A stretch of 64,000 nucleotides of DNA from contig NZ_SDPU01000035.1 in NCBI RefSeq assembly GCF_004168035.1, positions 62,001-126,000 on the forward strand, in the 5' to 3' direction. The translations under genes and the position numbers were made by a program. Numbering within the stretch: position 1 is the first letter of the stretch; each line of letters opens with the position of its first letter. The DNA is from Nocardioides iriomotensis (GTDB lineage: Bacteria; Actinomycetota; Actinomycetes; Propionibacteriales; Nocardioidaceae). Below are positions 1-64,000 of this stretch, piece after piece. The notes beneath the pieces were generated by a model. The model did not search any database and was not told where the DNA came from. It saw nothing but the letters and a program-made list of their open reading frames with translations.

Positions 1-216
1 GTTGAACGACGCGGAGACGGGCTGCAGGGCGAGGATGAGCGCGACCAGGACCGCGCCCGTGGCGAGGCTGTTCTCCAGCAGCTGCAGGCCGGTGTCCTCG
101 GGGGAGAGCCGCTGCGCGGCGATGCCGGAGCCGACCACGGCGGCGACCAGGAACGCGGTCCCGACCAGCTCCGCCACAGCGCGACGCAGGTGCACGGGCC
201 GCACCGGCGGGTTCAC
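1..216 (-). CDS. Aquaporin (MIP) family channel, N-terminal part
   Basis: Only the first 72 codons are in the window; the gene runs off its left edge. The visible protein has two membrane segments typical of MIP channels, with AELVGTAFLV and GSGI in the first and NSLATGAVLVALI in the second, and it ends in PVSASFN, just where the first NPA pore motif should begin. The GTG start overlaps the arsR stop (GTGA), so the two are probably translated together. Aquaglyceroporins in ars operons are known to conduct arsenite; that role here is inferred from the neighbours arsR and arsI. Confidence 0.75.
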   Translation of the reverse strand, partial: MNPPVRPVHLRRAVAELVGTAFLVAAVVGSGIAAQRLSPEDTGLQLLENSLATGAVLVALILALQPVSASFN

Positions 217-581
217 CGGGTGACGAGCGAGGCGCGCAGCGCCTCGAGCGACGACGGCACGACGGAGTACCACATGTTGCGCCCGCGCTTCTCGGCCGTG
301 ACCAGGCCGGCGTTGGAGAGCACCTTGAGGTGGTGGCTCACGGTGCCCTGCGACCGCCCGACCGGCTCGGTCAGGTCGCACACGCACACCGCGCCGCCCT
401 CGGCGTTCGCGAGCAGCGAGACCAGGCGCAGCCGCACCGGGTCGCCCAGCGCGGCGAACCGCTCCGAGAGCACCTCCGCGTCGGGCTCGGGCAGCAGCGT
501 GGTCACCAGCGGGGTGCAGCACTCGTCCGCCGACGCCGCCGTACCCGGCCGCTCCACCAGCGGCAGCTCCTTCACGCCCAC
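213..581 (-). CDS. arsR: ArsR-family arsenite-responsive repressor
   Basis: Winged-helix repressor of 122 residues. The core (RFAALGDPVRLRLVSLL, then GTVSHHLKVLSNAGLV) is the ArsR helix-turn-helix. Possible metalloid ligands are a cysteine pair at 21-22 and a CVCD motif with Cys66 and Cys68; paired N-terminal cysteines plus one in the helix is the arrangement described for corynebacterial ArsR. The GTG at 581 was chosen because AAGGAGG lies five bases upstream; an ATG at 617 is possible but has no ribosome-binding site. It is divergent from arsI and coupled to the aquaporin gene. The operator at 627-648 suggests control of both directions, including itself. Confidence 0.88.
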   Translation of the reverse strand: MGVKELPLVERPGTAASADECCTPLVTTLLPEPDAEVLSERFAALGDPVRLRLVSLLANAEGGAVCVCDLTEPVGRSQGTVSHHLKVLSNAGLVTAEKRGRNMWYSVVPSSLEALRASLVTR

Positions 582-626
582 CCGGGCCTCCTTCTCTCGG
601 TGTCTCTCCGAAGTCATTCTGCCAAA

Positions 627-658
627 CCCATTGACTTCCATCAATGGGTGGGTACTGT
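627..658 (+). promoter_or_regulatory. ArsR operator on the arsI promoter
   Basis: A perfect inverted repeat, CCCATTGA-N6-TCAATGGG, spans 627-648. It overlaps a sigma70-type promoter for arsI: TTGACT at 631-636, a 16-base spacer, TACTGT at 653-658. The ATTGA/TCAAT core is of the kind bound by ArsR/SmtB repressors. Binding would cover the -35 box and the spacer and so block transcription until arsenite is bound. Confidence 0.8.
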
Positions 659-680
659 TCATCGCATCAGACGTATCGAC

Positions 681-698
681 AAGCATCGATGGATGCTT
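681..698 (+). promoter_or_regulatory. Second dyad in the arsI leader
   Basis: AAGCATC-GATG-GATGCTT is a perfect 7-base inverted repeat with a 4-base loop, immediately upstream of the arsI ribosome-binding site (GAGGAG at 703-708). It lies in the transcribed leader if the promoter at 631-658 is right. It could be an RNA hairpin affecting translation or mRNA stability, or a second protein site. Confidence 0.45.
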
Positions 699-713
699 CC
701 TGAGGAGGTCCCC

Positions 714-1214
714 ATGTCCCGCGTCCAGCTCGCCCTCAACGTCGACGACATCGACGCCGCCGTCGACTTCTACTCCACGCTCTTCGACACCGAGCCGGCC
801 AAGCGTCGTCCGGGCTATGCCAACTTCGCCGTCGAGAACCCCCCGCTCAAGCTCGTGCTCTTCGAGAACGCCGGGGCGACCGGCACCCTCAACCACGTCG
901 GCGTCGAGCGCTCCTCGATGGAGGAGGTACAGGCCGAGGCGGACCGCCTCGAGGCCGCGGGACTCACGCTCGACGTCGAGGGCGACGTCGTGTGCTGCTA
1001 CGCCCGCCAGGACAAGCACTGGGTCACCGGGCCCGACGGCCAGCGCTGGGAGAACTACGTCGTCCTGGCGGACGCCCACCCCGAGCTCGAGGGCAAGGCG
1101 AGTGCCGAGCTCACCCAGCTCGAGTGCGCCGACGACGCGGCCGCCGGTGGCTGCTGCGCCGGCTTCGAGAACGCCGACCGCGCGGGTGCCGAGCGCGTGG
1201 AGGTGACCCGATGA
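714..1214 (+). CDS. arsI: ArsI C-As lyase (CadI-like VOC dioxygenase)
   Basis: Predicted non-haem Fe(II) dioxygenase that cleaves the carbon-arsenic bond of trivalent methyl- and aryl-arsenicals, giving arsenite. The 166-residue protein has the vicinal-oxygen-chelate fold. It keeps the residues known for ArsI: metal ligands Gln5, His61 and Glu113, and the substrate-binding thiol pair Cys94-Cys95 in VVCCYARQDKHW. A second cysteine pair lies near the C-terminus (GGCCAGF). Mycobacterial relatives are called CadI. The ATG has a good GAGGAG site, and the stop overlaps the next gene (ATGA). Because the product is arsenite, an exit route such as the aquaporin would make sense. Confidence 0.87.
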   Translation: MSRVQLALNVDDIDAAVDFYSTLFDTEPAKRRPGYANFAVENPPLKLVLFENAGATGTLNHVGVERSSMEEVQAEADRLEAAGLTLDVEGDVVCCYARQDKHWVTGPDGQRWENYVVLADAHPELEGKASAELTQLECADDAAAGGCCAGFENADRAGAERVEVTR

Positions 1215-1411
1215 ACCCGCTCGACACCTCGGGCATCCTCGCCCGCGAGATGATCCGTGACCGCGTCGAGCTGGCGCGCCACGCGCGGATCGCCGCGCTG
1301 GCCCGCTGCTGCCACCCGTCCACCTGGCGCCGCGCCGCCGGCCGGCTCCGCGAGGCGACCCGCTCCCTGCACCGAGCAACGACACCGGCCGCGTCCGTCT
1401 GCTGCGCCTGA
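1211..1411 (+). CDS. Small cysteine-pair protein of the ars operon
   Basis: A 66-residue basic protein whose ATG overlaps the arsI stop by ATGA, so it is very probably translated with arsI. I do not recognise a family. The N-terminal half is predicted helical (REMIRDRVELARHARIAALA) and is followed by a vicinal pair Cys-Cys-His; a second pair, Cys-Cys-Ala, ends the protein. Two vicinal thiol pairs in an arsenic operon suggest an As(III)-binding or chaperone role, but this is inference. Nothing indicates membrane insertion or secretion. Confidence 0.6.
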   Translation: MNPLDTSGILAREMIRDRVELARHARIAALARCCHPSTWRRAAGRLREATRSLHRATTPAASVCCA

Positions 1412-1416
1412 GCGGC

Positions 1417-1434
1417 GGCTCGCGCCCCCGAGCC
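1417..1434. terminator. Short hairpin between convergent operons
   Basis: GGCTCG and CGAGCC form a 6-base-pair GC-rich stem with a 6-base loop in the 39-base gap between the ars operon and the converging cebR gene. There is no T tract. It could act as a weak bidirectional terminator. Confidence 0.3.
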
Positions 1435-1450
1435 CGGGGACGTACGGCGG

Positions 1451-2470
1451 TCAGGCTGACGCGCGCCGGACCAGCGCCGGCGGGAACACCATCCGCACCG
1501 GCGTCGCGTCGGACGTGCCGTCGAGCTGCTCGAGCAGCATCCGGGTGGCGCGCTCGGCCATCAGGCCGATGGGGTTGCGGATCGTGGTGAGCGGCGGGTC
1601 GGTGGTCTCGGCGAGGCCGATGTCGTCGTAGCCGACGACCGCGACGTCGTCGGGCACCCGCCGGCCGTGCGCGGCGAGCACGCGCAGCGCGCCCAGAGCC
1701 ATCAGGTCGGAGGCGACGGCGAGGCCGTCGAGGTCGGGATGCCGGTCGAGCAGCTGCTCGGCGGCTGCCGCGCCGCCCTGCTCGGTGAAGTCGCCGTGCT
1801 CGACGGCATCGGTGGCCAGTCCTGCCGCGGCCAGGGCGTCGCGCCAGCCGGCCAGCCGGTCCTCACCGGCGGACATGTCGGCCGGGCCGGCGACCGTGCC
1901 GATCCGGCGGCAGCCGCGCTCGACCAGCACCGTCGCGGCCTCGCGCCCGCCGCCGACGTTGTCGGTGTCGACGTAGGCGACCTTGTCGCCGCTGCTCAGC
2001 GGCCGGCCGACGAAGACGCACGGCAGCGCGATCCCGGCCAGGTGGTCGGCGAGGCTGTCGCTGCGGTGGTGCGAGACCACGATCGCGCCGTCGACGTGCC
2101 GTGCGCGCAGGTAGCGCAGCATCCGCTCCTCCTCCTCGCCGGGCCGGGCCAGCAGCAGCACGAGCTGGAGGTCCTTCTCGGCGAGCACGCGGTTGACCGA
2201 GCGCAGCGTGCGCGCGAAGAACGGGTCGGAGAAGACCCGCTCGTCGGGCTCGGGTACCACCACCGCGACCGAGCCGGTACGCCGGGTGACCAGGCTGCGG
2301 GCGGCGGGGTTGGGGGAGTACCCCAAGGACGTCACCGCTCTCTGCACCGCCGCCAGCGCAGCCGGGCTCACCCGGTGGCCGCCGTTGATCGCGCGGGACG
2401 CGGTCGCCCGCGAGACACCGGCGACGCGCGCCACCTCGTCGAGCGTCGGCGATCCGTCCACGGACGTCAC
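1451..2470 (-). CDS. cebR: LacI-family repressor of the cello-oligosaccharide operon
   Basis: LacI/GalR-type repressor of 339 residues, the usual length. The N-terminal helix-turn-helix is [21 protein letters not shown], followed by the periplasmic-binding-protein-like sugar domain ([19 protein letters not shown], then [20 protein letters not shown]). It is the last gene of the operon: its GTG overlaps the bglC stop (GTGA). Two near-palindromes with an AGCGCT core upstream of cebE match the known CebR box, so I infer repression of cebEFG-bglC-cebR, relieved by cellobiose or a longer cello-oligomer. Another beta-glucoside is the main alternative inducer. Confidence 0.82.
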
Positions 2471-3930
2471 GGTAGCGACCCCAGCCGGCCGGTCGCCGCG
2501 ACCTCGGCGTAGAAGCGCGCACTGGACTTGGGGGTACGACGCTGGGTGGCGTAGTCGACGTGCACGATGCCGAAGCGCTTGCCGTAGCCGTAGGCCCACT
2601 CGAAGTTGTCGAGCAGCGACCACTGGAAGAAGCCGCGCACGTCGACGCCGGCCGAGATCGCGTCGTGGACGGCGCGCAGGTGGCCGTCGATGTAGGCGAT
2701 CCGGTCCGGGTCGTGCACGCCGCCGTCCGGGCCGACCCGGTCCTCGTAGGCGGCGCCGTTCTCGGTGACGTAGATCGGCGGCGCGGCGTACTCGCCGAGC
2801 CGGCGCAGCAGCCGGGTGAACCCCTCGGGCTGCACCTCCCAGCCCATGTGGGTGCGGGGCAGGCCGCGGCGGGGGAACGTGACGTGCTCGGAGCCGGAGA
2901 ACGGCGAGCCGGTGGTCCAGCCGGGCCGGCCGCTGCCGAACCCGGGGGCGCCCGGCTGCGGCCGGCCCGAGACCGCGTCGCCGTGGTAGTAGTTCACCCC
3001 CAGCACGTCGAGCGGCTGGTGGATCTGGGCGAGGTCGCCGTCGCGCACCACGTCGCGCCACGGCCGGCCCGCCCAGTGCAGGTGGGCGGTGTCGTCGTAC
3101 AGGTCCTCGGGGTAGCGGCCGCGCAGGGTCGCGTCGAGGAACAGCCGGTTGTGCAGCGCGTCGATCCGCCGCGCGGCGTCGACGTCGGCCTCGTCGGTCG
3201 GGTCGAACGGGTCGGCCACGGTGAGGTTCAGCGTGATGCCGAGGTCGGCCGTGGTGCCGCGACGCCGCAGCTCGTCGACGACGAGCCCGTGCCCGAGCAG
3301 GAGGTGGTGCGCGGCGACCAGCGCGGCCGCGGGGTCGCGCCGGCCCGGCGCGTGCTGCCCGCCGGCGTGGCCGAGGAACGCCGAGCAAAACGGCTCGTTG
3401 AGCGTCGTCCAGACCGGGCAGCGGTCGCCGATGGCGTCGTACAGGGTCAGCGCGTAGTCGGCGAAGCGGTACGCCGTGTCGCGGTTCGTCCAGCCGCCCT
3501 CGTCCTCGAGCGCCTGCGGCAGGTCCCAGTGGTAGAGCGTGAGCCACGGCCGGATGCTGCGGTCGAGCAGCCTGTCGACGAGCCGGGCGTAGAAGTCGAC
3601 GCCGGCCTGGTTGACGCTGCGGCCGTCGGGGCGGACCCGCGGCCATGCGGTCGAGAACCGGTAGGCGCCCAGGTTGAGCTCCGCCATCAGCGCGACGTCC
3701 TCGTCGACGCGGTGGTAGTGGTCGCACGCGACGTCGCCGGTGTCACCGCCGGCGACGGCGTCGGGCACGCGGCAGAAGGTGTCCCAGATCGACGGCCGGC
3801 GGCCGTCCTCGGTGGCGGCGCCCTCGATCTGGTACGACGCGGTGGCGGCGCCCCAGAGGAAGCCCGGCGGGAACGACACCGCACCCGGCTGGGCCCCGGC
3901 GGCGACGGTCGGGCGGATGGTGTCGGTCAT
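2467..3930 (-). CDS. bglC: GH1 beta-glucosidase (BglC-like)
   Basis: Cytoplasmic family 1 glycoside hydrolase of 487 residues. The acid/base glutamate is Glu179 in TTLNEP and the nucleophile is Glu390 in YVTENG; the N-terminal [14 protein letters not shown] and C-terminal WSLLDNFEW are family hallmarks. There is no signal peptide, so it should hydrolyse imported di- and oligosaccharides. Its ATG overlaps the cebG stop. In Streptomyces a gene of this type follows cebEFG and splits cellobiose to glucose; the same order here supports that reading. Confidence 0.88.
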
Positions 3931-4745
3931 CCCTTGACAGCTCCTTGCATGATGCCGGCCACCAGCTGGCGGCCGGTCAGGACGAACAGGACGAGCAGCG
4001 GGATCGTCGACAGCACCGCACCGCAGAGCACCAGCGCGTAGTCGACGTAGTAGCCGCTCTGCAGCTGCTGCAACGCGATCTGGACGGTCGGGTTGCTCGC
4101 GGGGAGCGCGATCATCGGCCAGAAGAAGTCGGTCCACACGGTCATGAACGTGAACAGGCCGAGGATCGCGGCGGCCGGCCGCGCGGCGGGGACGGCGACG
4201 TTCCAGAAGACCCGGATCATCGAGCAGCCGTCGACGCGGGCGGCCTCGATGAGCTCGTCCGGGATCGCGTCGACGAGGTACTGCCGCATGAAGAAGACGC
4301 CGAACGCCGTGACCAGGGTCGGCACGATCACCGCCGCGAGGGTGCCGGTCCAGCCGAGGTCGGCCATCAGGATGAAGAGGGGGATCACCCCGAGCTGCGT
4401 GGGTACGGCGAGCGTGGCGACGACGAACACCATGAGGGGCGTGCTGCCGCGGAACCGGAGCTTGGCGAAGGCGTAGCCGGCCAGCGTGCAGAAGAACACC
4501 ACCGACGCCGCGCAGACGGTCGACACGATCAGGCTGTTGGACAGCGCCTTCCAGAAGTCGACCGTGTCGAACACGCGGGCGGCGTTGGAGAGGAAGTGCC
4601 CGCCCGGGACGAGCGGAGGCGTGTCGCGGTTGACGATCTCCTTGGTGTGGGAGCCGATCACGAACGACCACCACAGCGGCATCGCCGAGCCGAGCACGAA
4701 CGCGGTGAGCAGGCCGTAGACGAGGAAGCCGGGTCGCCGGGTCAT
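3927..4745 (-). CDS. cebG: Sugar ABC transporter permease (MalG/CebG type)
   Basis: Inner-membrane permease of 272 residues with six predicted membrane spans. The ATPase-contact EAA loop is visible as [26 protein letters not shown]. It is the MalG-type partner of the preceding permease and overlaps it by ATGA. No ATP-binding subunit is encoded in the operon; in Streptomyces the shared ATPase MsiK energises this kind of importer, and I infer the same here. Confidence 0.86.
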
Positions 4746-5821
4746 CGCCGCCTCCTTCCGAGGCCGCGGCCGTGGGCATGGCCGTGGAGGTGGCTCAGCC
4801 GCCGACCGAGCACGAGGTTGAGCAGCGCGAAGGCCGTGATGAAGCCGAAGAGCAGCCAGGCCACCGCCGACGCCGTACCGAGGTCGCGGATCCGCCAGCC
4901 GAGCTCCCAGAGGTAGAGCGTCACGGTCTGCCACTGCCGGTCGGAGCCGCCGAGCCCGACGTTGTCGAACAGCCGCGGCTCGGTGAAGATCTGCAGACCG
5001 CCGATCGTCGAGGTGATCACGACGAAGATCAGCGTCGGCCGGATCATCGGGATGGTGACGGAGAGGAACTGCCGGACCCGGCCGGCACCGTCGAGCGCCG
5101 CCGATTCGTAGAGGTCGCGGGGGACGGCCTGCATGGAGGCGAGCAGGATCAGCGCGTTGTAGCCGGTCCAGCGCCAGTTGACCATGCTCGCGATCGCGAC
5201 GTGGCTGGCGAGGGTGTCGACGTGCCACCGGACCGGGTCGATGCCGACGACGCCGAGGACGGCGTTGACCAGGCCGTACTTGTCGCCGAACAGGTTGCCG
5301 AAGATCAGCGCGACCGCGGCCGGGGCCACGACGAACGGGACCAGCACGCTCATCCGCCAGAGCACCTTGCCGCGCAGCTCGTTGTCGAGCAGGCCGGCCA
5401 CGACCAGGGCGAGCAGCACCTGCGGCACCGAGGACAGCAGGAAGATGCTGACGGTGTTGCGGAGGGCGACCCAGAAGTACTGGTCGCCGAACACCTTCGT
5501 GTAGTTGTCGACGCCGACGAAGTCGCCCTTGCCGCCCAGCAGGCTCCAGTCGTGCACCGAGACCCAGCCGGTGTAGAGCAGCGGGAACATCCCGACGAGC
5601 AGGAACAGCACGAAGAACGGCGCGACGTAGAGGTACGGCGAGACACGCACGTCCCACCGCGACAGCCGCTGCCGCCAGGTCAGCTGCGTCGTCGAAGGCA
5701 CAGGCTGATCATCCAGGCGGGGGAGCGGCTGCGCAGCCGGCCGGGGGTCGGCGGCCGGCTGCCCCGCCGGGAGCGTGGAGGACGTGCTCCCGGCGGGCGC
5801 GAGGGGACGGTGCGTGCTCAT
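4742..5821 (-). CDS. cebF: Sugar ABC transporter permease (MalF/CebF type)
   Basis: Inner-membrane permease of 359 residues. A long, proline-rich, probably disordered N-terminus (about 55 residues) precedes [20 protein letters not shown], the first span. The EAA loop is [20 protein letters not shown]. The C-terminal tail is rich in His and Arg ([17 protein letters not shown]). Its start lies 12 bases after the cebE stop and its end overlaps cebG by ATGA. Confidence 0.86.
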
Positions 5822-5833
5822 GGGTGCAGTCGC

Positions 5834-7150
5834 TCAGCCGAGCCGCTCGACGTCGGAGACGAAGGTGTCCCACGACTCGTCCGGCGACGCCTGTCCCTGG
5901 TCGACGCGCAGGACGGCGTTCTGGAACGCCGCGATGATGTCGGCGTACTTCGGGCCCTTGAACGGCTGGACGGTGACGGCCTGCGCGCGGTCGGAGAGGA
6001 TCTCGCCGGTCGGGGCGTCGTTGAAGAACTCGTTGACCTGGTCGGTGAGGACGGGGTCGTCGAGCGCGTCGACCTGGCTCGGGAAGGTGCCCTTGGCCTC
6101 GAACGCCTTGAGCTGCTGCTCCGGAGCGGTCAGCCACGCGGCGAGCGCCTTGGCCTCCTCGGGGTGCTCGGACTGCGCGGGCACGGTGAGGAACGAGCCG
6201 CCCCAGTTGCCGCCCCCGCCGGGAAAGGCGTTGGCGATGTCCCAGCCCTCGACGCCCTCGGCGTTGCCCTGGATCACGCCGAGCATCCAGCCCGGGCAAG
6301 CCATCGTGGCGAAACCGTCCTTCTGGAACGCGGCCACCCAGTCGTCGGACCACTGGTCGAGGTTGGTGGCGAGACCGGCCGCCTGCATCGAGGTGACGGT
6401 GTCGAAGACGTCGCGGACCTCGGGGTTGGTGGTCGCGACGATCGTGCCGTCCTCCTGCTCGAACGGGAACTCGAGCTGGTTGATCATGGCCTGGCTCACG
6501 CCCTTGGACGCGTCGTACCAGGCGGTGTCCGGCATCGTCGCGACGAACTCCTTGCCGGTCTCGAAGTAGGAGTCCCAGGACTCGAAGAGCGGCGCGACCT
6601 CGTCGCGGTCGCTGGGCAATCCGGCCTTCTCGAACAGGTCGGCGCGGTAGCAGATGCCCTCGGGGCCGATGTCGGTGCCGTACCCGATCAGCCTCCCGTC
6701 GGTGGTGGTGCCGGCCGCCTGCTTCCAGTCCAGCCAGCGGCCGTCGACCTCGGGGTCGGAGAGGTCGACGAAGCCGTCGGCCTCCTCGAGGATCGCCGGC
6801 ATGCCGTCGCCCTCGATCGCCTCGACGTCGGAGAGACCCGAGCCCGCGGCGAGCTTGGTGTAGAGGTTGTCGCGGTGCTCCTCCCAGGTGCCGGTCTTCT
6901 TCTGGACGACCTTGATGTCGGGGTGGAGGTCCATGTACTCCGTGAGGAGGTCCTCGTAGCCGAACTCGTTGAACGTCGCCACGGTGAGGGTGATCGGGCC
7001 CCCGTCGTCGCCCGAGTCGGCGTCGGAGCCGCCGCCGCACGCGGCCGTGACGCCGGCCAGGAGGACCGTGACGGCGGCGAGGGCGAGGCCTCGGCGCGTG
7101 CGACGGTGACGGCGGGTGCTGCTGCTGGAGGTGGGGGTGGAGGTGTCCAC
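5834..7150 (-). CDS. cebE: Sugar-binding lipoprotein of the ceb-type importer
   Basis: Extracellular solute-binding protein, family 1, of 438 residues. After a basic n-region (RRHRRTRR) a hydrophobic stretch ends in a lipobox, VTAAC, with Cys38 as the lipidation site; a Gly/Ser/Asp-rich linker follows. The mature part has the features of maltose/cellobiose-binding proteins (LTVATFNEFGYEDLL, FATMACPGWMLGVI, FLTVPAQSEHPEEAKALAAW). The GTG at 7150 was chosen because GAGGAG lies seven bases upstream and the signal peptide then has normal length. It is first in the operon and directly behind the two CebR-like boxes. Confidence 0.86.
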   Translation of the reverse strand: MDTSTPTSSSSTRRHRRTRRGLALAAVTVLLAGVTAACGGGSDADSGDDGGPITLTVATFNEFGYEDLLTEYMDLHPDIKVVQKKTGTWEEHRDNLYTKLAAGSGLSDVEAIEGDGMPAILEEADGFVDLSDPEVDGRWLDWKQAAGTTTDGRLIGYGTDIGPEGICYRADLFEKAGLPSDRDEVAPLFESWDSYFETGKEFVATMPDTAWYDASKGVSQAMINQLEFPFEQEDGTIVATTNPEVRDVFDTVTSMQAAGLATNLDQWSDDWVAAFQKDGFATMACPGWMLGVIQGNAEGVEGWDIANAFPGGGGNWGGSFLTVPAQSEHPEEAKALAAWLTAPEQQLKAFEAKGTFPSQVDALDDPVLTDQVNEFFNDAPTGEILSDRAQAVTVQPFKGPKYADIIAAFQNAVLRVDQGQASPDESWDTFVSDVERLG

Positions 7151-7245
7151 GGTGTCGCTCCTCGGTGTGAGGCCGGTGTTCGTCGACCGGTCGGTGACCG
7201 GGCCACGGCCGTGGTCGGGCCGGCTCTGCTGTCGCGTGCAACGGT

Positions 7246-7261
7246 GTGAGAGCGCTTCCAC
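7246..7261 (-). promoter_or_regulatory. CebR-like operator 1
   Basis: A 16-base near-palindrome around AGCGCT (GTGAGAGCGCTTCCAC), with two mismatched position pairs. It matches the known TGGGAGCGCTCCCA box of Streptomyces CebR and lies just downstream of the proposed cebE -10 element, a standard position for repression. Confidence 0.75.
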
Positions 7262-7276
7262 CACGATGGCGGGATC

Positions 7277-7305
7277 ACCCTGACACCCGTTTCTTTCCGT
7301 GTCAA
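7277..7305 (-). promoter_or_regulatory. cebE promoter
   Basis: Read on the minus strand: TTGACA at 7305-7300, a 17-base spacer, CAGGGT at 7282-7277. The -35 is perfect and the -10 is weak. The CebR-like boxes lie on both sides of it. Confidence 0.55.
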
Positions 7306-7345
7306 TGGTCACACCGTCGTGAGCGTGAAATGCGATGCGCCGTGA

Positions 7346-7361
7346 GTGGGAGCGCTCCCAC
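7346..7361 (-). promoter_or_regulatory. CebR-like operator 2 (perfect palindrome)
   Basis: GTGGGAGC-GCTCCCAC is a perfect 16-base palindrome and contains the Streptomyces CebR box exactly. Its centre is 100 bases from that of operator 1, on the upstream side of the promoter, so DNA looping between the two is possible. Confidence 0.8.
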
Positions 7362-7378
7362 CAAAAAGGCCTCCCGGT

Positions 7379-10242
<2,864 letters not shown>

Positions 10243-10252
10243 GGGCGGACGG

Positions 10253-11617
10253 TCAGGCCGTCGCGGGCTCCTCGACCGGCTGGACCTCGGTGTCGACGCC
10301 GGGGATGCCGGTGCCGCGGATCGAGGCCCGTGCGGTCTCGGGCACGAACAGCAGCGCGATCCCGCCGACGGCGCAGGCGGCCATCATCGAGAACGCCGGC
10401 ACCAGCGAGTTCCCGGTCGCCTCGATGAGCGCCTCGTTCAGGTACGGCGCCGTACCTCCGAACAGGGCGGTCGACACGTTGTAGGCGATCGCGAACCCGG
10501 CGAAGCGCACCTGGGTCGGGAACATCGCCGGGAACGTCGCGGAGATGGTGCTGAGCTGGAACACGTACAGCAGACCGAGCACCGCGAAGGCGACGATGGC
10601 GAGCACGAAGCTCTGCGCCATCAGCAGGTACATCGGGATGGCGAGCACGAAGAGCCCGGCGAGCGAGGTCCACCACAGCGGCTTGCGGCCGAGCCGGTCG
10701 GACAGCCGGCCGGAGACCGGGATCACGAGCATCATCACGAGCTGGCCGATGATGACGACGGTCAGCGAGGCCGTCGAGGACAGCCCGATCTTGTTCTCGA
10801 GGTACGTCGGCATGTAGGCGAGCAGCGTGTAGTTGCAGACGTTGAGGGCGACGACGAGGCCGCCGAGGGCGAACAGCGGACGCCGGTACGTCGTGAACAG
10901 CTCGCGCAGCTCGTGGCCGAGGCCGAGCTTCCCGTCGTGCGCCCCCTGCTCCTCCTGCAGCTCGTTGAAGATCGGGGTGTCCTCGAGCTTGGTGCGCAGG
11001 TAGAGGCCGACCGCGCCGAGCGGGCCGGCGACGAGGAACGGGATGCGCCAGCCCCAGTCGGCCATCGCCGTGCTGCCCACGACGAGCTCGGTGCCGAGGA
11101 CGATGAGCGCACCGGCGGTGAAGCCGGCGAGGGTGCCGAACTCCAGGAAGCTGCCGAGGAAGCCGCGGCGGCGGCTGGGGGCGTACTCCGCCATGAACGT
11201 CGCGGCGCCGCCGTACTCACCGCCGGCCGAGAAGCCCTGGACGACACGGAGCAGCACCAGCAGGACGGGGGCCCAGATGCCGATGGTCGCGTGGCCGGGG
11301 AGCAGGCCGATCGCGAAGGTCGCGCCGGCCATCAGCATGATCGTGCTGGCGAGCACCGCCTTGCGGCCGAGCCGGTCGCCGAGCGGGCCGAGCACGAGCC
11401 CGCCGAGCGGTCGGAAGACGAACGACACGGCGAACACCAGCAGCGTGGCGGCCGTGCCGGCCTCGGGGAAGAACTGGGCGGTGATGTAGGTGGTGGCGTA
11501 GGCGTAGACGCCGTAGTCGAACCACTCGGTCATGTTGCCGATCGCCGACGCGCTGATCGCGCGCTTGACGGTCGTGGGTGCGGGCTGGGCAGGGTCCGCG
11601 GGTGCGGAGGTGGACAT
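10253..11617 (-). CDS. MHS-family MFS transporter
   Basis: Major facilitator of 454 residues with twelve predicted spans, from the metabolite:H+ symporter branch (ProP/KgtP/ShiA-like). Hallmarks are GNMTEWFDYGVYAY in span 1, the loop GDRLGRKAV, and RVVQGFSAGGEYGGAATFMAE. Substrates in this family are organic acids or osmolytes, and the sequence does not choose between them. The gene follows a WYL regulator on the same strand, and the 71-base gap between them holds strong dyads, so regulation by that protein or another factor is plausible. Confidence 0.85.
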   Translation of the reverse strand: MSTSAPADPAQPAPTTVKRAISASAIGNMTEWFDYGVYAYATTYITAQFFPEAGTAATLLVFAVSFVFRPLGGLVLGPLGDRLGRKAVLASTIMLMAGATFAIGLLPGHATIGIWAPVLLVLLRVVQGFSAGGEYGGAATFMAEYAPSRRRGFLGSFLEFGTLAGFTAGALIVLGTELVVGSTAMADWGWRIPFLVAGPLGAVGLYLRTKLEDTPIFNELQEEQGAHDGKLGLGHELRELFTTYRRPLFALGGLVVALNVCNYTLLAYMPTYLENKIGLSSTASLTVVIIGQLVMMLVIPVSGRLSDRLGRKPLWWTSLAGLFVLAIPMYLLMAQSFVLAIVAFAVLGLLYVFQLSTISATFPAMFPTQVRFAGFAIAYNVSTALFGGTAPYLNEALIEATGNSLVPAFSMMAACAVGGIALLFVPETARASIRGTGIPGVDTEVQPVEEPATA

Positions 11618-11664
11618 GGTGCTCCTCGGTCGGGGACCCCAGCACCTACCCGCTTCGTCCCTTA

Positions 11665-11702
11665 TGACACATCTGGTGTCACTCTGAGTCACACCAGGTG
11701 AC
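11665..11702 (-). promoter_or_regulatory. Paired dyads upstream of the MFS gene
   Basis: Two inverted repeats stand side by side: TGACAC-N5-GTGTCA at 11665-11681 and GTCAC-N5-GTGAC at 11688-11702. TGACACATCTGG also recurs as TGACACATCCGG 34 bases on. The second dyad lies over the stop codon of the WYL regulator gene. The arrangement looks like a double operator for the transporter gene; the binding protein is unknown. Confidence 0.55.
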
Positions 11703-12642
11703 ACATCCGGTCGAGCCGGAGGGCCAGGTCGCGCATCGCGTCGCGCAGCTCGGGCGGCTCCAGAACCGTGCCGGGCGGCTCGATCCGGGCGAGGTGGAAC
11801 GCCAGCGCGTCGAGCCGCTCGCCGCCCGCGACGAGCAGGCAGTGGTCGTCGTCGAGGGGCTCCACCGTGGCCGCCGTCGGCGGGACCTGCGCGCGCACGA
11901 CGTCGGCCGGGACGTCGTAGCGCACCCGCACCTCCAGCGGGTACGGCGCCCGGCTGATCGCCCGCGAGACGTGCTCGCGCGCGTCGGGCGCCTCGCGCGG
12001 GCGGAACGTCCACGTCGTCGGCTCGACGTCGCGCATCCGGTCGAGCCGGAACGTGCGCCAGTCGTCGCGGTCGACGTCGTGGGCGAGGAGGTACCACCGG
12101 CGGCCCGTCGCGACGAGCCGGTAGGGCTCGACCGTGCGGGCCGTCTGCTCGCCGGCGTGGGCGACGTACCCGAAGCGGACGCGCTGGTGGTCGCGGCAGC
12201 CGCGGGCGAGCGTCATCAGCGTGGCCGGGTCGGCCGGCGTGGCGGCGGTGTCGAGCGTCTCGGTCGCCTGCTGGACGGCCGCGACCTGGGCGCGGAGCCG
12301 GGCCGGCAGCACCTGGTCGAGCTTGGACAGCGTGCGCAGCGCCGCCTCGTCGACGCCGGCGACCGACCCGCCGGCGGCGAGGCTGAGGCAGACCGCGACG
12401 GCGACGGCCTCCTCGGGGTCGAGCAGCAGCGGCGGGAGGCCCTGGCCGGGCCCGAGCTGGTAGCCGCCGCCGACACCCTTCGCGGAGCGGACGGGGTAGC
12501 CGAGCTCGCGCAGCCGCTCGACGTCGCGGCGCACGCTGCGGACCGTGACCCCGAGCCGGTCCGCGAGCTCCGGGCCCGACCAGACCGGGCGGGACTGGAG
12601 CAGCCCGAGCAGCTGCAGCACCCGGGCGGTCGTCTCGGCCAT
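11689..12642 (-). CDS. WYL-domain transcriptional regulator
   Basis: DeoR/YafY-like regulator of 317 residues: an N-terminal HTH (WSGPELADRLGVTVRSVRRDVERL), a central WYL ligand domain (VEPYRLVATGRRWYLLAHD, then WRTFRLDRMRDVEPT), and a C-terminal WCX-like region. WYL domains sense small ligands or nucleic acids; the ligand here is unknown. It is divergent from the DinB gene with a clean inverted repeat in the 61-base gap, which is a good candidate operator. CAGACT six bases before the ATG fits a leaderless start. Confidence 0.85.
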   Translation of the reverse strand: MAETTARVLQLLGLLQSRPVWSGPELADRLGVTVRSVRRDVERLRELGYPVRSAKGVGGGYQLGPGQGLPPLLLDPEEAVAVAVCLSLAAGGSVAGVDEAALRTLSKLDQVLPARLRAQVAAVQQATETLDTAATPADPATLMTLARGCRDHQRVRFGYVAHAGEQTARTVEPYRLVATGRRWYLLAHDVDRDDWRTFRLDRMRDVEPTTWTFRPREAPDAREHVSRAISRAPYPLEVRVRYDVPADVVRAQVPPTAATVEPLDDDHCLLVAGGERLDALAFHLARIEPPGTVLEPPELRDAMRDLALRLDRMCHLV

Positions 12643-12662
12643 GCCGGCAGTCTGCCGCACGT

Positions 12663-12683
12663 AGAGGACCGGATCTGTCCTCT
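12663..12683. promoter_or_regulatory. Inverted repeat between the WYL and DinB genes
   Basis: AGAGGAC-N7-GTCCTCT is a perfect 7-base inverted repeat in the divergent promoter region. Its position between a WYL regulator and the gene it faces makes autoregulation and control of the DinB gene likely. Confidence 0.6.
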
Positions 12684-12703
12684 TCTGCTGGAACAGTGGA
12701 GGC

Positions 12704-13306
12704 ATGACGACGACGCGCACCCCCGACCTGAACACCACCCTGCTCGACCAGCTCACCTTCCACTGGGAGCACCAGCTCCGGCCGCGGCTCGACGGCCTGA
12801 CCACGGAGGAGTACCTCTGGGAGCCGGTCGACGGCGCCTGGAACGTCCGCCCGCGCGGCACCGGTGACGCGCCGTTGTCCGGCGGGTCGGGCGACTTCAC
12901 GATCGACTTCGCGGCGCCCGCGCCGGAGCCGGCCCCGCTGACGACGATCGCCTGGCGGTTGGGGCACGTCATCGTCGGCGTGCTCGCGATGCGGGTGGGC
13001 AACCACTTCGGCGGTCCGCAGACCGACTACTTCCGGTGGGAGTACGCCAGCACCGCCGACGAGGCGCTGGCTCAGCTCGACGCGCAGTACGACGCGTGGG
13101 TCACCGGCGTGCGGGCGCTCGGCGCGGAGGGTTTGTGGCAGCCGTGCGGCGAGGCCGAGGGCCCGTACGCCGCCGAACCGAAGGCCACGCTCGTGCTGCA
13201 CATCCACCGAGAGCTGATCCACCACGGTGCCGAGATCGCGCTGCTGCGCGACCTCTGGACGCACCGTGGTGGATGGCGCGGTCTGGACGCCGGTCAGGAC
13301 TCGTAG
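12704..13306 (+). CDS. DinB-superfamily protein
   Basis: Four-helix-bundle protein of 200 residues of the DinB/YfiT type. Histidines that would form the metal site are visible in LTFHWEH, WRLGHVI and VLHIHRELIHHGAE. Family members act as thiol-dependent transferases or are uncharacterised; the reaction is unknown here. It diverges from the WYL regulator. Its last 13 bases overlap the end of the converging gene on the other strand. Confidence 0.8.
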   Translation: MTTTRTPDLNTTLLDQLTFHWEHQLRPRLDGLTTEEYLWEPVDGAWNVRPRGTGDAPLSGGSGDFTIDFAAPAPEPAPLTTIAWRLGHVIVGVLAMRVGNHFGGPQTDYFRWEYASTADEALAQLDAQYDAWVTGVRALGAEGLWQPCGEAEGPYAAEPKATLVLHIHRELIHHGAEIALLRDLWTHRGGWRGLDAGQDS

Positions 13307-14424
13307 GACATCCCCGCGATCCGCAGCTCGCCCTTGCCGAGGTCGACCGGCACGGCCGAGCAGCCGCCGTCGGCGAAGGTGGGGCACACGGTCGCCTCCT
13401 TCGCGGTCACCTTCAGGAGGTCGCCGGCAGCGGTCCAGCCGTAGTCCCAGGCCGCGCCGTCGACGGTCTGCTCGGCGCCGGTGTCGAGGTCGTGCAGGAC
13501 GAACGACTCCTCGGAGGTCGGCGAGTCCTGGTACACCACCTTGGCGATGCTGCCGTCGGGAGAGAGCAGGATGTACGGCGTCCGCTTCGCGGGGACAGCC
13601 ATCAGCTTGTCGCCTGTCTGCACGTCGACGACGGTGACCCCGCTCGTGCTGTCGTAGGTGACGGCGCGGCCGCCCACGACCGTCGACGGGGCGCCGGCGC
13701 CGAGGACCGGGGCGTCGCCCACGGTGCCGGCTCGCCAGTCGACGTCGGCGGTGGACGAGTCGAGCGCGACGTACACGTGGTCGCCGGACAGCGAGACCGG
13801 TGGTGCCTCCCAGCCGCCCTGCCCGAACCTGCCGTCGACCGTGACCCGGGCGACCTCGCTGCCGTCACGCACGTCGAGGACCACGACGTCCCACAGGTCG
13901 CCGGGGCCGGGGGCGTCGTCGGCGTACGCGAGGTACGGCTGGGTGGCGTCGGTCGACGGGATCCGGTCGCCGAGGTCGATGCCGAGGTCCCGAGGTGCCT
14001 CGTCGCCGTTGATCGCGACGTAGCGCGACGGACCGGCGTCGTCGCTGTACGGGTTGTTGCCGACGCGGGCCACGACGCCCTCGGACGTGTAGTAGACGGC
14101 CTTGACCTGTCCGTCGACCTCGACCGACGGCCGGTCGGCGCCCCGAGGCCACACCGTGCTGCCGGCGGCGAACGCGCCTGCGTCGGCCGACCGGGGCTCG
14201 GTCACGGGCGCGGTGTCGTCGCGATCCGTCCCGCTGTCCTTCGGGCCGAGGGCGGCGAAGCCGGCGACGACGACCGCGGTCGCGGCGACGGTCGCCACGA
14301 CGGTGCCGGCCCGACGCCGGCGGCGTACCGCCCGGCCCCGGCGGAGGATCGCGTGCGCGTCGGGCACGGGGATCGGGAGGTCGGTGGCCTCCTCGCGGAG
14401 GAGGGTGCTCAGGCGCTCAGTCAT
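13294..14424 (-). CDS. Membrane partner of the ECF sigma factor (anti-sigma-like)
   Basis: Protein of 376 residues translated with the sigma factor (its start lies eight bases inside the sigma gene). Residues 1-40 are cytoplasmic and acidic then basic (SRRRRRAG-type stretch before the membrane), one span follows (VVATVAATAVVVAGFAAL), and about 300 residues are outside with repeated beta-strand patterns (DGSEVARVTVDG, TSGVTVVDVQTGDKL, LLSPDGSIAKVV) reminiscent of a beta-propeller. No zinc-binding anti-sigma motif is visible. Position and topology suggest control of sigma activity by an outside signal. Confidence 0.7.
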   Translation of the reverse strand: MTERLSTLLREEATDLPIPVPDAHAILRRGRAVRRRRRAGTVVATVAATAVVVAGFAALGPKDSGTDRDDTAPVTEPRSADAGAFAAGSTVWPRGADRPSVEVDGQVKAVYYTSEGVVARVGNNPYSDDAGPSRYVAINGDEAPRDLGIDLGDRIPSTDATQPYLAYADDAPGPGDLWDVVVLDVRDGSEVARVTVDGRFGQGGWEAPPVSLSGDHVYVALDSSTADVDWRAGTVGDAPVLGAGAPSTVVGGRAVTYDSTSGVTVVDVQTGDKLMAVPAKRTPYILLSPDGSIAKVVYQDSPTSEESFVLHDLDTGAEQTVDGAAWDYGWTAAGDLLKVTAKEATVCPTFADGGCSAVPVDLGKGELRIAGMSYES

Positions 14425-14944
14425 GGCGGGCTCCCAGGGTCTGCGGGACGACGGCCTCACCGAGAAGGGTGCGGAGCCGGGCGAGGGCGTCGTGGGTCTG
14501 GCTCTTGACGGTGCCCTCCGTGCAGCCGAGGGCGTGGGCGGTCTGGGCGACGCTCAGGTCGTCGTAGTAGCGCAGCACGACCACCGCGCGCTGCCGGGTC
14601 GGCAGCTGGGCGAGCGCGGCGACCAGCGACGGCCGGTCGCTCGGGTCGTGCTCGTAGCCGTGCTCGGGAAGCGTCTCGGTCGGCCGCTCCTTGCGCCAGC
14701 CCTTCTTGCGGAACCAGGAGGTGGCGGTGTTGACGAGCACGGTGCGGGCGTACGCCGGAGCCGCTTCGATGTCGCGAACCCGGTGCCAGGACGCGTAGGT
14801 CTGGGCGAGCGCGGTCTGCACGAGGTCCTCGGCGTCACCGCGGTCGCCGACGAGCAGGTAGGCGGTCCGGTAGAGCGACGCCCAGCAGCCGTGCACGAGG
14901 GCGCTGAACTCCGCGTCGGACGCCGTCCGAGAAGGTGCCGCCAT
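14417..14944 (-). CDS. ECF sigma factor (SigE/SigM-like group)
   Basis: Sigma factor of 175 residues with region 2 (LYRTAYLLVGDRGDAEDLVQTALAQTYASW) and region 4 (LPTRQRAVVVLRYYDDLSVAQTAHALGCTEGTVKS) and no regions 1 or 3. It belongs to the actinobacterial sigma-E subfamily found next to large membrane proteins. A strong GGAGGAG site precedes the ATG. The gene overlaps the downstream membrane partner, so the two are co-translated. No target promoter can be assigned from this window. Confidence 0.9.
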   Translation of the reverse strand: MAAPSRTASDAEFSALVHGCWASLYRTAYLLVGDRGDAEDLVQTALAQTYASWHRVRDIEAAPAYARTVLVNTATSWFRKKGWRKERPTETLPEHGYEHDPSDRPSLVAALAQLPTRQRAVVVLRYYDDLSVAQTAHALGCTEGTVKSQTHDALARLRTLLGEAVVPQTLGARHD

Positions 14945-15024
14945 GGGCGCTCTCCTCCGCTGTGAAGTGACTGGTCACCCTCTCAGATGCGCGAGGCCGG
15001 GAAAGGGTTGGTCGGGCGCCCAAA

Positions 15025-15030
15025 TAGGAT
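15025..15030 (+). promoter_or_regulatory. gatC -10 element for a leaderless transcript
   Basis: TAGGAT stands seven bases before the gatC ATG, so transcription would begin at or next to the start codon. No ribosome-binding site is present. This is one of the cleanest examples of a pattern seen at many genes in the window. Confidence 0.65.
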
Positions 15031-15037
15031 GCTGCGC

Positions 15038-15337
15038 ATGCCTGACATCTCCCGTGACGACGTGGCGCACCTCGCCACGCTCGCCCGGATCGACCTGTCC
15101 GACGCGGAGCTCGACCACCTCGCGCCGCAGCTCGCCGTGATCCTCGACTCCATCGCCTCGATCAGCGAGGTCGCCGCCGAGGACGTCCCGCCGACGTCCC
15201 ACGCGCTGCCGCTGACCAACGTCTTCCGCGAGGACGTCGCGACCCCCGGCCTGACCGCCGAGCAGGCGCTGTCCGGCGCGCCCGAGGTCGAGGAGCAGCG
15301 CTTCTCGGTCCCGCGGATCCTCGGCGAGGAGCAGTGA
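15038..15337 (+). CDS. gatC: Glutamyl/aspartyl-tRNA amidotransferase subunit C
   Basis: The 99-residue GatC subunit stabilises GatA in the complex that converts Glu-tRNA(Gln) and Asp-tRNA(Asn) to Gln-tRNA(Gln) and Asn-tRNA(Asn). The conserved N-terminus [19 protein letters not shown] and the central [11 protein letters not shown] are family signatures. An in-frame ATG at 15029 is possible, but the -10 hexamer overlaps it. The stop overlaps the gatA GTG. Confidence 0.95.
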
Positions 15338-16866
15338 GCGCCGTGACCGACTGGACCCGCAGCACCGCCGCCGAGCTCGCCGACGCGCTCGCGAACGGCG
15401 AGACCACCTCCGTCGAGCTGACCCAGGCGCACCTCGACCGCACCGCCGCCGTCGACGGCGCCGTGCACGCCTACCTGCACGTCGACGCCGAGGGCGCGCT
15501 CGCCCAGGCCGAGGCCTCCGACGCCCGCCGGGCCGCCGGCAGCCCCGCGTCGCGCCTCGACGGCGTGCCGATCGCCGTCAAGGACGTGCTGGCCACGCAG
15601 GGCCTGCCCACCACGTGCGGGTCGCGGATCCTCGAGGGCTGGATCCCGCCGTACGACGCCACGGTGGTCGACACCTTGCGCCGCGCCGGCCTGCCGATCC
15701 TCGGCAAGACCAACATGGACGAGTTCGCGATGGGCTCGTCGACCGAGCACTCCGCCTACGGCCCGACCCACAACCCGTGGGACCTCGACCGGATCCCCGG
15801 CGGCTCGGGCGGCGGCTCGGCCGCGGCGGTCGCGTCGTACCAGGCGCCGCTCGCGCTCGGCACCGACACCGGCGGCTCGATCCGCCAGCCCGGCGCCGTT
15901 ACGGGCACGGTCGGGGTGAAGCCGACGTACGGCGGGGTCTCCCGCTACGGCCTCGTCGCGCTGGCCAACTCGCTCGACCAGGTCGGGCCGGTGACCCGCA
16001 CCGTGCTCGACTCCGCGCTGCTGCACGAGCTGGTCGGCGGTCACGACCCGCGCGACTCGACGTCGATCGACCAGCCGCTGCCCGACCTCGTCGCGGCCGC
16101 GGAGCTGGGCGCGACCGGCGACATGAGCGGCGTCCGGATCGGCGTCGTCAAGGAGCTGTCCGGCGAGGGCTACCAGCCGGGCGTGCTCGCACGGTTCGAG
16201 GAGAGCGTCGAGCTGCTGGTCAAGGCCGGCGCCGAGGTCGTCGAGGTGTCGTGCCCGACGTTCGTGCACGCGCTCGCGACCTACTACCTGATCCTGCCGG
16301 CCGAGGCGTCGTCGAACCTCGCGAAGTTCGACGCCATGCGCTACGGCCTGCGGGTCTACCCCGACGGCGTCGACGCGCCGAGTGCCGAGGAGGTCATGCG
16401 CGCGACCCGCGACAAGGGCTTCGGCGACGAGGTGAAGCGCCGCATCATCCTCGGCACCTACGCCCTGTCGAGCGGCTACTACGACGCCTACTACGGCCAG
16501 GCGCAGAAGGTGCGCACGCTGATCAGCCGCGACTTCGAGGCGGCGTTCGCCAAGGCGGACGTGCTGGTGTCGCCCACCGCGCCGACCACGGCCTTCAAGC
16601 TCGGCGAGAAGCTCGACGACCCGCTGGCGATGTACCTCAACGACCTCGCCACCATCCCCGCCAACCTCGCGGGCGTCCCCGGCATCTCGGTGCCCAGCGG
16701 CCTGGCCGACGAGGACGGCCTGCCGGCCGGCTTCCAGGTGCTCGCGCCCGCCCTCGCCGACGACCGCGTCTACCGCGTGGGCGCCGCGCTCGAGAAGCTG
16801 CTCGCCGACCAGTGGGGCGGCCCGCTGCTCGCGCAGGCCCCGACCCTGGACGGAGTCGCCCGATGA
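15334..16866 (+). CDS. gatA: Glutamyl/aspartyl-tRNA amidotransferase subunit A
   Basis: Amidase subunit of 510 residues that releases ammonia from glutamine. The catalytic Lys-cisSer-Ser triad is Lys83 ([10 protein letters not shown]), Ser158 ([11 protein letters not shown]) and Ser182 ([11 protein letters not shown]). The GTG start overlaps the gatC stop. Its own stop overlaps the ATG of a 24-codon ORF that fills the gap to gatB. Confidence 0.96.
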
Positions 16867-16937
16867 GCACCCCATGCCGCTGCTCCCTGCGCTCACTTCG
16901 TTCACTCCGCTCCCACCGGCAAGGGGACCCCGCATGA
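16863..16937 (+). CDS. 24-residue ORF bridging gatA and gatB
   Basis: This ORF begins with ATGA overlapping the gatA stop and ends with ATGA overlapping the gatB start, so ribosomes could pass from gatA to gatB through it. It encodes [10 protein letters not shown] from imperfect 9-base repeats between about 16884 and 16913. The peptide itself is unlikely to have a function; a coupling role, or simply a repeat that happens to be open, are both possible. Confidence 0.4.
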
Positions 16938-18427
16938 CCGACACCCTGCTGACGTACGACGACGCGCTGGCGGCGTACGACCCCGTCCTCGGGCTCGAGG
17001 TGCACGTCGAGCTCAACACCGCCTCGAAGATGTTCTGCGGCTGCTCGACCGTGTTCGGCGCCGAGCCCAACACCCAGGTCTGCCCGGTGTGCCTCGGCCT
17101 GCCCGGCGCGATGCCCGTCGTCAACGGCAAGGGCGTCGAGTCGGCCATCCGCATCGGGCTCGCGCTCAACTGCCAGATCGCGGAGTGGTGCCGGTTCGCG
17201 CGGAAGAACTACTTCTACCCGGACATGCCGAAGAACTTCCAGACGTCGCAGTACGACGAGCCGATCGCGTACGACGGCTGGATGGACGTGGAGGTCGACG
17301 GGGAGACGTTCCGCGTCGAGATCGAGCGCGCGCACATGGAGGAGGACACCGGCAAGTCCACCCACGTCGGTGGCGCGACCGGCCGCATCCACGGCGCCGA
17401 CCACTCGCTCGTCGACTACAACCGGGCCGGGATCCCGCTGATCGAGATCGTCACCAAGCCGATCCGCGGCGCGGGGGCGCGGGCGCCCGAGGTGGCCCGC
17501 GCGTACGTCGCCCAGCTGCGCGACCTGATCGTCGCGCTCGGCGTCTCCGAGGCGCGGATGGACCAGGGCAACCTGCGCGCCGACGTGAACCTCTCGCTCT
17601 CGACCAAGGGCTCCGACGTGCTCGGCACCCGGTCGGAGACCAAGAACGTCAACTCGTTCCGCTCCGTCGAGCGCGCCGTCCGGTTCGAGGTGCAGCGGCA
17701 CGCCGCGATCCTCGCCGGGGGCGGCTCGATCGTGCAGGAGACCCGGCACTGGCACGAGGACACCGGCATCACGACCTCGGGCCGCGAGAAGTCCGACGCC
17801 GAGGACTACCGCTACTTCCCCGAGCCCGACCTGGTCCCGGTCGCCCCGACGAGGGACTGGGTCGAGGAGCTGCGCGCGACGCTGCCCGAGAACCCGACCG
17901 CCCGGCGCGCCCGGCTGCAGCAGGAGTGGGGCTTCTCCGACCTCGAGATGCGTGACACCGTCGGCGCCGGCGCGCTCGGCCTGGTCGAGGAGACCATCGC
18001 GGCCGGCGCCTCGCCGCAGGCGGCCCGCAAGTGGTGGCTCTCCGAGCTGTCCCGGCGCGCCAACGACGCCGGCGTCGACCTCGTCGACCTCGGGGTCACG
18101 CCCGCGCAGGTCGCCGGCGTGCAGGCGCTCGTCGACGCGGGCACGGTCAACGACAAGCTGGCCCGCCAGGTGTTCGACGGGCTGCTCGCCGGCGAGGGCA
18201 CGCCCGAGGAGGTCGTCGAGAAGCGCGGCCTCGCGGTCGTCTCCGACGAGGGCGCGCTGTCGGCGGCCGTCGACAACGCGATCGCCGCCAACCCCGACGT
18301 CGCGGACAAGATCCGCGACGGCAAGGTGGCGGCGGCAGGTGCGCTGATCGGCGCGGTGATGAAGGAGATGCGCGGCCAGGCCGACGCCGCCCGCGTCCGC
18401 GAGCTCATCCTCGAGAAGCTCTCCTAG
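16934..18427 (+). CDS. gatB: Glutamyl/aspartyl-tRNA amidotransferase subunit B
   Basis: Subunit of 497 residues that binds the mischarged tRNA and phosphorylates the acyl group. The family signatures [25 protein letters not shown] and RADVNLSLS are present, with the YqeY-like tail domain at the end. The ATG at 16934 fits the usual GatB N-terminus; an in-frame ATG at 16874 would add twenty residues from the repeat region and is less likely. Confidence 0.96.
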
Positions 18428-18438
18428 CTCGAGACAGC

Positions 18439-18468
18439 GCGAGCCGGGGCCACGACCCCCCGGCTCGC
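18439..18468. terminator. Bidirectional terminator hairpin after gatB
   Basis: An 11-base-pair perfect stem (GCGAGCCGGGG with CCCCGGCTCGC) and an 8-base loop lie between gatB and the converging membrane-protein gene. There is no T tract, which is common in high-GC actinobacteria. Confidence 0.7.
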
Positions 18469-18474
18469 GTCGGG

Positions 18475-19563
18475 CTACCGGAGCGTGACGGTCTTCGTGT
18501 CCTCGAAGGGGGCGAAGCCCTCGCCGCCCGACATGTCCTCGTCGTGCACGCGCAGGGTGTACTCGCCGGGCGCGGCGTCGTCGGGCAGGTCGACGGTGAA
18601 CTCGTAGGGCGCCATCGTGCAGCACTCCTTCGCCATCACCGGGTCGTCGGCGTTGGAGGCGACGACCGGGCCGTCGAGGCCGCCGCGGTACAGCTCCCAC
18701 GCGACGTTGGCCTCGAAGAACGCGCCGACGCCGGAGACGGTGAACCCGTCCTCGACCGTCGCGCCCTGCGCCGGTTCGATGATCCAGACCTGGGCGAGCG
18801 TGTCCGTCTCGGCGCCCCGGGCCAGCGGCTCGGCGGTCGGCACGCCCAGGACCGTCGTGGCGGGTCCGCCGTCGAGCCGCAGCGCGACGGGCGCCGTGGT
18901 CTGGGTCGCGGCCTGCGCCGTCCACACGAGCTGCTGCACGGCCATCTCGGCGTCGGCCTTCGACATGCCGGCGGGCCGCTCACCGGGCACGCCGGTCAGG
19001 TCGAGCTGGATCTGCCCGTCGTTGCCGTTGCCGTCGAAGCCGGCCTGCACCTGGGTGCCGGCCGGCCACGGCGTGCGGTAGTCCGGGTCGTCCGGCGTGC
19101 GGCTCACCGCGTCCGTGACGGCCTGGTCGAGCGGGGCGCCGCCGATGCCGGGATGGAACTCGCGGTAGAGCCGCGGGCCCTGGCCGGTGTCGCCGACGTA
19201 GTAGACGGGCACGGCTCCCTCGACCGCGACCGGCGGCTCCTCGCTGTCGGGCTCCGCGGGGCTCGTGGTCGTGTCGGGCTCGGCGGCGGACGTCGGGCCG
19301 GCGGAGGCCGGTCCCTGGTCCGCGGTCGGCGTCGTGCCGTTGTTCATCATGACGACGCCGGTGATGACGGCGGCGGTGGCGAGCACCGCGGCCGCCGTAC
19401 CGAGGAACCAGGGGCGGGTCGACGATGCAGACATCGGGCTCACCTTCGTGCGGGACTGGATGTCGTCGAGGCCGTCGCGCGGCTGCACGTCGGCGGTCGC
19501 CTCGTCGAGCAGGGCACGCAGCCGGTCCTGCTCGCCGGGGGTCAGGTCGGGGTCGGGAGTCAT
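18475..19563 (-). CDS. Membrane protein with GerMN and Gmad2 domains, sigma partner
   Basis: Protein of 362 residues overlapping the sigma gene by ATGA. About 50 cytoplasmic residues precede a single span at about 53-73 (FLGTAAAVLATAAVITGVVM), then a Pro/Thr-rich linker. Outside are a GerMN-like domain (about 113-205; VPVYYVGDTGQGPRLYREF ... AVTDAVS) and a Gmad2 immunoglobulin-like domain (about 255-350; VWIIEPAQGATVEDGFTVSG), with vicinal cysteines in AKECCTM. GerMN domains occur in spore-germination proteins and in actinobacterial LpqB. Position suggests an anti-sigma or sensor role, but no known anti-sigma domain is visible. Confidence 0.75.
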   Translation of the reverse strand: MTPDPDLTPGEQDRLRALLDEATADVQPRDGLDDIQSRTKVSPMSASSTRPWFLGTAAAVLATAAVITGVVMMNNGTTPTADQGPASAGPTSAAEPDTTTSPAEPDSEEPPVAVEGAVPVYYVGDTGQGPRLYREFHPGIGGAPLDQAVTDAVSRTPDDPDYRTPWPAGTQVQAGFDGNGNDGQIQLDLTGVPGERPAGMSKADAEMAVQQLVWTAQAATQTTAPVALRLDGGPATTVLGVPTAEPLARGAETDTLAQVWIIEPAQGATVEDGFTVSGVGAFFEANVAWELYRGGLDGPVVASNADDPVMAKECCTMAPYEFTVDLPDDAAPGEYTLRVHDEDMSGGEGFAPFEDTKTVTLR

Positions 19564-20123
19564 GACGGGTCCTCCGTCTCGTGGGTGCTGTCGAGGAGGG
19601 GGCCGAGACTGGTGCGCAGCGCCGCTGCCGCGCGCGAGGCGTGGCTCTTCACCGCGCCGTTGCTGATGCCGAGGGCGTCGGCGATCTGGGCCTCCGAGAG
19701 GTCGAGGTAGTAGCGCAGCGCCACCACCTCGCGCTGTCGCTGCGGGAGCGCGCGAAGCGCCTCCAGCACGTGGGTACGGCGTTCCGCCACGACGGTGTCC
19801 TCGTCCGCACCGGGCCGGGGCGGCACCGGCTCCGGGACGTGTCGCGCGGCCACGACCCGGCGACGCAGCACCGAGCGGGAGCGGTTGACGACGGCCTGCC
19901 GCAGGTACGCGAGCGCCTTGTCGGGCTCGCGCAGCGACCGCCAGCGGCCGTGCATCGCGACGAAGGCGTCCTGCACCACCTCCTCGGCCGTCTCGGGGTC
20001 GCGCACGAGCAGGACGGAGAGCCGGACCAGCTGCCGGTAGTGCGCGGCGTACAGCTGCTCCACGGCGTCGTCGGCGTCCCAGGCACGCGCGTCGGCGCGG
20101 TCGCCCGCGTCGGGGCCGGACAT
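19560..20123 (-). CDS. ECF sigma factor (SigE family)
   Basis: Sigma factor of 187 residues with region 2 (LYAAHYRQLVRLSVLLVRDPETAEEVVQDAFVAM) and region 4 (LPQRQREVVALRYYLDLSEAQIADALGISNGAVKSH). It is followed by, and overlaps, a single-span protein with a GerMN-Gmad2 ectodomain. It is the second sigma/partner pair within 6 kb and lies divergent from the HIT gene. Confidence 0.9.
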   Translation of the reverse strand: MSGPDAGDRADARAWDADDAVEQLYAAHYRQLVRLSVLLVRDPETAEEVVQDAFVAMHGRWRSLREPDKALAYLRQAVVNRSRSVLRRRVVAARHVPEPVPPRPGADEDTVVAERRTHVLEALRALPQRQREVVALRYYLDLSEAQIADALGISNGAVKSHASRAAAALRTSLGPLLDSTHETEDPS

Positions 20124-20219
20124 GTCACCCCCTGGCCGGGGTCGCTGGAGCAGGGCGTTCCTCACGGTAGTTCCACGCGCGGCCCCGCGATCCGGTTGAC
20201 ACGCGCCTACGCTGAGTCC

Positions 20220-20591
20220 ATGACGGAGAAGGCCGACCCCGTGACCGACCCGGACTGCCTGTTCTGCAAGGTCGTCGCCGGCGACATCCCGGCCGACGTC
20301 GTGCACGAGAGCGACACGACCGTGGCGTTCCGCGACATCGAGCCGCAGGCGCCCACCCACGTGCTGGTCGTCCCGCGCGCCCACCACGCCGACGCCGCAG
20401 CGCTCGCCGCCGCCGAGCCGACCGTGCTGGTCGACCTGGTCGACGCCGCCGCGGCCGTGGCCAAGGCCGACGGGATCGCCGACGACGGCTACCGCCTGGT
20501 GTTCAACACCGGCGCGTCGGCGCACCAGACGGTGTTCCACGCCCACCTGCACGTGCTCGGCGGGCGCACGATGACCTGGCCCCCGGGATGA
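20220..20591 (+). CDS. HIT-family nucleotide hydrolase
   Basis: Histidine-triad protein of 123 residues, HINT-like. The triad is His107-His109-His111 in HAHLHVLGG. The N-terminal DCLFCKVVAGDIPAD and ILxV-like THVLVVPRAHH are typical. HINT proteins hydrolyse nucleoside phosphoramidates and acyl-adenylates. TACGCT lies six bases before the ATG, suggesting leaderless transcription. The stop overlaps the next gene by ATGA, so it is translated with a copper monooxygenase-like lipoprotein. Confidence 0.92.
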   Translation: MTEKADPVTDPDCLFCKVVAGDIPADVVHESDTTVAFRDIEPQAPTHVLVVPRAHHADAAALAAAEPTVLVDLVDAAAAVAKADGIADDGYRLVFNTGASAHQTVFHAHLHVLGGRTMTWPPG

Positions 20592-21808
20592 CCCGGCGGC
20601 CGGCGGGGGCGGGGGCAGTGGCGGCGCTGACCGTCTCGCTGCTGCTCCTGGCCGGCTGCGCCGGCTCCGACGCGCCTGCCGCCAAGGACAGCCGCGTCCG
20701 CGACGCGGTCGGCCAGCTCGCGACCAAACAGGGTGCCCGCGACCTCGACGCCCACGTCGACGAGCAGCACGACGGTGCCGCCGCGGCTCGCACCCCGCTG
20801 CGCCCGGGCGAGCGGTTCGCGCGGCTCGCCATGCCGGCGGCGTACACCCCGTCCGCCCCGAACGGCACCGGCAACGACGACTACCGCTGCTTCCTGCTCG
20901 ACCCGCACCTCGGCCAGGACGCCTACCTCACCGGCCTCGACGTGCTGCCCGGCACCGAGCGCGTCGTGCACCACGTGATCCTGTTCAAGGTGCCCCCCGA
21001 CGTCGTGGCGCAGGCCAAGGCCGCGGACGCCGCCGAGACGGGGCAGGGCTGGACCTGCTTCGGCGGCACCGGCCTCGGCGGTGACGGCGGCAACGGCCTC
21101 GACGACGCGCCCTGGCTGGGCGCCTGGGCGCCCGGCGGCGGCGAACGGGTGATGGCCGACGACCTCGGTATCCCGCTGGAGGCAGGCACCCAGGTCGTCA
21201 TGCAGGTGCACTACAACCTGCTGGCCGGCCCCGGCCCCGACGTGACCTCGGCCCAGCTGCGGCTCGCGCCCGGCGACGCCGACCTCGAGCCGCTGCAGAC
21301 CGTGCTGCTGCCTGCGCCGGTCGAGCTGCCCTGCCGCCCCGGCAGGACGGGCAAGCTCTGCAGCCGTGACAAGGCGGTCGCGGACGTGATCGCGCGCTTC
21401 GGACAGGCCGGCCAGGCCGCCAACGCGCTGCACCTGCTGTGCGGCACCGAGCCACCCGGTCCCGTCCAGCACTGCGACCGCACCATCGACCGTCCCGCGA
21501 CGCTCCGCGCCGTCGCCGGGCACATGCACCTGCTCGGCAGGAGCATGCACATCGACGTCAACCCCGGCACGCCCCGCGAGAAGCGGGTGCTCGACATCCC
21601 GGTCTGGGACTTCGACAACCAGGGCTCCCAGGCGGTCGACCCGCTCGCGCTACGCCGCGGCGACGTCGTCCGGGTCACCTGCGAGCACGACCAGGCGCTG
21701 CGCGACGTGCTGCCGGCGTTCGAGGGCCAGGAGGAGCGGTACGTCGTCTGGGGCGAGGGCACGACCGACGAGATGTGCCTCGGCATGCTCCTGGTCACCC
21801 GGCCGTGA
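20588..21808 (+). CDS. PHM-like type II copper monooxygenase lipoprotein
   Basis: Predicted exported lipoprotein of 406 residues: hydrophobic signal, then LLAGC with Cys24. It keeps all copper ligands of peptidylglycine alpha-hydroxylating and dopamine beta-monooxygenases: His128-His129 (VVHHVILF) and His208 (MQVHYN) for one copper, His312-x-His314 (GHMHLLG) and Met396 (TDEMC) for the other. Several cysteines could form disulfides. The family hydroxylates C-H bonds with ascorbate; the bacterial substrate is unknown. Its ATG overlaps the HIT stop. Confidence 0.8.
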   Translation: MTRRPAGAGAVAALTVSLLLLAGCAGSDAPAAKDSRVRDAVGQLATKQGARDLDAHVDEQHDGAAAARTPLRPGERFARLAMPAAYTPSAPNGTGNDDYRCFLLDPHLGQDAYLTGLDVLPGTERVVHHVILFKVPPDVVAQAKAADAAETGQGWTCFGGTGLGGDGGNGLDDAPWLGAWAPGGGERVMADDLGIPLEAGTQVVMQVHYNLLAGPGPDVTSAQLRLAPGDADLEPLQTVLLPAPVELPCRPGRTGKLCSRDKAVADVIARFGQAGQAANALHLLCGTEPPGPVQHCDRTIDRPATLRAVAGHMHLLGRSMHIDVNPGTPREKRVLDIPVWDFDNQGSQAVDPLALRRGDVVRVTCEHDQALRDVLPAFEGQEERYVVWGEGTTDEMCLGMLLVTRP

Positions 21809-21916
21809 GCGGGACGGTTCCGCCAAACGCAGGAGCGCACCTGGGGGTGTGCTGAGTAGCATGGAACGGACACATCGCCCGCGAGACCAGGGAGGGCAGG
21901 CCGGACCGGCCACCCC

Positions 21917-22918
21917 ATGACAGAGACCGACACTCCTCAGCACATCATCGTCGTGCCGGCGAGCGTCCCGATGGTGAGCCTGCTCGGCCCCCGCGACGAG
22001 CACCTGGCCCTCATCGAGCAGGCGTTCGAGGCCGACGTCCACGTCCGCGGCAACCAGGTCACCCTGCGCGGCGAGCCCGCCGAGGTGGCGCTCGTCGAAC
22101 GGCTGCTCGACGAGCTCGTGACGATCATCCGCACCGGCCAGGGGATCACCCCCGAGACCGTCGAGCGCGCGATCGGCATGCTCCGCCAGGAGACCTCCGA
22201 GCGTCCCGCCGACGTGCTCAGCATGAACATCCTGAGCAACCGCGGCCGCACCATCCGGCCCAAGACGCTCAACCAGAAGCGCTACGTCGACGCCATCGAC
22301 AAGCACACCATCGTCTTCGGCATCGGTCCCGCCGGCACCGGCAAGACCTACCTCGCGATGGCCAAGGCCGTGCAGGCGCTGCAGTCCAAGAACGTCAACC
22401 GGATCATCCTGACCCGGCCCGCCGTCGAGGCGGGGGAGCGGCTCGGCTTCCTGCCCGGCACCCTGAGCGAGAAGATCGACCCCTACCTGCGACCGCTGTA
22501 CGACGCCCTCCACGACATGCTCGACCCGGAGACGATCCCCAAGCTGCTGGCGGCCGGGACGATCGAGGTGGCGCCGCTGGCCTACATGCGCGGCCGCACG
22601 CTCAACGACGCGTTCATCATCCTCGACGAGGCGCAGAACACCTCGCCCGAGCAGATGAAGATGTTCCTGACCCGCCTCGGCTTCGGCTCCAAGATCGTGG
22701 TCACCGGCGACGTCACGCAGGTCGACCTGCCCAACGGCATCAAGAGCGGCCTGCGCGTCGTGGAGGGCATCCTCGACGACGTGAAGGACATCTCGTTCAA
22801 CCGGCTCACCAGCAGCGACGTCGTACGACACCGCCTGGTCGGGCACATCGTCGCGGCGTACGACGACTACGAGGCGCGCCGCGAGCCGGGCCCCGACCGC
22901 GCCCGCACCACCCGGTGA
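21917..22918 (+). CDS. phoH: PhoH-like ATPase
   Basis: Cytoplasmic P-loop ATPase of 333 residues. Walker A is GPAGTGKT at 137-144 and Walker B is FIILDEAQN; an N-terminal KH-like part precedes them. It is linked with RNA metabolism in many bacteria, always near ybeY. TAGCAT at 21857-21862 could be its -10, giving a leader of roughly 50 bases with AGGGAGGGC upstream of the ATG. It begins the phoH-ybeY-corC cluster. Confidence 0.92.
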
Positions 22919-22931
22919 GCGGGGGACCGGC

Positions 22932-23417
22932 ATGAGCATCGAGATCCTCAACGAGTCCGGCGCCGACGTCGACGTCAAGGAGCTGTCCCGGCTCGCGCGC
23001 TTCGTCATCGACCGCATGCGTGTCCACCCGCAGGCCGAGCTGTGCATCAAGCTCGTCGACGAGGACACCATCGCCGAGCTCAACGAGAAGTGGATGGAGA
23101 AGGAAGGCCCCACCGACGTGCTGGCCTTCCCGATGGACGAGCTGCGGCCCGGCCTGGTCAACGAGGAGCCCGAGGAGGGCGTGCTCGGCGACCTGGTGCT
23201 GTGCCACTCCGTCGCGGAGAAGCAGGCGAAGGCCGCGGGTCACGCCACCGCCGACGAGGTCGACCTGCTCACCACCCACGGCATCCTGCACCTCCTCGGC
23301 TACGACCACGCCGAGCCCGAGGAGCACCGCGAGATGTTCGGCCTCCAGGCCCGGCTGCTCGCCGAGTGGCAGGGTGCGCGTCGCGGCGAGGTCCTCGCCG
23401 GCGACGAGCCGGTCTGA
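22932..23417 (+). CDS. ybeY: Endoribonuclease YbeY
   Basis: Zinc endoribonuclease of 161 residues involved in rRNA 3'-end maturation and ribosome quality control. The zinc motif [11 protein letters not shown] gives His116, His120 and His126. It starts 13 bases after phoH and precedes corC, an order conserved in actinobacteria. Confidence 0.95.
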
Positions 23418-23433
23418 GCGTGGTGACGACCCG

Positions 23434-24810
23434 ATGAGCAGCATCGACGTCTGGATGCTCGTCCTCGCGGTCATATTGATCGTCGTCGCGGGCGCGTTCA
23501 GCAGCGCCGACGCCGCGCTGTCGTCGTTCTCCAAGGCCCGCGCGGAGCAGATCGCCCACGACGGCCGGCCGGGTGCCGCCCGGCTGCTCAGGATCGTCGA
23601 GGACCCGCCCCGCTACCTCAACACCGCGCTGTTCCTGCGGATGCTGTGCGAGATCGCCGCGATCGTCATGGTCACCGTCGTCTCGCTCGACCTGATCATC
23701 GTCGGCGGCAGCGCCGAGACCGGTCCCGAGGTCGGCGACCGCCGCTGGCTCGCGATGCTCGCCGCGATCGGCATCTCGCTGGTGGTGTCGTTCGTGGTCA
23801 TCGGCGTCTCGCCGCGCACCGTCGGCCGCCAGCACGCCGAGCGCGTCGCGCTGATCTCCGCCGGTCCGCTGCTGGCGTTCACCAAGGTGCTCGGGCCGGT
23901 GCCGCGGCTGCTGATCCTCGTCGGCAACGCGATCACTCCGGGCCGCGGCTTCTCCGAGGGGCCGTTCTCGACCGAGGCCGAGCTGCGCGAGCTCGTCGAC
24001 CTCGCCGAGGCGTCGTCGGTGATCGAGTCCGGCGAGCGGCAGATGATCCACTCGGTCTTCGAGCTCGGCGACACGATCGTCCGCGAGGTGATGGTGCCGC
24101 GCACCGACGTGGTGTTCATCGAGCGCAACAAGACGCTGCGCCAGGCCATCTCGCTCGCGCTGCGCAGCGGCTACTCCCGCATCCCCGTCGTCGGCGAGAA
24201 CCTCGACGACATCGTCGGCTTCGCCTACCTCAAGGACCTCACCCGGCGGGTGTTCGACCGCCACGAGGCCGAGCAGACCGAGCGGGTCGAGTCGGTGATG
24301 CGTCCGGTCATGTACGTCCCCGACTCCAAGCCCATCGACGGCCTGCTCCGCGACATGCAGACCGAGCGCAAGCACGTCGCCGTCGTCGTCGACGAGTACG
24401 GCGGCACCGCGGGCCTGGTCACGATCGAGGACGTGCTGGAGGAGATCGTCGGCGAGATCACCGACGAGTACGACGTCGAGCAGACCGACGTCGAGCACCT
24501 CGCCAACGGCAGCACCCGGGTCAGCTCGCGCTTCGCCGTCGACGACCTCGAGCACGTCTGCGGCGTCGCGGTGGAGGACGACGACGTCGACACCGTCGGC
24601 GGCCTGCTCGCCAAGCACCTCGGCCGGGTACCGATCGCGGGCTCCGTCGTCGAGCTGCACGGGCTGCGCTTCGAGGCCGAGGGGCCCGCCGGCCGCCGCA
24701 ACCGCATCGGCACCGTGCTGGTCACCCGGCTGGAGGCCGAGCCGGAGCGCCACGGCGACGAGTCCTACCCTGACTCCCATGCCGACGAACGTGCCGAACG
24801 AGCTCACTGA
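23434..24810 (+). CDS. CorC/HlyC-type CNNM transporter-like protein
   Basis: Membrane protein of 458 residues: an N-terminal DUF21/CNNM domain with about four spans (WMLVLAVILIVVAGAFSSADAAL; RWLAMLAAIGISLVVSFVVIG), two CBS domains (VMVPRTDVVFIERNKTL; VMRPVMYVPDSKPIDGL) and a C-terminal CorC-HlyC domain. Relatives bind Mg-ATP and take part in magnesium and cobalt efflux. The last 32 bases overlap the next gene, and a likely promoter for that gene lies inside the coding sequence. Confidence 0.88.
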   Translation: MSSIDVWMLVLAVILIVVAGAFSSADAALSSFSKARAEQIAHDGRPGAARLLRIVEDPPRYLNTALFLRMLCEIAAIVMVTVVSLDLIIVGGSAETGPEVGDRRWLAMLAAIGISLVVSFVVIGVSPRTVGRQHAERVALISAGPLLAFTKVLGPVPRLLILVGNAITPGRGFSEGPFSTEAELRELVDLAEASSVIESGERQMIHSVFELGDTIVREVMVPRTDVVFIERNKTLRQAISLALRSGYSRIPVVGENLDDIVGFAYLKDLTRRVFDRHEAEQTERVESVMRPVMYVPDSKPIDGLLRDMQTERKHVAVVVDEYGGTAGLVTIEDVLEEIVGEITDEYDVEQTDVEHLANGSTRVSSRFAVDDLEHVCGVAVEDDDVDTVGGLLAKHLGRVPIAGSVVELHGLRFEAEGPAGRRNRIGTVLVTRLEAEPERHGDESYPDSHADERAERAH

Positions 24811-25138
24811 CCCCGAGGACCACAAGCTCGTCACGCTCGCCCGCACCACGCGTGCGCGCACCCGCGCCGCCGAGGGCGCCTGCCTGCGCGACGGCGACGG
24901 GCGCACCTACGCCGGCGCCACCGTCGACCTGCCGACCCTGCGGCTCACCGCCGCCCAGGTGGCCGTCGCGATGGCGGTCGCGTCCGGCTCGCGCGGTCTC
25001 GAGGCGGTCGTCGTGCTCGGCGACGCCGCCGTCCTCGACGAGGCCGACCTGTCGGTCGTGCGCGACTTCGGCGGCCACGGTGTCCCCGTGCACCTGGCGG
25101 CGCCCGACGGCACGATCGTCGCCTCGGTGCGGTCCTGA
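24779..25138 (+). CDS. Rv2365c-like protein, degenerate cytidine-deaminase relative
   Basis: Protein of 119 residues found between corC and era in actinobacteria (Rv2365c in M. tuberculosis, from memory). Its pattern (KLVTLARTTRARTRAAEGACLRDGDGRTYAGATVDLPTLRLTAAQVAVAMA) resembles cytidine deaminases, but the catalytic HAE and PCxxC motifs are missing, so deaminase activity is unlikely. It starts inside corC. TACCCT at 24766-24771 lies seven bases before the ATG and could give it its own leaderless transcript. Confidence 0.75.
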   Translation: MPTNVPNELTDPEDHKLVTLARTTRARTRAAEGACLRDGDGRTYAGATVDLPTLRLTAAQVAVAMAVASGSRGLEAVVVLGDAAVLDEADLSVVRDFGGHGVPVHLAAPDGTIVASVRS

Positions 25139-25168
25139 GCGGTTGATACCGATATCGATAGCCCGACC

Positions 25169-25228
25169 GTGACCCCTGGGTCACTCCCGGACTACCGACG
25201 TCGGTAGTGCACCCGGGTCACCTGTGAC
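25169..25228 (+). promoter_or_regulatory. Cluster of palindromes upstream of tmsA
   Basis: Within 60 bases there are three dyads: GTGACCC-CT-GGGTCAC at 25169-25184, the perfect 16-base palindrome CTACCGACGTCGGTAG at 25192-25207, and GTCAC-CT-GTGAC at 25217-25228. A fourth, weaker one centred on CGATATCG lies just before them. They sit 33-92 bases upstream of the proposed -10 of tmsA. The central palindrome looks like a TetR-type operator; no regulator gene is adjacent. Confidence 0.6.
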
Positions 25229-25260
25229 GGTTGTCGCAGAAATGCTTGATCCGTGCGCGG

Positions 25261-25266
25261 TACATT
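25261..25266 (+). promoter_or_regulatory. tmsA -10 element for a leaderless transcript
   Basis: TACATT lies seven bases before the GTG at 25274. No ribosome-binding site precedes that GTG, so I infer a leaderless mRNA. An upstream in-frame GTG at 25253 would be less consistent. Confidence 0.55.
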
Positions 25267-25273
25267 GCGAGAC

Positions 25274-26659
25274 GTGGCAGATCCGGTGGGTAGGGACCGG
25301 CACGCCGACGCGGTGCGGCGGCTGCGGGCGTCGTACGACGCCGTGCCGTCGGGCGCGCCCGTGCGGCTGGCCAAGCGCACTTCCAACCTGTTCCGGGCGC
25401 GCGCGAGCGCGACCGCGCCAGGCCTCGACGTCAGCGGCCTCGGGGGCGTGATCGAGGTCGACGCGCAGGCGCGGACCGCCGACGTCCAGGGCATGTGCAC
25501 CTACGAACGGCTCGTCGACGTCACGTTGCCGCGCGGCTTCATCCCGTACGTCGTGCCGCAGCTGCGCACGATCACCCTGGGCGGCGCCGTCACCGGGCTC
25601 GGCATCGAGTCGACGTCCTTCCGCAACGGCCTGCCGCACGAGTCTGTCCTGGAGATGGACGTGCTCTGCGGCGACGGTGAGATCCGCACGGTGCGGCCCG
25701 GCGACGACCTGTTCGACGCGTTCCCGAACTCCTACGGCTCGCTCGGCTACGCCACCCGGCTGCGCATCGGGTTGGAGCCGGTGCCGTCGCACGTCGAGCT
25801 GCGGCACCTGCCGTTCAGCGACTTCGACGCGATGTCCCGCCTGATCGCCGAGATCTGCGAGACCCGCAGCCACGACGGCGAGCGGGTCGACGGCCTGGAC
25901 GGCGTCGTGTTCGCTCCCGGCGAGGCCTACCTGACGCTGGCGCGGTTCACCGGCGCCGAGTCCCGGAGCCGGGCCAGCGACTACACCGGCATGGAGCCCT
26001 ACTTCCGCTCGGTGCAGCGCCTCGGCAGCGGCTCGCCCGCGGGCGGCCGGGACCGGCTGACGATGTACGACTACCTCTGGCGCTGGGACACCGACTGGTT
26101 CTGGTGCTCGGGCGCCTTCGGGCTGCACGACCCGCGGGTGCGGCGGCTGTGGCCGCGGCGCTACCGGCGCAGCGACGTGTTCCACAAGATCGTCGGGCTC
26201 GAGAACCGCTACCACGTCAAGGCCCGTCTCGACCGCCGCAAGGGCCTGCCCGACCGCGAGCGCGTCATCCAGGACGTCGAGGTGCCCGCCGAGCGGCTCA
26301 CCGAGTTCCTCACCTGGTTCGACGACGAGGTCGAGATGCGTCCCGTGTGGCTGTGCCCGCTGCGCAGCACGCGCGACTGGCCGTCGTACCCGCTCCGTCC
26401 CGGCGCCACCTACGTCAACGTCGGCTTCTGGGGCACCGTCCCGATCCGGCCCGGCGCCCGCGACGGCGACCGCAACCGCGCCGTCGAGGCCAAGGTCACC
26501 GAGCTCGGCGGCCACAAGTCCCTGTACTCCGACGCCTACTACGACCGCGCGACGTTCGACCGGCTCTACGACCAGGACTTCGCGCGCACCGTCCGCAAGC
26601 AGACCGACCCCGACGGTCGGCTGACCGACCTCTACGAGAAAGCAGTGGAACGTCGATGA
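25274..26659 (+). CDS. tmsA: FAD-dependent reductase of 10-methyl fatty acid synthesis (TmsA/BfaA-like)
   Basis: FAD-binding oxidoreductase of 461 residues of the DHCR24/DIMINUTO-like type: TADVQGMCTYERLVDVTLP, then TLGGAVTGLGIESTSFRNG and FPNSYGSLGYATRLRI form the FAD domain. It overlaps, by ATGA, a cyclopropane-synthase-like methyltransferase. This pair is the signature of tmsAB (bfaAB), where the methyltransferase makes a 10-methylene lipid and this enzyme reduces it with NADPH to 10-methylstearate (tuberculostearate). Function is assigned from family and pairing; a stand-alone sterol-like reductase is the alternative. Confidence 0.8.
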   Translation: MADPVGRDRHADAVRRLRASYDAVPSGAPVRLAKRTSNLFRARASATAPGLDVSGLGGVIEVDAQARTADVQGMCTYERLVDVTLPRGFIPYVVPQLRTITLGGAVTGLGIESTSFRNGLPHESVLEMDVLCGDGEIRTVRPGDDLFDAFPNSYGSLGYATRLRIGLEPVPSHVELRHLPFSDFDAMSRLIAEICETRSHDGERVDGLDGVVFAPGEAYLTLARFTGAESRSRASDYTGMEPYFRSVQRLGSGSPAGGRDRLTMYDYLWRWDTDWFWCSGAFGLHDPRVRRLWPRRYRRSDVFHKIVGLENRYHVKARLDRRKGLPDRERVIQDVEVPAERLTEFLTWFDDEVEMRPVWLCPLRSTRDWPSYPLRPGATYVNVGFWGTVPIRPGARDGDRNRAVEAKVTELGGHKSLYSDAYYDRATFDRLYDQDFARTVRKQTDPDGRLTDLYEKAVERR

Positions 26660-27966
26660 CCAGCACCCTCAACCGCACGACCTCGTCCTCCACTCCCTCG
26701 GTGACCATCGGCGAGGCCGTCGAGCGGATCATGCCCCAGGGCCTGCCCTTCCGGTTCTCGGCCTACGACGGCAGCGCCGCCGGTCCCGAGGACGCCCCGA
26801 TCCACCTCGCGCTGCGCAACGAGCGCGGCCTGTCCTACCTGCTCACCGCCCCCGGCGACCTCGGCATGGCGCGCGCCTACGTCCGCGGCGACCTGGTCAT
26901 CGAGGGTGTGCACCCGGGCAACCCCTACGACGCGCTCGTCTACCTGCAGAACAACCTGAGGTTCAAGGTGCCCTCGCCCTCGGAGGCGATGCGGCTCGCG
27001 CGCGGCCTCGGGCTGAGCCACTTCCTGCCGCCGGAGCCGCCGCCGCAGGAGTCGCTGCCGCGCTGGCGCCGGCTGGTCGAGGGCTTCCGCCACTCGCGCA
27101 CCCGCGACGCCGGCGCGATCCACCACCACTACGACGTCTCCAACCGGTTCTACGAGATGGTCCTCGGCCCCTCGATGACCTACACCTGCGCGTGCTTCCC
27201 GTCCGAGACCGCGACGCTGGAGGAGGCGCAGGCCAACAAGTACGACCTCGTCGCCCGCAAGCTCGACCTCAAGCCGGGGATGCGGCTGCTCGACGTCGGC
27301 TGCGGCTGGGGCGGCATGGTGCGGCACGCCGCCCGGGAGTACGGCGTCCAGGTCATCGGCGTGACGCTCTCCCGGGAGCAGGCCACGTGGGGACAGGAGG
27401 CCGTGCGCCGCGAGGGCCTCGAGGACCTCGCCGAGGTGCGCCACGGCGACTACCGCGAGATCACCGAGACGGACTTCGACGCGGTCAGCTCCATCGGCCT
27501 CACCGAGCACATCGGCGTGCGCAACTACCCGTCGTACTTCTCCTTCCTGCGCGGCAAGCTCGTGCCGGGCGGCCGGATCCTCAACCACTGCATCACCCGC
27601 GCCGACAACCAGTTCCGCGACACCGGGGCGTTCATCGACCGCTACGTCTTCCCCGACGGCGAGCTCACCGGCTCCGGCCGGATCATCACGGTGATGCAGG
27701 ACAACGCCATCGAGGTGCGCCACGAGGAGAACCTCCGCGAGCACTACGCGCTGACGCTCAAGGGCTGGTGCGAGAACCTCGAGGCCAACTGGGACGCCTG
27801 CGTCGACGAGGTCGGCACCGGCACCGCGAAGGTCTGGGGCCTCTACATGGCGGGCTCGCGCCTCGCGTTCGAGCGCAACGAGATCCAGCTGCACCAGGTG
27901 CTCGGCGTGCGGACCGACGACCAGGGCCGCTCCGGGTTCCCGCTGCGCCCCACCTGGCTGTCGTAG
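26656..27966 (+). CDS. tmsB: SAM-dependent fatty acid methyltransferase (TmsB/BfaB-like)
   Basis: Class I methyltransferase of 436 residues of the cyclopropane-fatty-acid-synthase family. An N-terminal region binds lipid, HHYDVSNRFYE (157-167) is the family signature, and LLDVGCGWGG (211-220) is the SAM-binding motif. It follows the FAD reductase with an ATGA overlap. The expected reaction is methylation of the double bond of a phospholipid-bound oleoyl chain to a 10-methylene intermediate. Cyclopropane formation is possible in principle, but the partner argues for 10-methyl products. Confidence 0.85.
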   Translation: MTSTLNRTTSSSTPSVTIGEAVERIMPQGLPFRFSAYDGSAAGPEDAPIHLALRNERGLSYLLTAPGDLGMARAYVRGDLVIEGVHPGNPYDALVYLQNNLRFKVPSPSEAMRLARGLGLSHFLPPEPPPQESLPRWRRLVEGFRHSRTRDAGAIHHHYDVSNRFYEMVLGPSMTYTCACFPSETATLEEAQANKYDLVARKLDLKPGMRLLDVGCGWGGMVRHAAREYGVQVIGVTLSREQATWGQEAVRREGLEDLAEVRHGDYREITETDFDAVSSIGLTEHIGVRNYPSYFSFLRGKLVPGGRILNHCITRADNQFRDTGAFIDRYVFPDGELTGSGRIITVMQDNAIEVRHEENLREHYALTLKGWCENLEANWDACVDEVGTGTAKVWGLYMAGSRLAFERNEIQLHQVLGVRTDDQGRSGFPLRPTWLS

Positions 27967-27994
27967 CAACCGGCGCACCAGGCAGAATCGCGGG

Positions 27995-28927
27995 GTGACC
28001 GAGACCGATCAGCCCGGGTTCCGCAGCGGCTTCGCGTCGTTCGTCGGCCGGCCCAACGCCGGCAAGTCGACCCTGACCAACGCGCTCGTCGGCACCAAGG
28101 TCGCGATCACCTCCTCGCGCCCGCAGACCACGCGGACCGTGGTGCGCGGCATCGTGCACCGGCCCGACGCGCAGCTCGTGCTCGTCGACACCCCCGGCCT
28201 GCACCGACCGCGGACGCTGCTCGGCGAGCGGCTCAACGACCTGGTCACCACCACCTGGGCCGAGGTCGACGTCGTCGCGGTGTGCTTCCCCGCCGACGAG
28301 AAGGTCGGGCCGGGCGACCGGTTCATCGTCAACGAGCTCGCCAAGGTCCGCCGTACCACCAAGATCGCGGTCGCCACCAAGACCGACCTCGTCGAGCCCG
28401 ACCGGCTCGGCCAGCACCTGCTCGACATCCAGGCGCTGGGGGAGGAGACCGGCACCGACTGGGCCGAGATCGTCCCGGTCTCGGCGAAGTCCGGCGACCA
28501 GGTCGCGCTGCTCGCCGACCTGCTGGTCGCCCGGCTGCCCGAGGGGCCGCCGCTCTACCCCGACGGCGAGCTCACCGACGCGCCCGAGGAGGCGATCGTC
28601 GCCGAGCTGATCCGCGAGGCCGCGCTCGAGGGCGTGCGCGACGAGCTGCCGCACTCCATCGCCGTCGTCGTCGAGGAGATGGGGCTGCGCGAGGGCCGGC
28701 CCGAGGACAAGCCGCTGCTCGACATCCACGCCAACGTCTTCGTCGAGCGGTCGTCGCAGAAGGGCATCGTCATCGGACACAAGGGCAGTCGCCTGCGTCA
28801 GGTCGGCACCGACGCCCGCAAGGGCATCGAGGCGATGCTCGGCACGCCGGTGTACCTCGACCTGCACGTCAAGATCGCCAAGGACTGGCAGCGCGACCCC
28901 AAGCAGCTGCGCCGGCTCGGGTTCTGA
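27995..28927 (+). CDS. era: GTPase Era
   Basis: Ribosome-assembly GTPase of 310 residues that binds 16S rRNA near its 3' end. G motifs are GRPNAGKST (G1), DTPG (G3) and TKTD (G4); the C-terminal KH domain contains GIVIGHKGSRLRQVG. It starts with GTG, with CAGAAT six bases upstream. In mycobacteria it follows the Rv2365c homologue directly; here tmsAB is placed between. Confidence 0.96.
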   Translation: MTETDQPGFRSGFASFVGRPNAGKSTLTNALVGTKVAITSSRPQTTRTVVRGIVHRPDAQLVLVDTPGLHRPRTLLGERLNDLVTTTWAEVDVVAVCFPADEKVGPGDRFIVNELAKVRRTTKIAVATKTDLVEPDRLGQHLLDIQALGEETGTDWAEIVPVSAKSGDQVALLADLLVARLPEGPPLYPDGELTDAPEEAIVAELIREAALEGVRDELPHSIAVVVEEMGLREGRPEDKPLLDIHANVFVERSSQKGIVIGHKGSRLRQVGTDARKGIEAMLGTPVYLDLHVKIAKDWQRDPKQLRRLGF

Positions 28928-29001
28928 GGTCCAGCCCACCGGTGACTTCCGGGCGCCTCGCTGGTCCACCCTGGTGAACGACGACCAGGAGAGGACCCGT
29001 C

Positions 29002-29271
29002 ATGGACGAGCAGTTCGACGCGACCATGCAGAAGAGCGAAGCGAAGGGCGGCTGGACGTACGTCGTCTGGCCCCGCTCGGCGGAGTACTTCGGCACCCGC
29101 GGCCTGGTCAAGGTCAGCGGCACCATCGACGGCGAGCCGTTCCGTTCGTCGTTCATGGCGATGGGCGACGGCACCCACAAGCTGCCGGTGAAGGCCGATG
29201 TGCGGCGGAAGATCGGCAAGGAGGCGGGCGACACCGTGGCCGTCCGCCTCCTCGAGCGCCACTCGTCCTAG
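29002..29271 (+). CDS. DUF1905 family protein
   Basis: Small protein of 89 residues with a DUF1905 barrel-like domain: [23 protein letters not shown] ... [21 protein letters not shown]. The family has no settled function and is often fused to, or paired with, YdeI/OmpD-associated proteins; a YdeI-type gene lies about 3 kb away. A GGAGAGG site precedes the ATG. It converges on the methyltransferase gene. Confidence 0.85.
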
Positions 29272-29279
29272 CGGCGTTG

Positions 29280-30125
29280 TCAGCGGACGCGGCAGGTCAG
29301 CAGGAGGTACTCCCACTGCATCGTGCCGGCCGCGTCGGAGCCTTCACTCGCCTCGAACGCCCGGCGCGACAGGTCGGCGAGCTCAGTGTCGAGCGAGGCG
29401 ACCTTCTCGGGCTGGTCGGCGATCTGCTTGTACGCCGCGATCGTCGGGCCGTACGTCGCCTTGAAGAAGTCCCGGAACTCCTCGGGCGAGCCGAAGCGGT
29501 CGACGGTCAGCATCCGCCGCTCGGCCACCACGTCGTCGACGCGGTCGCCGAGCAGTTCCCGGACGTGCTCCTCCTTGCCCCACAGCGGGGGCGGCGAGAC
29601 GCCGGCCGGGGGCGGGGCGACGTACGGCTTCATCGTCGCGAACATCTGCCCGATGAAGCCCTCCGGCGTCCAGCTCACCAGCCCGATCGTGCCTCCCGGC
29701 TTCGTCACCCGGACGAGCTCGTCAGCGCTCTCCTGGTGGTGCGGCGCGAACATCACGCCCACGACCGACATCGTCGTGTCGAACGCGTCGTCGTCGAACG
29801 GCAGCGCCTCGGCGTCGGCCTCGCGCCACGCCAGGGACACCCCCTGCGCCTCGGCGTCCGCCTTGCCCCGCTCGAGCAGCTCCGGGGTGAGGTCGCTCGC
29901 CACCACGTCGGCGCCGAGCCGGGCGGCCGGGATCGCCGCGTTGCCGGAGCCGGCGGCCACGTCGAGCACCTTGTGCCCGGCGCGCACCCCACACGCCTCG
30001 ACGAGCACCGGCCCGAGGGACGGGATCACCTCGTCGGCCACGCTCGGGTAGTCCCCGAACGCCCACATCGCCCGGTGCTTCGCCTTGAGCTCGGCCCCCG
30101 CGGATGACGTCGTCGTCGCCGTCAT
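29280..30125 (-). CDS. Class I SAM-dependent methyltransferase
   Basis: Methyltransferase of 281 residues of the UbiE/Coq5-like group; substrate unknown. SAM motif I is VLDVAAGSGNAAIPAARLGADVV, followed by ADAEALPFDDDAFDTT and a post-motif VTKPGGTIGLVSW. It is divergent from an HxlR-family regulator, which probably controls it. Confidence 0.82.
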   Translation of the reverse strand: MTATTTSSAGAELKAKHRAMWAFGDYPSVADEVIPSLGPVLVEACGVRAGHKVLDVAAGSGNAAIPAARLGADVVASDLTPELLERGKADAEAQGVSLAWREADAEALPFDDDAFDTTMSVVGVMFAPHHQESADELVRVTKPGGTIGLVSWTPEGFIGQMFATMKPYVAPPPAGVSPPPLWGKEEHVRELLGDRVDDVVAERRMLTVDRFGSPEEFRDFFKATYGPTIAAYKQIADQPEKVASLDTELADLSRRAFEASEGSDAAGTMQWEYLLLTCRVR

Positions 30126-30197
30126 GTCCTTCTCCTTCGTCGTTCCCCCACGGATGCTTCGTGCTTCGACGGTAGGGAGCCGCCAGGGGGTCGCCTA

Positions 30198-30240
30198 GTA
30201 CGACATCTGTACCGGCCGAACCGGCCCGTCCGGTTTGGCC
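30198..30240. promoter_or_regulatory. Dyads between the methyltransferase and HxlR genes
   Basis: GTAC-N7-GTAC at 30198-30212 and an 11-base inverted repeat with one mismatch, GGCCGAACCGG-N5-CCGGTTTGGCC at 30214-30240, lie in the divergent gap. Either could be the HxlR operator. Confidence 0.5.
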
Positions 30241-30287
30241 CGGCTTGCCCCGTGGCGGTCTCGGTACGGCGGGCCTAACCTCCCGGA

Positions 30288-30983
30288 ATGGGGACGACGT
30301 ACGGGCAGTTCTGCCCCGTGGCCAAGGCCATGGAGCTCCTCGACGAGCGCTGGACCATGTTGCTGGTCCGCGAGCTCGTCCTGGGCAGCGAGCACTTCAA
30401 CGACCTGCGGCGCGGGCTGCCGCGGATGTCGCCGTCGCTGCTGTCGAAGCGGCTGCACCAGCTCGTCCGGGCCGGCGTCGTCGACAAGGTCGTGGACGGC
30501 AAGGACGTGCGCTACGTGCTCACCCCGGCCGGGCAGGAGCTGCGGCCCGTCGTCGAGGCCGTCGGCACGTGGGGTGCGCGGTGGATCGGCGAGCTCGGGG
30601 ACGTCGACCTGGACCCCAAGCTGCTGCTGTGGGACATGCACCGCAACGTCGACCACGCCGCCGTGCCGCGCGGCCGGACCGTGGTGCACTTCCGGTTCCC
30701 GGAGCTGCGCGGGCCGGCCGGGCGCTGGTGGCTGGTGATCATGCCGCCGGAGGAGGTCGACGTCTGCGACACCGACCCGGGTCACGACGTCGACGTCGTG
30801 GTCACCTCGAGCCTGCGCGACCTCACCGACGTGTGGCGCGGCGCCCGCAGCTGGGCGGACGCCCTGCGCGCCGAACGGGTGTCGTTCGACGGCCCGGCCA
30901 CGGTGCGGCGCGACGTACCGCGGTGGTTCCCGCCGAGCGGCTTCGCCCTCGTCGAGCACGCCGACGGGCTGGTCGCCCTCTGA
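30288..30983 (+). CDS. HxlR-family regulator with C-terminal SCP2-like domain
   Basis: Regulator of 231 residues. The winged helix is HxlR type: CPVAKAMELLDERWTMLLVRELVLGSEHFNDL ... MSPSLLSKRLHQLVRAGVV. The C-terminal 120 residues resemble sterol-carrier/alkyl-sulfatase-like domains that often follow HxlR domains and may bind a lipid ligand. TAACCT lies six bases before the ATG (leaderless). It is divergent from the methyltransferase. Confidence 0.85.
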   Translation: MGTTYGQFCPVAKAMELLDERWTMLLVRELVLGSEHFNDLRRGLPRMSPSLLSKRLHQLVRAGVVDKVVDGKDVRYVLTPAGQELRPVVEAVGTWGARWIGELGDVDLDPKLLLWDMHRNVDHAAVPRGRTVVHFRFPELRGPAGRWWLVIMPPEEVDVCDTDPGHDVDVVVTSSLRDLTDVWRGARSWADALRAERVSFDGPATVRRDVPRWFPPSGFALVEHADGLVAL

Positions 30984-30995
30984 ACAGCGGCGTCT

Positions 30996-31790
30996 TCAGC
31001 AGGCGGAGGCGTAGACCCCGGCGTCGGTGGGGGGCGCGTCGGTGGACTTGGCGTTCTTGCGGTCGAGCGTGAAGTAGCGCAGCCAGTCCATCTGCATGCG
31101 GCTGCGGTTCATCCGGACTCCGGGCTCGGCGACCATGCTGTAGCGGACCGTGAAGGGGACGCCGGAGAGCGCCTCGGGGCGGCGCTCCGTGCGGATCACG
31201 TGTGCGTCGACGAACCAGGAGATGCGCTTGGGCCGGACCTCGACGGCGAACGTGTGCCACTGGTTGTCGGCGAGGTTCAGCGCCTTCGAGGCGGTGAACT
31301 CGCGGTTGGGCAGGTTGCGGATCCAGAGGTTCGCGCTGGTGTCGCCGAACTGGTAGCCCTGCAGGCCGACGTTCAGCGCGCCGCAGCGCTCGTCGCGGTC
31401 GCCGGCGGGGACGAGCTCGGTGCGGACCTTGTAGTCGGCGAAGCTCGTGGAGTAGCGGCGCGAGCGGAGCCGGATCTCCCAGCGGCCGGTCGACGCCCCG
31501 GACCTGGTGCTGGTCGCGGTCACGGTGCCCTCGTCGGCGGTGTTCAGCGTGAGCATGCCGAACTGGTGCTGGACGAGGCCGGGGCCCTCGACGTGGTACT
31601 TCCGCGGCTTGCGGCCCGTCTCGTAGTCGTCCTGCCACAGCGGGTGTCCCCACTTGAACGTCGACTGCGCGTTGACCGGGCCCGGCGGGTTGGCGTGGTC
31701 GGCCGTGGCGCTCGGCGCGGCGCCCGGCAGGACGGTGACGGCGGCGAGCACGGAGAGGGCGGCAGCGGTCCAGCGGGCGTGGGTGCGCAT
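30996..31790 (-). CDS. Secreted concanavalin-like (GH16-like) protein
   Basis: Exported protein of 264 residues: basic start, hydrophobic segment AALSVLAAVTVLPGAAPSATA with a signal-peptidase site near Ala30. The mature part has a jelly-roll pattern (GRWEIRLRSRRYSTSFADY, QWHTFAVEVRPKRISWFVDAHVI) like family 16 glucanases and LamG-type lectins. The GH16 catalytic ExDxxE is not visible, so binding of a glycan is more likely than hydrolysis. TAGCCT stands six bases before the ATG. Confidence 0.65.
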   Translation of the reverse strand: MRTHARWTAAALSVLAAVTVLPGAAPSATADHANPPGPVNAQSTFKWGHPLWQDDYETGRKPRKYHVEGPGLVQHQFGMLTLNTADEGTVTATSTRSGASTGRWEIRLRSRRYSTSFADYKVRTELVPAGDRDERCGALNVGLQGYQFGDTSANLWIRNLPNREFTASKALNLADNQWHTFAVEVRPKRISWFVDAHVIRTERRPEALSGVPFTVRYSMVAEPGVRMNRSRMQMDWLRYFTLDRKNAKSTDAPPTDAGVYASAC

Positions 31791-31882
31791 CGTTCGAGGC
31801 TAGGCAGACATGTCCGCTTTTGTACAGACAGAACGGGTGGCCGCGGGGGTGAGGGGCACGCGGCGGATGAGAGGCTCGGCCC

Positions 31883-32320
31883 GTGGTGACCCGCTGGACG
31901 CTGACCGTCGACTGCCAGGACGCGAACGTCGTGGCGGCGTTCTGGAAGGAGGCTCTCGGGTACGTCGACCGGCCCGCGCCGCGCGGCTGGGACTCCTGGG
32001 AGCAGTGGCTGCGCGACATGCACGTGCCGGAGGAGGAGTGGGGCGACGCCGCCGCGCTCACGGACCCCGACGGCGTGCTGCCGGACATCTCGTTCCTCAG
32101 GGTGCCCGAGGGCAAGACGGTCAAGAACCGGCTGCACCTCGACCTCCAGGTGGGTGGCGGCCGCGATCTCGACCAGGCCGTGCGGGTCGAGCGGATCCGC
32201 AGCCACGTCGACCGGCTGGTCGCGGCGGGCGGGCGGGTGCTGGCCGAGCACCACGACGGCGACCGGCTCGACCACGTCGTGCTCGCCGACCCGGAGGGCA
32301 ACGAGCTCTGCGTCGTCTGA
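31883..32320 (+). CDS. VOC/glyoxalase-like protein
   Basis: Protein of 145 residues with the vicinal-oxygen-chelate fold of the Glyoxalase_6 type: RWTLTVDCQDANVVAAFWKEALGY at the start and VLADPEGNELCVV at the end. The reaction is unknown. GTG codons at 31883 and 31886 are both possible starts. It shares the gap with the divergent GH16-like gene. Confidence 0.78.
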   Translation: MVTRWTLTVDCQDANVVAAFWKEALGYVDRPAPRGWDSWEQWLRDMHVPEEEWGDAAALTDPDGVLPDISFLRVPEGKTVKNRLHLDLQVGGGRDLDQAVRVERIRSHVDRLVAAGGRVLAEHHDGDRLDHVVLADPEGNELCVV

Positions 32321-32351
32321 CGCCGGCCGTCGGCGTGCCGTCAGCGAGCCG

Positions 32352-32927
32352 TCAGGGGTGCGCCTTCTCGCCGACCGCGGCCTTCTCGGCGATCAGTCCG
32401 ACCCGCTTCGCGCGGGTGGCCTCCTGCTTGGCGGTGACGACCCAGGCGAGCATCATCTTGCGGGCCGATGCCGAGAACGCGTCCCACTGCTCGCGCGACC
32501 CGGGGTGCGCCACGAACGCGGCCGCCAGGTCCGGCGGGACCACGAGGTCCTCGACGTCGTCGTACAGCGTCCAGGTGCCGTCGGCCTTGGCGGCCTCGAT
32601 GACGGCCCGTCCCGGCGCCTCCATCAGCCCCTCGCGCTCGAGGCGTTCGATGCGCACCTTGTTGGTGCGTGCCCACACGCTGCCCTTGCGGCGCGGGGAG
32701 AACCACTGCATCGCCCGGTCGTCGTCGAGCGTGCGCACGGTCGCGTCGATCCAGCCGTAGCGCAGCGCCTCGCAGACCGACGCCTCGTAGTCGAACGCCT
32801 GGTCTGCCGCGCGGCGCGGCGTCACCAGCCACACGCCGCGGGTGTCGGCGTGGTGGGCGGCGAGCCATGCGGTCCACTCGGCGAGCGCCCCTGGCTCGAA
32901 CCGCTCGGCCTCGTCCATCACTCCCAT
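32352..32927 (-). CDS. YdeI/OmpD-associated family protein
   Basis: Protein of 191 residues. The family core is visible as YGWIDATVRTLDDDRAMQWFSPRRKGSVWARTN, followed by the helical OmdA-type C-terminus. Members are linked to stress or peptide resistance in other bacteria without a known mechanism. CAGGAT lies six bases before the ATG (leaderless pattern). Confidence 0.82.
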   Translation of the reverse strand: MGVMDEAERFEPGALAEWTAWLAAHHADTRGVWLVTPRRAADQAFDYEASVCEALRYGWIDATVRTLDDDRAMQWFSPRRKGSVWARTNKVRIERLEREGLMEAPGRAVIEAAKADGTWTLYDDVEDLVVPPDLAAAFVAHPGSREQWDAFSASARKMMLAWVVTAKQEATRAKRVGLIAEKAAVGEKAHP

Positions 32928-32985
32928 GCGCTCATCCTGCCGGAGCGCACCGACAAGTCGGCGGTCAGCCGAGGACAGCCACCGG

Positions 32986-33858
32986 TCAGTCCGGCGCCCA
33001 GCAGAAGCCGTAGCGCTGGCCCTGGTCCCACTGCTCCCGGGTCGGCCACTCCCAGCCGTACTCGAACGACAGCGGGTCGTCGGCCGCGCCCGCGGCGCGG
33101 TCGCGGCAGCTCTCGTCGCCGGCGTCGCGCACCCGGGCGGTCCCGGGGTACCGCTTCCCGCCGGCCAGCGGGATCGTCGCGATCGCCCGCCACGAGTGCC
33201 GCCGGTCGCAGATCACCCGCTCGAACCCGCGGGTACCGGGCTCGGCGGTCCCGCACAGCCCGTACGTCGCCGGCCCGGCGGCGCGGTCCAGCACGCCGGC
33301 GACGCGCGGCCGGGGCGGCAGCGGGTGCAACGTGTCCCGGGCGGCGATCGCGACCAGGTCGCAGCGGAACCAGTCGGCGCCCTGCTCTGCCTGCTCCGGC
33401 GTCGGTGCGAACCACACCACGGCGAACCGGCTGAGCGAACGGTGCTCCGGGGTGCCGCCGACGTACGCCGCCATCCGGCGCGGGCAGGTGCGGGCCATCT
33501 GCGCGCGCACCCGCTCGGCGTCCACCGCGAGCCGGTGCCCGTCGACGACGAGGTCTAGCCGCCCGACATGGACGGTCTGCGCGTCGTGCCGCCCGGTGCA
33601 GGGCACCGGCTCGGCGTCGTTGCTGGTCCGGCCGAGCTCCCGGAACGCGTAGCGGTAGCAAGCCTTGGCCTTCGGCGCCGGCGGGGGCGTGGCCTCGGCC
33701 TGCTCGGTGCCGGCGCCCTCCGCCGCCGTGGTGCCGGGGGAGCCGGACGCTCCGGGCGGCTCGCCGTCGCTCGCGTCGCCGCCCCCGCCATCCGCGGTGC
33801 AGCCGGCGACGAGGACCGCGCTCGCCGCCGCGGCGAGGAACGTGCGGAGCCGGCTCAT
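32986..33858 (-). CDS. Septum-formation-family lipoprotein (copy 2)
   Basis: Predicted lipoprotein of 290 residues: signal ending in VLVAGC, then a Gly/Pro/Thr-rich linker of about 45 residues. The mature part has paired Cys/His blocks: VPCTGRHDAQTVHVG, ICDRRHSWRAIATI and the C-terminal YGWEWPTREQWDQGQRYGFCW. It is a paralogue of the preceding gene, which it overlaps by ATGA. The family name reflects an early link with actinobacterial septation; the molecular role is not known. Confidence 0.75.
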   Translation of the reverse strand: MSRLRTFLAAAASAVLVAGCTADGGGGDASDGEPPGASGSPGTTAAEGAGTEQAEATPPPAPKAKACYRYAFRELGRTSNDAEPVPCTGRHDAQTVHVGRLDLVVDGHRLAVDAERVRAQMARTCPRRMAAYVGGTPEHRSLSRFAVVWFAPTPEQAEQGADWFRCDLVAIAARDTLHPLPPRPRVAGVLDRAAGPATYGLCGTAEPGTRGFERVICDRRHSWRAIATIPLAGGKRYPGTARVRDAGDESCRDRAAGAADDPLSFEYGWEWPTREQWDQGQRYGFCWAPD

Positions 33859-34646
33859 TCGCCCGTCTTCGCCCAGCAGATCGAGCGGCGGTTGCCGGCC
33901 TTCCACTCCGCTTCGTGGAACCACGTGTAGCCGAAGTCGTAGTCGACGGGGTAGTTCATCCAGGCGCCGACCGAGTCGGAGCAGTAGTCGCGGGTGCGGG
34001 CGGCGACGACCCGGTCGCCCGGGTAGTCCTCGTCGTTCTCGCCGAGGACGATCGTGGTCACCGCGCGCCAGGTGTGCTTCTCGCTGCAGGGGATCTTCAC
34101 CGAGTCGGCGACCGTGGGCCCGTCGACGCAGACCAGCCACTTGTCCTCGGGGTCGCCGAGCAGGATGCCCTCGGCGGTCCTCGGCAGCGTCACCAGCGAC
34201 GTCGACTCCTCGCCGCCGCCGACCACGTCGCAGCGCCACCAGCGGGCGCCGCCGTCCCACGCCTCCTGGCTCGGCCGGAACCAGGCCCAGGTCACCGTCG
34301 ACCGCATGACCAGGCTCTCGTCGCCGCCCAGGAAGCGCCGGAACTGCTTCTCGCACGCGTCGAACACGTGCGCGCCGAGCGCCGGGTCGTCGATGTCGCC
34401 CTCGGCGGACGAGACGTCGTCGGGGAACTCACCCACGGCGAACGTCTCCGCGGTGTGCTTCCGGGCGCAGTCGACCGGAGGCGACGCGTTGCTCGCGGCC
34501 AGCACGTCGTCGGGCTCGAGCAGCCGGCACTGGCCCACCTCCGGCGGGCGGGTCGAGACCGGTTCCTCGCTGCCGCCGAGCGCGGGCAGCGCCGCGCATC
34601 CCCCGAGGACGAGCAGCGCCAGCAGCAGCGGCACGCGGGAGAGCAA
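33855..34646 (-). CDS. Septum-formation-family lipoprotein (copy 1)
   Basis: Predicted lipoprotein of 263 residues with LLVLGGC as lipobox. Conserved blocks match the next gene: VDCARKHTAETFAVG, IPCSEKHTWRAVTTI and FGYTWFHEAEWKAGNRRSICW. I chose the TTG at 34646 because GAGG lies seven bases upstream; a GTG at about 34634 would shorten the signal peptide. The two copies are tandem, co-translated and only distantly similar, so the duplication is old. Confidence 0.73.
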   Translation of the reverse strand: MLSRVPLLLALLVLGGCAALPALGGSEEPVSTRPPEVGQCRLLEPDDVLAASNASPPVDCARKHTAETFAVGEFPDDVSSAEGDIDDPALGAHVFDACEKQFRRFLGGDESLVMRSTVTWAWFRPSQEAWDGGARWWRCDVVGGGEESTSLVTLPRTAEGILLGDPEDKWLVCVDGPTVADSVKIPCSEKHTWRAVTTIVLGENDEDYPGDRVVAARTRDYCSDSVGAWMNYPVDYDFGYTWFHEAEWKAGNRRSICWAKTGE

Positions 34647-34655
34647 GAACGAACC

Positions 34656-35168
34656 TCAGGTGTGGTCGGGGGACACGAGTGCGGCGATGGTACCGCCGAG
34701 CTCGTACGCCGCCGCGAGGTGCTCCTCACCGACGTCGCCGAGCACGCTGAGCACCTCGGCCGACTGGCGCCAGCCCAGCGCCCCCACGATCGACCGCACG
34801 GCCCGCACGGCGCCCTCGGTGTCGTAGCGGCCGTGGACGTAGAGCCCCCACGGCCGGCCGCGGGTGGTCGCCGCCTCGTCGGAGGAACCGTCCCCGGCCG
34901 ACCCGTCGTCGGACAGGGCGCCGCCGACCCGGAGGAACGTGGAGTCGAAGAAGTGCTTGAGCGCGCCGCTCATGTAGCCGAAGTTGGCGGTCGTGCCGAG
35001 GACGTAGCCGTCCGCCCCCAGCACGTCGTCCGCGGTCGCCTCCAGTGCCGGCCGCACGACCACGTCGACGCCGGCGATCGCGTCGTCGTGGGCGCCGTCC
35101 AGCACGGCGTCGGTCAGTGCCGTGACGCCGCGCGTGGGGGAGTGGTGCACGACGAGCAGGGTGGCCAT
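34656..35168 (-). CDS. Flavodoxin-fold NAD(P)H-dependent FMN reductase-like protein
   Basis: Flavoprotein of 170 residues. ATLLVVHHSPTRG is the FMN phosphate loop, and YVLGTTANFGYMSGALKHFFD is typical of WrbA/flavodoxin-like quinone reductases. An Asp/Ser-rich insert (SDDGSAGDGSSDE) interrupts the middle. The start overlaps the stop of the GNAT gene by one base, so the two are probably an operon. Confidence 0.8.
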   Translation of the reverse strand: MATLLVVHHSPTRGVTALTDAVLDGAHDDAIAGVDVVVRPALEATADDVLGADGYVLGTTANFGYMSGALKHFFDSTFLRVGGALSDDGSAGDGSSDEAATTRGRPWGLYVHGRYDTEGAVRAVRSIVGALGWRQSAEVLSVLGDVGEEHLAAAYELGGTIAALVSPDHT

Positions 35169-36136
35169 CAGCGCTCCCGCTTGAAGACCGTGCTCCGCGC
35201 GACCTCGCGCATCCCGAGCCGCTCGTTGACCGCGATCATGTGGTGGTTGGTGGAGTCGTTCCACGTCTCGACGCCGGTCACCTCGGGCCGCTCGTGTCGA
35301 AGCCACGCGATCATGTCGAGCTTGAGCAGCAGCCCGAGCCGGTGGCCGCGGTGCGCACGCACCACCGAGGTGTCCTCCTGGTGCGCGGTCGACGGGTCGA
35401 ACTCGTCGACGCACACCATCGACAGCCCCGCGGGCTCGCCCGTGCCGCGGTGCCGGGCGACGACGGTGTACTGCGTCTGCCGGCGTCGCGTGAGCGCCTG
35501 CTCGTAGGCCGCGATCCGGTCGGTCGGGTAGCTCTCGAACTCCAGCGCGTCGGGGGCGTCGTTGATCGCCTCGCGCAGCACCACCATCTCTTGCAGGTCC
35601 GCCTCGGGGGTCGGGCCGACCCGGCGGACGAGCTCGTAGCCGTCCGCCGCCGCGTCGGCCTCGCGCCGCATCGACGACCAGCCCGGGTCGGGAGCGTCGA
35701 GGTCCAGCCGCCGTACGGCGGACGTGTGCGACGCGGTGAAGCCCCAGGCGGTGAGCGCCGGTCGGCCCGGCGTGCCCTCCCAGGCCCGGGTGCGGAGCCG
35801 GGTGCGGGTCGTCCCGGCGGTGAGCGCGTCGAGGAGGGCGCGGCCGACGCCCCGGCCCTGGTGGTCGGGCGCGACGCAGCCCTGGAGGAAGAGGCTGTCG
35901 GTGTACTCGCGGCGCGGCTCGGTCGCCCGGGCCCAGCCGACGAGACGGTCGTCTTCGCGGGCGAGCAGCACGACCTGGTCCTCGGGCTCGCCGCTGCCCT
36001 CCACGATGTCGAGCAGCAGGGCGGGTCCGGTGTAGGCGGCGACATCGACGCCGACGAGGCAGGAACGGCGCAGCTCGGCGAGCTCGTCCGCCGTGTCGAG
36101 GTCCAGGTCTCGCGGGTCGACCGCATCGATGCGCAT
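35168..36136 (-). CDS. Tandem-GNAT acetyltransferase
   Basis: Protein of 322 residues with two GNAT domains. The first has QGCVAPDHQGRGVGRALLDAL (acetyl-CoA loop); the second has TSVVRAHRGHRLGLLLKLDMI and ends in VNERLGMREVARSTVFKRE. Substrate unknown; the layout is like mycothiol synthase MshD, but similarity is too weak for that call. GAGGAT lies six bases before the ATG. It is divergent from the leuA leader. Confidence 0.8.
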   Translation of the reverse strand: MRIDAVDPRDLDLDTADELAELRRSCLVGVDVAAYTGPALLLDIVEGSGEPEDQVVLLAREDDRLVGWARATEPRREYTDSLFLQGCVAPDHQGRGVGRALLDALTAGTTRTRLRTRAWEGTPGRPALTAWGFTASHTSAVRRLDLDAPDPGWSSMRREADAAADGYELVRRVGPTPEADLQEMVVLREAINDAPDALEFESYPTDRIAAYEQALTRRRQTQYTVVARHRGTGEPAGLSMVCVDEFDPSTAHQEDTSVVRAHRGHRLGLLLKLDMIAWLRHERPEVTGVETWNDSTNHHMIAVNERLGMREVARSTVFKRER

Positions 36137-36151
36137 GCCGCCATCCTCGTC

Positions 36152-36157
36152 TATGGT
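36152..36157 (+). promoter_or_regulatory. -10 element of the leuA leader
   Basis: TATGGT is a good actinobacterial -10 and lies nine bases before the leader-peptide ATG, so the transcript would start at or just before that codon. No convincing -35 is present. Confidence 0.6.
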
Positions 36158-36166
36158 GGTCGGGTC

Positions 36167-36211
36167 ATGAGCGCGCGCCTCCTCCTCCTTGGCTGCCGCA
36201 GCGAGGTCTGA
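36167..36211 (+). CDS. leuL: leuA leader peptide with four leucine codons
   Basis: A 14-residue ORF, MSARLLLLGCRSEV, ending 76 bases before leuA. The run CTC-CTC-CTC-CTT senses leucyl-tRNA supply. It is complementary to the leuA ribosome-binding region (GAGGA at 36279-36283). An internal hairpin, with a GCTG/CAGC core, places the last leucine codons in its stem (36187-36206). Leu leader peptides upstream of leuA are known in actinobacteria. Confidence 0.8.
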   Translation: MSARLLLLGCRSEV

Positions 36212-38621
<2,410 letters not shown>

Positions 38622-38650
<29 letters not shown>

Positions 38651-38996
38651 CGGTCGGGATGCCACCACCGGCCCGCGCGATCACGGCGACGGACACCTCG
38701 TCGGTCGGGTTGCTCTCGCGGTGCACGGTGTACGCCGGGACGAGCACGAAGTCGCCCGGCCCGGCGTCGAGCCAGCCGTCGTGGCCCTCGAACTCCAGGC
38801 GCAGGATCCCGGACACGACGTAGAGGCTGGACTGGTTCAGGTCGTGGTGGTGCCAGCCGGAGATCGCGCCCGGCGCCGTCTCGACCTTGCCCGCCCACAG
38901 CAGCGGCTGCTCGAAGGCCCGCAACCGGACCATGCCCGGCGTGGGGTCGGCGTCGACGAGGTCGGAGGCCCGGACGACGCGGATCGGCTCGGTCAT
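38622..38996 (-). CDS. Cupin-domain protein
   Basis: Small single cupin of 124 residues. Motif 1 is SGWHHHDLNQSSLYVVSG and motif 2 is GPGDFVLVPAYTVHRE, giving a likely His/Glu metal site. Function unknown. GAGGAT lies six bases before the ATG. It overlaps the end of the 2H phosphoesterase gene tail to tail. Confidence 0.82.
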
Positions 38997-39006
38997 GCCG
39001 CCATCC

Positions 39007-39495
39007 TCACCCCGCGAGGACCATCCGTTCCACCCGTTCGTCCGAACCCTCCCGCAGCGGCCGCGTCTCGCCGGTCGCGATGTAGCCGGACCGCTCGTAG
39101 AGCGCACGCGCGCCGTCGTTGACGGTGTTGACGTCGAGGTGCAGCCGGAAGCCGCGCTCGTCGGCCCACGCCGCGAGCGCGCCGAGCACGGCCGCGCCCA
39201 CGCCGTGGCCGCGGTGGGCCGGGTCGGTCCACATCGCGACGACGTGCACGAAACCGGGCAGGTCGCCGAAGCCGCCGCCCATCCCGACCGGGACGGCCTC
39301 GTGGTAGGCGAGCACGGCCACGTCGGTCGGCTCGGTGGGCGACAGCCGGTCGCGCCAGGCGGTCTCGTCGAAGGCGGCCTCGCGGGCGTACGTCGACCCG
39401 AACGCGCTCGGCGAGTCCTGCAGCGCGCGCAGCCGCAGGTCGCGCCAGGTGGCCCAGTCGTCGGGCCCGGCCAGCCGCACCCACACTTCGCTCAT
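39007..39495 (-). CDS. GNAT acetyltransferase
   Basis: Protein of 162 residues with a complete GNAT domain: MWTDPAHRGHGVGAAVLGALAAWADERG is the acetyl-CoA loop and VNTVNDGARALYERSGYIATGE the C-terminal part. Substrate unknown; RimI-like or small-molecule N-acetylation are both possible. It overlaps the next upstream gene by ATGA. Confidence 0.84.
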   Translation of the reverse strand: MSEVWVRLAGPDDWATWRDLRLRALQDSPSAFGSTYAREAAFDETAWRDRLSPTEPTDVAVLAYHEAVPVGMGGGFGDLPGFVHVVAMWTDPAHRGHGVGAAVLGALAAWADERGFRLHLDVNTVNDGARALYERSGYIATGETRPLREGSDERVERMVLAG

Positions 39496-40280
39496 GCGCC
39501 GTCCCCCGGCGAGCCGAGGCACGCCGTACCCACGCGGCGGAAGCCGACCCGCTCGTAGACCCGCGCCACGGCGTCGTCCTGCGCGGACAGGAAGACCGTG
39601 CCCACCCCGCGGCGCCGGGCGTCGTCGACGAGGGCGCGGGTGAGCGCCTCGCCGACGCCCCGCTTGCGGGCGCGGGGGAGGACCGCGATGCCGGCGAGCT
39701 CGGTGGTGTCGCCACGCGGCCCGTGCGAGCCGCCGCCGACCACGGTGCCGTCGGCGTCGAGCGCGACAGCGAGCGTCACGAGCCCGGCTGCGACCATCCG
39801 GCGGCGCCGCGCGACGGCGGTCTCGGACGGGACCGCCACCTCGTCGGTGCCGGCGAACCCCGCACTCACCGCGGCGATGGCCCCCGGCACCAGGTCGCTG
39901 TCCGCGTCGAGCACCGAGACCCGGGCTGTCTCCTGGCCGGACGGCGGCCGCGGCTCGGCCAGCACGAGCAACGGGCACTCCTCGACGTGCAGGCCGGCGG
40001 TCAGGGCGGCGGCGAGCAGGGACGGGGTCGTCTCGTGCACCCACTCGAACGTCTCCGGGGCCGCGACCTCGCGCTGCCGCTCCCGCACCCGCCGTACGTC
40101 GTCCGCGGTGACGGTGCTCTCGGCGGGGAGGCCGAGCCGCGGCCGGGCGTAGTACGGCCAGCCGTCCGGGTCGGACCGCAGGAAGAGCGTGAACGGCCCG
40201 ACCTCCTCGGTCGTCGCCGAGGCCCGCGGGGCGGTGTCGTAGTAGGTCTCCAGCGTCCGGAGTGGGTCCGCAGTCGTCAC
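39492..40280 (-). CDS. GNAT acetyltransferase with an N-terminal extension
   Basis: Protein of 262 residues. About 120 N-terminal residues of GNAT-like but divergent sequence (FTLFLRSDPDGWPYYARPRLG) precede a canonical domain with IAVLPRARKRGVGEALTRALVDDARRRG and YERVGFRRVG. It starts with GTG, with GAGGAT seven bases upstream. The two GNAT genes form an operon. Confidence 0.82.
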   Translation of the reverse strand: MTTADPLRTLETYYDTAPRASATTEEVGPFTLFLRSDPDGWPYYARPRLGLPAESTVTADDVRRVRERQREVAAPETFEWVHETTPSLLAAALTAGLHVEECPLLVLAEPRPPSGQETARVSVLDADSDLVPGAIAAVSAGFAGTDEVAVPSETAVARRRRMVAAGLVTLAVALDADGTVVGGGSHGPRGDTTELAGIAVLPRARKRGVGEALTRALVDDARRRGVGTVFLSAQDDAVARVYERVGFRRVGTACLGSPGDGA

Positions 40281-40357
40281 GCGGGCGATCCTCGCAGTGC
40301 CGTGTCGTTGCGCGCATCTCGTTTGCCGGCCGGTGACTGGCGAGTAACATCCGAGAC

Positions 40358-41206
40358 ATGGCGACCCTCGTGTCCGAACGCGTCGGCCAGTTCTTCCTGG
40401 GCCACGACCGGCTGGAGTACACCGAGTACGGCTCCGGCGACCGCTGGGTGGTGCTCCTGCACGGCCAGCTGATGCCGCGCCGGATGCACCAGCCGCTGGC
40501 CCGCGCGATCGCGGCGGAGGGCTTCCACGTCGTGACGCTCGACCTGCTGGGGCACGGCCGGTCCGACCGGCCGGAGGACCCGCGGGAGTACTCCATGACG
40601 GCGTTCGGCACCCAGGTCGTCGCGCTGCTCGACCACCTCGGCGCCGACGAGGCGGTGATCGGCGGTACGTCGCTCGGCGCCAACGTGTCGCTCGAGGTCG
40701 CGGACGCCGCGCCCGAGCGGGTGCGCGGGCTGCTGCTGGAGATGCCGGTGCTCGACAACGCCCTCGAGGCCGGGCTGATCGCGTTCGGGCCGCTGATGTT
40801 CCTGGCCCGGTTCGTGCCGGTGAGCGTGTCGGCGGTGCGGGCGCTGAGCGGCGCCGTCCCGCGCGGCCTGGTGCCGTTCTGGGCCGGCATCGTGCTCGAC
40901 ACGCTCAACCAGCAGCCGGCCGCGATGGCGGCGACCATGCACGGGCTGTTCTTCGGCCGGATCGCCCCGCCCGCGAGCCGGCGCCGGCGGATCACCGCGC
41001 CGGCGCTGGTCGTCGGGCACCGGCGCGACCCGATCCACCCCGCCGCCGACGCGTCGATGCTCGCCGAGGAGCTGCCGGACGCCCGGTTCGTGGCGGCGCG
41101 GGGGCTCCTCGAGTGGCGGGCGCGGCCCGAGCGCCTCGACCGCGAGGCCGTCGACTTCGTCGCGGAGTGCTGGGAGCAGTCGCGCGGGCGCCGCGCCTCG
41201 GGGTGA
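40358..41206 (+). CDS. Alpha/beta hydrolase-fold protein, possibly without catalytic His
   Basis: Protein of 282 residues. The fold is clear: VVLLHGQLMPRRMH, DLLGHGRSDRPEDP and the nucleophile elbow GGTSLG with Ser105. In the place where the catalytic histidine is expected near the C-terminus the sequence reads ARGLLEWRARPERLD, without His; the nearest is His in RDPIHP. Either the triad is unusual or the protein is not a hydrolase. TAACAT seven bases before the ATG suggests a leaderless mRNA. Confidence 0.75.
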   Translation: MATLVSERVGQFFLGHDRLEYTEYGSGDRWVVLLHGQLMPRRMHQPLARAIAAEGFHVVTLDLLGHGRSDRPEDPREYSMTAFGTQVVALLDHLGADEAVIGGTSLGANVSLEVADAAPERVRGLLLEMPVLDNALEAGLIAFGPLMFLARFVPVSVSAVRALSGAVPRGLVPFWAGIVLDTLNQQPAAMAATMHGLFFGRIAPPASRRRRITAPALVVGHRRDPIHPAADASMLAEELPDARFVAARGLLEWRARPERLDREAVDFVAECWEQSRGRRASG

Positions 41207-41230
41207 CCTGCGGGGTCGACACCCGCCGCG

Positions 41231-43129
41231 CTACTGCGAGATGCGGTGCAGCCGGAGCGCCACCTGCAGCTCGAGCTGGCGCTCCGGCTCCTGCCAGTCC
41301 TCGCCGATCAGCTTGCCGACCCTGTCCAGGCGCTGCGCGACCGTGTTGACGTGGACGTGCAGCGCCTCGCGGGTGCGCGCGAGGTTGCCGCCGGCGTCGA
41401 AGTAGGCCTGCAGGGTGCCGACCAGGTCGGTGCCGCGGCGCTCGTCGTAGTCGAGCAGCGGACCGAGCGCGGTCGTCACGAAGCCGGGTACGTCGGGCTG
41501 GTCGCCGAGCACGAGGCCGACGAAGCCGAGCTCCGCGAGCGACGCGCCCTGGCCCGCGCGGCCGAGCGAGACGAGCGCGGTGACGCACCGGACCGCCTCG
41601 TCGTGCGCGCCGGACAGCTCCGGCACGGACGCGACGGGACCGGCGCCGCCGACGGTGACCGGGTGGGCCAGCGTGGCGCCGAGCTCGGCGGCGAGCTGGC
41701 GGGCGACCGCGTCGGGGCCGGCGCCGTCCTCGGCCGGGGGCAGGACCAGCGCGAGCCGGCCCTCGAATGCCCCGCCGAGGCCGTCGCGCAGCGACGCGAT
41801 GTGGTCGACCGCGCTGGCGCCGCGCCGGCGGTCGGCGCCGTCGAGCGTGACGACGTACACCGAGAGCGGCTGGGCGAGGTCGGTGCCGAGCCGCCGGGCG
41901 CGCTCGGTCAGCGTCTCGGCGTCCTGGCCGCCGGGGCGGCCGGCGCGGAGGAGGTCGTCGACGAGCTCGCCGCGGACCCGGTTCTCGGCCTCGATGCCCG
42001 AGCGCAGGCTCAGCATCAGCAGCGCCGTCACCACCGCGGCCCGCTCGATGATCCGCTGGTCGGCGTCGTCGAGCGGCTCGTCGCGCTGCAGCACCAGGGA
42101 GCCGAACTGCTCCTGGTCGACGGTCACCGCGACCACCGACCACGACGTGCCTTCGCCGGGCACGGCCACCACGCGGCCGGACGCCAGCGAGGCGGCGACG
42201 GCCTGCTCGAGCACCTCTGGATCGGGCCGGACGGGGTCGCCGACGCTCTCCAGCAGTCGGTTCTCCTCGTCGAGCGCGAGCAGCTCGCCGCCGAGCACGT
42301 CGACGAGGGCGGCGCCGATCTGCCGGACGCCGCCGCCGTGCAGGACTGCCCGCGCCATCCGGTCGTGCGCGTCGGCGGCGCGCTCGACGCTCCGGGTGCG
42401 CTCCTGCAGCAGGAGGTGCACCGAGCGCAGCTCGTCGAGGGCGACCCGGGTCTCGTCGAGCAGCCGGGCCTTGTCGATCGCCGCCGCGGCATGGGCGGCG
42501 AGCGACTGGAGCAGCGCCACCTCGGACCTCGAGAAAGGTCGCTGGTTGCGGTTGGCGGCGTACAGCACGCCGATGACGGTGCTGCCGAGCTGGAGCGGGA
42601 CGCCGAGGATCGCGACCAGGCCCTCCTCGGCGACGGCGCTGTCGATCGGGCTGGTGTGGTTGAAGCGCGGGTCGTCGAAGTAGGACGCGGTGTTGTAGGG
42701 CATCGCGCTCTCGGCGACGAGCCCGCCGAGGCCCTCGCCCATGCCGAGGCGGACCTGCTTGAACCGGGCCGACGTGCAGCCGACCGTGACGCGCATGTAG
42801 GTGTCGCCGCGGTCGGCGTCGTTCATCGAGAGGTAGGCGACGTCGGTGCGCAGCAGCTGCCGCGCGCGGTGCACGATCGCCTCGAGCACCGAGTCGAGGT
42901 CGGACAGCCGGGCGAGGTCGTAGGCGGTGTCGTAGAGCGCGGACAGCTCGTCCTCGCGGCGGCGCTGGGTCAGCAGGCTCTCGCGCACCTGCAGCGCGAG
43001 CCGCTTGCCCTCCTCGAGCTGGTCGATGACCTCGGCGGACTCGCCGGCCGAGCGGGCGTCGAGGACGGGCGCTTCGTACTCGACCGCGGGCGCGTCGCGC
43101 GCGAGCAGCTCGAGGTAGGCGGTCCACAT
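41231..43129 (-). CDS. GAF-domain PucR/CdaR-type regulator
   Basis: Regulator of 632 residues. A coiled segment (VIDQLEEGKRLALQVRESLL) leads into a GAF domain (YDLARLSDLDSVLEAIVHRARQLL ... GVPLQLGSTVIGVLYAANR). A middle region and the C-terminal PucR HTH (TLQAYFDAGGNLARTREALHVHVNTVAQRLDRV) follow. Proteins of this type activate catabolic genes. The SDR gene immediately upstream on the same strand is the obvious target. GACAAT lies seven bases before the ATG. Confidence 0.85.
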   Translation of the reverse strand: MWTAYLELLARDAPAVEYEAPVLDARSAGESAEVIDQLEEGKRLALQVRESLLTQRRREDELSALYDTAYDLARLSDLDSVLEAIVHRARQLLRTDVAYLSMNDADRGDTYMRVTVGCTSARFKQVRLGMGEGLGGLVAESAMPYNTASYFDDPRFNHTSPIDSAVAEEGLVAILGVPLQLGSTVIGVLYAANRNQRPFSRSEVALLQSLAAHAAAAIDKARLLDETRVALDELRSVHLLLQERTRSVERAADAHDRMARAVLHGGGVRQIGAALVDVLGGELLALDEENRLLESVGDPVRPDPEVLEQAVAASLASGRVVAVPGEGTSWSVVAVTVDQEQFGSLVLQRDEPLDDADQRIIERAAVVTALLMLSLRSGIEAENRVRGELVDDLLRAGRPGGQDAETLTERARRLGTDLAQPLSVYVVTLDGADRRRGASAVDHIASLRDGLGGAFEGRLALVLPPAEDGAGPDAVARQLAAELGATLAHPVTVGGAGPVASVPELSGAHDEAVRCVTALVSLGRAGQGASLAELGFVGLVLGDQPDVPGFVTTALGPLLDYDERRGTDLVGTLQAYFDAGGNLARTREALHVHVNTVAQRLDRVGKLIGEDWQEPERQLELQVALRLHRISQ

Positions 43130-43161
43130 GGCGCCGATTGTCTCCCGGCGCGTCCGGACCG

Positions 43162-43950
43162 TCAGTGCGCGGTCCACCCGCCGTCCATGACCATGGAGGC
43201 GCCGGTCATCGCGGAGGCGGCGGGGGAGCAGAGGTACGCCGCCATCTCGGCGACCTCCTCGGGCTCGAGCAGGCGCTTCAGCGCGGCCCGCTCGAGGATG
43301 ACGTCGGCGAGCACCTCGTCCTCGGGGATGCCGCGGACCTTGGCCTGGTCGGCGATCTGGCCCTCGACGAGCGGGGTGCGGACATAGCCGGGGTTGATGC
43401 AGTTGGCGGTCACGCCGTGCTCGGCGCCCTCCAGCGCGGTGACCTTGGTCAGGCCCTGGAGGCCGTGCTTGGCGGAGACGTAGGCGGCCTTGTACGGCGA
43501 CGCGACGAGGCCGTGCACCGAGGAGATGTTGACGACCCGGCCCCAGCCTGCGGCGTACATGTGCGGCAGGGCGTGCGAGGTGATCCAGAACGGCGCCTCC
43601 AGCATCACGCGCAGGATCGCGCCGAAGGTCTCGCGCGGGAACTCCTCGAGCGGGGCGACCTGCTGGAACCCGGCGTTGTTGACGACGACGTCGAGGTCCT
43701 TCGGGAGCGTGTCGAGGAAGTCCGGCGACGACAGGTCGGCGACGACCGGCTCGCCGCCGGCGTCCTCGGCGGTGCTCTTCGCGCCGTCGGCGTCGAGGTC
43801 GACGGCGAGCACGTGGGCGCCGGCGGCGGCGAGGCGCAGGGCGACGGCGCGGCCGATGCCGCTGGCGGCGCCGGTGACGAGGGCGCGCTTGCCGGAGAGG
43901 TCGAGGGCGAGGTCGCGGGGTGGTGCGGGGACGGGTGCGGCGGGGGCCAT
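43162..43950 (-). CDS. 3-Hydroxybutyrate dehydrogenase-like SDR
   Basis: Short-chain dehydrogenase of 262 residues. NAD-binding TGAASGIG, structural NNAG, and catalytic Ser144, Tyr157 and Lys161 (YVSAK) are in place. [37 protein letters not shown] is typical of D-3-hydroxybutyrate dehydrogenases, which oxidise ketone-body or PHB-derived hydroxybutyrate to acetoacetate. TAGTTT stands six bases before the ATG. A PucR-type regulator gene follows 32 bases downstream. Confidence 0.83.
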
Positions 43951-44040
43951 GCGGCGAAACTACCGACGCTCCCGGCCGCTCCCCACGGCCCGATCCACCA
44001 CACTCCCGGCCGATCCGGTGGGGATCCGCCACACCTTCGG

Positions 44041-44133
44041 GTGGTCGGGCCTGTCGAGACCACGACCACGAGGCCCGGGTGGTCGAGCCTGTCGAGACCA
44101 CGACGCCCGGGTGGTCGAGCCTGTCGAGACCAC
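44041..44133 (+). repeat. Three copies of a 23-base dyad repeat
   Basis: GTGGTCGRGCCTGTCGAGACCAC occurs at 44041-44063, 44079-44101 and 44111-44133, with arms GTGGTC/GACCAC around a conserved core. The copies fill most of the gap between the SDR gene and recO. Read on the other strand they match two copies near 60.2 kb. Repeats of this form are common between genes in Nocardioides and related genomes, to my recollection. Confidence 0.9.
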
Positions 44134-44159
44134 GACCACGCGTGCGGGAGAATGCTCCC

Positions 44160-44891
44160 GTGGGGCTCTACCGGGACGAGGCAGTCGTGCTGCGCACCCA
44201 GAAGCTGGGTGAGGCGGACCGCATCGTCACGCTCCTGTCCCGCGAGCACGGGCGGATCCGGGCGGTCGCCAAGGGCGTGCGCCGGACGACGTCGCGGTTC
44301 GGCTCCCGGCTGGAGCCGTTCACCCACGTCGACCTGCAGCTGGCCGAGGGTCGCTCGCTGGACGTGATCACCCAGGCCGAGACGCTGCATCCCTTCGGCG
44401 CTCGGGTCGGCGCCGACTACGAGCGCTACACCGCCGGCACCGTGATGCTGGAGACCGCCGAGCGGCTCGTCGTGGAGGACAAGGAGCCGGCGCTGCAGCA
44501 GTTCCTGCTGCTGGTCGGCGCGCTGCGCGCGATGTGCGAGCAGGACCGGCCGGCCGGGCAGGTGCTCGACTCGTTCCTGCTGCGGTCGCTGGCGGTGGCC
44601 GGCTGGGCGCCGTCCTTCGACGGCTGCGCGCGCTGCGGCCTCGAAGGACCGCACCGCGCGTTCAACCCCGCCCAGGGCGGCATGCTCTGCGCGACCTGCC
44701 GGGTGCCCGGCTCGGCGAGCCCGGCGTTCGAGACGGTGGCCCTGCTCGGCGCGCTCCTCGCCGGTGACTGGGACGTCGTCGAGGCGAGCGACGTCCGGCA
44801 CCGGCGCGAGGCGACCGGCCTCGTGGCGGCGTACCTCTCGTGGCACCTGGAGCGCGGGCTGAAGTCGATCGCCCTCGTCGAGCGCGTCTGA
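44160..44891 (+). CDS. recO: DNA repair protein RecO
   Basis: RecFOR-pathway protein of 243 residues that helps load RecA. The OB-fold N-terminus is [26 protein letters not shown], and the C-terminal zinc finger is CARCG ... CATCR. I chose the GTG at 44160 because GAGAAT lies six bases upstream; the frame stays open through the repeats, but the encoded peptide is not RecO-like. It precedes uppS as in other actinobacteria, with two accessory genes between. Confidence 0.93.
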
Positions 44892-44906
44892 CCGCGGCTC
44901 ACGGGG

Positions 44907-45203
44907 TCAGAGGTACGACTCGTCGACGACGCGGAGCGCGTCGAGGTCGTAGCCGTGGATCGCGGCCAGGTCGGTGAACGTCCTCTCGGCGTCGCGGTGC
45001 TCGGCTCGGGCGGCTGCCAGCCGCGCGGCGGCCTCGACCCGCCGTCGCCGCGTGCCCGGCAGCCAGGTCAGGCGCTCGTGCGCGAGGAAGACGTCGACCT
45101 TCGCGGCGGCGAGCAGCTCACGAGCGCGGTGCAGCGCGTGGAGGGCGACGAGTCCACTGGGCAGCGGGGAGGTCGGGGGCGTGGAGGTGGCCGGGTGGGG
45201 CAT
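44907..45203 (-). CDS. Small helical hypothetical protein
   Basis: Protein of 98 residues with no family I recognise. After a Pro/Ser/Thr-rich start it is predicted to be two amphipathic helices rich in Ala, Arg and Glu (LVALHALHRARELLAAAKVD; RRRVEAAARLAAARAEHRDAE). No signal or membrane segment. GGAG lies ten bases before the ATG. It follows the MarR gene on the same strand. Confidence 0.5.
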   Translation of the reverse strand: MPHPATSTPPTSPLPSGLVALHALHRARELLAAAKVDVFLAHERLTWLPGTRRRRVEAAARLAAARAEHRDAERTFTDLAAIHGYDLDALRVVDESYL

Positions 45204-45316
45204 GCGTCGTTCGCTCCGGTCCGAGTCGGGGGCAGTGGTCGCTGTTCGGGCGCGCACCACACGGCGACGGCGGGTGCGACCGGTACAGAGACGTGCACGA
45301 ACCGCGATCATGACGC

Positions 45317-45348
45317 GCCCGCGGCGAGTCCGATCACGGGGCGCGGGC
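45317..45348 (-). terminator. Possible terminator after the MarR gene
   Basis: GCCCGCG and CGCGGGC can form a 7-base-pair stem with an 18-base loop overlapping the MarR stop codon. There is no T tract. Confidence 0.3.
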
Positions 45349-45800
45349 TAGGACCGGGCGTCCGCCAGCATCAGCGCCTCGACGGACTCGTTGAACGTCG
45401 TGAGCAGACGGGCGAAGTCCTCGCGGTCTGCGGCGTCCCAGTGCGCGAGGACCTGCTGCAGCCGGTCGCGGCGGTGCCGGCGGGTCCGGTCCAGCGCGTC
45501 GCTGCCCTCCGCGGTGAGGTCGAGGATCGACGCGCGGCGGTCGGTCGGGTCGGTCGTGCGCTGCGCGAGGCCGAGGGACTCCAGCGCCTGCACCTGGCGG
45601 GTGATCGTGGACGGGTCGAGGCCGAACGCGGAGGCCAGCGCGCCGAGCCGCTGCGGACCCTCGTCGGCGAGCTGGCACAGGATGCCGTACGACGAGCGCT
45701 CGAGGTGCACGTCGCCGGTGGCGGTGACCATGTGGATACGCTGCACGCGGCGCAGCAGCACGGTGAGCTGCTGCTCGATGCGCATGTCGGCACTGTTCAT
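45348..45800 (-). CDS. MarR-family regulator
   Basis: Regulator of 150 residues with a MarR winged helix: SYGILCQLADEGPQRLGALASAFGLDPSTITRQVQALESLGLAQRTTDPTDRRASILDLT. Ligand unknown. The ATG at 45800 has GAGAGG seven bases upstream. It is divergent from uppS, but a separate target is more likely than that essential gene. Confidence 0.86.
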   Translation of the reverse strand: MNSADMRIEQQLTVLLRRVQRIHMVTATGDVHLERSSYGILCQLADEGPQRLGALASAFGLDPSTITRQVQALESLGLAQRTTDPTDRRASILDLTAEGSDALDRTRRHRRDRLQQVLAHWDAADREDFARLLTTFNESVEALMLADARS

Positions 45801-45859
45801 GGCGCGACCTCTCGACCAGGGGTGGTGCGCCCAGGATAGAGAGCAGCACGGGAGGTGGC

Positions 45860-46660
45860 GTGGTCCGCTCACGAGCACGTCGCCCGGTTGCTCCGCCGCG
45901 CGCCGTACGTCCTCCGCACCCGCACCCCTCCGGCGCCACCCCTCCTGACGTCCCGACCGACCTGGTGCCGCGGCACGTCGCGATCGTGATGGACGGCAAC
46001 GGGCGCTGGGCCAAGCAGCGCGGGCTGCCCCGGACCGCCGGCCACGAGCAGGGCGAGCACTCGCTGTTCGACGTCGTCGAGGGGGCCATCGAGATCGGCG
46101 TCAAAGCCGTGTCGGCGTACGCCTTCTCCACCGAGAACTGGACCCGCAGCCCCGACGAGGTGCGCTTCCTCATGGGCTTCAACCGCGACGTGATCCGGCG
46201 CCGGCGCGACGAGATGCACGAGCTCGGCGTCCGGGTGCGTTGGGCCGGCCGCGCGCCGCGGCTGTGGCGGTCGGTCATCAAGGAGCTCCAGGTCGCGGAG
46301 GAGATGACCAGGGACAACGACGTGCTGACGTTGACCATGTGCGTCAACTACGGCGGTCGCGCCGAGCTGGCCGACGCCGCGCGCTCGATCGCCCGGGCGG
46401 TCGCCACAGGTGAGCTCGACCCCGACAAGGTCGACGAGAAGACGTTCGCCAGGCACCTCTACGTACCCGAGCTCGCCGACGCCGACCTGGTCTGGCGTAC
46501 GTCGGGGGAGCAGCGGCTGTCGAACTTCATGCTCTGGCAGGCGGCCTACTCCGAGCTCGTCTTCACCGACGTGCTGTGGCCCGACGTCGACCGCCGGGAC
46601 CTCTGGCGGGCGATCGAGCTCTACGCCGGCCGAAACCGTCGGTACGGCGGTGCAGAGTAG
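45860..46660 (+). CDS. uppS: Isoprenyl diphosphate synthase (UppS-type, cis)
   Basis: Cis-prenyltransferase of 266 residues that makes the polyprenyl carrier for cell-wall synthesis. The catalytic Asp45 is in VMDGNGRWAKQRG; SAYAFSTENWTRSPDEV and RTSGEQRLSNFMLWQ are signatures. About 35 non-conserved N-terminal residues are included by the GTG at 45860, so the true start may lie nearer VPRHVAIVMDG. Chain length (C50 or C55) cannot be read from sequence alone. Confidence 0.92.
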   Translation: MVRSRARRPVAPPRAVRPPHPHPSGATPPDVPTDLVPRHVAIVMDGNGRWAKQRGLPRTAGHEQGEHSLFDVVEGAIEIGVKAVSAYAFSTENWTRSPDEVRFLMGFNRDVIRRRRDEMHELGVRVRWAGRAPRLWRSVIKELQVAEEMTRDNDVLTLTMCVNYGGRAELADAARSIARAVATGELDPDKVDEKTFARHLYVPELADADLVWRTSGEQRLSNFMLWQAAYSELVFTDVLWPDVDRRDLWRAIELYAGRNRRYGGAE

Positions 46661-46665
46661 GCGCC

Positions 46666-47241
46666 ATGACGGACATCGTGCTCTTCCACCACGCCCAGGG
46701 ACTCACCGACGGGGTCCGCGCGCTCGCGCAGACCCTCACCGAGGCCGGACACACCGTGCACACGCCCGACTCCTACGACGGCCACACCTTCCCCGACCTC
46801 GAGGGCGGGCTCGGCTACGCCCGGGAGGTCGGTTTCGGTGCGGTCGCCGAGCGCGGCCAGGCCGCCGCGGCGGAGCTGCCGGCCGAGGTCGTCTACGTCG
46901 GCATCTCGCTCGGCGTGATGGCCGCCCAGCCGCTGGCGCAGCAGCGGCCCGGCTGCAAGGGTGCCGTGCTCATCGAGTCCTGCGTGCCGCCCGAGGAGTT
47001 CGGCGGGCCCTGGCCCGACGGGGTGCCGGTGCAGGTGCACGGCATGGACGGCGACCCGATCTTCGCCCACGAGGGCGACCTCGACGCCGCCAAGGCGCTG
47101 GTCGGCAGCGTCCCCGACGGTGAGCTCTACCTCTACTCCGGCGACCAGCACCTCTTCGAGGACAGCTCGCTGCCGTCCTACGACGCCGACGCGACGCGGC
47201 TGCTGACGGAGCGGGTGCTGGCCTTCCTCGCGCGGGTCTGA
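46666..47241 (+). CDS. Dienelactone hydrolase family protein
   Basis: Protein of 191 residues with a compact alpha/beta hydrolase fold. The nucleophile elbow is GISLG with Ser81 in place of the Cys of classical dienelactone hydrolase; GMDGDPIFAHEGDLD carries the acid and GDQHLFED the histidine. Substrate unknown. It starts six bases after uppS and is probably co-transcribed. Confidence 0.85.
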   Translation: MTDIVLFHHAQGLTDGVRALAQTLTEAGHTVHTPDSYDGHTFPDLEGGLGYAREVGFGAVAERGQAAAAELPAEVVYVGISLGVMAAQPLAQQRPGCKGAVLIESCVPPEEFGGPWPDGVPVQVHGMDGDPIFAHEGDLDAAKALVGSVPDGELYLYSGDQHLFEDSSLPSYDADATRLLTERVLAFLARV

Positions 47242-47249
47242 CGACACCT

Positions 47250-47668
47250 CGTCCGCCAACGCATCTCGTCGAGGGTCCAGCCCGCGACTCTCCGCCGCGC
47301 GGCTGGACCACCACGTCGGCCAGGTCGGCGTACGGCGCCAGCACGAACCAGTCGTCGCCGACCTGCGCCGCCTCGTGCGTCCGACCCTCGACGTCCCGCG
47401 AGGTGACGGCGTCGGCGTCCCGCACCGCCAGTCCGACGGCGGCGTGCCGGGGGGACGTCGGCCGCGACGTACCAGTCGCGCACGCCGGCGCGGACGCAGA
47501 GCTTCTGCCCGCAGGGCGCGGCCCAGATCGTCCGCGTGTGCAGCGGTCCCGAGGCGTCGTCGTAGCTCCGCCGCGCACCGCGAGTCGGTCGGCGTCGCCG
47601 GCACCCAGCCGTCGTCGCCCGGACCAGCTCGGAGCGGCTGGAGAGCCAGTCCTACGCCGCGGCGACCC
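47250..47668 (-). pseudogene. Frameshifted remnant of an unknown gene
   Basis: Protein-like sequence is spread over three minus-strand frames: GLALQPLRAGPGDDGWVPAT (about 47660-47575), DASGPLHTRTIWAAPCGQKL and CVRAGVRDWYVAADVPP (about 47570-47450), then VGLAVRDADAVTSRDVEG and DDWFVLAPYADLADVVVQP (about 47445-47290). One shift falls on a run of six G (47449-47454). No start is visible. I do not recognise the family. It explains the 574-base gap after the dienelactone hydrolase gene. A sequencing error at the G run cannot be excluded. Confidence 0.55.
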
Positions 47669-47815
47669 GGACGGTTGAGAGCACGCGCACCGAAAGTCAA
47701 AATTCCGGCAAAACGCTCCCTCGCGCGGGCCGCGGACCTACCTTCGTGTGAAGGAGTCGTGCTGGGGAGGCGCGACCCTGACTCGCTCCACACGTGCCGT
47801 ACCAGGGGAAGCTCC

Positions 47816-47971
47816 ATGATCGTCGTCCTGCTCGTCCTCGCCCTGACCGTGGTGCTCGCCGCGGCGTGGGGCACCCGTCGTCACCACGCCGTCCAGGCCT
47901 GGGACCGGGAGCTCGACGTGGCCTTCGCGGTCGCCGACCGACGCGACATGCCCACGCGCGCGGTGCTCTGA
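47816..47971 (+). CDS. Small single-span membrane protein
   Basis: A 51-residue protein: an N-terminal hydrophobic helix (MIVVLLVLALTVVLAAAW) and a short charged cytoplasmic tail with RRHH. AGGGGAAG precedes the ATG. Function unknown. It converges on zur and is isolated between the pseudogene and the zinc operon. Confidence 0.5.
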   Translation: MIVVLLVLALTVVLAAAWGTRRHHAVQAWDRELDVAFAVADRRDMPTRAVL

Positions 47972-47991
47972 GACGTCGTTTCAGCCGGTAG

Positions 47992-48399
47992 TCAGCGGCA
48001 CGACGGGCAGGTGCCGAAGATCTCCAGCGTGTGGCTGATCTCGGCGAAGCCGTGCTCGTCGGCGACGCTGTCGGCCCAGGCCTCGACGGTCGGCCCCTCC
48101 ACCTCGACAGTGTGCCCGCAGGACCGGCAGACCAGGTGGTGGTGGTGCCGCTCGGAGCAGCGGCGGTACAGCGCCTCGCCGTCCTCGGCCCGCAGCACGT
48201 CGACCTCGCCACCGTCGGCGAGCGCCTGCAGCGTGCGGTAGACCGTCGAGAGGCCGACGTTGTCGCCGGCGCGGCGGAGCAGGTCGTGGATGTCCTGGGC
48301 GGAGCGGAAGTCGTCGAAGGACCGCAGCACCGCAGCGACCGCGCGGCGCTGGCGGGTCGGGCGGGCGCCGGCGGGCAGCTTCGGGTCAGTGCTCGTCAT
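47992..48399 (-). CDS. zur: Zinc uptake regulator Zur (Fur family)
   Basis: Fur-family repressor of 135 residues. The winged helix includes TRQRRAVAAVLRSFDDFRSAQDIHDLL and NVGLSTVYRTLQALADGGEV. Metal sites: HHHHLVCRSCGH and the C-terminal CPSC form the structural zinc site. As the last gene of znuABC, overlapping znuB by 14 bases, Zur is a better call than Fur. Two Zur-box-like sites lie on the znuA promoter, so the operon and zur itself should be repressed when zinc is plentiful. Confidence 0.9.
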   Translation of the reverse strand: MTSTDPKLPAGARPTRQRRAVAAVLRSFDDFRSAQDIHDLLRRAGDNVGLSTVYRTLQALADGGEVDVLRAEDGEALYRRCSERHHHHLVCRSCGHTVEVEGPTVEAWADSVADEHGFAEISHTLEIFGTCPSCR

Positions 48400-49396
48400 A
48401 GTGCCCCCCGTGCACGGCGTGGCGGTGTCCGTCGTGGACGTAGTCGACGTGGTCCCCGTGCTCGACCGCGGCGTGCCCGCAGGCGGGTCCGTGCTGGTGC
48501 TCGTGGTCCTCGGGTACGGCGGTGTGCCCGTGCACCGGGACGACGCCGTCGAGGCCGTCGGCCATCTCGAGGAACGGCATCCGTGCCCGGCGGCGCCGGC
48601 GCAGCAGCAGGCCGACGGGGTAGGCGGCGACGAAGCCGGCCAGCGCGATCAGCACGATCGTCGCGCCGGGCGCCACCTCGACGAACGCAGAGACCAGCAC
48701 GCCGGCGAGCGAGGCGAAGGTGCCGATCGCCATCGCCGCGAACAGCGTCGTGCGGAAGCCGCGCGTGACCTGCTGCGCGGTCGCCACCGGGATCACCATC
48801 AGCGCACTGACCAGCAGCAGGCCGACGGTGCGCATGGCGACCGTGACGGTCACGGCGGCCATCACCGCGACGAGCAGGTTGTAGACGCGGGCATCGAGGC
48901 CGGACACCTGCGCGAACTCCTCGTCCTGCGCGACCCCGAACAGCTGCGGCGACAGGCCGACCGCGACGAACAGCACGACCGCGGCGAGGGCGAGCGTCAG
49001 CCACACCTCGCCGGCGGAGATCGAGGTGATCGAGCCGAAGAGGTAGCGCTGCAGCACATTGGCGCCCTCGCCGGCGAGACCGGTGAGCATGACGCCTCCG
49101 GCGATGCCGCCGTAGAACAGGAGCGCGAGCGCGACGTCGCCGCTGGTGCTGGTGCGACCCCGGATCACCTCGAGGGCGACCGCGCCGGCGACCGAGACGA
49201 TCACCGCCGTGAGCAGGGGGGCGGTGCCGGTGAGCAGGCCGAGCGCCACGCCGGTGACGGCGATGTGGCCGATGCCGTCGCCCATGAGCGCCAGCCGGCG
49301 CTGCACGAGGTAGGTGCCGACGGCCGGGGCGGCGAGGCCGGTGAACACCGCGCCGAGCAGCGCGCGGATCACGAAGTCGTAGAGGAAGATGCTCAT
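48386..49396 (-). CDS. znuB: Zinc ABC transporter permease with His-rich tail
   Basis: ABC-3 family permease of 336 residues with about eight spans; MGDGIGHIAVTGVALGLL and RTVGLLLVSALMVIPVATAQQ are signatures. The last 50 or so residues are a hydrophilic tail with 14 histidines (EDHEHQHGPACGHAAVEHG, VHDGHRHAVHGGHYDEH), not part of the usual permease and a likely zinc-binding segment. It follows znuC by seven bases. Confidence 0.92.
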   Translation of the reverse strand: MSIFLYDFVIRALLGAVFTGLAAPAVGTYLVQRRLALMGDGIGHIAVTGVALGLLTGTAPLLTAVIVSVAGAVALEVIRGRTSTSGDVALALLFYGGIAGGVMLTGLAGEGANVLQRYLFGSITSISAGEVWLTLALAAVVLFVAVGLSPQLFGVAQDEEFAQVSGLDARVYNLLVAVMAAVTVTVAMRTVGLLLVSALMVIPVATAQQVTRGFRTTLFAAMAIGTFASLAGVLVSAFVEVAPGATIVLIALAGFVAAYPVGLLLRRRRRARMPFLEMADGLDGVVPVHGHTAVPEDHEHQHGPACGHAAVEHGDHVDYVHDGHRHAVHGGHYDEH

Positions 49397-49403
49397 CCGG
49401 ACC

Positions 49404-50210
49404 TCACCGCGCCTCTCGTGCGGGCGGGTCCAGCGGCGCGGCCACGCTCGGCACGTGGTCGCCGGTGCGGACGGGGCTCGCCGGGTGGTTGTGGTCGTGG
49501 TGGTGCACGTGGTCGGCCTCCGTGAACGCCGCGAGCGGAGGCCCGTCGTACACCAGGCGGCCGTCGCGCATCACGACCGCGCGGCCGACCAGCCCGGCGA
49601 GCGGGCCGAGCTCGTGGGCGACGAGCACGATCGTGGCGCCCCGGTCGACCAGGGTGCCCAGCGCCGCGGCGAACGCCTCCTGCGACTCCACGTCGACACC
49701 CGCGGTCGGCTCGTCGAGCACGAGCAGGTCGGGTTCGCCGGCCAGCGCCCGCGCGATCAGCACGCGCTGCTGCTGCCCGCCGGACAGTGTGGAGACGCCG
49801 TCGCCGAGGCGGCCCGCGAGACCGACGGCCTCGACTGCGGCGGCGACGGCGTCCTTGTCGCGGCGGCGCATCGGCACGAACGGCGTACGGCGGGAGAGCC
49901 GGCCGGCCGCGACGACCTCGCCGACCGTGGCCGGGACCCCGGAGGTGGCGTTCGCCCGCTGCGGCACGAAGCCGATCCGCTCCCAGGACCTGAACCGGTC
50001 GAGCGGGGTGTCGAACAGCCGCACCTCGCCGCGCACGGTCGGGACGAGGCCGAGCAGGGTGCGGACCAGGGTGGACTTGCCGGAGCCGTTGGCCCCGAGC
50101 ACGGCGACGACCTCGCCGGCGTGCACGTCGAGGTCGATGCCGCGCAGCACCGGCCGGCCGCCCAAGGCGACCGCCACGTCCCGGGTGCTGACGAGCGTCT
50201 GGGTGCTCAT
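49404..50210 (-). CDS. znuC: Zinc ABC transporter ATPase
   Basis: ATP-binding subunit of 268 residues. Walker A is GANGSGKST, the signature LSGGQQQR, and Walker B LLVLDEPTAGVD. A short His cluster, ADHVHHHDHNH, lies near the C-terminus. The ATG overlaps the znuA stop. Confidence 0.93.
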   Translation of the reverse strand: MSTQTLVSTRDVAVALGGRPVLRGIDLDVHAGEVVAVLGANGSGKSTLVRTLLGLVPTVRGEVRLFDTPLDRFRSWERIGFVPQRANATSGVPATVGEVVAAGRLSRRTPFVPMRRRDKDAVAAAVEAVGLAGRLGDGVSTLSGGQQQRVLIARALAGEPDLLVLDEPTAGVDVESQEAFAAALGTLVDRGATIVLVAHELGPLAGLVGRAVVMRDGRLVYDGPPLAAFTEADHVHHHDHNHPASPVRTGDHVPSVAAPLDPPAREAR

Positions 50211-51139
50211 GTGCACTCGTTCGCCTCCTGGATCGCGGCGAGGTTGCCGCGCATGAGGGAAAGGTAGTCGTCGTCGGAGCCGGCGTCGGCCAGCCCCTCG
50301 ACGGGGTCGAGCACGGCGGTCCCCAGCCCGAGCTCGCCGGCGAGGGTGTCGGCGAGCTCGCGGGTCGCGAGCGTCTCGGAGAAGACCGTGGTGATGCCCT
50401 CGGTCTCGATCAGGTCGGAGAGCTGGGCGAGGTGCGCGGGGGAGGGCTCGGCGTCCGGCGTCATCCCGTTGATCGACTCGACGTGCAGGCCGTAGCGCTC
50501 GGCGAAGTAGGCGAACGCGTTGTGGCTGACCACGATCGTGTCGACCCGGCAGTCCTCGAGGCCGGACATCAGGTCGTCGTCCAGCGCGGTGAGGTCGTCC
50601 TGGAGCGCGGCCAGGTTGGCGGCGTAGTCGTCGGCGTGGTCCGGGTCGGCCTCGGCGAGCTGCTGCTCGACGGCGTCGGCCACCTTGGCGAGCCGGGTCG
50701 GGTCGAGCCAGAAGTGCGGGTCGAGCGCGCCGTGGTCGTGCGCCTCCTCGTCGGCGTGCGAGGCGTGCTCCTCCTCGGACTCCGCGGCCGGGCGCAGGTC
50801 GGCGACGTCGGCGGCGTCCACGACGTGCTCGGAGCCTCCCTGCTCCACGGCGTCGTCGACGGCCGGCTGGAAGCCCGACAGGAAGACGACCACGTCGGCC
50901 TCGGCCACCTCGACGGTCCTCTTGAACGTGAGCTCGAGGTCGTGCGGCTCCTGGCCGGGGGAGGTGAGCGCCTCGACGTCGGCGTGGTCGCCCGCGACCC
51001 GCTCGGCGACGTACTGCAGCGGGTAGAAGGACGCGACCACGCTGGGGCCGTCCGAGTCGTCCGCGCCGACCGCGCCGCAGGCGGCCAGGGTCGGGACGAG
51101 GACGGTCGGGCCCAGCAGGGCGAGGAGCCTCCTTCTCAT
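50207..51139 (-). CDS. znuA: Zinc-binding lipoprotein ZnuA
   Basis: Cluster A-1 solute-binding lipoprotein of 310 residues. After a signal ending in TLAAC, typical blocks are VVASFYPLQYVAERVAG, ALTSPGQEPHDLELT, a His/Glu loop (EEEHASHADEEAHDHGALD) and DPHFWLDP, then VVSHNAFAYFAERYGL. I prefer the ATG at 51139: GAGAAT stands seven bases upstream inside a Zur box, so the transcript would be leaderless. An ATG at 51148 is possible but lies inside the Zur box too. Confidence 0.92.
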   Translation of the reverse strand: MRRRLLALLGPTVLVPTLAACGAVGADDSDGPSVVASFYPLQYVAERVAGDHADVEALTSPGQEPHDLELTFKRTVEVAEADVVVFLSGFQPAVDDAVEQGGSEHVVDAADVADLRPAAESEEEHASHADEEAHDHGALDPHFWLDPTRLAKVADAVEQQLAEADPDHADDYAANLAALQDDLTALDDDLMSGLEDCRVDTIVVSHNAFAYFAERYGLHVESINGMTPDAEPSPAHLAQLSDLIETEGITTVFSETLATRELADTLAGELGLGTAVLDPVEGLADAGSDDDYLSLMRGNLAAIQEANECT

Positions 51140-51153
51140 GGGAATCATTCTCA
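51139..51153 (-). promoter_or_regulatory. Zur box 1 over the znuA -10
   Basis: TGAGAATGATTCCCA on the minus strand is close to the actinobacterial Zur consensus (TGAAAATGATTTTCA). It covers the proposed -10 (GAGAAT) and the transcription start of znuA. Confidence 0.75.
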
Positions 51154-51176
51154 GTTCAGTTGAGAACCGTTGTCAA
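51147..51176 (-). promoter_or_regulatory. znuA promoter
   Basis: On the minus strand: TTGACA at 51176-51171, an 18-base spacer, GAGAAT at 51152-51147. The -35 overlaps Zur box 2 and the -10 overlaps Zur box 1. Confidence 0.65.
51161..51175 (-). promoter_or_regulatory. Zur box 2 over the znuA -35
   Basis: TGACAACGGTTCTCA is a degenerate Zur-box-like dyad centred 22 bases, or about two helical turns, from box 1. It also covers the stop codon of the upstream methyltransferase gene. Confidence 0.6.
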
Positions 51177-51955
51177 ACCGGGTCGAGGCGGCCGACGACC
51201 GCGGTGCCCTCCCGGTCCTCGTCGCGGCTGACCTCGGCGGCCAGGCCGGCCTGCAGGTACGCCGCGCGGAGCACGGGCGCCTGCCGGACGCTGGTCTCGA
51301 CCACGAGGTGACCGCCCGGCCGCAGCCACGCCGGCGCGCACGCGACCACCCGCCGGGCGACGTCGAGGCCGTCGGTGCCGCCGTCGAGCGCGACGCGCGG
51401 CTCGTGGTCGCGCGCCTCGGGCGGCATCGACGCGATGTCGTCGGTCGGGACGTACGGCGCGTTGGCGACCAGGACGTCGACCCGGCCGCGCAGCGACGCC
51501 GGCAGTGGCGCGTCGAGGTCGCCCTCCAGCACCCGCGCCCGGTCGCCGACGTTGCGCCGGGCCGCCCGCACGGCTGCCGGGTCGACGTCGGCGACGGTCA
51601 GGTCCGCGTCCGGGACGGCCGCCAGCACCGCCGCTCCGATCGCCGCGACCCCGCAGCAGAGCTCGACCACCACCGGCCGCGGTGCGGCTTCCCGGGCCAG
51701 GTCGATCGTCAGGTCGGCGAGGTGCTCGGTGCGCCGGCGCGGCACGAACACCCCGGGCTCCAGCGCGACCCGCAGGCCGGCGAACTCCGCCCAGCCCAGC
51801 ACCTGCTCCAGCGGCCGGCCTTCGACGCGTTCGCGCAGCATCGCCTCCAGGTGGGCGTCCTCGTGCGCCTCGGCGACCAGCAGCGCCGCCTCGTCCTCGG
51901 CGAACACGCAACCGGCCGCGCGCAGGCGGAGCACGAGTGAGTCCACGTCCGTCAC
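51173..51955 (-). CDS. PrmC-related protein-glutamine methyltransferase-like protein
   Basis: Class I methyltransferase of 260 residues similar to HemK/PrmC. VELCCGVAAIGAAVL is the SAM motif. The substrate motif NPPY of PrmC reads NAPY here (VANAPYVPTDD). A related actinobacterial family with unknown substrate is known. The usual release-factor enzyme should be elsewhere in the genome. GTG start with GACACT six bases upstream, overlapping the -10 of the divergent gene. Confidence 0.8.
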   Translation of the reverse strand: MTDVDSLVLRLRAAGCVFAEDEAALLVAEAHEDAHLEAMLRERVEGRPLEQVLGWAEFAGLRVALEPGVFVPRRRTEHLADLTIDLAREAAPRPVVVELCCGVAAIGAAVLAAVPDADLTVADVDPAAVRAARRNVGDRARVLEGDLDAPLPASLRGRVDVLVANAPYVPTDDIASMPPEARDHEPRVALDGGTDGLDVARRVVACAPAWLRPGGHLVVETSVRQAPVLRAAYLQAGLAAEVSRDEDREGTAVVGRLDPV

Positions 51956-51960
51956 CGGGC

Positions 51961-51967
51961 TAGTGTC
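51961..51967. promoter_or_regulatory. Overlapping divergent -10 elements
   Basis: TAGTGT at 51961-51966 on the plus strand and GACACT at 51967-51962 on the minus strand occupy the same bases. Each lies 6-7 bases before a GTG start codon, at 51974 and 51955. This looks like one bidirectional leaderless promoter. Confidence 0.55.
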
Positions 51968-51973
51968 CCGTGC

Positions 51974-52300
51974 GTGATCGTGGTCAACCGCTTCCGGGCC
52001 GGCGACGGCCCCGCCGCGTCCGACGAGCTGCGCCGCCTCCTGCACGACGCGCTCGACGCCTTGCGGGCCCGGCCGGGCTTCGTCGACGGCGACGTCGCGC
52101 GCAACCTCGACGAGCCCGACCTCTGGCTGCTGACCACCCGCTGGCAGGACGTGGGGAGCTACCGCCGCGCGCTCTCGTCGTACGACGTGAAGCTGGCGGC
52201 CGTGCCGACCCTGTCGCGCGCGGTCGACGAGCCGTCGGCGTACGGCCCGGTCGGTCGTGACGACCGTCTCGACGAGGCCATCCCACGGGAAACCCGGTAG
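51974..52300 (+). CDS. Antibiotic biosynthesis monooxygenase (ABM) domain protein
   Basis: Small ferredoxin-like protein of 108 residues with the ABM pattern ([30 protein letters not shown] ... [17 protein letters not shown]). Members include haem-degrading enzymes and quinone monooxygenases; substrate unknown. The GTG at 51974 fits the leaderless -10. Confidence 0.8.
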
Positions 52301-52367
52301 CGCCGGTCGATACCCTGTGACCTCGCCGTCAGCCAGTCGGCGAGCACCGACCAGATGGAGCAGCACC

Positions 52368-53765
<1,398 letters not shown>

Positions 53766-53799
53766 GGTCCTGGTACCACCCGGCATGCACAATGTCCGG

Positions 53800-54525
53800 G
53801 TGCGTCCTGGCTCCCCTCTCTCACGTCCGCTCCTGGCCCTCCCGGCGGTGCTGCTCGCGCTGACGCTGACCGCCTGCGACGGGTCCGGCGACGACGCGCC
53901 CGCGACCGAGGAGTCGCCGTCGGCCGGGATCTCGTCCGCGGACGCCCCGACCGAGTCTCCGACCGCCGACGTGACCGTGCCCGAGGGGGTCGCGGTGACC
54001 GCGCAGGGCAGCGACCTGCGCTTCGGCGACAGCGCGACCGTGGTCTTCGAGCCCGACCAGAAGCGCGACACGCTCCTGCAGCTCACCGTGACCGGTGCGC
54101 GCAAGGGCCGCCTCGACGACTTCCAGGGCTTCATCCTCGACAACGACTACAAGAAGAAGGCCAACTACTACTACGTCGACGTCGACGTCGAGAACGTCGG
54201 CGAGGGAGACGTGGGCGGCGCGCCGGTCCCCTTGTGGGGCGTCAACGAGGACAACACCCTGCTGCCGGCGGTGAACTTCACGACGAAGTTCAAGCCGTGC
54301 GACTCCACGCCCCTGCCCAAGAAGTTCCAGCCCGGTGACAGCCTCGAGACCTGCCTGGTCTACCTCTCGCCCGACAAGGGCTCGCTGGAGTCGGTGAGCT
54401 TCCGTCCCGACCAGGCCTTCGACCCGATCGAGTGGACCGGCGACGTCAAGCCGCCGAAGAAGGACAAGAGCGACAAGGGCGGCAAGGGCAAGAAGAACAA
54501 GAACGGCAAGAACGACAACGGCTGA
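53800..54525 (+). CDS. Lipoprotein with DUF4352-like domain and Lys-rich tail
   Basis: Exported lipoprotein of 241 residues: signal LLALPAVLLALTLTAC, then a Ser/Thr/Asp-rich linker. The mature part resembles DUF4352 (telokin-like) domains (TLLQLTVTGARKGRLDDF ... NYYYVDVDVENVGEGDV). It ends in a strongly basic tail (PPKKDKSDKGGKGKKNKNG). The GTG at 53800 is preferred because CACAAT lies six bases upstream; an ATG at 53785 has no ribosome-binding site. Confidence 0.72.
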   Translation: MRPGSPLSRPLLALPAVLLALTLTACDGSGDDAPATEESPSAGISSADAPTESPTADVTVPEGVAVTAQGSDLRFGDSATVVFEPDQKRDTLLQLTVTGARKGRLDDFQGFILDNDYKKKANYYYVDVDVENVGEGDVGGAPVPLWGVNEDNTLLPAVNFTTKFKPCDSTPLPKKFQPGDSLETCLVYLSPDKGSLESVSFRPDQAFDPIEWTGDVKPPKKDKSDKGGKGKKNKNGKNDNG

Positions 54526-54560
54526 CCCGGGCCCGCGCCCCCGCGGCGGGCCCGGGTCAG
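54522..54560. terminator. Strong bidirectional terminator hairpin
   Basis: CTGACCCGGGCCCGC pairs perfectly with GCGGGCCCGGGTCAG: 15 base pairs with a 9-base loop. The stem includes the stop codon of the lipoprotein gene. It lies ten bases from the end of the converging small gene, so it can serve both. Confidence 0.85.
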
Positions 54561-54570
54561 GCCCGGGTCC

Positions 54571-54786
54571 TCAGCCGAGCCGCCGGTCGGCGGCGTTGTG
54601 GTCGGCCAGGTACTGCGCCAGGCTGCGGCCGCCGAGCGCCGCGCTCGCCTCCGCGTACGGCGAGGACGGGGCGGCAGCACCGGTCTCGGGTCCGCGCAGC
54701 GGCGCCGCGACCGCCGGGACGGTGGCCGTCACGCCGAGGGTGACGACGGCTGCTGCAGTGATGGCGATGCGTGTCGAGACGTTCAT
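54571..54786 (-). CDS. Small secreted protein
   Basis: A 71-residue precursor with a clear signal peptide (IAITAAAVVTLGVTATVPAVA) and a predicted mature peptide of about 43 residues, rich in Ala, with SPYAEASAALGGRSLAQYLA. GGAGG lies eight bases before the ATG. It is divergent from the LAL regulator across a 171-base gap with repeated sites. No family recognised. Confidence 0.6.
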   Translation of the reverse strand: MNVSTRIAITAAAVVTLGVTATVPAVAAPLRGPETGAAAPSSPYAEASAALGGRSLAQYLADHNAADRRLG

Positions 54787-54832
54787 CTCGGTCACCTCCG
54801 GTCGTGTGGATGGGATGCCCTCGAATCTCGTG

Positions 54833-54896
54833 CTGAGGGCCCCTCCTCGACATCCGGAACCACCCCTCAGATCGAGGTCGGGACCCCCTCAGATCC
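54833..54896. promoter_or_regulatory. Repeated CCCCTCAGATC sites in the LAL promoter region
   Basis: CCCCTCAGATC occurs at 54864-54874 and 54886-54896, 22 bases apart, and an inverted partial copy (CTGAGGG) is at 54833-54839. The spacing puts them on the same DNA face, as for dimeric activators. Both divergent genes could be controlled. Confidence 0.55.
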
Positions 54897-54957
54897 GGGC
54901 CGCACCGCCCCACCGGGCTACAGACAGTCCGCGCATTCCGTCGCAAACTCGGAAACG

Positions 54958-57933
54958 ATGACCGAAGGCGGCCGGGCTCGGCAGCCGCGCATCGCCGGAC
55001 GCGTCCGGGAGCGGGGGCTGCTGGCGACGGCGATCCAGGACGCCGCCGGTGGACGACCCGGCGCGGTGTTCGTGCACGGCGAGGCCGGTGTGGGCAAGAC
55101 CCGGCTGGTGCGCGAGGCTGCCGACGAGGCCGTCGCGCGCGGGTTCGCCGTGCTGTGGGGGTCGTGCCTGCGCTTCGGTGCGGTCGAGTCCGTCCTGCTG
55201 CCGTGGGTGGTCGCCCTGGACCGGTGGGTCGCCGAGGCGGACGACGAGGACCGGCGGGCGGTGCTCGCCGGCGTCGCCGCGGCCGACCAGCTGCTGCCGT
55301 CGCTCGGGGGTGGCCCGCACGACGGCGCCCCGCACCTGGCCGGTGTGGCCGAGACGCTCCTGGCCCGCGTGGTCGCGAGGCGGCCCACGGTGCTCGTGCT
55401 GGACGACGTGCAGTGGGCGGACGCGGCGTCGCGCGACGTGCTGTCGTTCCTCGTCGCGGGCTTCGCCCGGCAGCGCGTGCTCGTCCTCGGCACCTGCCGC
55501 GACGAGGGCCTGCCGGCCGGCGACCCGACGTTCGGCTGGCTGGCCGACCTGCGCCGGATGCCCCAGGTGACCGAGCTGACCCTGGGCCGGCTGACCCGCG
55601 AGGAGACGGAGGAGCAGCTGGCGGGTCTGCTCGACGCGGTGCCCGCCCCGGGGCTCGTGGCCGCCGTCCACGACCGGTCGGGCGGCAACGCCTACCTCTC
55701 CGAGCTGCTGGCCCACGGCCTGGCCCCGGGCGCCGAGCGGCTTCCGCGGGACCTGCCCGGTGACCTGGCCACCGCGCTGCTGGCCGCCTGGCACCGGCTC
55801 GCACCGGCCACCCGCGAGGTCGTCCGGGTGCTCGCGGTCGCGGGACGACCGGTGCCGCTCGCCCGGCTCCAACGGGTGTGCGCGAGCCTGGGGGTCGACA
55901 CGGTGGGGCGTGCGGTCACGGAGGCGGCGACCGCTGGCACCGTCGTCGCTCGGGACGACCGGCTCTGGCTGCGGCACCCGCTGCTGGCGGACGTCCTCAA
56001 CGACACCTACCTGCCGGGCGAGGCCGCGCCGGTGCACCTGGCCTGGGCGGCGACGCTGGAGGCCGAGGGGGAGCGTGGCGGCGTCCCGGAGCTGCGCCGG
56101 CTCGGCGACGTGGCACTGCACCGGGAGCGGGGCGGCGACGTGGACGCGGCGTTCGTCGCCTCGCTGGCGGCGGCCGACGCTGCGCGGCGGATGCAGATGT
56201 GGCAGCACGAGCCCGTCCACCTGCAACGGGCCGCCGCGCTGTGGCAGCGGGTGAGCGAGGGCTGCCGGGACGGCGTCGACGAGGCCGGCCTCCTGGAGCG
56301 TGCCGCGATCGCGAGCGTGCGGGTCGGGCAGGACCGGGAGGGGGTGGAGCTGGGCCGGCGCGCCCTCGCCCTCGCCGAGCTGCGCGGCGACGATCTCCAG
56401 GCCAGCCGGCTGACGATCTGGGTGGCCGACGCCGCCTGGTGGCTCGGTGAGATCGACCAGGAGCCGGTGGCGCAGGCCCTGGAGGCCGTCGCGCTCGCGG
56501 CGGTCGAGCCGGACAGCCGCGAGCACGCTGACGCGCTCACCAGCCTGGCCCAGGCGCTGGGGTGGGAGGGCCGTTGGCGCGTCGCGACGCCGATCGCCGA
56601 CCGGGCCGTCGAGGTCGCTCGACGGTCCGGCTCCCGGGAGGCGCTGGCGGCGGCGCTGGGCGCTCGCTCGGCGCTGCCCTCCCGGCCCGACGGCGGGCTC
56701 GCCGACAGCGAGGAGGGACTGCGGCTGGCCGTCGAGTCCGGCGACCCGGACGTCATCCAGTGGGCCGCCCAGTGGCGCTGCAACGCGCTGGTCGCGCACG
56801 GGCGGCTGCGCGACGCGACCGGTGTGAGCGAGTGGGCGCTGGCGGAGTCGCTCGACTCGGGCGCGCTCGCAGCGGCGCTCTGGCACGCCAGCGGCGCCGC
56901 CCGGGGGCTCGCTGACCAGGGCCGCCTGGCCGACGCGGCCGCCGCCGTGCGTACCGGGCTCGGCCTGACCGGCGTCGGCAACGGCTCCGCCGCGTTGCGG
57001 CTGTCGGCGGCCGTGGTCGCCGTACGGCGGGGTGACGTGCCCGCCGCGCGGCTGCACGTCCAGCGGGCGGAGGAGCAGATCCCGAGCTTCCGGCTCCGTC
57101 CGGGCCTCGAGGCGCCACCGGTGCTGGCCGAACTGCTCGTCGCCGAGGGACGCCCGTTCGAGGCCCTGGTGCTGATGAGCACCACGATGTCGGCCCACGC
57201 GGTCGACCCCCGCATCACGGACCTGATGCTGCTGCGGGGGATCGGGGCGGCCGCCGACCTCGCCGTGCAGGGGCGCGACCGGGCCGACCGCCAACTGCGC
57301 CGGCTGGCCCGCCGGCACCTGTACTGGCTCGCCCGCGCCCGCAACGGCATCCCGGGGGAGGCGTTCACGGGGCCCGACCCGCGCGACCCGGTGCTGGCCG
57401 CCTGGCGGGCGCTGCGCGGTGCCGAGCTCGCCCGGTTCGACGGGCTGCCCTCCGAGGCCGACCGCTGGGCCGTGGCCGTCCGCTGCTGCCGCGACGCCGG
57501 GCTCGGCTGGGACGCGGCCGTCGCGACCACCCGCTGGTGCGCCGCCCTGCTCGCGGCCGGCGCCGACCGCGAGCGCGTCACCGGCCCGCTGCGCGAGGCC
57601 CACGCCTACGCCGTGCGGGAGGGCGCCGCGGGCCTGCGGGCCTGGGTCGAGCGGCTGGCGGGCACCGCCCGCGTCGCGCTCGCCCCGCCGGACACGCCGA
57701 CCGTGCCGGTCCAGCGCACCGGCAACGGGGGCCGCCTCGCCGGCCTGACGCCGCGGGAGCGCGAGGTGCTCCGGCACCTCGTCGCGGGGGACACCTACGC
57801 CCAGATCGGGCAGGCGCTGTTCATCAGCGAGAAGACCGTGAGCGTCCACGTCTCCAACCTGCTGCGCAAGACCGGGACCTCCTCCCGCCAGGAGGTTGCG
57901 GCGCTCGCCCTGCGCATCGGCACCACCGGTTGA
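54958..57933 (+). CDS. LAL-type (LuxR family) regulator with AAA ATPase domain
   Basis: Regulator of 991 residues. Walker A is GEAGVGKTR (41-49), Walker B VLVLDDVQWAD (145-155). About 600 residues of TPR-like helices follow, then a LuxR HTH at the end (LTPREREVLRHLVAGDTYAQIGQALFISEKTVSVHVSNLL). MalT-like proteins of this size respond to a ligand bound by the helical region. The upstream divergent small secreted protein gene and the repeats between them suggest they are linked. Confidence 0.88.
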   Translation: MTEGGRARQPRIAGRVRERGLLATAIQDAAGGRPGAVFVHGEAGVGKTRLVREAADEAVARGFAVLWGSCLRFGAVESVLLPWVVALDRWVAEADDEDRRAVLAGVAAADQLLPSLGGGPHDGAPHLAGVAETLLARVVARRPTVLVLDDVQWADAASRDVLSFLVAGFARQRVLVLGTCRDEGLPAGDPTFGWLADLRRMPQVTELTLGRLTREETEEQLAGLLDAVPAPGLVAAVHDRSGGNAYLSELLAHGLAPGAERLPRDLPGDLATALLAAWHRLAPATREVVRVLAVAGRPVPLARLQRVCASLGVDTVGRAVTEAATAGTVVARDDRLWLRHPLLADVLNDTYLPGEAAPVHLAWAATLEAEGERGGVPELRRLGDVALHRERGGDVDAAFVASLAAADAARRMQMWQHEPVHLQRAAALWQRVSEGCRDGVDEAGLLERAAIASVRVGQDREGVELGRRALALAELRGDDLQASRLTIWVADAAWWLGEIDQEPVAQALEAVALAAVEPDSREHADALTSLAQALGWEGRWRVATPIADRAVEVARRSGSREALAAALGARSALPSRPDGGLADSEEGLRLAVESGDPDVIQWAAQWRCNALVAHGRLRDATGVSEWALAESLDSGALAAALWHASGAARGLADQGRLADAAAAVRTGLGLTGVGNGSAALRLSAAVVAVRRGDVPAARLHVQRAEEQIPSFRLRPGLEAPPVLAELLVAEGRPFEALVLMSTTMSAHAVDPRITDLMLLRGIGAAADLAVQGRDRADRQLRRLARRHLYWLARARNGIPGEAFTGPDPRDPVLAAWRALRGAELARFDGLPSEADRWAVAVRCCRDAGLGWDAAVATTRWCAALLAAGADRERVTGPLREAHAYAVREGAAGLRAWVERLAGTARVALAPPDTPTVPVQRTGNGGRLAGLTPREREVLRHLVAGDTYAQIGQALFISEKTVSVHVSNLLRKTGTSSRQEVAALALRIGTTG

Positions 57934-57982
57934 ACAGAGCCGCTGATTTGGGCGGCCGCGACGCCCGCCTCACAATGGTCCG

Positions 57983-59128
57983 ATGACCACCTCGGCAGCA
58001 CCCGCACCGACCCGCGAGCTCGTGCTCGGGTCGCTGCGCGTCGAGACGCCGGTGGTCCTCGCGCCGATGGCCGGGATCACCAACGCGGCGTACCGCCGGC
58101 TCTGCCGCGAGCAAGGCGCGGGCCTCTACGTCTGCGAGATGATCACCAGCCGCGGGCTGGTCGAACGCGACCCGGTCACCCTGTCGATGCTGGTCTTCGA
58201 CGAGCTCGAGGACGTCCGCTCGGTGCAGCTCTACGGCACCGACCCGGTGTACGTCGGCAAGGCCGCCGAGATCCTCTGCGCGGAGTTCGGCGTCGGCCAC
58301 ATCGACCTCAACTTCGGCTGCCCGGTCCCCAAGGTGACCCGGAAGGGCGGCGGCGGAGCGCTGCCCTGGAAGCGCCGGCTCCTCGGCGACATCCTGGAGG
58401 CCACGGTCGCGGCGGCCGCGCCGTACGACGTGCCCGTCACGATGAAGACCCGCAAGGGCATCGACGACGACCACCTCACCTACCTCGACGCCGGGCGGAT
58501 CGCCCAGGAGTCCGGCTGCGCCGCGATCGCGCTGCACGGCCGCACCGTCTCGCAGGCCTACTCCGGCCAGGCCGACTGGGACGCCATCGGCGAGCTCGCC
58601 GCCTCCGTCGACATCCCGGTGCTCGGCAACGGCGACATCTGGGAGGCCGAGGACGCGGTCCGCATGGTCGAGCAGACCGGCGCCGCCGGCGTGGTCGTCG
58701 GTCGCGGCTGCCTCGGCCGGCCCTGGCTGTTCCGCGACCTGGCCGCCGCCTTCGCGGGCGAGGAGGTGCGGGCGCTGCCGACGCTGGGCGAGGTCGCCGC
58801 GATGATGCGCCGGCACGCCGAGCTGCTGTGCTTCCACATGGGGGAGGAGCGTGGCTGCAAGGAGTTCCGCAAGCACGTCACCTGGTACCTCAAGGGCTTC
58901 GCCGCCGGCGGCGAGATGCGCCGCTCGCTCGGCCTGGTCGACTCGCTGGCGTCGCTGGACCGGCTGCTGGCCGACCTCGACCCCGCCGAGCCGTTCCCGG
59001 TCGACACCCTCGGCACCCCGCGCGGGCGGCAGGGCAGCCCCCGCCGGGTAGTCCTCCCGCAGGGCTGGCTGGACGACACCGACGGCACCGGGTGCGCGAT
59101 CGCGGAGGACATGCACTCGGGAGGGTGA
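57983..59128 (+). CDS. dusB: tRNA-dihydrouridine synthase (DusB-type)
   Basis: Flavoenzyme of 381 residues that reduces uridines in tRNA. VVLAPMAGITNAAYRRLCR, CEMITSRG and NFGCPVPKVTRKGGGGAL (with the catalytic Cys) are signatures; GNGDIWEAEDA and GRGCLGRPWLF bind FMN. CACAAT lies six bases before the ATG. Confidence 0.93.
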   Translation: MTTSAAPAPTRELVLGSLRVETPVVLAPMAGITNAAYRRLCREQGAGLYVCEMITSRGLVERDPVTLSMLVFDELEDVRSVQLYGTDPVYVGKAAEILCAEFGVGHIDLNFGCPVPKVTRKGGGGALPWKRRLLGDILEATVAAAAPYDVPVTMKTRKGIDDDHLTYLDAGRIAQESGCAAIALHGRTVSQAYSGQADWDAIGELAASVDIPVLGNGDIWEAEDAVRMVEQTGAAGVVVGRGCLGRPWLFRDLAAAFAGEEVRALPTLGEVAAMMRRHAELLCFHMGEERGCKEFRKHVTWYLKGFAAGGEMRRSLGLVDSLASLDRLLADLDPAEPFPVDTLGTPRGRQGSPRRVVLPQGWLDDTDGTGCAIAEDMHSGG

Positions 59129-59223
59129 CCGCGCTCGCGAAGTCGTCCAGACTCCTGCACCACTTCTCGTGATGCCGCCCACGACACAGCGCCACGTTCC
59201 CGCCTGGAACGCCTCAATCTGGT

Positions 59224-59240
59224 GTGATCGCGATGTGACC
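59224..59240 (+). promoter_or_regulatory. Tandem GTGAYC direct repeat (OmpR-type, MtrA-like)
   Basis: GTGATC-N5-GTGACC is an 11-base-spaced direct repeat, the form bound by OmpR-family regulators and close to the reported MtrA consensus. It lies 62-78 bases before an exported cell-wall-type gene. Confidence 0.4.
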
Positions 59241-59301
59241 GCACCAAACCGGTGTGCTTCACTGCTTGCTTTGCTGTCAATCCTGGATGGGTGATCCCGC
59301 A

Positions 59302-60165
59302 ATGAACGCCGCACGCCACCGTGCGGTCGTGGAGCCGAAGGAACGGCGCCGTGCGACCAAGCTCGCGCTGCCGGCCCTCGCCGCGACCGTCGTGACGAGC
59401 TCCGTCGTCGGGGTCGCAGTCCTCGGCGGGGTCGACACCCCGGCCGTCTCCTCCGCCGGCGCCGACATCGGCGCCGCCCGCTCCGGCCCCCTGCTCGACG
59501 CCGACGGCCGCGAGCGCCTCGCCGACCGCATGCAGAGCGTGAGCCGGTCCGCCAAGCGGGTCACCATCGAGGAGAAGCCGGTCGCCGACGGCCACAAGTT
59601 CAGCACCGTTGCGCTCAACATCCGCAAGAGCCCGTCGCAGGACGCCCAGACCCTGACCACGATCGACCCGGCCACCAAGATCCCGGTCACCGGCACCGTC
59701 GAGGGCGACTGGGCCGAGGTCATCTGGGACAAGCGGGCCTACTGGGTCTCCGCGGAGTACCTCGCCAAGAAGAAGCCCGAGCCGGAGGACACCGTCTCCG
59801 TCGGCGGCTTCAGCAGCGCGCCGTGCGCCGCCGGCTCCTCGATCGAGGGCGGCATCACCGCCAACGCCGTCCGTGTGTTCCGGGCCGTCTGCGCGGAGTT
59901 CCCGCAGATCACCACCTACGGCGGGTGGCGCGCTGACGGTGAGCACTCCGACGGTCGCGCCATCGACATCATGGTCTCCGGCGACCTCGGCTGGCAGGTC
60001 GCCGACTACCTGCGGGCCAACTCCTCCGCGCTCGGCCTCTACGACATCATCTTCAGCCAGCGCATCTGGACCGCGCAGCGCTCCTCCGAGGGCTGGCGGT
60101 ACATGGAGGACCGCGGTTCGACCACGGCCAACCACTACGACCACGTCCACGTGAAGGCCTTCTGA
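59302..60165 (+). CDS. Exported SH3-domain protein
   Basis: Protein of 287 residues with an N-terminal membrane or signal segment (LALPALAATVVTSSVVGVAVLGG). A bacterial SH3 domain (TVALNIRKSPSQDAQTLTTI ... WAEVIWDKRAYWVSAEYL) precedes a C-terminal domain of about 110 residues with a conserved Cys pair, GWRADGEHSDGRAIDIM and ANHYDHVHVKAF; the two His/Asp blocks resemble zinc peptidases of the D-Ala-D-Ala carboxypeptidase/VanY-like kind. A cell-wall role is likely. Confidence 0.75.
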   Translation: MNAARHRAVVEPKERRRATKLALPALAATVVTSSVVGVAVLGGVDTPAVSSAGADIGAARSGPLLDADGRERLADRMQSVSRSAKRVTIEEKPVADGHKFSTVALNIRKSPSQDAQTLTTIDPATKIPVTGTVEGDWAEVIWDKRAYWVSAEYLAKKKPEPEDTVSVGGFSSAPCAAGSSIEGGITANAVRVFRAVCAEFPQITTYGGWRADGEHSDGRAIDIMVSGDLGWQVADYLRANSSALGLYDIIFSQRIWTAQRSSEGWRYMEDRGSTTANHYDHVHVKAF

Positions 60166-60182
60166 GCCCTGCCGCCCTCCGG

Positions 60183-60244
60183 CCGGTGATCTCGACAGGC
60201 TCGATCAGCCGGAGTCCGGTGATCTCGACAGGCTCGATCAGCCG
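60183..60244 (+). repeat. Two copies of the dyad repeat, variant arms
   Basis: CCGGTGATCTCGACAGGCTC and the following GATCAGCCG occur at 60183-60211 and 60216-60244. The core TCTCGACAGGCTCGA is the reverse complement of the core at 44 kb, while the arms read TGATC/GATCA in place of TGGTC/GACCA, a compensated change. Confidence 0.88.
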
Positions 60245-60280
60245 AGGCTCCGTCGGCGGTGCCCGCTAGGGTCGCGGCTT

Positions 60281-61582
60281 GTGGGGTCGATGACGGAGTA
60301 CGACGAGCACGCCCGGGCGCGCTGGGTCGACGAGCCGCCCAAGCCGAGCGGCCCGGCAGACCGCAGCGCCTTCGCCCGGGACCGGGCTCGCGTCGTGCAC
60401 TCCGCCGCGCTGCGTCGGCTGGCGGCCAAGACCCAGGTGGTCGGCCCCCAGAGCGACGACTTCGTCCGCAACCGGTTGACGCACACCCTCGAGGTGGCCC
60501 AGATCGCCCGCGACCTCGGCCGCTCGATGGGCTGCGACCCCGACATCGTCGAGACCGCCGCGCTGGCCCACGACCTGGGCCACCCGCCGTTCGGCCACAA
60601 CGGCGAGCGCGCGCTCGACCGGCTCAGCGAGGCGTGCGGCGGGTTCGAGGGCAACGCCCAGACGTTGCGGATCCTGACCCGGCTGGAGGCCAAGAGCGTC
60701 GACGCCGCGGGCCGTTCGGTCGGGCTCAACCTCGCCCGCGCGACGCTCGACGCCGCCACCAAGTACCCCTGGACCCGCGAGGCCGCCGCCGCGCCGCACG
60801 GTTCCTACGCCGACGGCACGCCGCGGGTCGGCCTCAAGTTCGGGGTGTACGACGACGACGCGCCGGTGTTCGCCTGGCTGCGCGACGGCGTCCCCGGCGA
60901 GGCGGGCGGCACGGGGGAGGGCCGGCGCTGCATCGAGGCCCAGGTGATGGACCTCGCCGACGACGTCGCCTACTCCGTGCACGACCTGGAGGACGGCGTG
61001 GTCGCCGGCCGGATCGACCCGCGCCGGCTCGACTCCGCCGAGGAGCGGGCGGCGGTCTTCGCCACGGTCCGCGACTGGTACGTCCCCGACGCCGCCGACG
61101 AGGAGCTGGGGCCGGCGCTGCAGGACCTCCGCGTCCGGAGCTCGTGGCCGACCGGCCCCTACGACGGCAGCCGCGCCGCGGAGGCCGGCCTCAAGAACCT
61201 CACCAGCGACCTGATCGGCACGTTCTGCACCAGCGTCCGCGACGCGACGCGCGAGGCGCACGGCGACCGGCCGCTCGGCCGCTACGACGGCGACCTCGTC
61301 GTACCCCGCCGGACGGAGCTGTCCGTCGCTGTGCTCAAGGGCGTCGCGGCGCACTACGTCATGCGGGCCGACGACCGGGTCGCCGTCCTCGAGCGTCAGC
61401 GCGAGGTGGTCACCGAGCTGGTCGCCCAGCTGCGGCTGCGCGGTCCCGCCGTGCTGCAACCGGCGTTCCGCGCCGACTTCGAGGCCGCCGGGTCCGACGC
61501 CGGCCGGCTGCGGGTGATCGTCGACCAGGTCGCCTCCCTCACCGACGCCTCCGCGCTCTCCTGGCACAACCGGCTGGCCTGA
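60281..61582 (+). CDS. dgt: dGTPase-like HD-domain triphosphohydrolase
   Basis: Deoxynucleotide triphosphohydrolase of 433 residues. RNRLTHTLEVAQIARDLGR and AALAHDLGHPPFGHNGE form the HD metal site. It is normally next to dnaG in actinobacteria; here an MFS gene separates them. TAGGGT lies eight bases before the GTG at 60281; an ATG at 60290 is possible. Confidence 0.93.
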   Translation: MGSMTEYDEHARARWVDEPPKPSGPADRSAFARDRARVVHSAALRRLAAKTQVVGPQSDDFVRNRLTHTLEVAQIARDLGRSMGCDPDIVETAALAHDLGHPPFGHNGERALDRLSEACGGFEGNAQTLRILTRLEAKSVDAAGRSVGLNLARATLDAATKYPWTREAAAAPHGSYADGTPRVGLKFGVYDDDAPVFAWLRDGVPGEAGGTGEGRRCIEAQVMDLADDVAYSVHDLEDGVVAGRIDPRRLDSAEERAAVFATVRDWYVPDAADEELGPALQDLRVRSSWPTGPYDGSRAAEAGLKNLTSDLIGTFCTSVRDATREAHGDRPLGRYDGDLVVPRRTELSVAVLKGVAAHYVMRADDRVAVLERQREVVTELVAQLRLRGPAVLQPAFRADFEAAGSDAGRLRVIVDQVASLTDASALSWHNRLA

Positions 61583-61583
61583 C

Positions 61584-62813
61584 GTGCGCGAGCTGCCGCG
61601 CGGGTTCACCGCCCGCGTGCTGGCGTACCGCTCCACGCACGACCTCATCCCGCTCTACAGCGTCTACGCGCTGCTGTTCACCGACAGCGGGCTCTCGGTC
61701 GCGCAGGTGTCGTCGCTGTTCGTGATCTGGTCGGTGACCGGCTTCGTGCTCGAGGTGCCGTCGGGCGCCTGGGCCGACACGATCGACCGTCGGCGGCTGC
61801 TCGTGCTCGCGGCCCTCGTGCACGCGCTCGGCTTCGCGAGCTGGGTGCTCTGGCCGACGTACCCCGGCTTCGCCCTCGGCTTCGTGCTCTGGGGCGTCGC
61901 CGGCTCGCTGATGTCCGGCACCTTCGAGTCGTTGCTGTACGACGAGCTCGACGCCCATGGCGAGGCGCACCGCTACGCCCGGATCGCCGGGTGGTCGCAC
62001 GCCACCGCGATGACCGCGAACCTGGTCGCGTCCGTGTCGGCGGCGCCGCTGATGCGGCTCGGCGGCTACGAGCTGGTCGGCTGGGCCAGCGTCGGCGTGT
62101 GCCTGGTCGAGCTGCTGCTGGCCGCCACGCTGCCGGTCACGACCGCCCACCCCTCCCAGCGCGGGCAGCACCACGCGGTGGAGGAGACCGTCGAGGAGAC
62201 GGTCCGCTACCTCGCGATGCTGCGCACCGGTGTCCGCGAGGCCGCGCGGGTGCCGGTGGTGCGGCGCGTGGTGCTGATCTACGCCTTCGTGATCGGGGCG
62301 AGCGCCTACGACGAGTACTTCCCGCTGGTGGCCGCCGACCACGGCGTCGCCGCCGCGACCGTCCCCTGGCTGATCGGCCTCACCGTCCTCGGCCAGGTCG
62401 CCGGCACCGCGCTGGCGGGCCGCACCGCCGGCATGTCCGCGCCCACCATGGGGCTGGTGCTGCTCGGCGCCGCGGTGCTCATCTCGGCCGGCGCGCTCGC
62501 TGACCGGCCGTGGCTCGGCTTCGCCGGCATCGCGGCCGGCTACGGCCTGCTGAACAACGCGATGGTCGTCTCCGAGGCCCGGCTCCAGGACGTGATCACC
62601 GGCCCTGCTCGTGCGACGGTCACCTCCACCGCCGGGCTCGCCACCGAGGTCGTCGCGCTCACGGTGTACGTCGGGTTCGCGGCCACCGGCGACCTCGCCT
62701 CCGTGTCCGGGCAGGTGGCCGCGCTCGGCGTACCGATGCTGCTGGTGGCGCTGCTCGCCGCCCGCACCTTCCCGCCGTCCCCAGCCTCCGGGAACCGCCG
62801 CGAGACAGGGTGA
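61584..62813 (+). CDS. MFS transporter (DHA-type)
   Basis: Major facilitator of 409 residues with about twelve spans. SVYALLFTDSGLSVAQVSSLFVIWSVTGFVLEVPSGAWADTIDRRRLL is the first-to-third-span region with the conserved loop, quoted here by its key elements EVPSG and DTIDRR. Likely an exporter; substrate unknown. The start is one base after the dgt stop, so the two are co-transcribed. Confidence 0.82.
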   Translation: MRELPRGFTARVLAYRSTHDLIPLYSVYALLFTDSGLSVAQVSSLFVIWSVTGFVLEVPSGAWADTIDRRRLLVLAALVHALGFASWVLWPTYPGFALGFVLWGVAGSLMSGTFESLLYDELDAHGEAHRYARIAGWSHATAMTANLVASVSAAPLMRLGGYELVGWASVGVCLVELLLAATLPVTTAHPSQRGQHHAVEETVEETVRYLAMLRTGVREAARVPVVRRVVLIYAFVIGASAYDEYFPLVAADHGVAAATVPWLIGLTVLGQVAGTALAGRTAGMSAPTMGLVLLGAAVLISAGALADRPWLGFAGIAAGYGLLNNAMVVSEARLQDVITGPARATVTSTAGLATEVVALTVYVGFAATGDLASVSGQVAALGVPMLLVALLAARTFPPSPASGNRRETG

Positions 62814-62985
62814 GCCGACCCGTAGACCCAGGGCACGTCGCCCTCTCCCATGGCCTGCTGCGCGTCGCCCTGTCGGCACCCCGCGGCGTTGTCGTCGGTC
62901 GACGGGGCATCCGCCCCGCCTCCCTCCTCCGCCTTGCGGGGCACTCGACCGGACGCCGCTCGCCACGGCCGAGGAGAGGGGGACG

Positions 62986-62991
62986 TACCCT
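62986..62991 (+). promoter_or_regulatory. dnaG -10 element for a leaderless transcript
   Basis: TACCCT lies seven bases before the GTG of dnaG. The same hexamer and spacing are found at 24766. Confidence 0.6.
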
Positions 62992-62998
62992 AGCCCCC

Positions 62999-64000
62999 GT
63001 GGCCGGGCTGATCAGGGACGAGGACATCGCTCTCGTCCGCGAGCGTGCCCGCATCGACGAGGTGGTCTCCGACTACGTCACGCTCAAGAACGCCGGCGGC
63101 GGCTCGATGAAGGGCCTGTGCCCGTTCCACGACGAGAAGTCACCGTCGTTCCACGTCACGCCGTCACGGGGGTTCTACCACTGTTTCGGCTGCCAGGCGG
63201 GTGGCGACGTCATCAAGTTCCTCCAGGAGGTCGACGGCCTCGGGTTCGCCGAGGCGGTCGAGCGGCTGGCCGACCGGTTCGGCGTGCAGCTGCGCTACCA
63301 GGAGTCGACGACCGGCTCAGGCAGCCCGGCGCCGCGCCGCGACACCCACCTCCGGCCGCGGCTGATCGAGGCGCACAAGCTGGCCGCGGCGTTCTACGTC
63401 GACGCGCTGTCCTCGACCGACGCGGCGGCCGGCCGGCAGTTCCTCTCCGAGCGCGGCTTCGACAAGGACGCTGCCGACACGTTCGGCATCGGCTTCGCCC
63501 CGCGCGACGGCGAGGCGCTCTACAGGCACCTGCGGCAGAAGGGTTTCACCGACACCGAGCTGGTCACCGGCGGGCTCGTCGGCCAGGGCCAGCGCGGCCA
63601 CTACGACCGGTTCCGCGGACGGCTGCTCTGGCCGATCCGTGAGACCAACGGCGACGTGATCGGGTTCGGCGCGCGGCGGATCTTCGACGACGACCGGATC
63701 GAGGCGAAGTACCTCAACACCTCCGAGACCCCGATCTACAAGAAGTCCCAGGTCCTCTACGGCATCGACCTCGCCCGCCGCGACATCGCCCGCGCCTCGC
63801 AGGCCGTCGTCGTCGAGGGCTACACCGACGTGATGGCCTGCCACCTGTCCGGTGTCCCCACCGCCGTCGCGACCTGCGGCACGGCGTTCGGCGACGACCA
63901 CGGCCGCGTGCTGCGCCGGCTGCTGCAGGACCACGACGAGTTCCGCGGTGAGGTGATCTTCACCTTCGACGGCGACGCCGCCGGGCAGAAGGCCGCGCTG
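62999..64000 (+). CDS. dnaG: DNA primase, N-terminal 334 codons
   Basis: Makes RNA primers at the replication fork. The zinc-ribbon motif is Cys41, His44, Cys62 and Cys65 (CPFH ... CFGC), and the Toprim motifs VVVEGYTDVMACH and FTFDGDAAG are in place. The frame is open to the right edge, so the helicase-interaction part is outside. The GTG at 62999 was chosen for its -10 spacing and the conserved AGLIRDEDI start. Confidence 0.95.
   Translation, partial: MAGLIRDEDIALVRERARIDEVVSDYVTLKNAGGGSMKGLCPFHDEKSPSFHVTPSRGFYHCFGCQAGGDVIKFLQEVDGLGFAEAVERLADRFGVQLRYQESTTGSGSPAPRRDTHLRPRLIEAHKLAAAFYVDALSSTDAAAGRQFLSERGFDKDAADTFGIGFAPRDGEALYRHLRQKGFTDTELVTGGLVGQGQRGHYDRFRGRLLWPIRETNGDVIGFGARRIFDDDRIEAKYLNTSETPIYKKSQVLYGIDLARRDIARASQAVVVEGYTDVMACHLSGVPTAVATCGTAFGDDHGRVLRRLLQDHDEFRGEVIFTFDGDAAGQKAAL

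Follow-up and report, generated by a model that had tools for sequence, protein, structure and literature searches.

Few bacterial resistance systems have been studied as closely as the arsenic operons, and ArsD, a protein of 120 amino acids encoded in them, acts as an As(III) metallochaperone and weak repressor. In the passages of PMC12607644 that describe them, the vicinal cysteine pairs of ArsD are placed at Cys12-13, 112-113 and 119-120. For the repressor ArsR, passages of PMC11868830 describe a site in the C. glutamicum protein to which one monomer contributes Cys15 and Cys16 and its partner contributes Cys55. A search of the open-access PMC literature found no paper on a small protein of the kind characterized below, and passages of PMC6514093, a survey of actinobacterial ars clusters, contain no description of one.

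The window, by which we mean the whole stretch of 64,000 nucleotides of Nocardioides iriomotensis DNA that was analysed, carries such a protein directly behind arsI (Table 1). A sequence-only reading had proposed a 66-residue protein with two vicinal cysteine pairs, whose start overlaps the arsI stop, and had ventured that it may be a new small arsenic chaperone. The observation is real and is confirmed in each of its parts: translation returns the 66-residue frame, the small-gene ATG and the arsI TGA share the letters ATGA, preceded by a putative ribosome-binding motif, and the protein contains Cys-Cys-His at residues 33-35 and Cys-Cys-Ala at residues 64-66, which places the pairs at 33-34 and 64-65. 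The word chaperone stays a putative label, read from the sequence. A promoter and terminator scan of positions 560-1560 gave no match.

Table 1. Positions, strands and supporting evidence of the features at the ars locus of the window.
Feature	Position	Strand	Basis
Start of aquaporin (MIP) gene; overlaps arsR stop, runs beyond the window	1..216	-	MIP E 6.7e-18, below cut-off
Divergent arsR, 134 aa, ECCT and CVCDL cysteines	213..617	-	NF033788, 88.8 bits against a cut-off of 55
Inverted repeat ACCCATTGACTTCCATCAATGGGT, arsR-arsI intergenic; possible operator, no chance control	626..649	.	sequence read
ATCGACAAGCATCGAT; possible operator, no chance control	675..690	.	sequence read
arsI, ArsI/CadI family, 166 aa	714..1214	+	NCBIfam NF041414 (ArsI_CadI), 185.6 bits, cut-off 116
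Shine-Dalgarno-like GGAGGTGA, within the last arsI codons, 4 nt upstream of ATG	1199..1206	+	read directly
Small di-cysteine protein gene, 66 aa	1211..1411	+	ORF read, homologues, purifying selection in homologues
Cys33-Cys34 codons, mid-protein pair (ARCCHPS)	1307..1312	+	read directly
Cys64-Cys65 codons, terminal pair (VCCA-stop)	1400..1405	+	read directly

The small gene has both arsI and a divergent CC-type arsR as neighbours. The pattern ATCGA-N6-TCGAT occurs in five of the nine arsI upstream regions printed, a count that carries no chance control. Beyond the aquaporin gene, outside the window, lies an arsC-like gene (best arsenate reductase model E 4.3e-28, below its cut-off). It forms a continuous run with the aquaporin gene and arsR, in which the arsR stop is overlapped by the start of the aquaporin gene. 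In this genome, neither Acr3 (TIGR00832) nor ArsD (PF06953) gave a match, and the ArsB model TIGR00935 gave a single one, of 83.8 bits, far under its cut-off of 415. The run of arsC-like, aquaporin and arsR genes, together with the lack of an Acr3 match in the genome, suggests that arsenic may leave the cell through the aquaporin.

A survey of the sequence flanking 245 distinct arsI genes found homologues both upstream and downstream of arsI. A tblastn search with the window protein retrieved, directly after arsI in genome G029, a 67-aa homologue (41%) with ARCCRPS in its middle and RCCA at its end; in a single-sequence search its E value is 1.1e-4 over 41 loci and 0.0013 over its own genome, a level at which most other matches of the genome-wide search look like chance. 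Besides the window and G029, the members that follow arsI are those of G061 and G005, both ending in CCPA, and L271, which ends in AACC; two further members in this position, L247 with the mid pair alone and L209 with a single final Cys, lack the terminal pair. Seven members precede arsI by 40-55 nt (L013, L014, L016, L017 and L019, of the Actinopolymorpha genus, and L015 and L022), and all seven have CC at the end. Of the 238 arsI genes that have 450 nt or more of sequence downstream, six are followed by a recognised copy, as is the arsI of the window; seven of 243 are preceded by one. A scan for short frames downstream of the same 238 genes printed ten frames with a terminal CC, four of which are the members of G029, G061, G005 and L271; the other six look like chance, and the scan left out the window, for which the kept copy had less than 450 nt downstream. 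The small gene is an optional companion of arsI: none is present at L237 (Nocardioides sp. CGMCC 1.13656), which has the highest-identity arsI of the genome-contig scan (94% over 128 residues). The ArsI of L237 ends in GACCA; in the ArsI of the window, the tail CC is internal, 18 residues short of the C-terminus, and the Cys-free extension that follows it leads up to the small gene. L236 and L271, contigs that bear the titles Acidobacteria MAG and Bacillus sp. AZ43, have arsI regions that resemble actinobacterial ones, and these titles may be taxonomic misassignments.

The proteins of this unnamed family have 50-76 residues. Homologues outside the strain are present in several actinobacterial families, and some of them stand away from arsI altogether. 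A profile built from 12 members, tails included, was run over 393 genomes of the class. In family f23, presumably Micromonosporaceae, it found 14 copies in 13 genomes, of ~64 aa each (for example MDPYLPETMAAERRRDLIAEAARHRLAALATCCRKS...GSACCANA), with the terminal pair in 14/14 and the mid pair in 12/14 (L385 and L388 are without it). When family f23 was searched, 13/22 genomes had the gene, comprising 11/12 of genus g74 and 2/5 of g101. All 14 copies have a divergent ArsR with an N-terminal Cys-Cys and a C.CD motif ~300-350 nt away, and no arsI was found beside any of them. Past this ArsR, an ArsO-like match (below the model cut-off) lies within 3 kb in eight of 12 g74 loci, and at least eight g74 loci have a second ArsR, ending in VCC. 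At one annotated locus, L376, an ArsK-like transporter comes next, with a score below the model cut-off; at the g101 loci L386 and L388, ArsR is the sole ars-type gene recognised by eye within ~5.5 kb. The proposed coupling to arsI is sound for the window, where it takes the form of the ATGA overlap, but the most constant partner of the small gene is a divergent arsenic-type ArsR and not ArsI. The same counts bear on the idea that the protein is an adaptor that docks on ArsI and either delivers MAs(III) to it or removes As(III) from it. Twelve loci have a terminal-CC copy adjoining arsI, which it follows in five and precedes in seven, and the window has its coupled start; set against the arsI-free f23 copies and the absence of the partner from most arsI genes, these make an adaptor role unlikely.

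The neighbouring ArsR also bears on the kind of ligand. The best solved relative of the window ArsR is the arsenic-responsive ArsR of PDB entry 6j0e, which we take to be the C. glutamicum protein mentioned above, and the two align ECCT on ECCT; the ArsR of f23 matches 6j0e too, third behind two Lmo1102 entries. Vicinal thiols bind Cd and Hg as well as arsenic, the enzyme family is itself named ArsI/CadI, and the window ArsR has a weak match to the CmtR model, all of which would fit a scavenger with a general thiol or redox function, or one for other metals (Cd, Zn), placed on an ars promoter and not specific for arsenic. The alignment with an arsenic-responsive repressor through ECCT, and the ArsO-like and ArsK-like genes near the f23 copies (both below model cut-offs), speak against a scavenger, to which we assign a low probability.

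Other searches reached further. Phylum-wide, six more genomes of 246 match; these proteins have no CC tails, and no arsI, ArsR or ArsO-like match lies in their 3-kb loci. A DNA pattern for LARCCxPS matches 13/197 genomes, and profile scans swept across its loci beyond G000 and G029 gave nothing convincing. Most weak matches from profile and sequence searches resemble chance frames within other genes, and in a plasmid collection neither the window protein nor one f23 member had a match. In genome G044 (L042), a protein with a mid pair (ARCCKPS) and without the terminal pair follows a methyltransferase-like gene, as read by eye; its 13-kb stretch holds no arsI, ArsR or ArsO-like match, the genome's own arsI being ~12.7 kb away. 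A broad and unnamed group of small, mostly Cys-poor proteins is present in genomes of g28, presumably Kribbella, and in the Actinopolymorpha genus, where there are several copies per genome.

The sequence-only reading called for conservation of both cysteine pairs, and this holds for one of them. Of the two results named as counting against that reading, a lack of homologues outside the strain and unconserved cysteines, neither was obtained, and its interpretation is partly supported. Among the aligned ars-linked members the terminal pair is kept in 26/27, with the CC of the window protein falling within its last six residues as in those 26, whereas the mid pair is lineage-specific (15/27). 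Nor is the histidine of the mid-protein Cys-Cys-His a family trait: it is present in the window, and in the 14 other members that have the mid pair its place is taken by R or K (CCR or CCK). Cysteines are concentrated in the ars-linked members, which hold 91 in 1,809 residues, 82 of the 91 paired; the other proteins hold 10 in 2,046. The tie between tail and neighbourhood was assessed with a profile (A5) of the N-terminus only, without the tail, nine of whose 14 seeds are ars-linked. Run over 414 loci, it yielded 66 family-like proteins, after rows without a Met near the profile start or with a product above 130 aa had been dropped; the window copy, itself a seed, matches at E 2e-8. Where arsI or a CC-type arsR lies no more than 1 kb away, 25 of 28 proteins have a terminal CC; of the 38 others, some of which have just 1.5 kb of flank, none has. 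The near-ars exceptions are L247, L209 and L239, of which L239 is a generic copy ~0.9 kb from arsR. The Fisher p of 3e-15 for this table is not to be taken literally, since it ignores relatedness, the loci were gathered with an ars bias and the profile used for f23 bore tails; in many cases the rows are close relatives (g28, f23), and most loci came from the arsI search.

Two cleaner tests are available. One is given by the f23 copies, which were found without reference to neighbourhood. The other is a contrast within four genomes of the Actinopolymorpha genus (G095, G097, G100 and G108, of g31), in which the ars-linked copy ends in CC and none of the eight other copies examined does. Within the set examined, the Cys tail is shown to be confined to ars neighbourhoods. 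The window protein appears to be one of a wider group of actinobacterial proteins, small, helical and mostly Cys-less, in which the terminal pair marks the ars-linked branch. The tail is also a feature of other ars products: in a background set of 1,737 distinct genes of at least 90 aa, taken with a crude caller from loci of at least 5 kb, CC falls within the last six residues in 93/140 ArsI, 24/117 ArsR, 0/16 ArsO-like and 1/1,464 of all other products. A C-terminal CC tail could be a shared docking module, acquired repeatedly by ArsI, ArsR and the small protein, the last acting as a free carrier that passes arsenic from tail to tail among enzyme, sensor and exit without ArsD or ArsA; we hold this extension to be doubtful.

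The reading frame is maintained as a protein. Among ten f23 homologues the mean pN/pS is 0.39 in the coding frame, compared with 1.20 and 2.13 in the two alternative frames; five homologues of g31 give 0.60, compared with 0.91 and 1.30. The protein reading frame is under purifying selection in these two sets. A chance open reading frame was ruled out on homologues, selection and the coupling signal taken together. Selection on the protein also weighs against a translated leader, whose Cys codons would sense charged tRNA-Cys and attenuate the genes downstream. The polycysteine open reading frames of mycobacteria are a precedent for attenuation at Cys codons, and the seven arsI-upstream copies, which end in CC 40-55 nt before arsI, have the layout that it calls for. 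In the window, the next gene lies on the opposite strand, and a crude gene caller found no single co-directional gene that follows the 17 other members; together with the selection, this makes a leader highly improbable.

The family searches identified no fitting family. Scans of Pfam and NCBIfam with the window protein and six relatives gave sub-threshold matches or none (for the window protein in Pfam, a sub-threshold BATS match alone), and the best PDB sequence match of the window protein has E 1.9. Membership of a known family was dismissed on these results. AlphaFold2, run with 27 aligned members, predicts one helix spanning residues 5-56 (mean pLDDT 80, pTM 0.42), in which confidence drops at residues 31-40, around CCHPS, and the terminal pair sits on a loose tail. 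Foldseek found zero matches of the mostly helical 66-mer model in the PDB, a result that is uninformative at a pTM of 0.42. In four members, an amphipathic helix 1 is unsupported (shuffle p 0.28-0.91), and the amphipathicity of helix 2 is nominal in two of the four (shuffle p 0.03 and 0.02).

The protein is basic, with a net charge of +5 to +9 in four members, a property that would be in keeping with a partner of ArsR that brings arsenic to the repressor or modulates it, in the manner of a second, ArsD-like regulator, and takes no direct part in detoxification. The divergent CC-type ArsR is common to arsI-linked and arsI-free copies, and at the two g101 loci described above it is the only ars-type gene recognised by eye; this constant presence speaks for an ArsR partner. 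A divergent ArsR would, however, accompany any target of ArsR, and the Pfam and NCBIfam scans disclosed no DNA-binding or other domain. We judge such a partner improbable.

On balance, the small protein is probably an accessory protein under ArsR control, with Cys pairs that would capture As(III) or methyl-As(III) so that it can be buffered or handed on. The divergent layout and the type of ArsR point to ArsR control and to induction by arsenic, which would lift the repression; the small protein would then be made together with ArsI by coupled translation. Its terminal Cys-Cys pair would bind As(III), and probably methyl-As(III), with the second pair, near mid-helix, assisting in the window protein. 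Its likely task would be to retain arsenic set free by ArsC or ArsI, and either pass it on or shield other thiols from it. Against this role, no known recipient is evident, neither ArsD nor Acr3 having been found in the genome; most arsI genes, that of L237 among them, are without the small gene, L247 and L209 lack the terminal pair, and the G044 protein, with its mid pair and no ars match in 13 kb, spoils a clean split. The profiles by which members were found contained CC tails or were seeded with ars-linked proteins, a choice that tilts the collection towards an arsenic reading.

A recurrent arsR-linked product that has a conserved Cys-pair end and belongs to no named family would give the arsenic operons a further accessory component. 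It would also put a small thiol peptide on offer for arsenic sensing or capture, and it provides a protein of 66 residues in which to test what the CC tails of ArsI and ArsR do.

Three comparisons place the small protein among described ones. The unnamed Cys-poor proteins (g28 MITPEVARAHIDEMHR..., Actinopolymorpha MNLLHEDLARAQ...) resemble it in the N-terminal stretch, which matches the N-terminus-only profile, to which the g28 and MNLLHEDL types each supplied one seed; unlike it, the 38 proteins of this sort have neither a terminal CC nor, in the nearest 1 kb, an arsI or CC-type arsR. With actinobacterial ArsI and ArsR it shares an identical terminal Cys-Cys signature and the same gene neighbourhoods, but there the tail ends an enzyme or a repressor and here it ends a separate protein of 60-76 aa. 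Like ArsD, it is small, encoded in an ars operon and equipped with several vicinal Cys pairs, one of them near the C-terminus; unlike ArsD, the metallochaperone and weak repressor that this genome appears to lack along with Acr3, it has no PF06953 match, is about half as long and is predicted to form a single helix. As part of the accessory-protein reading preferred here, and held with the same moderate confidence, it would be ArsD-like in its working and unrelated to ArsD.
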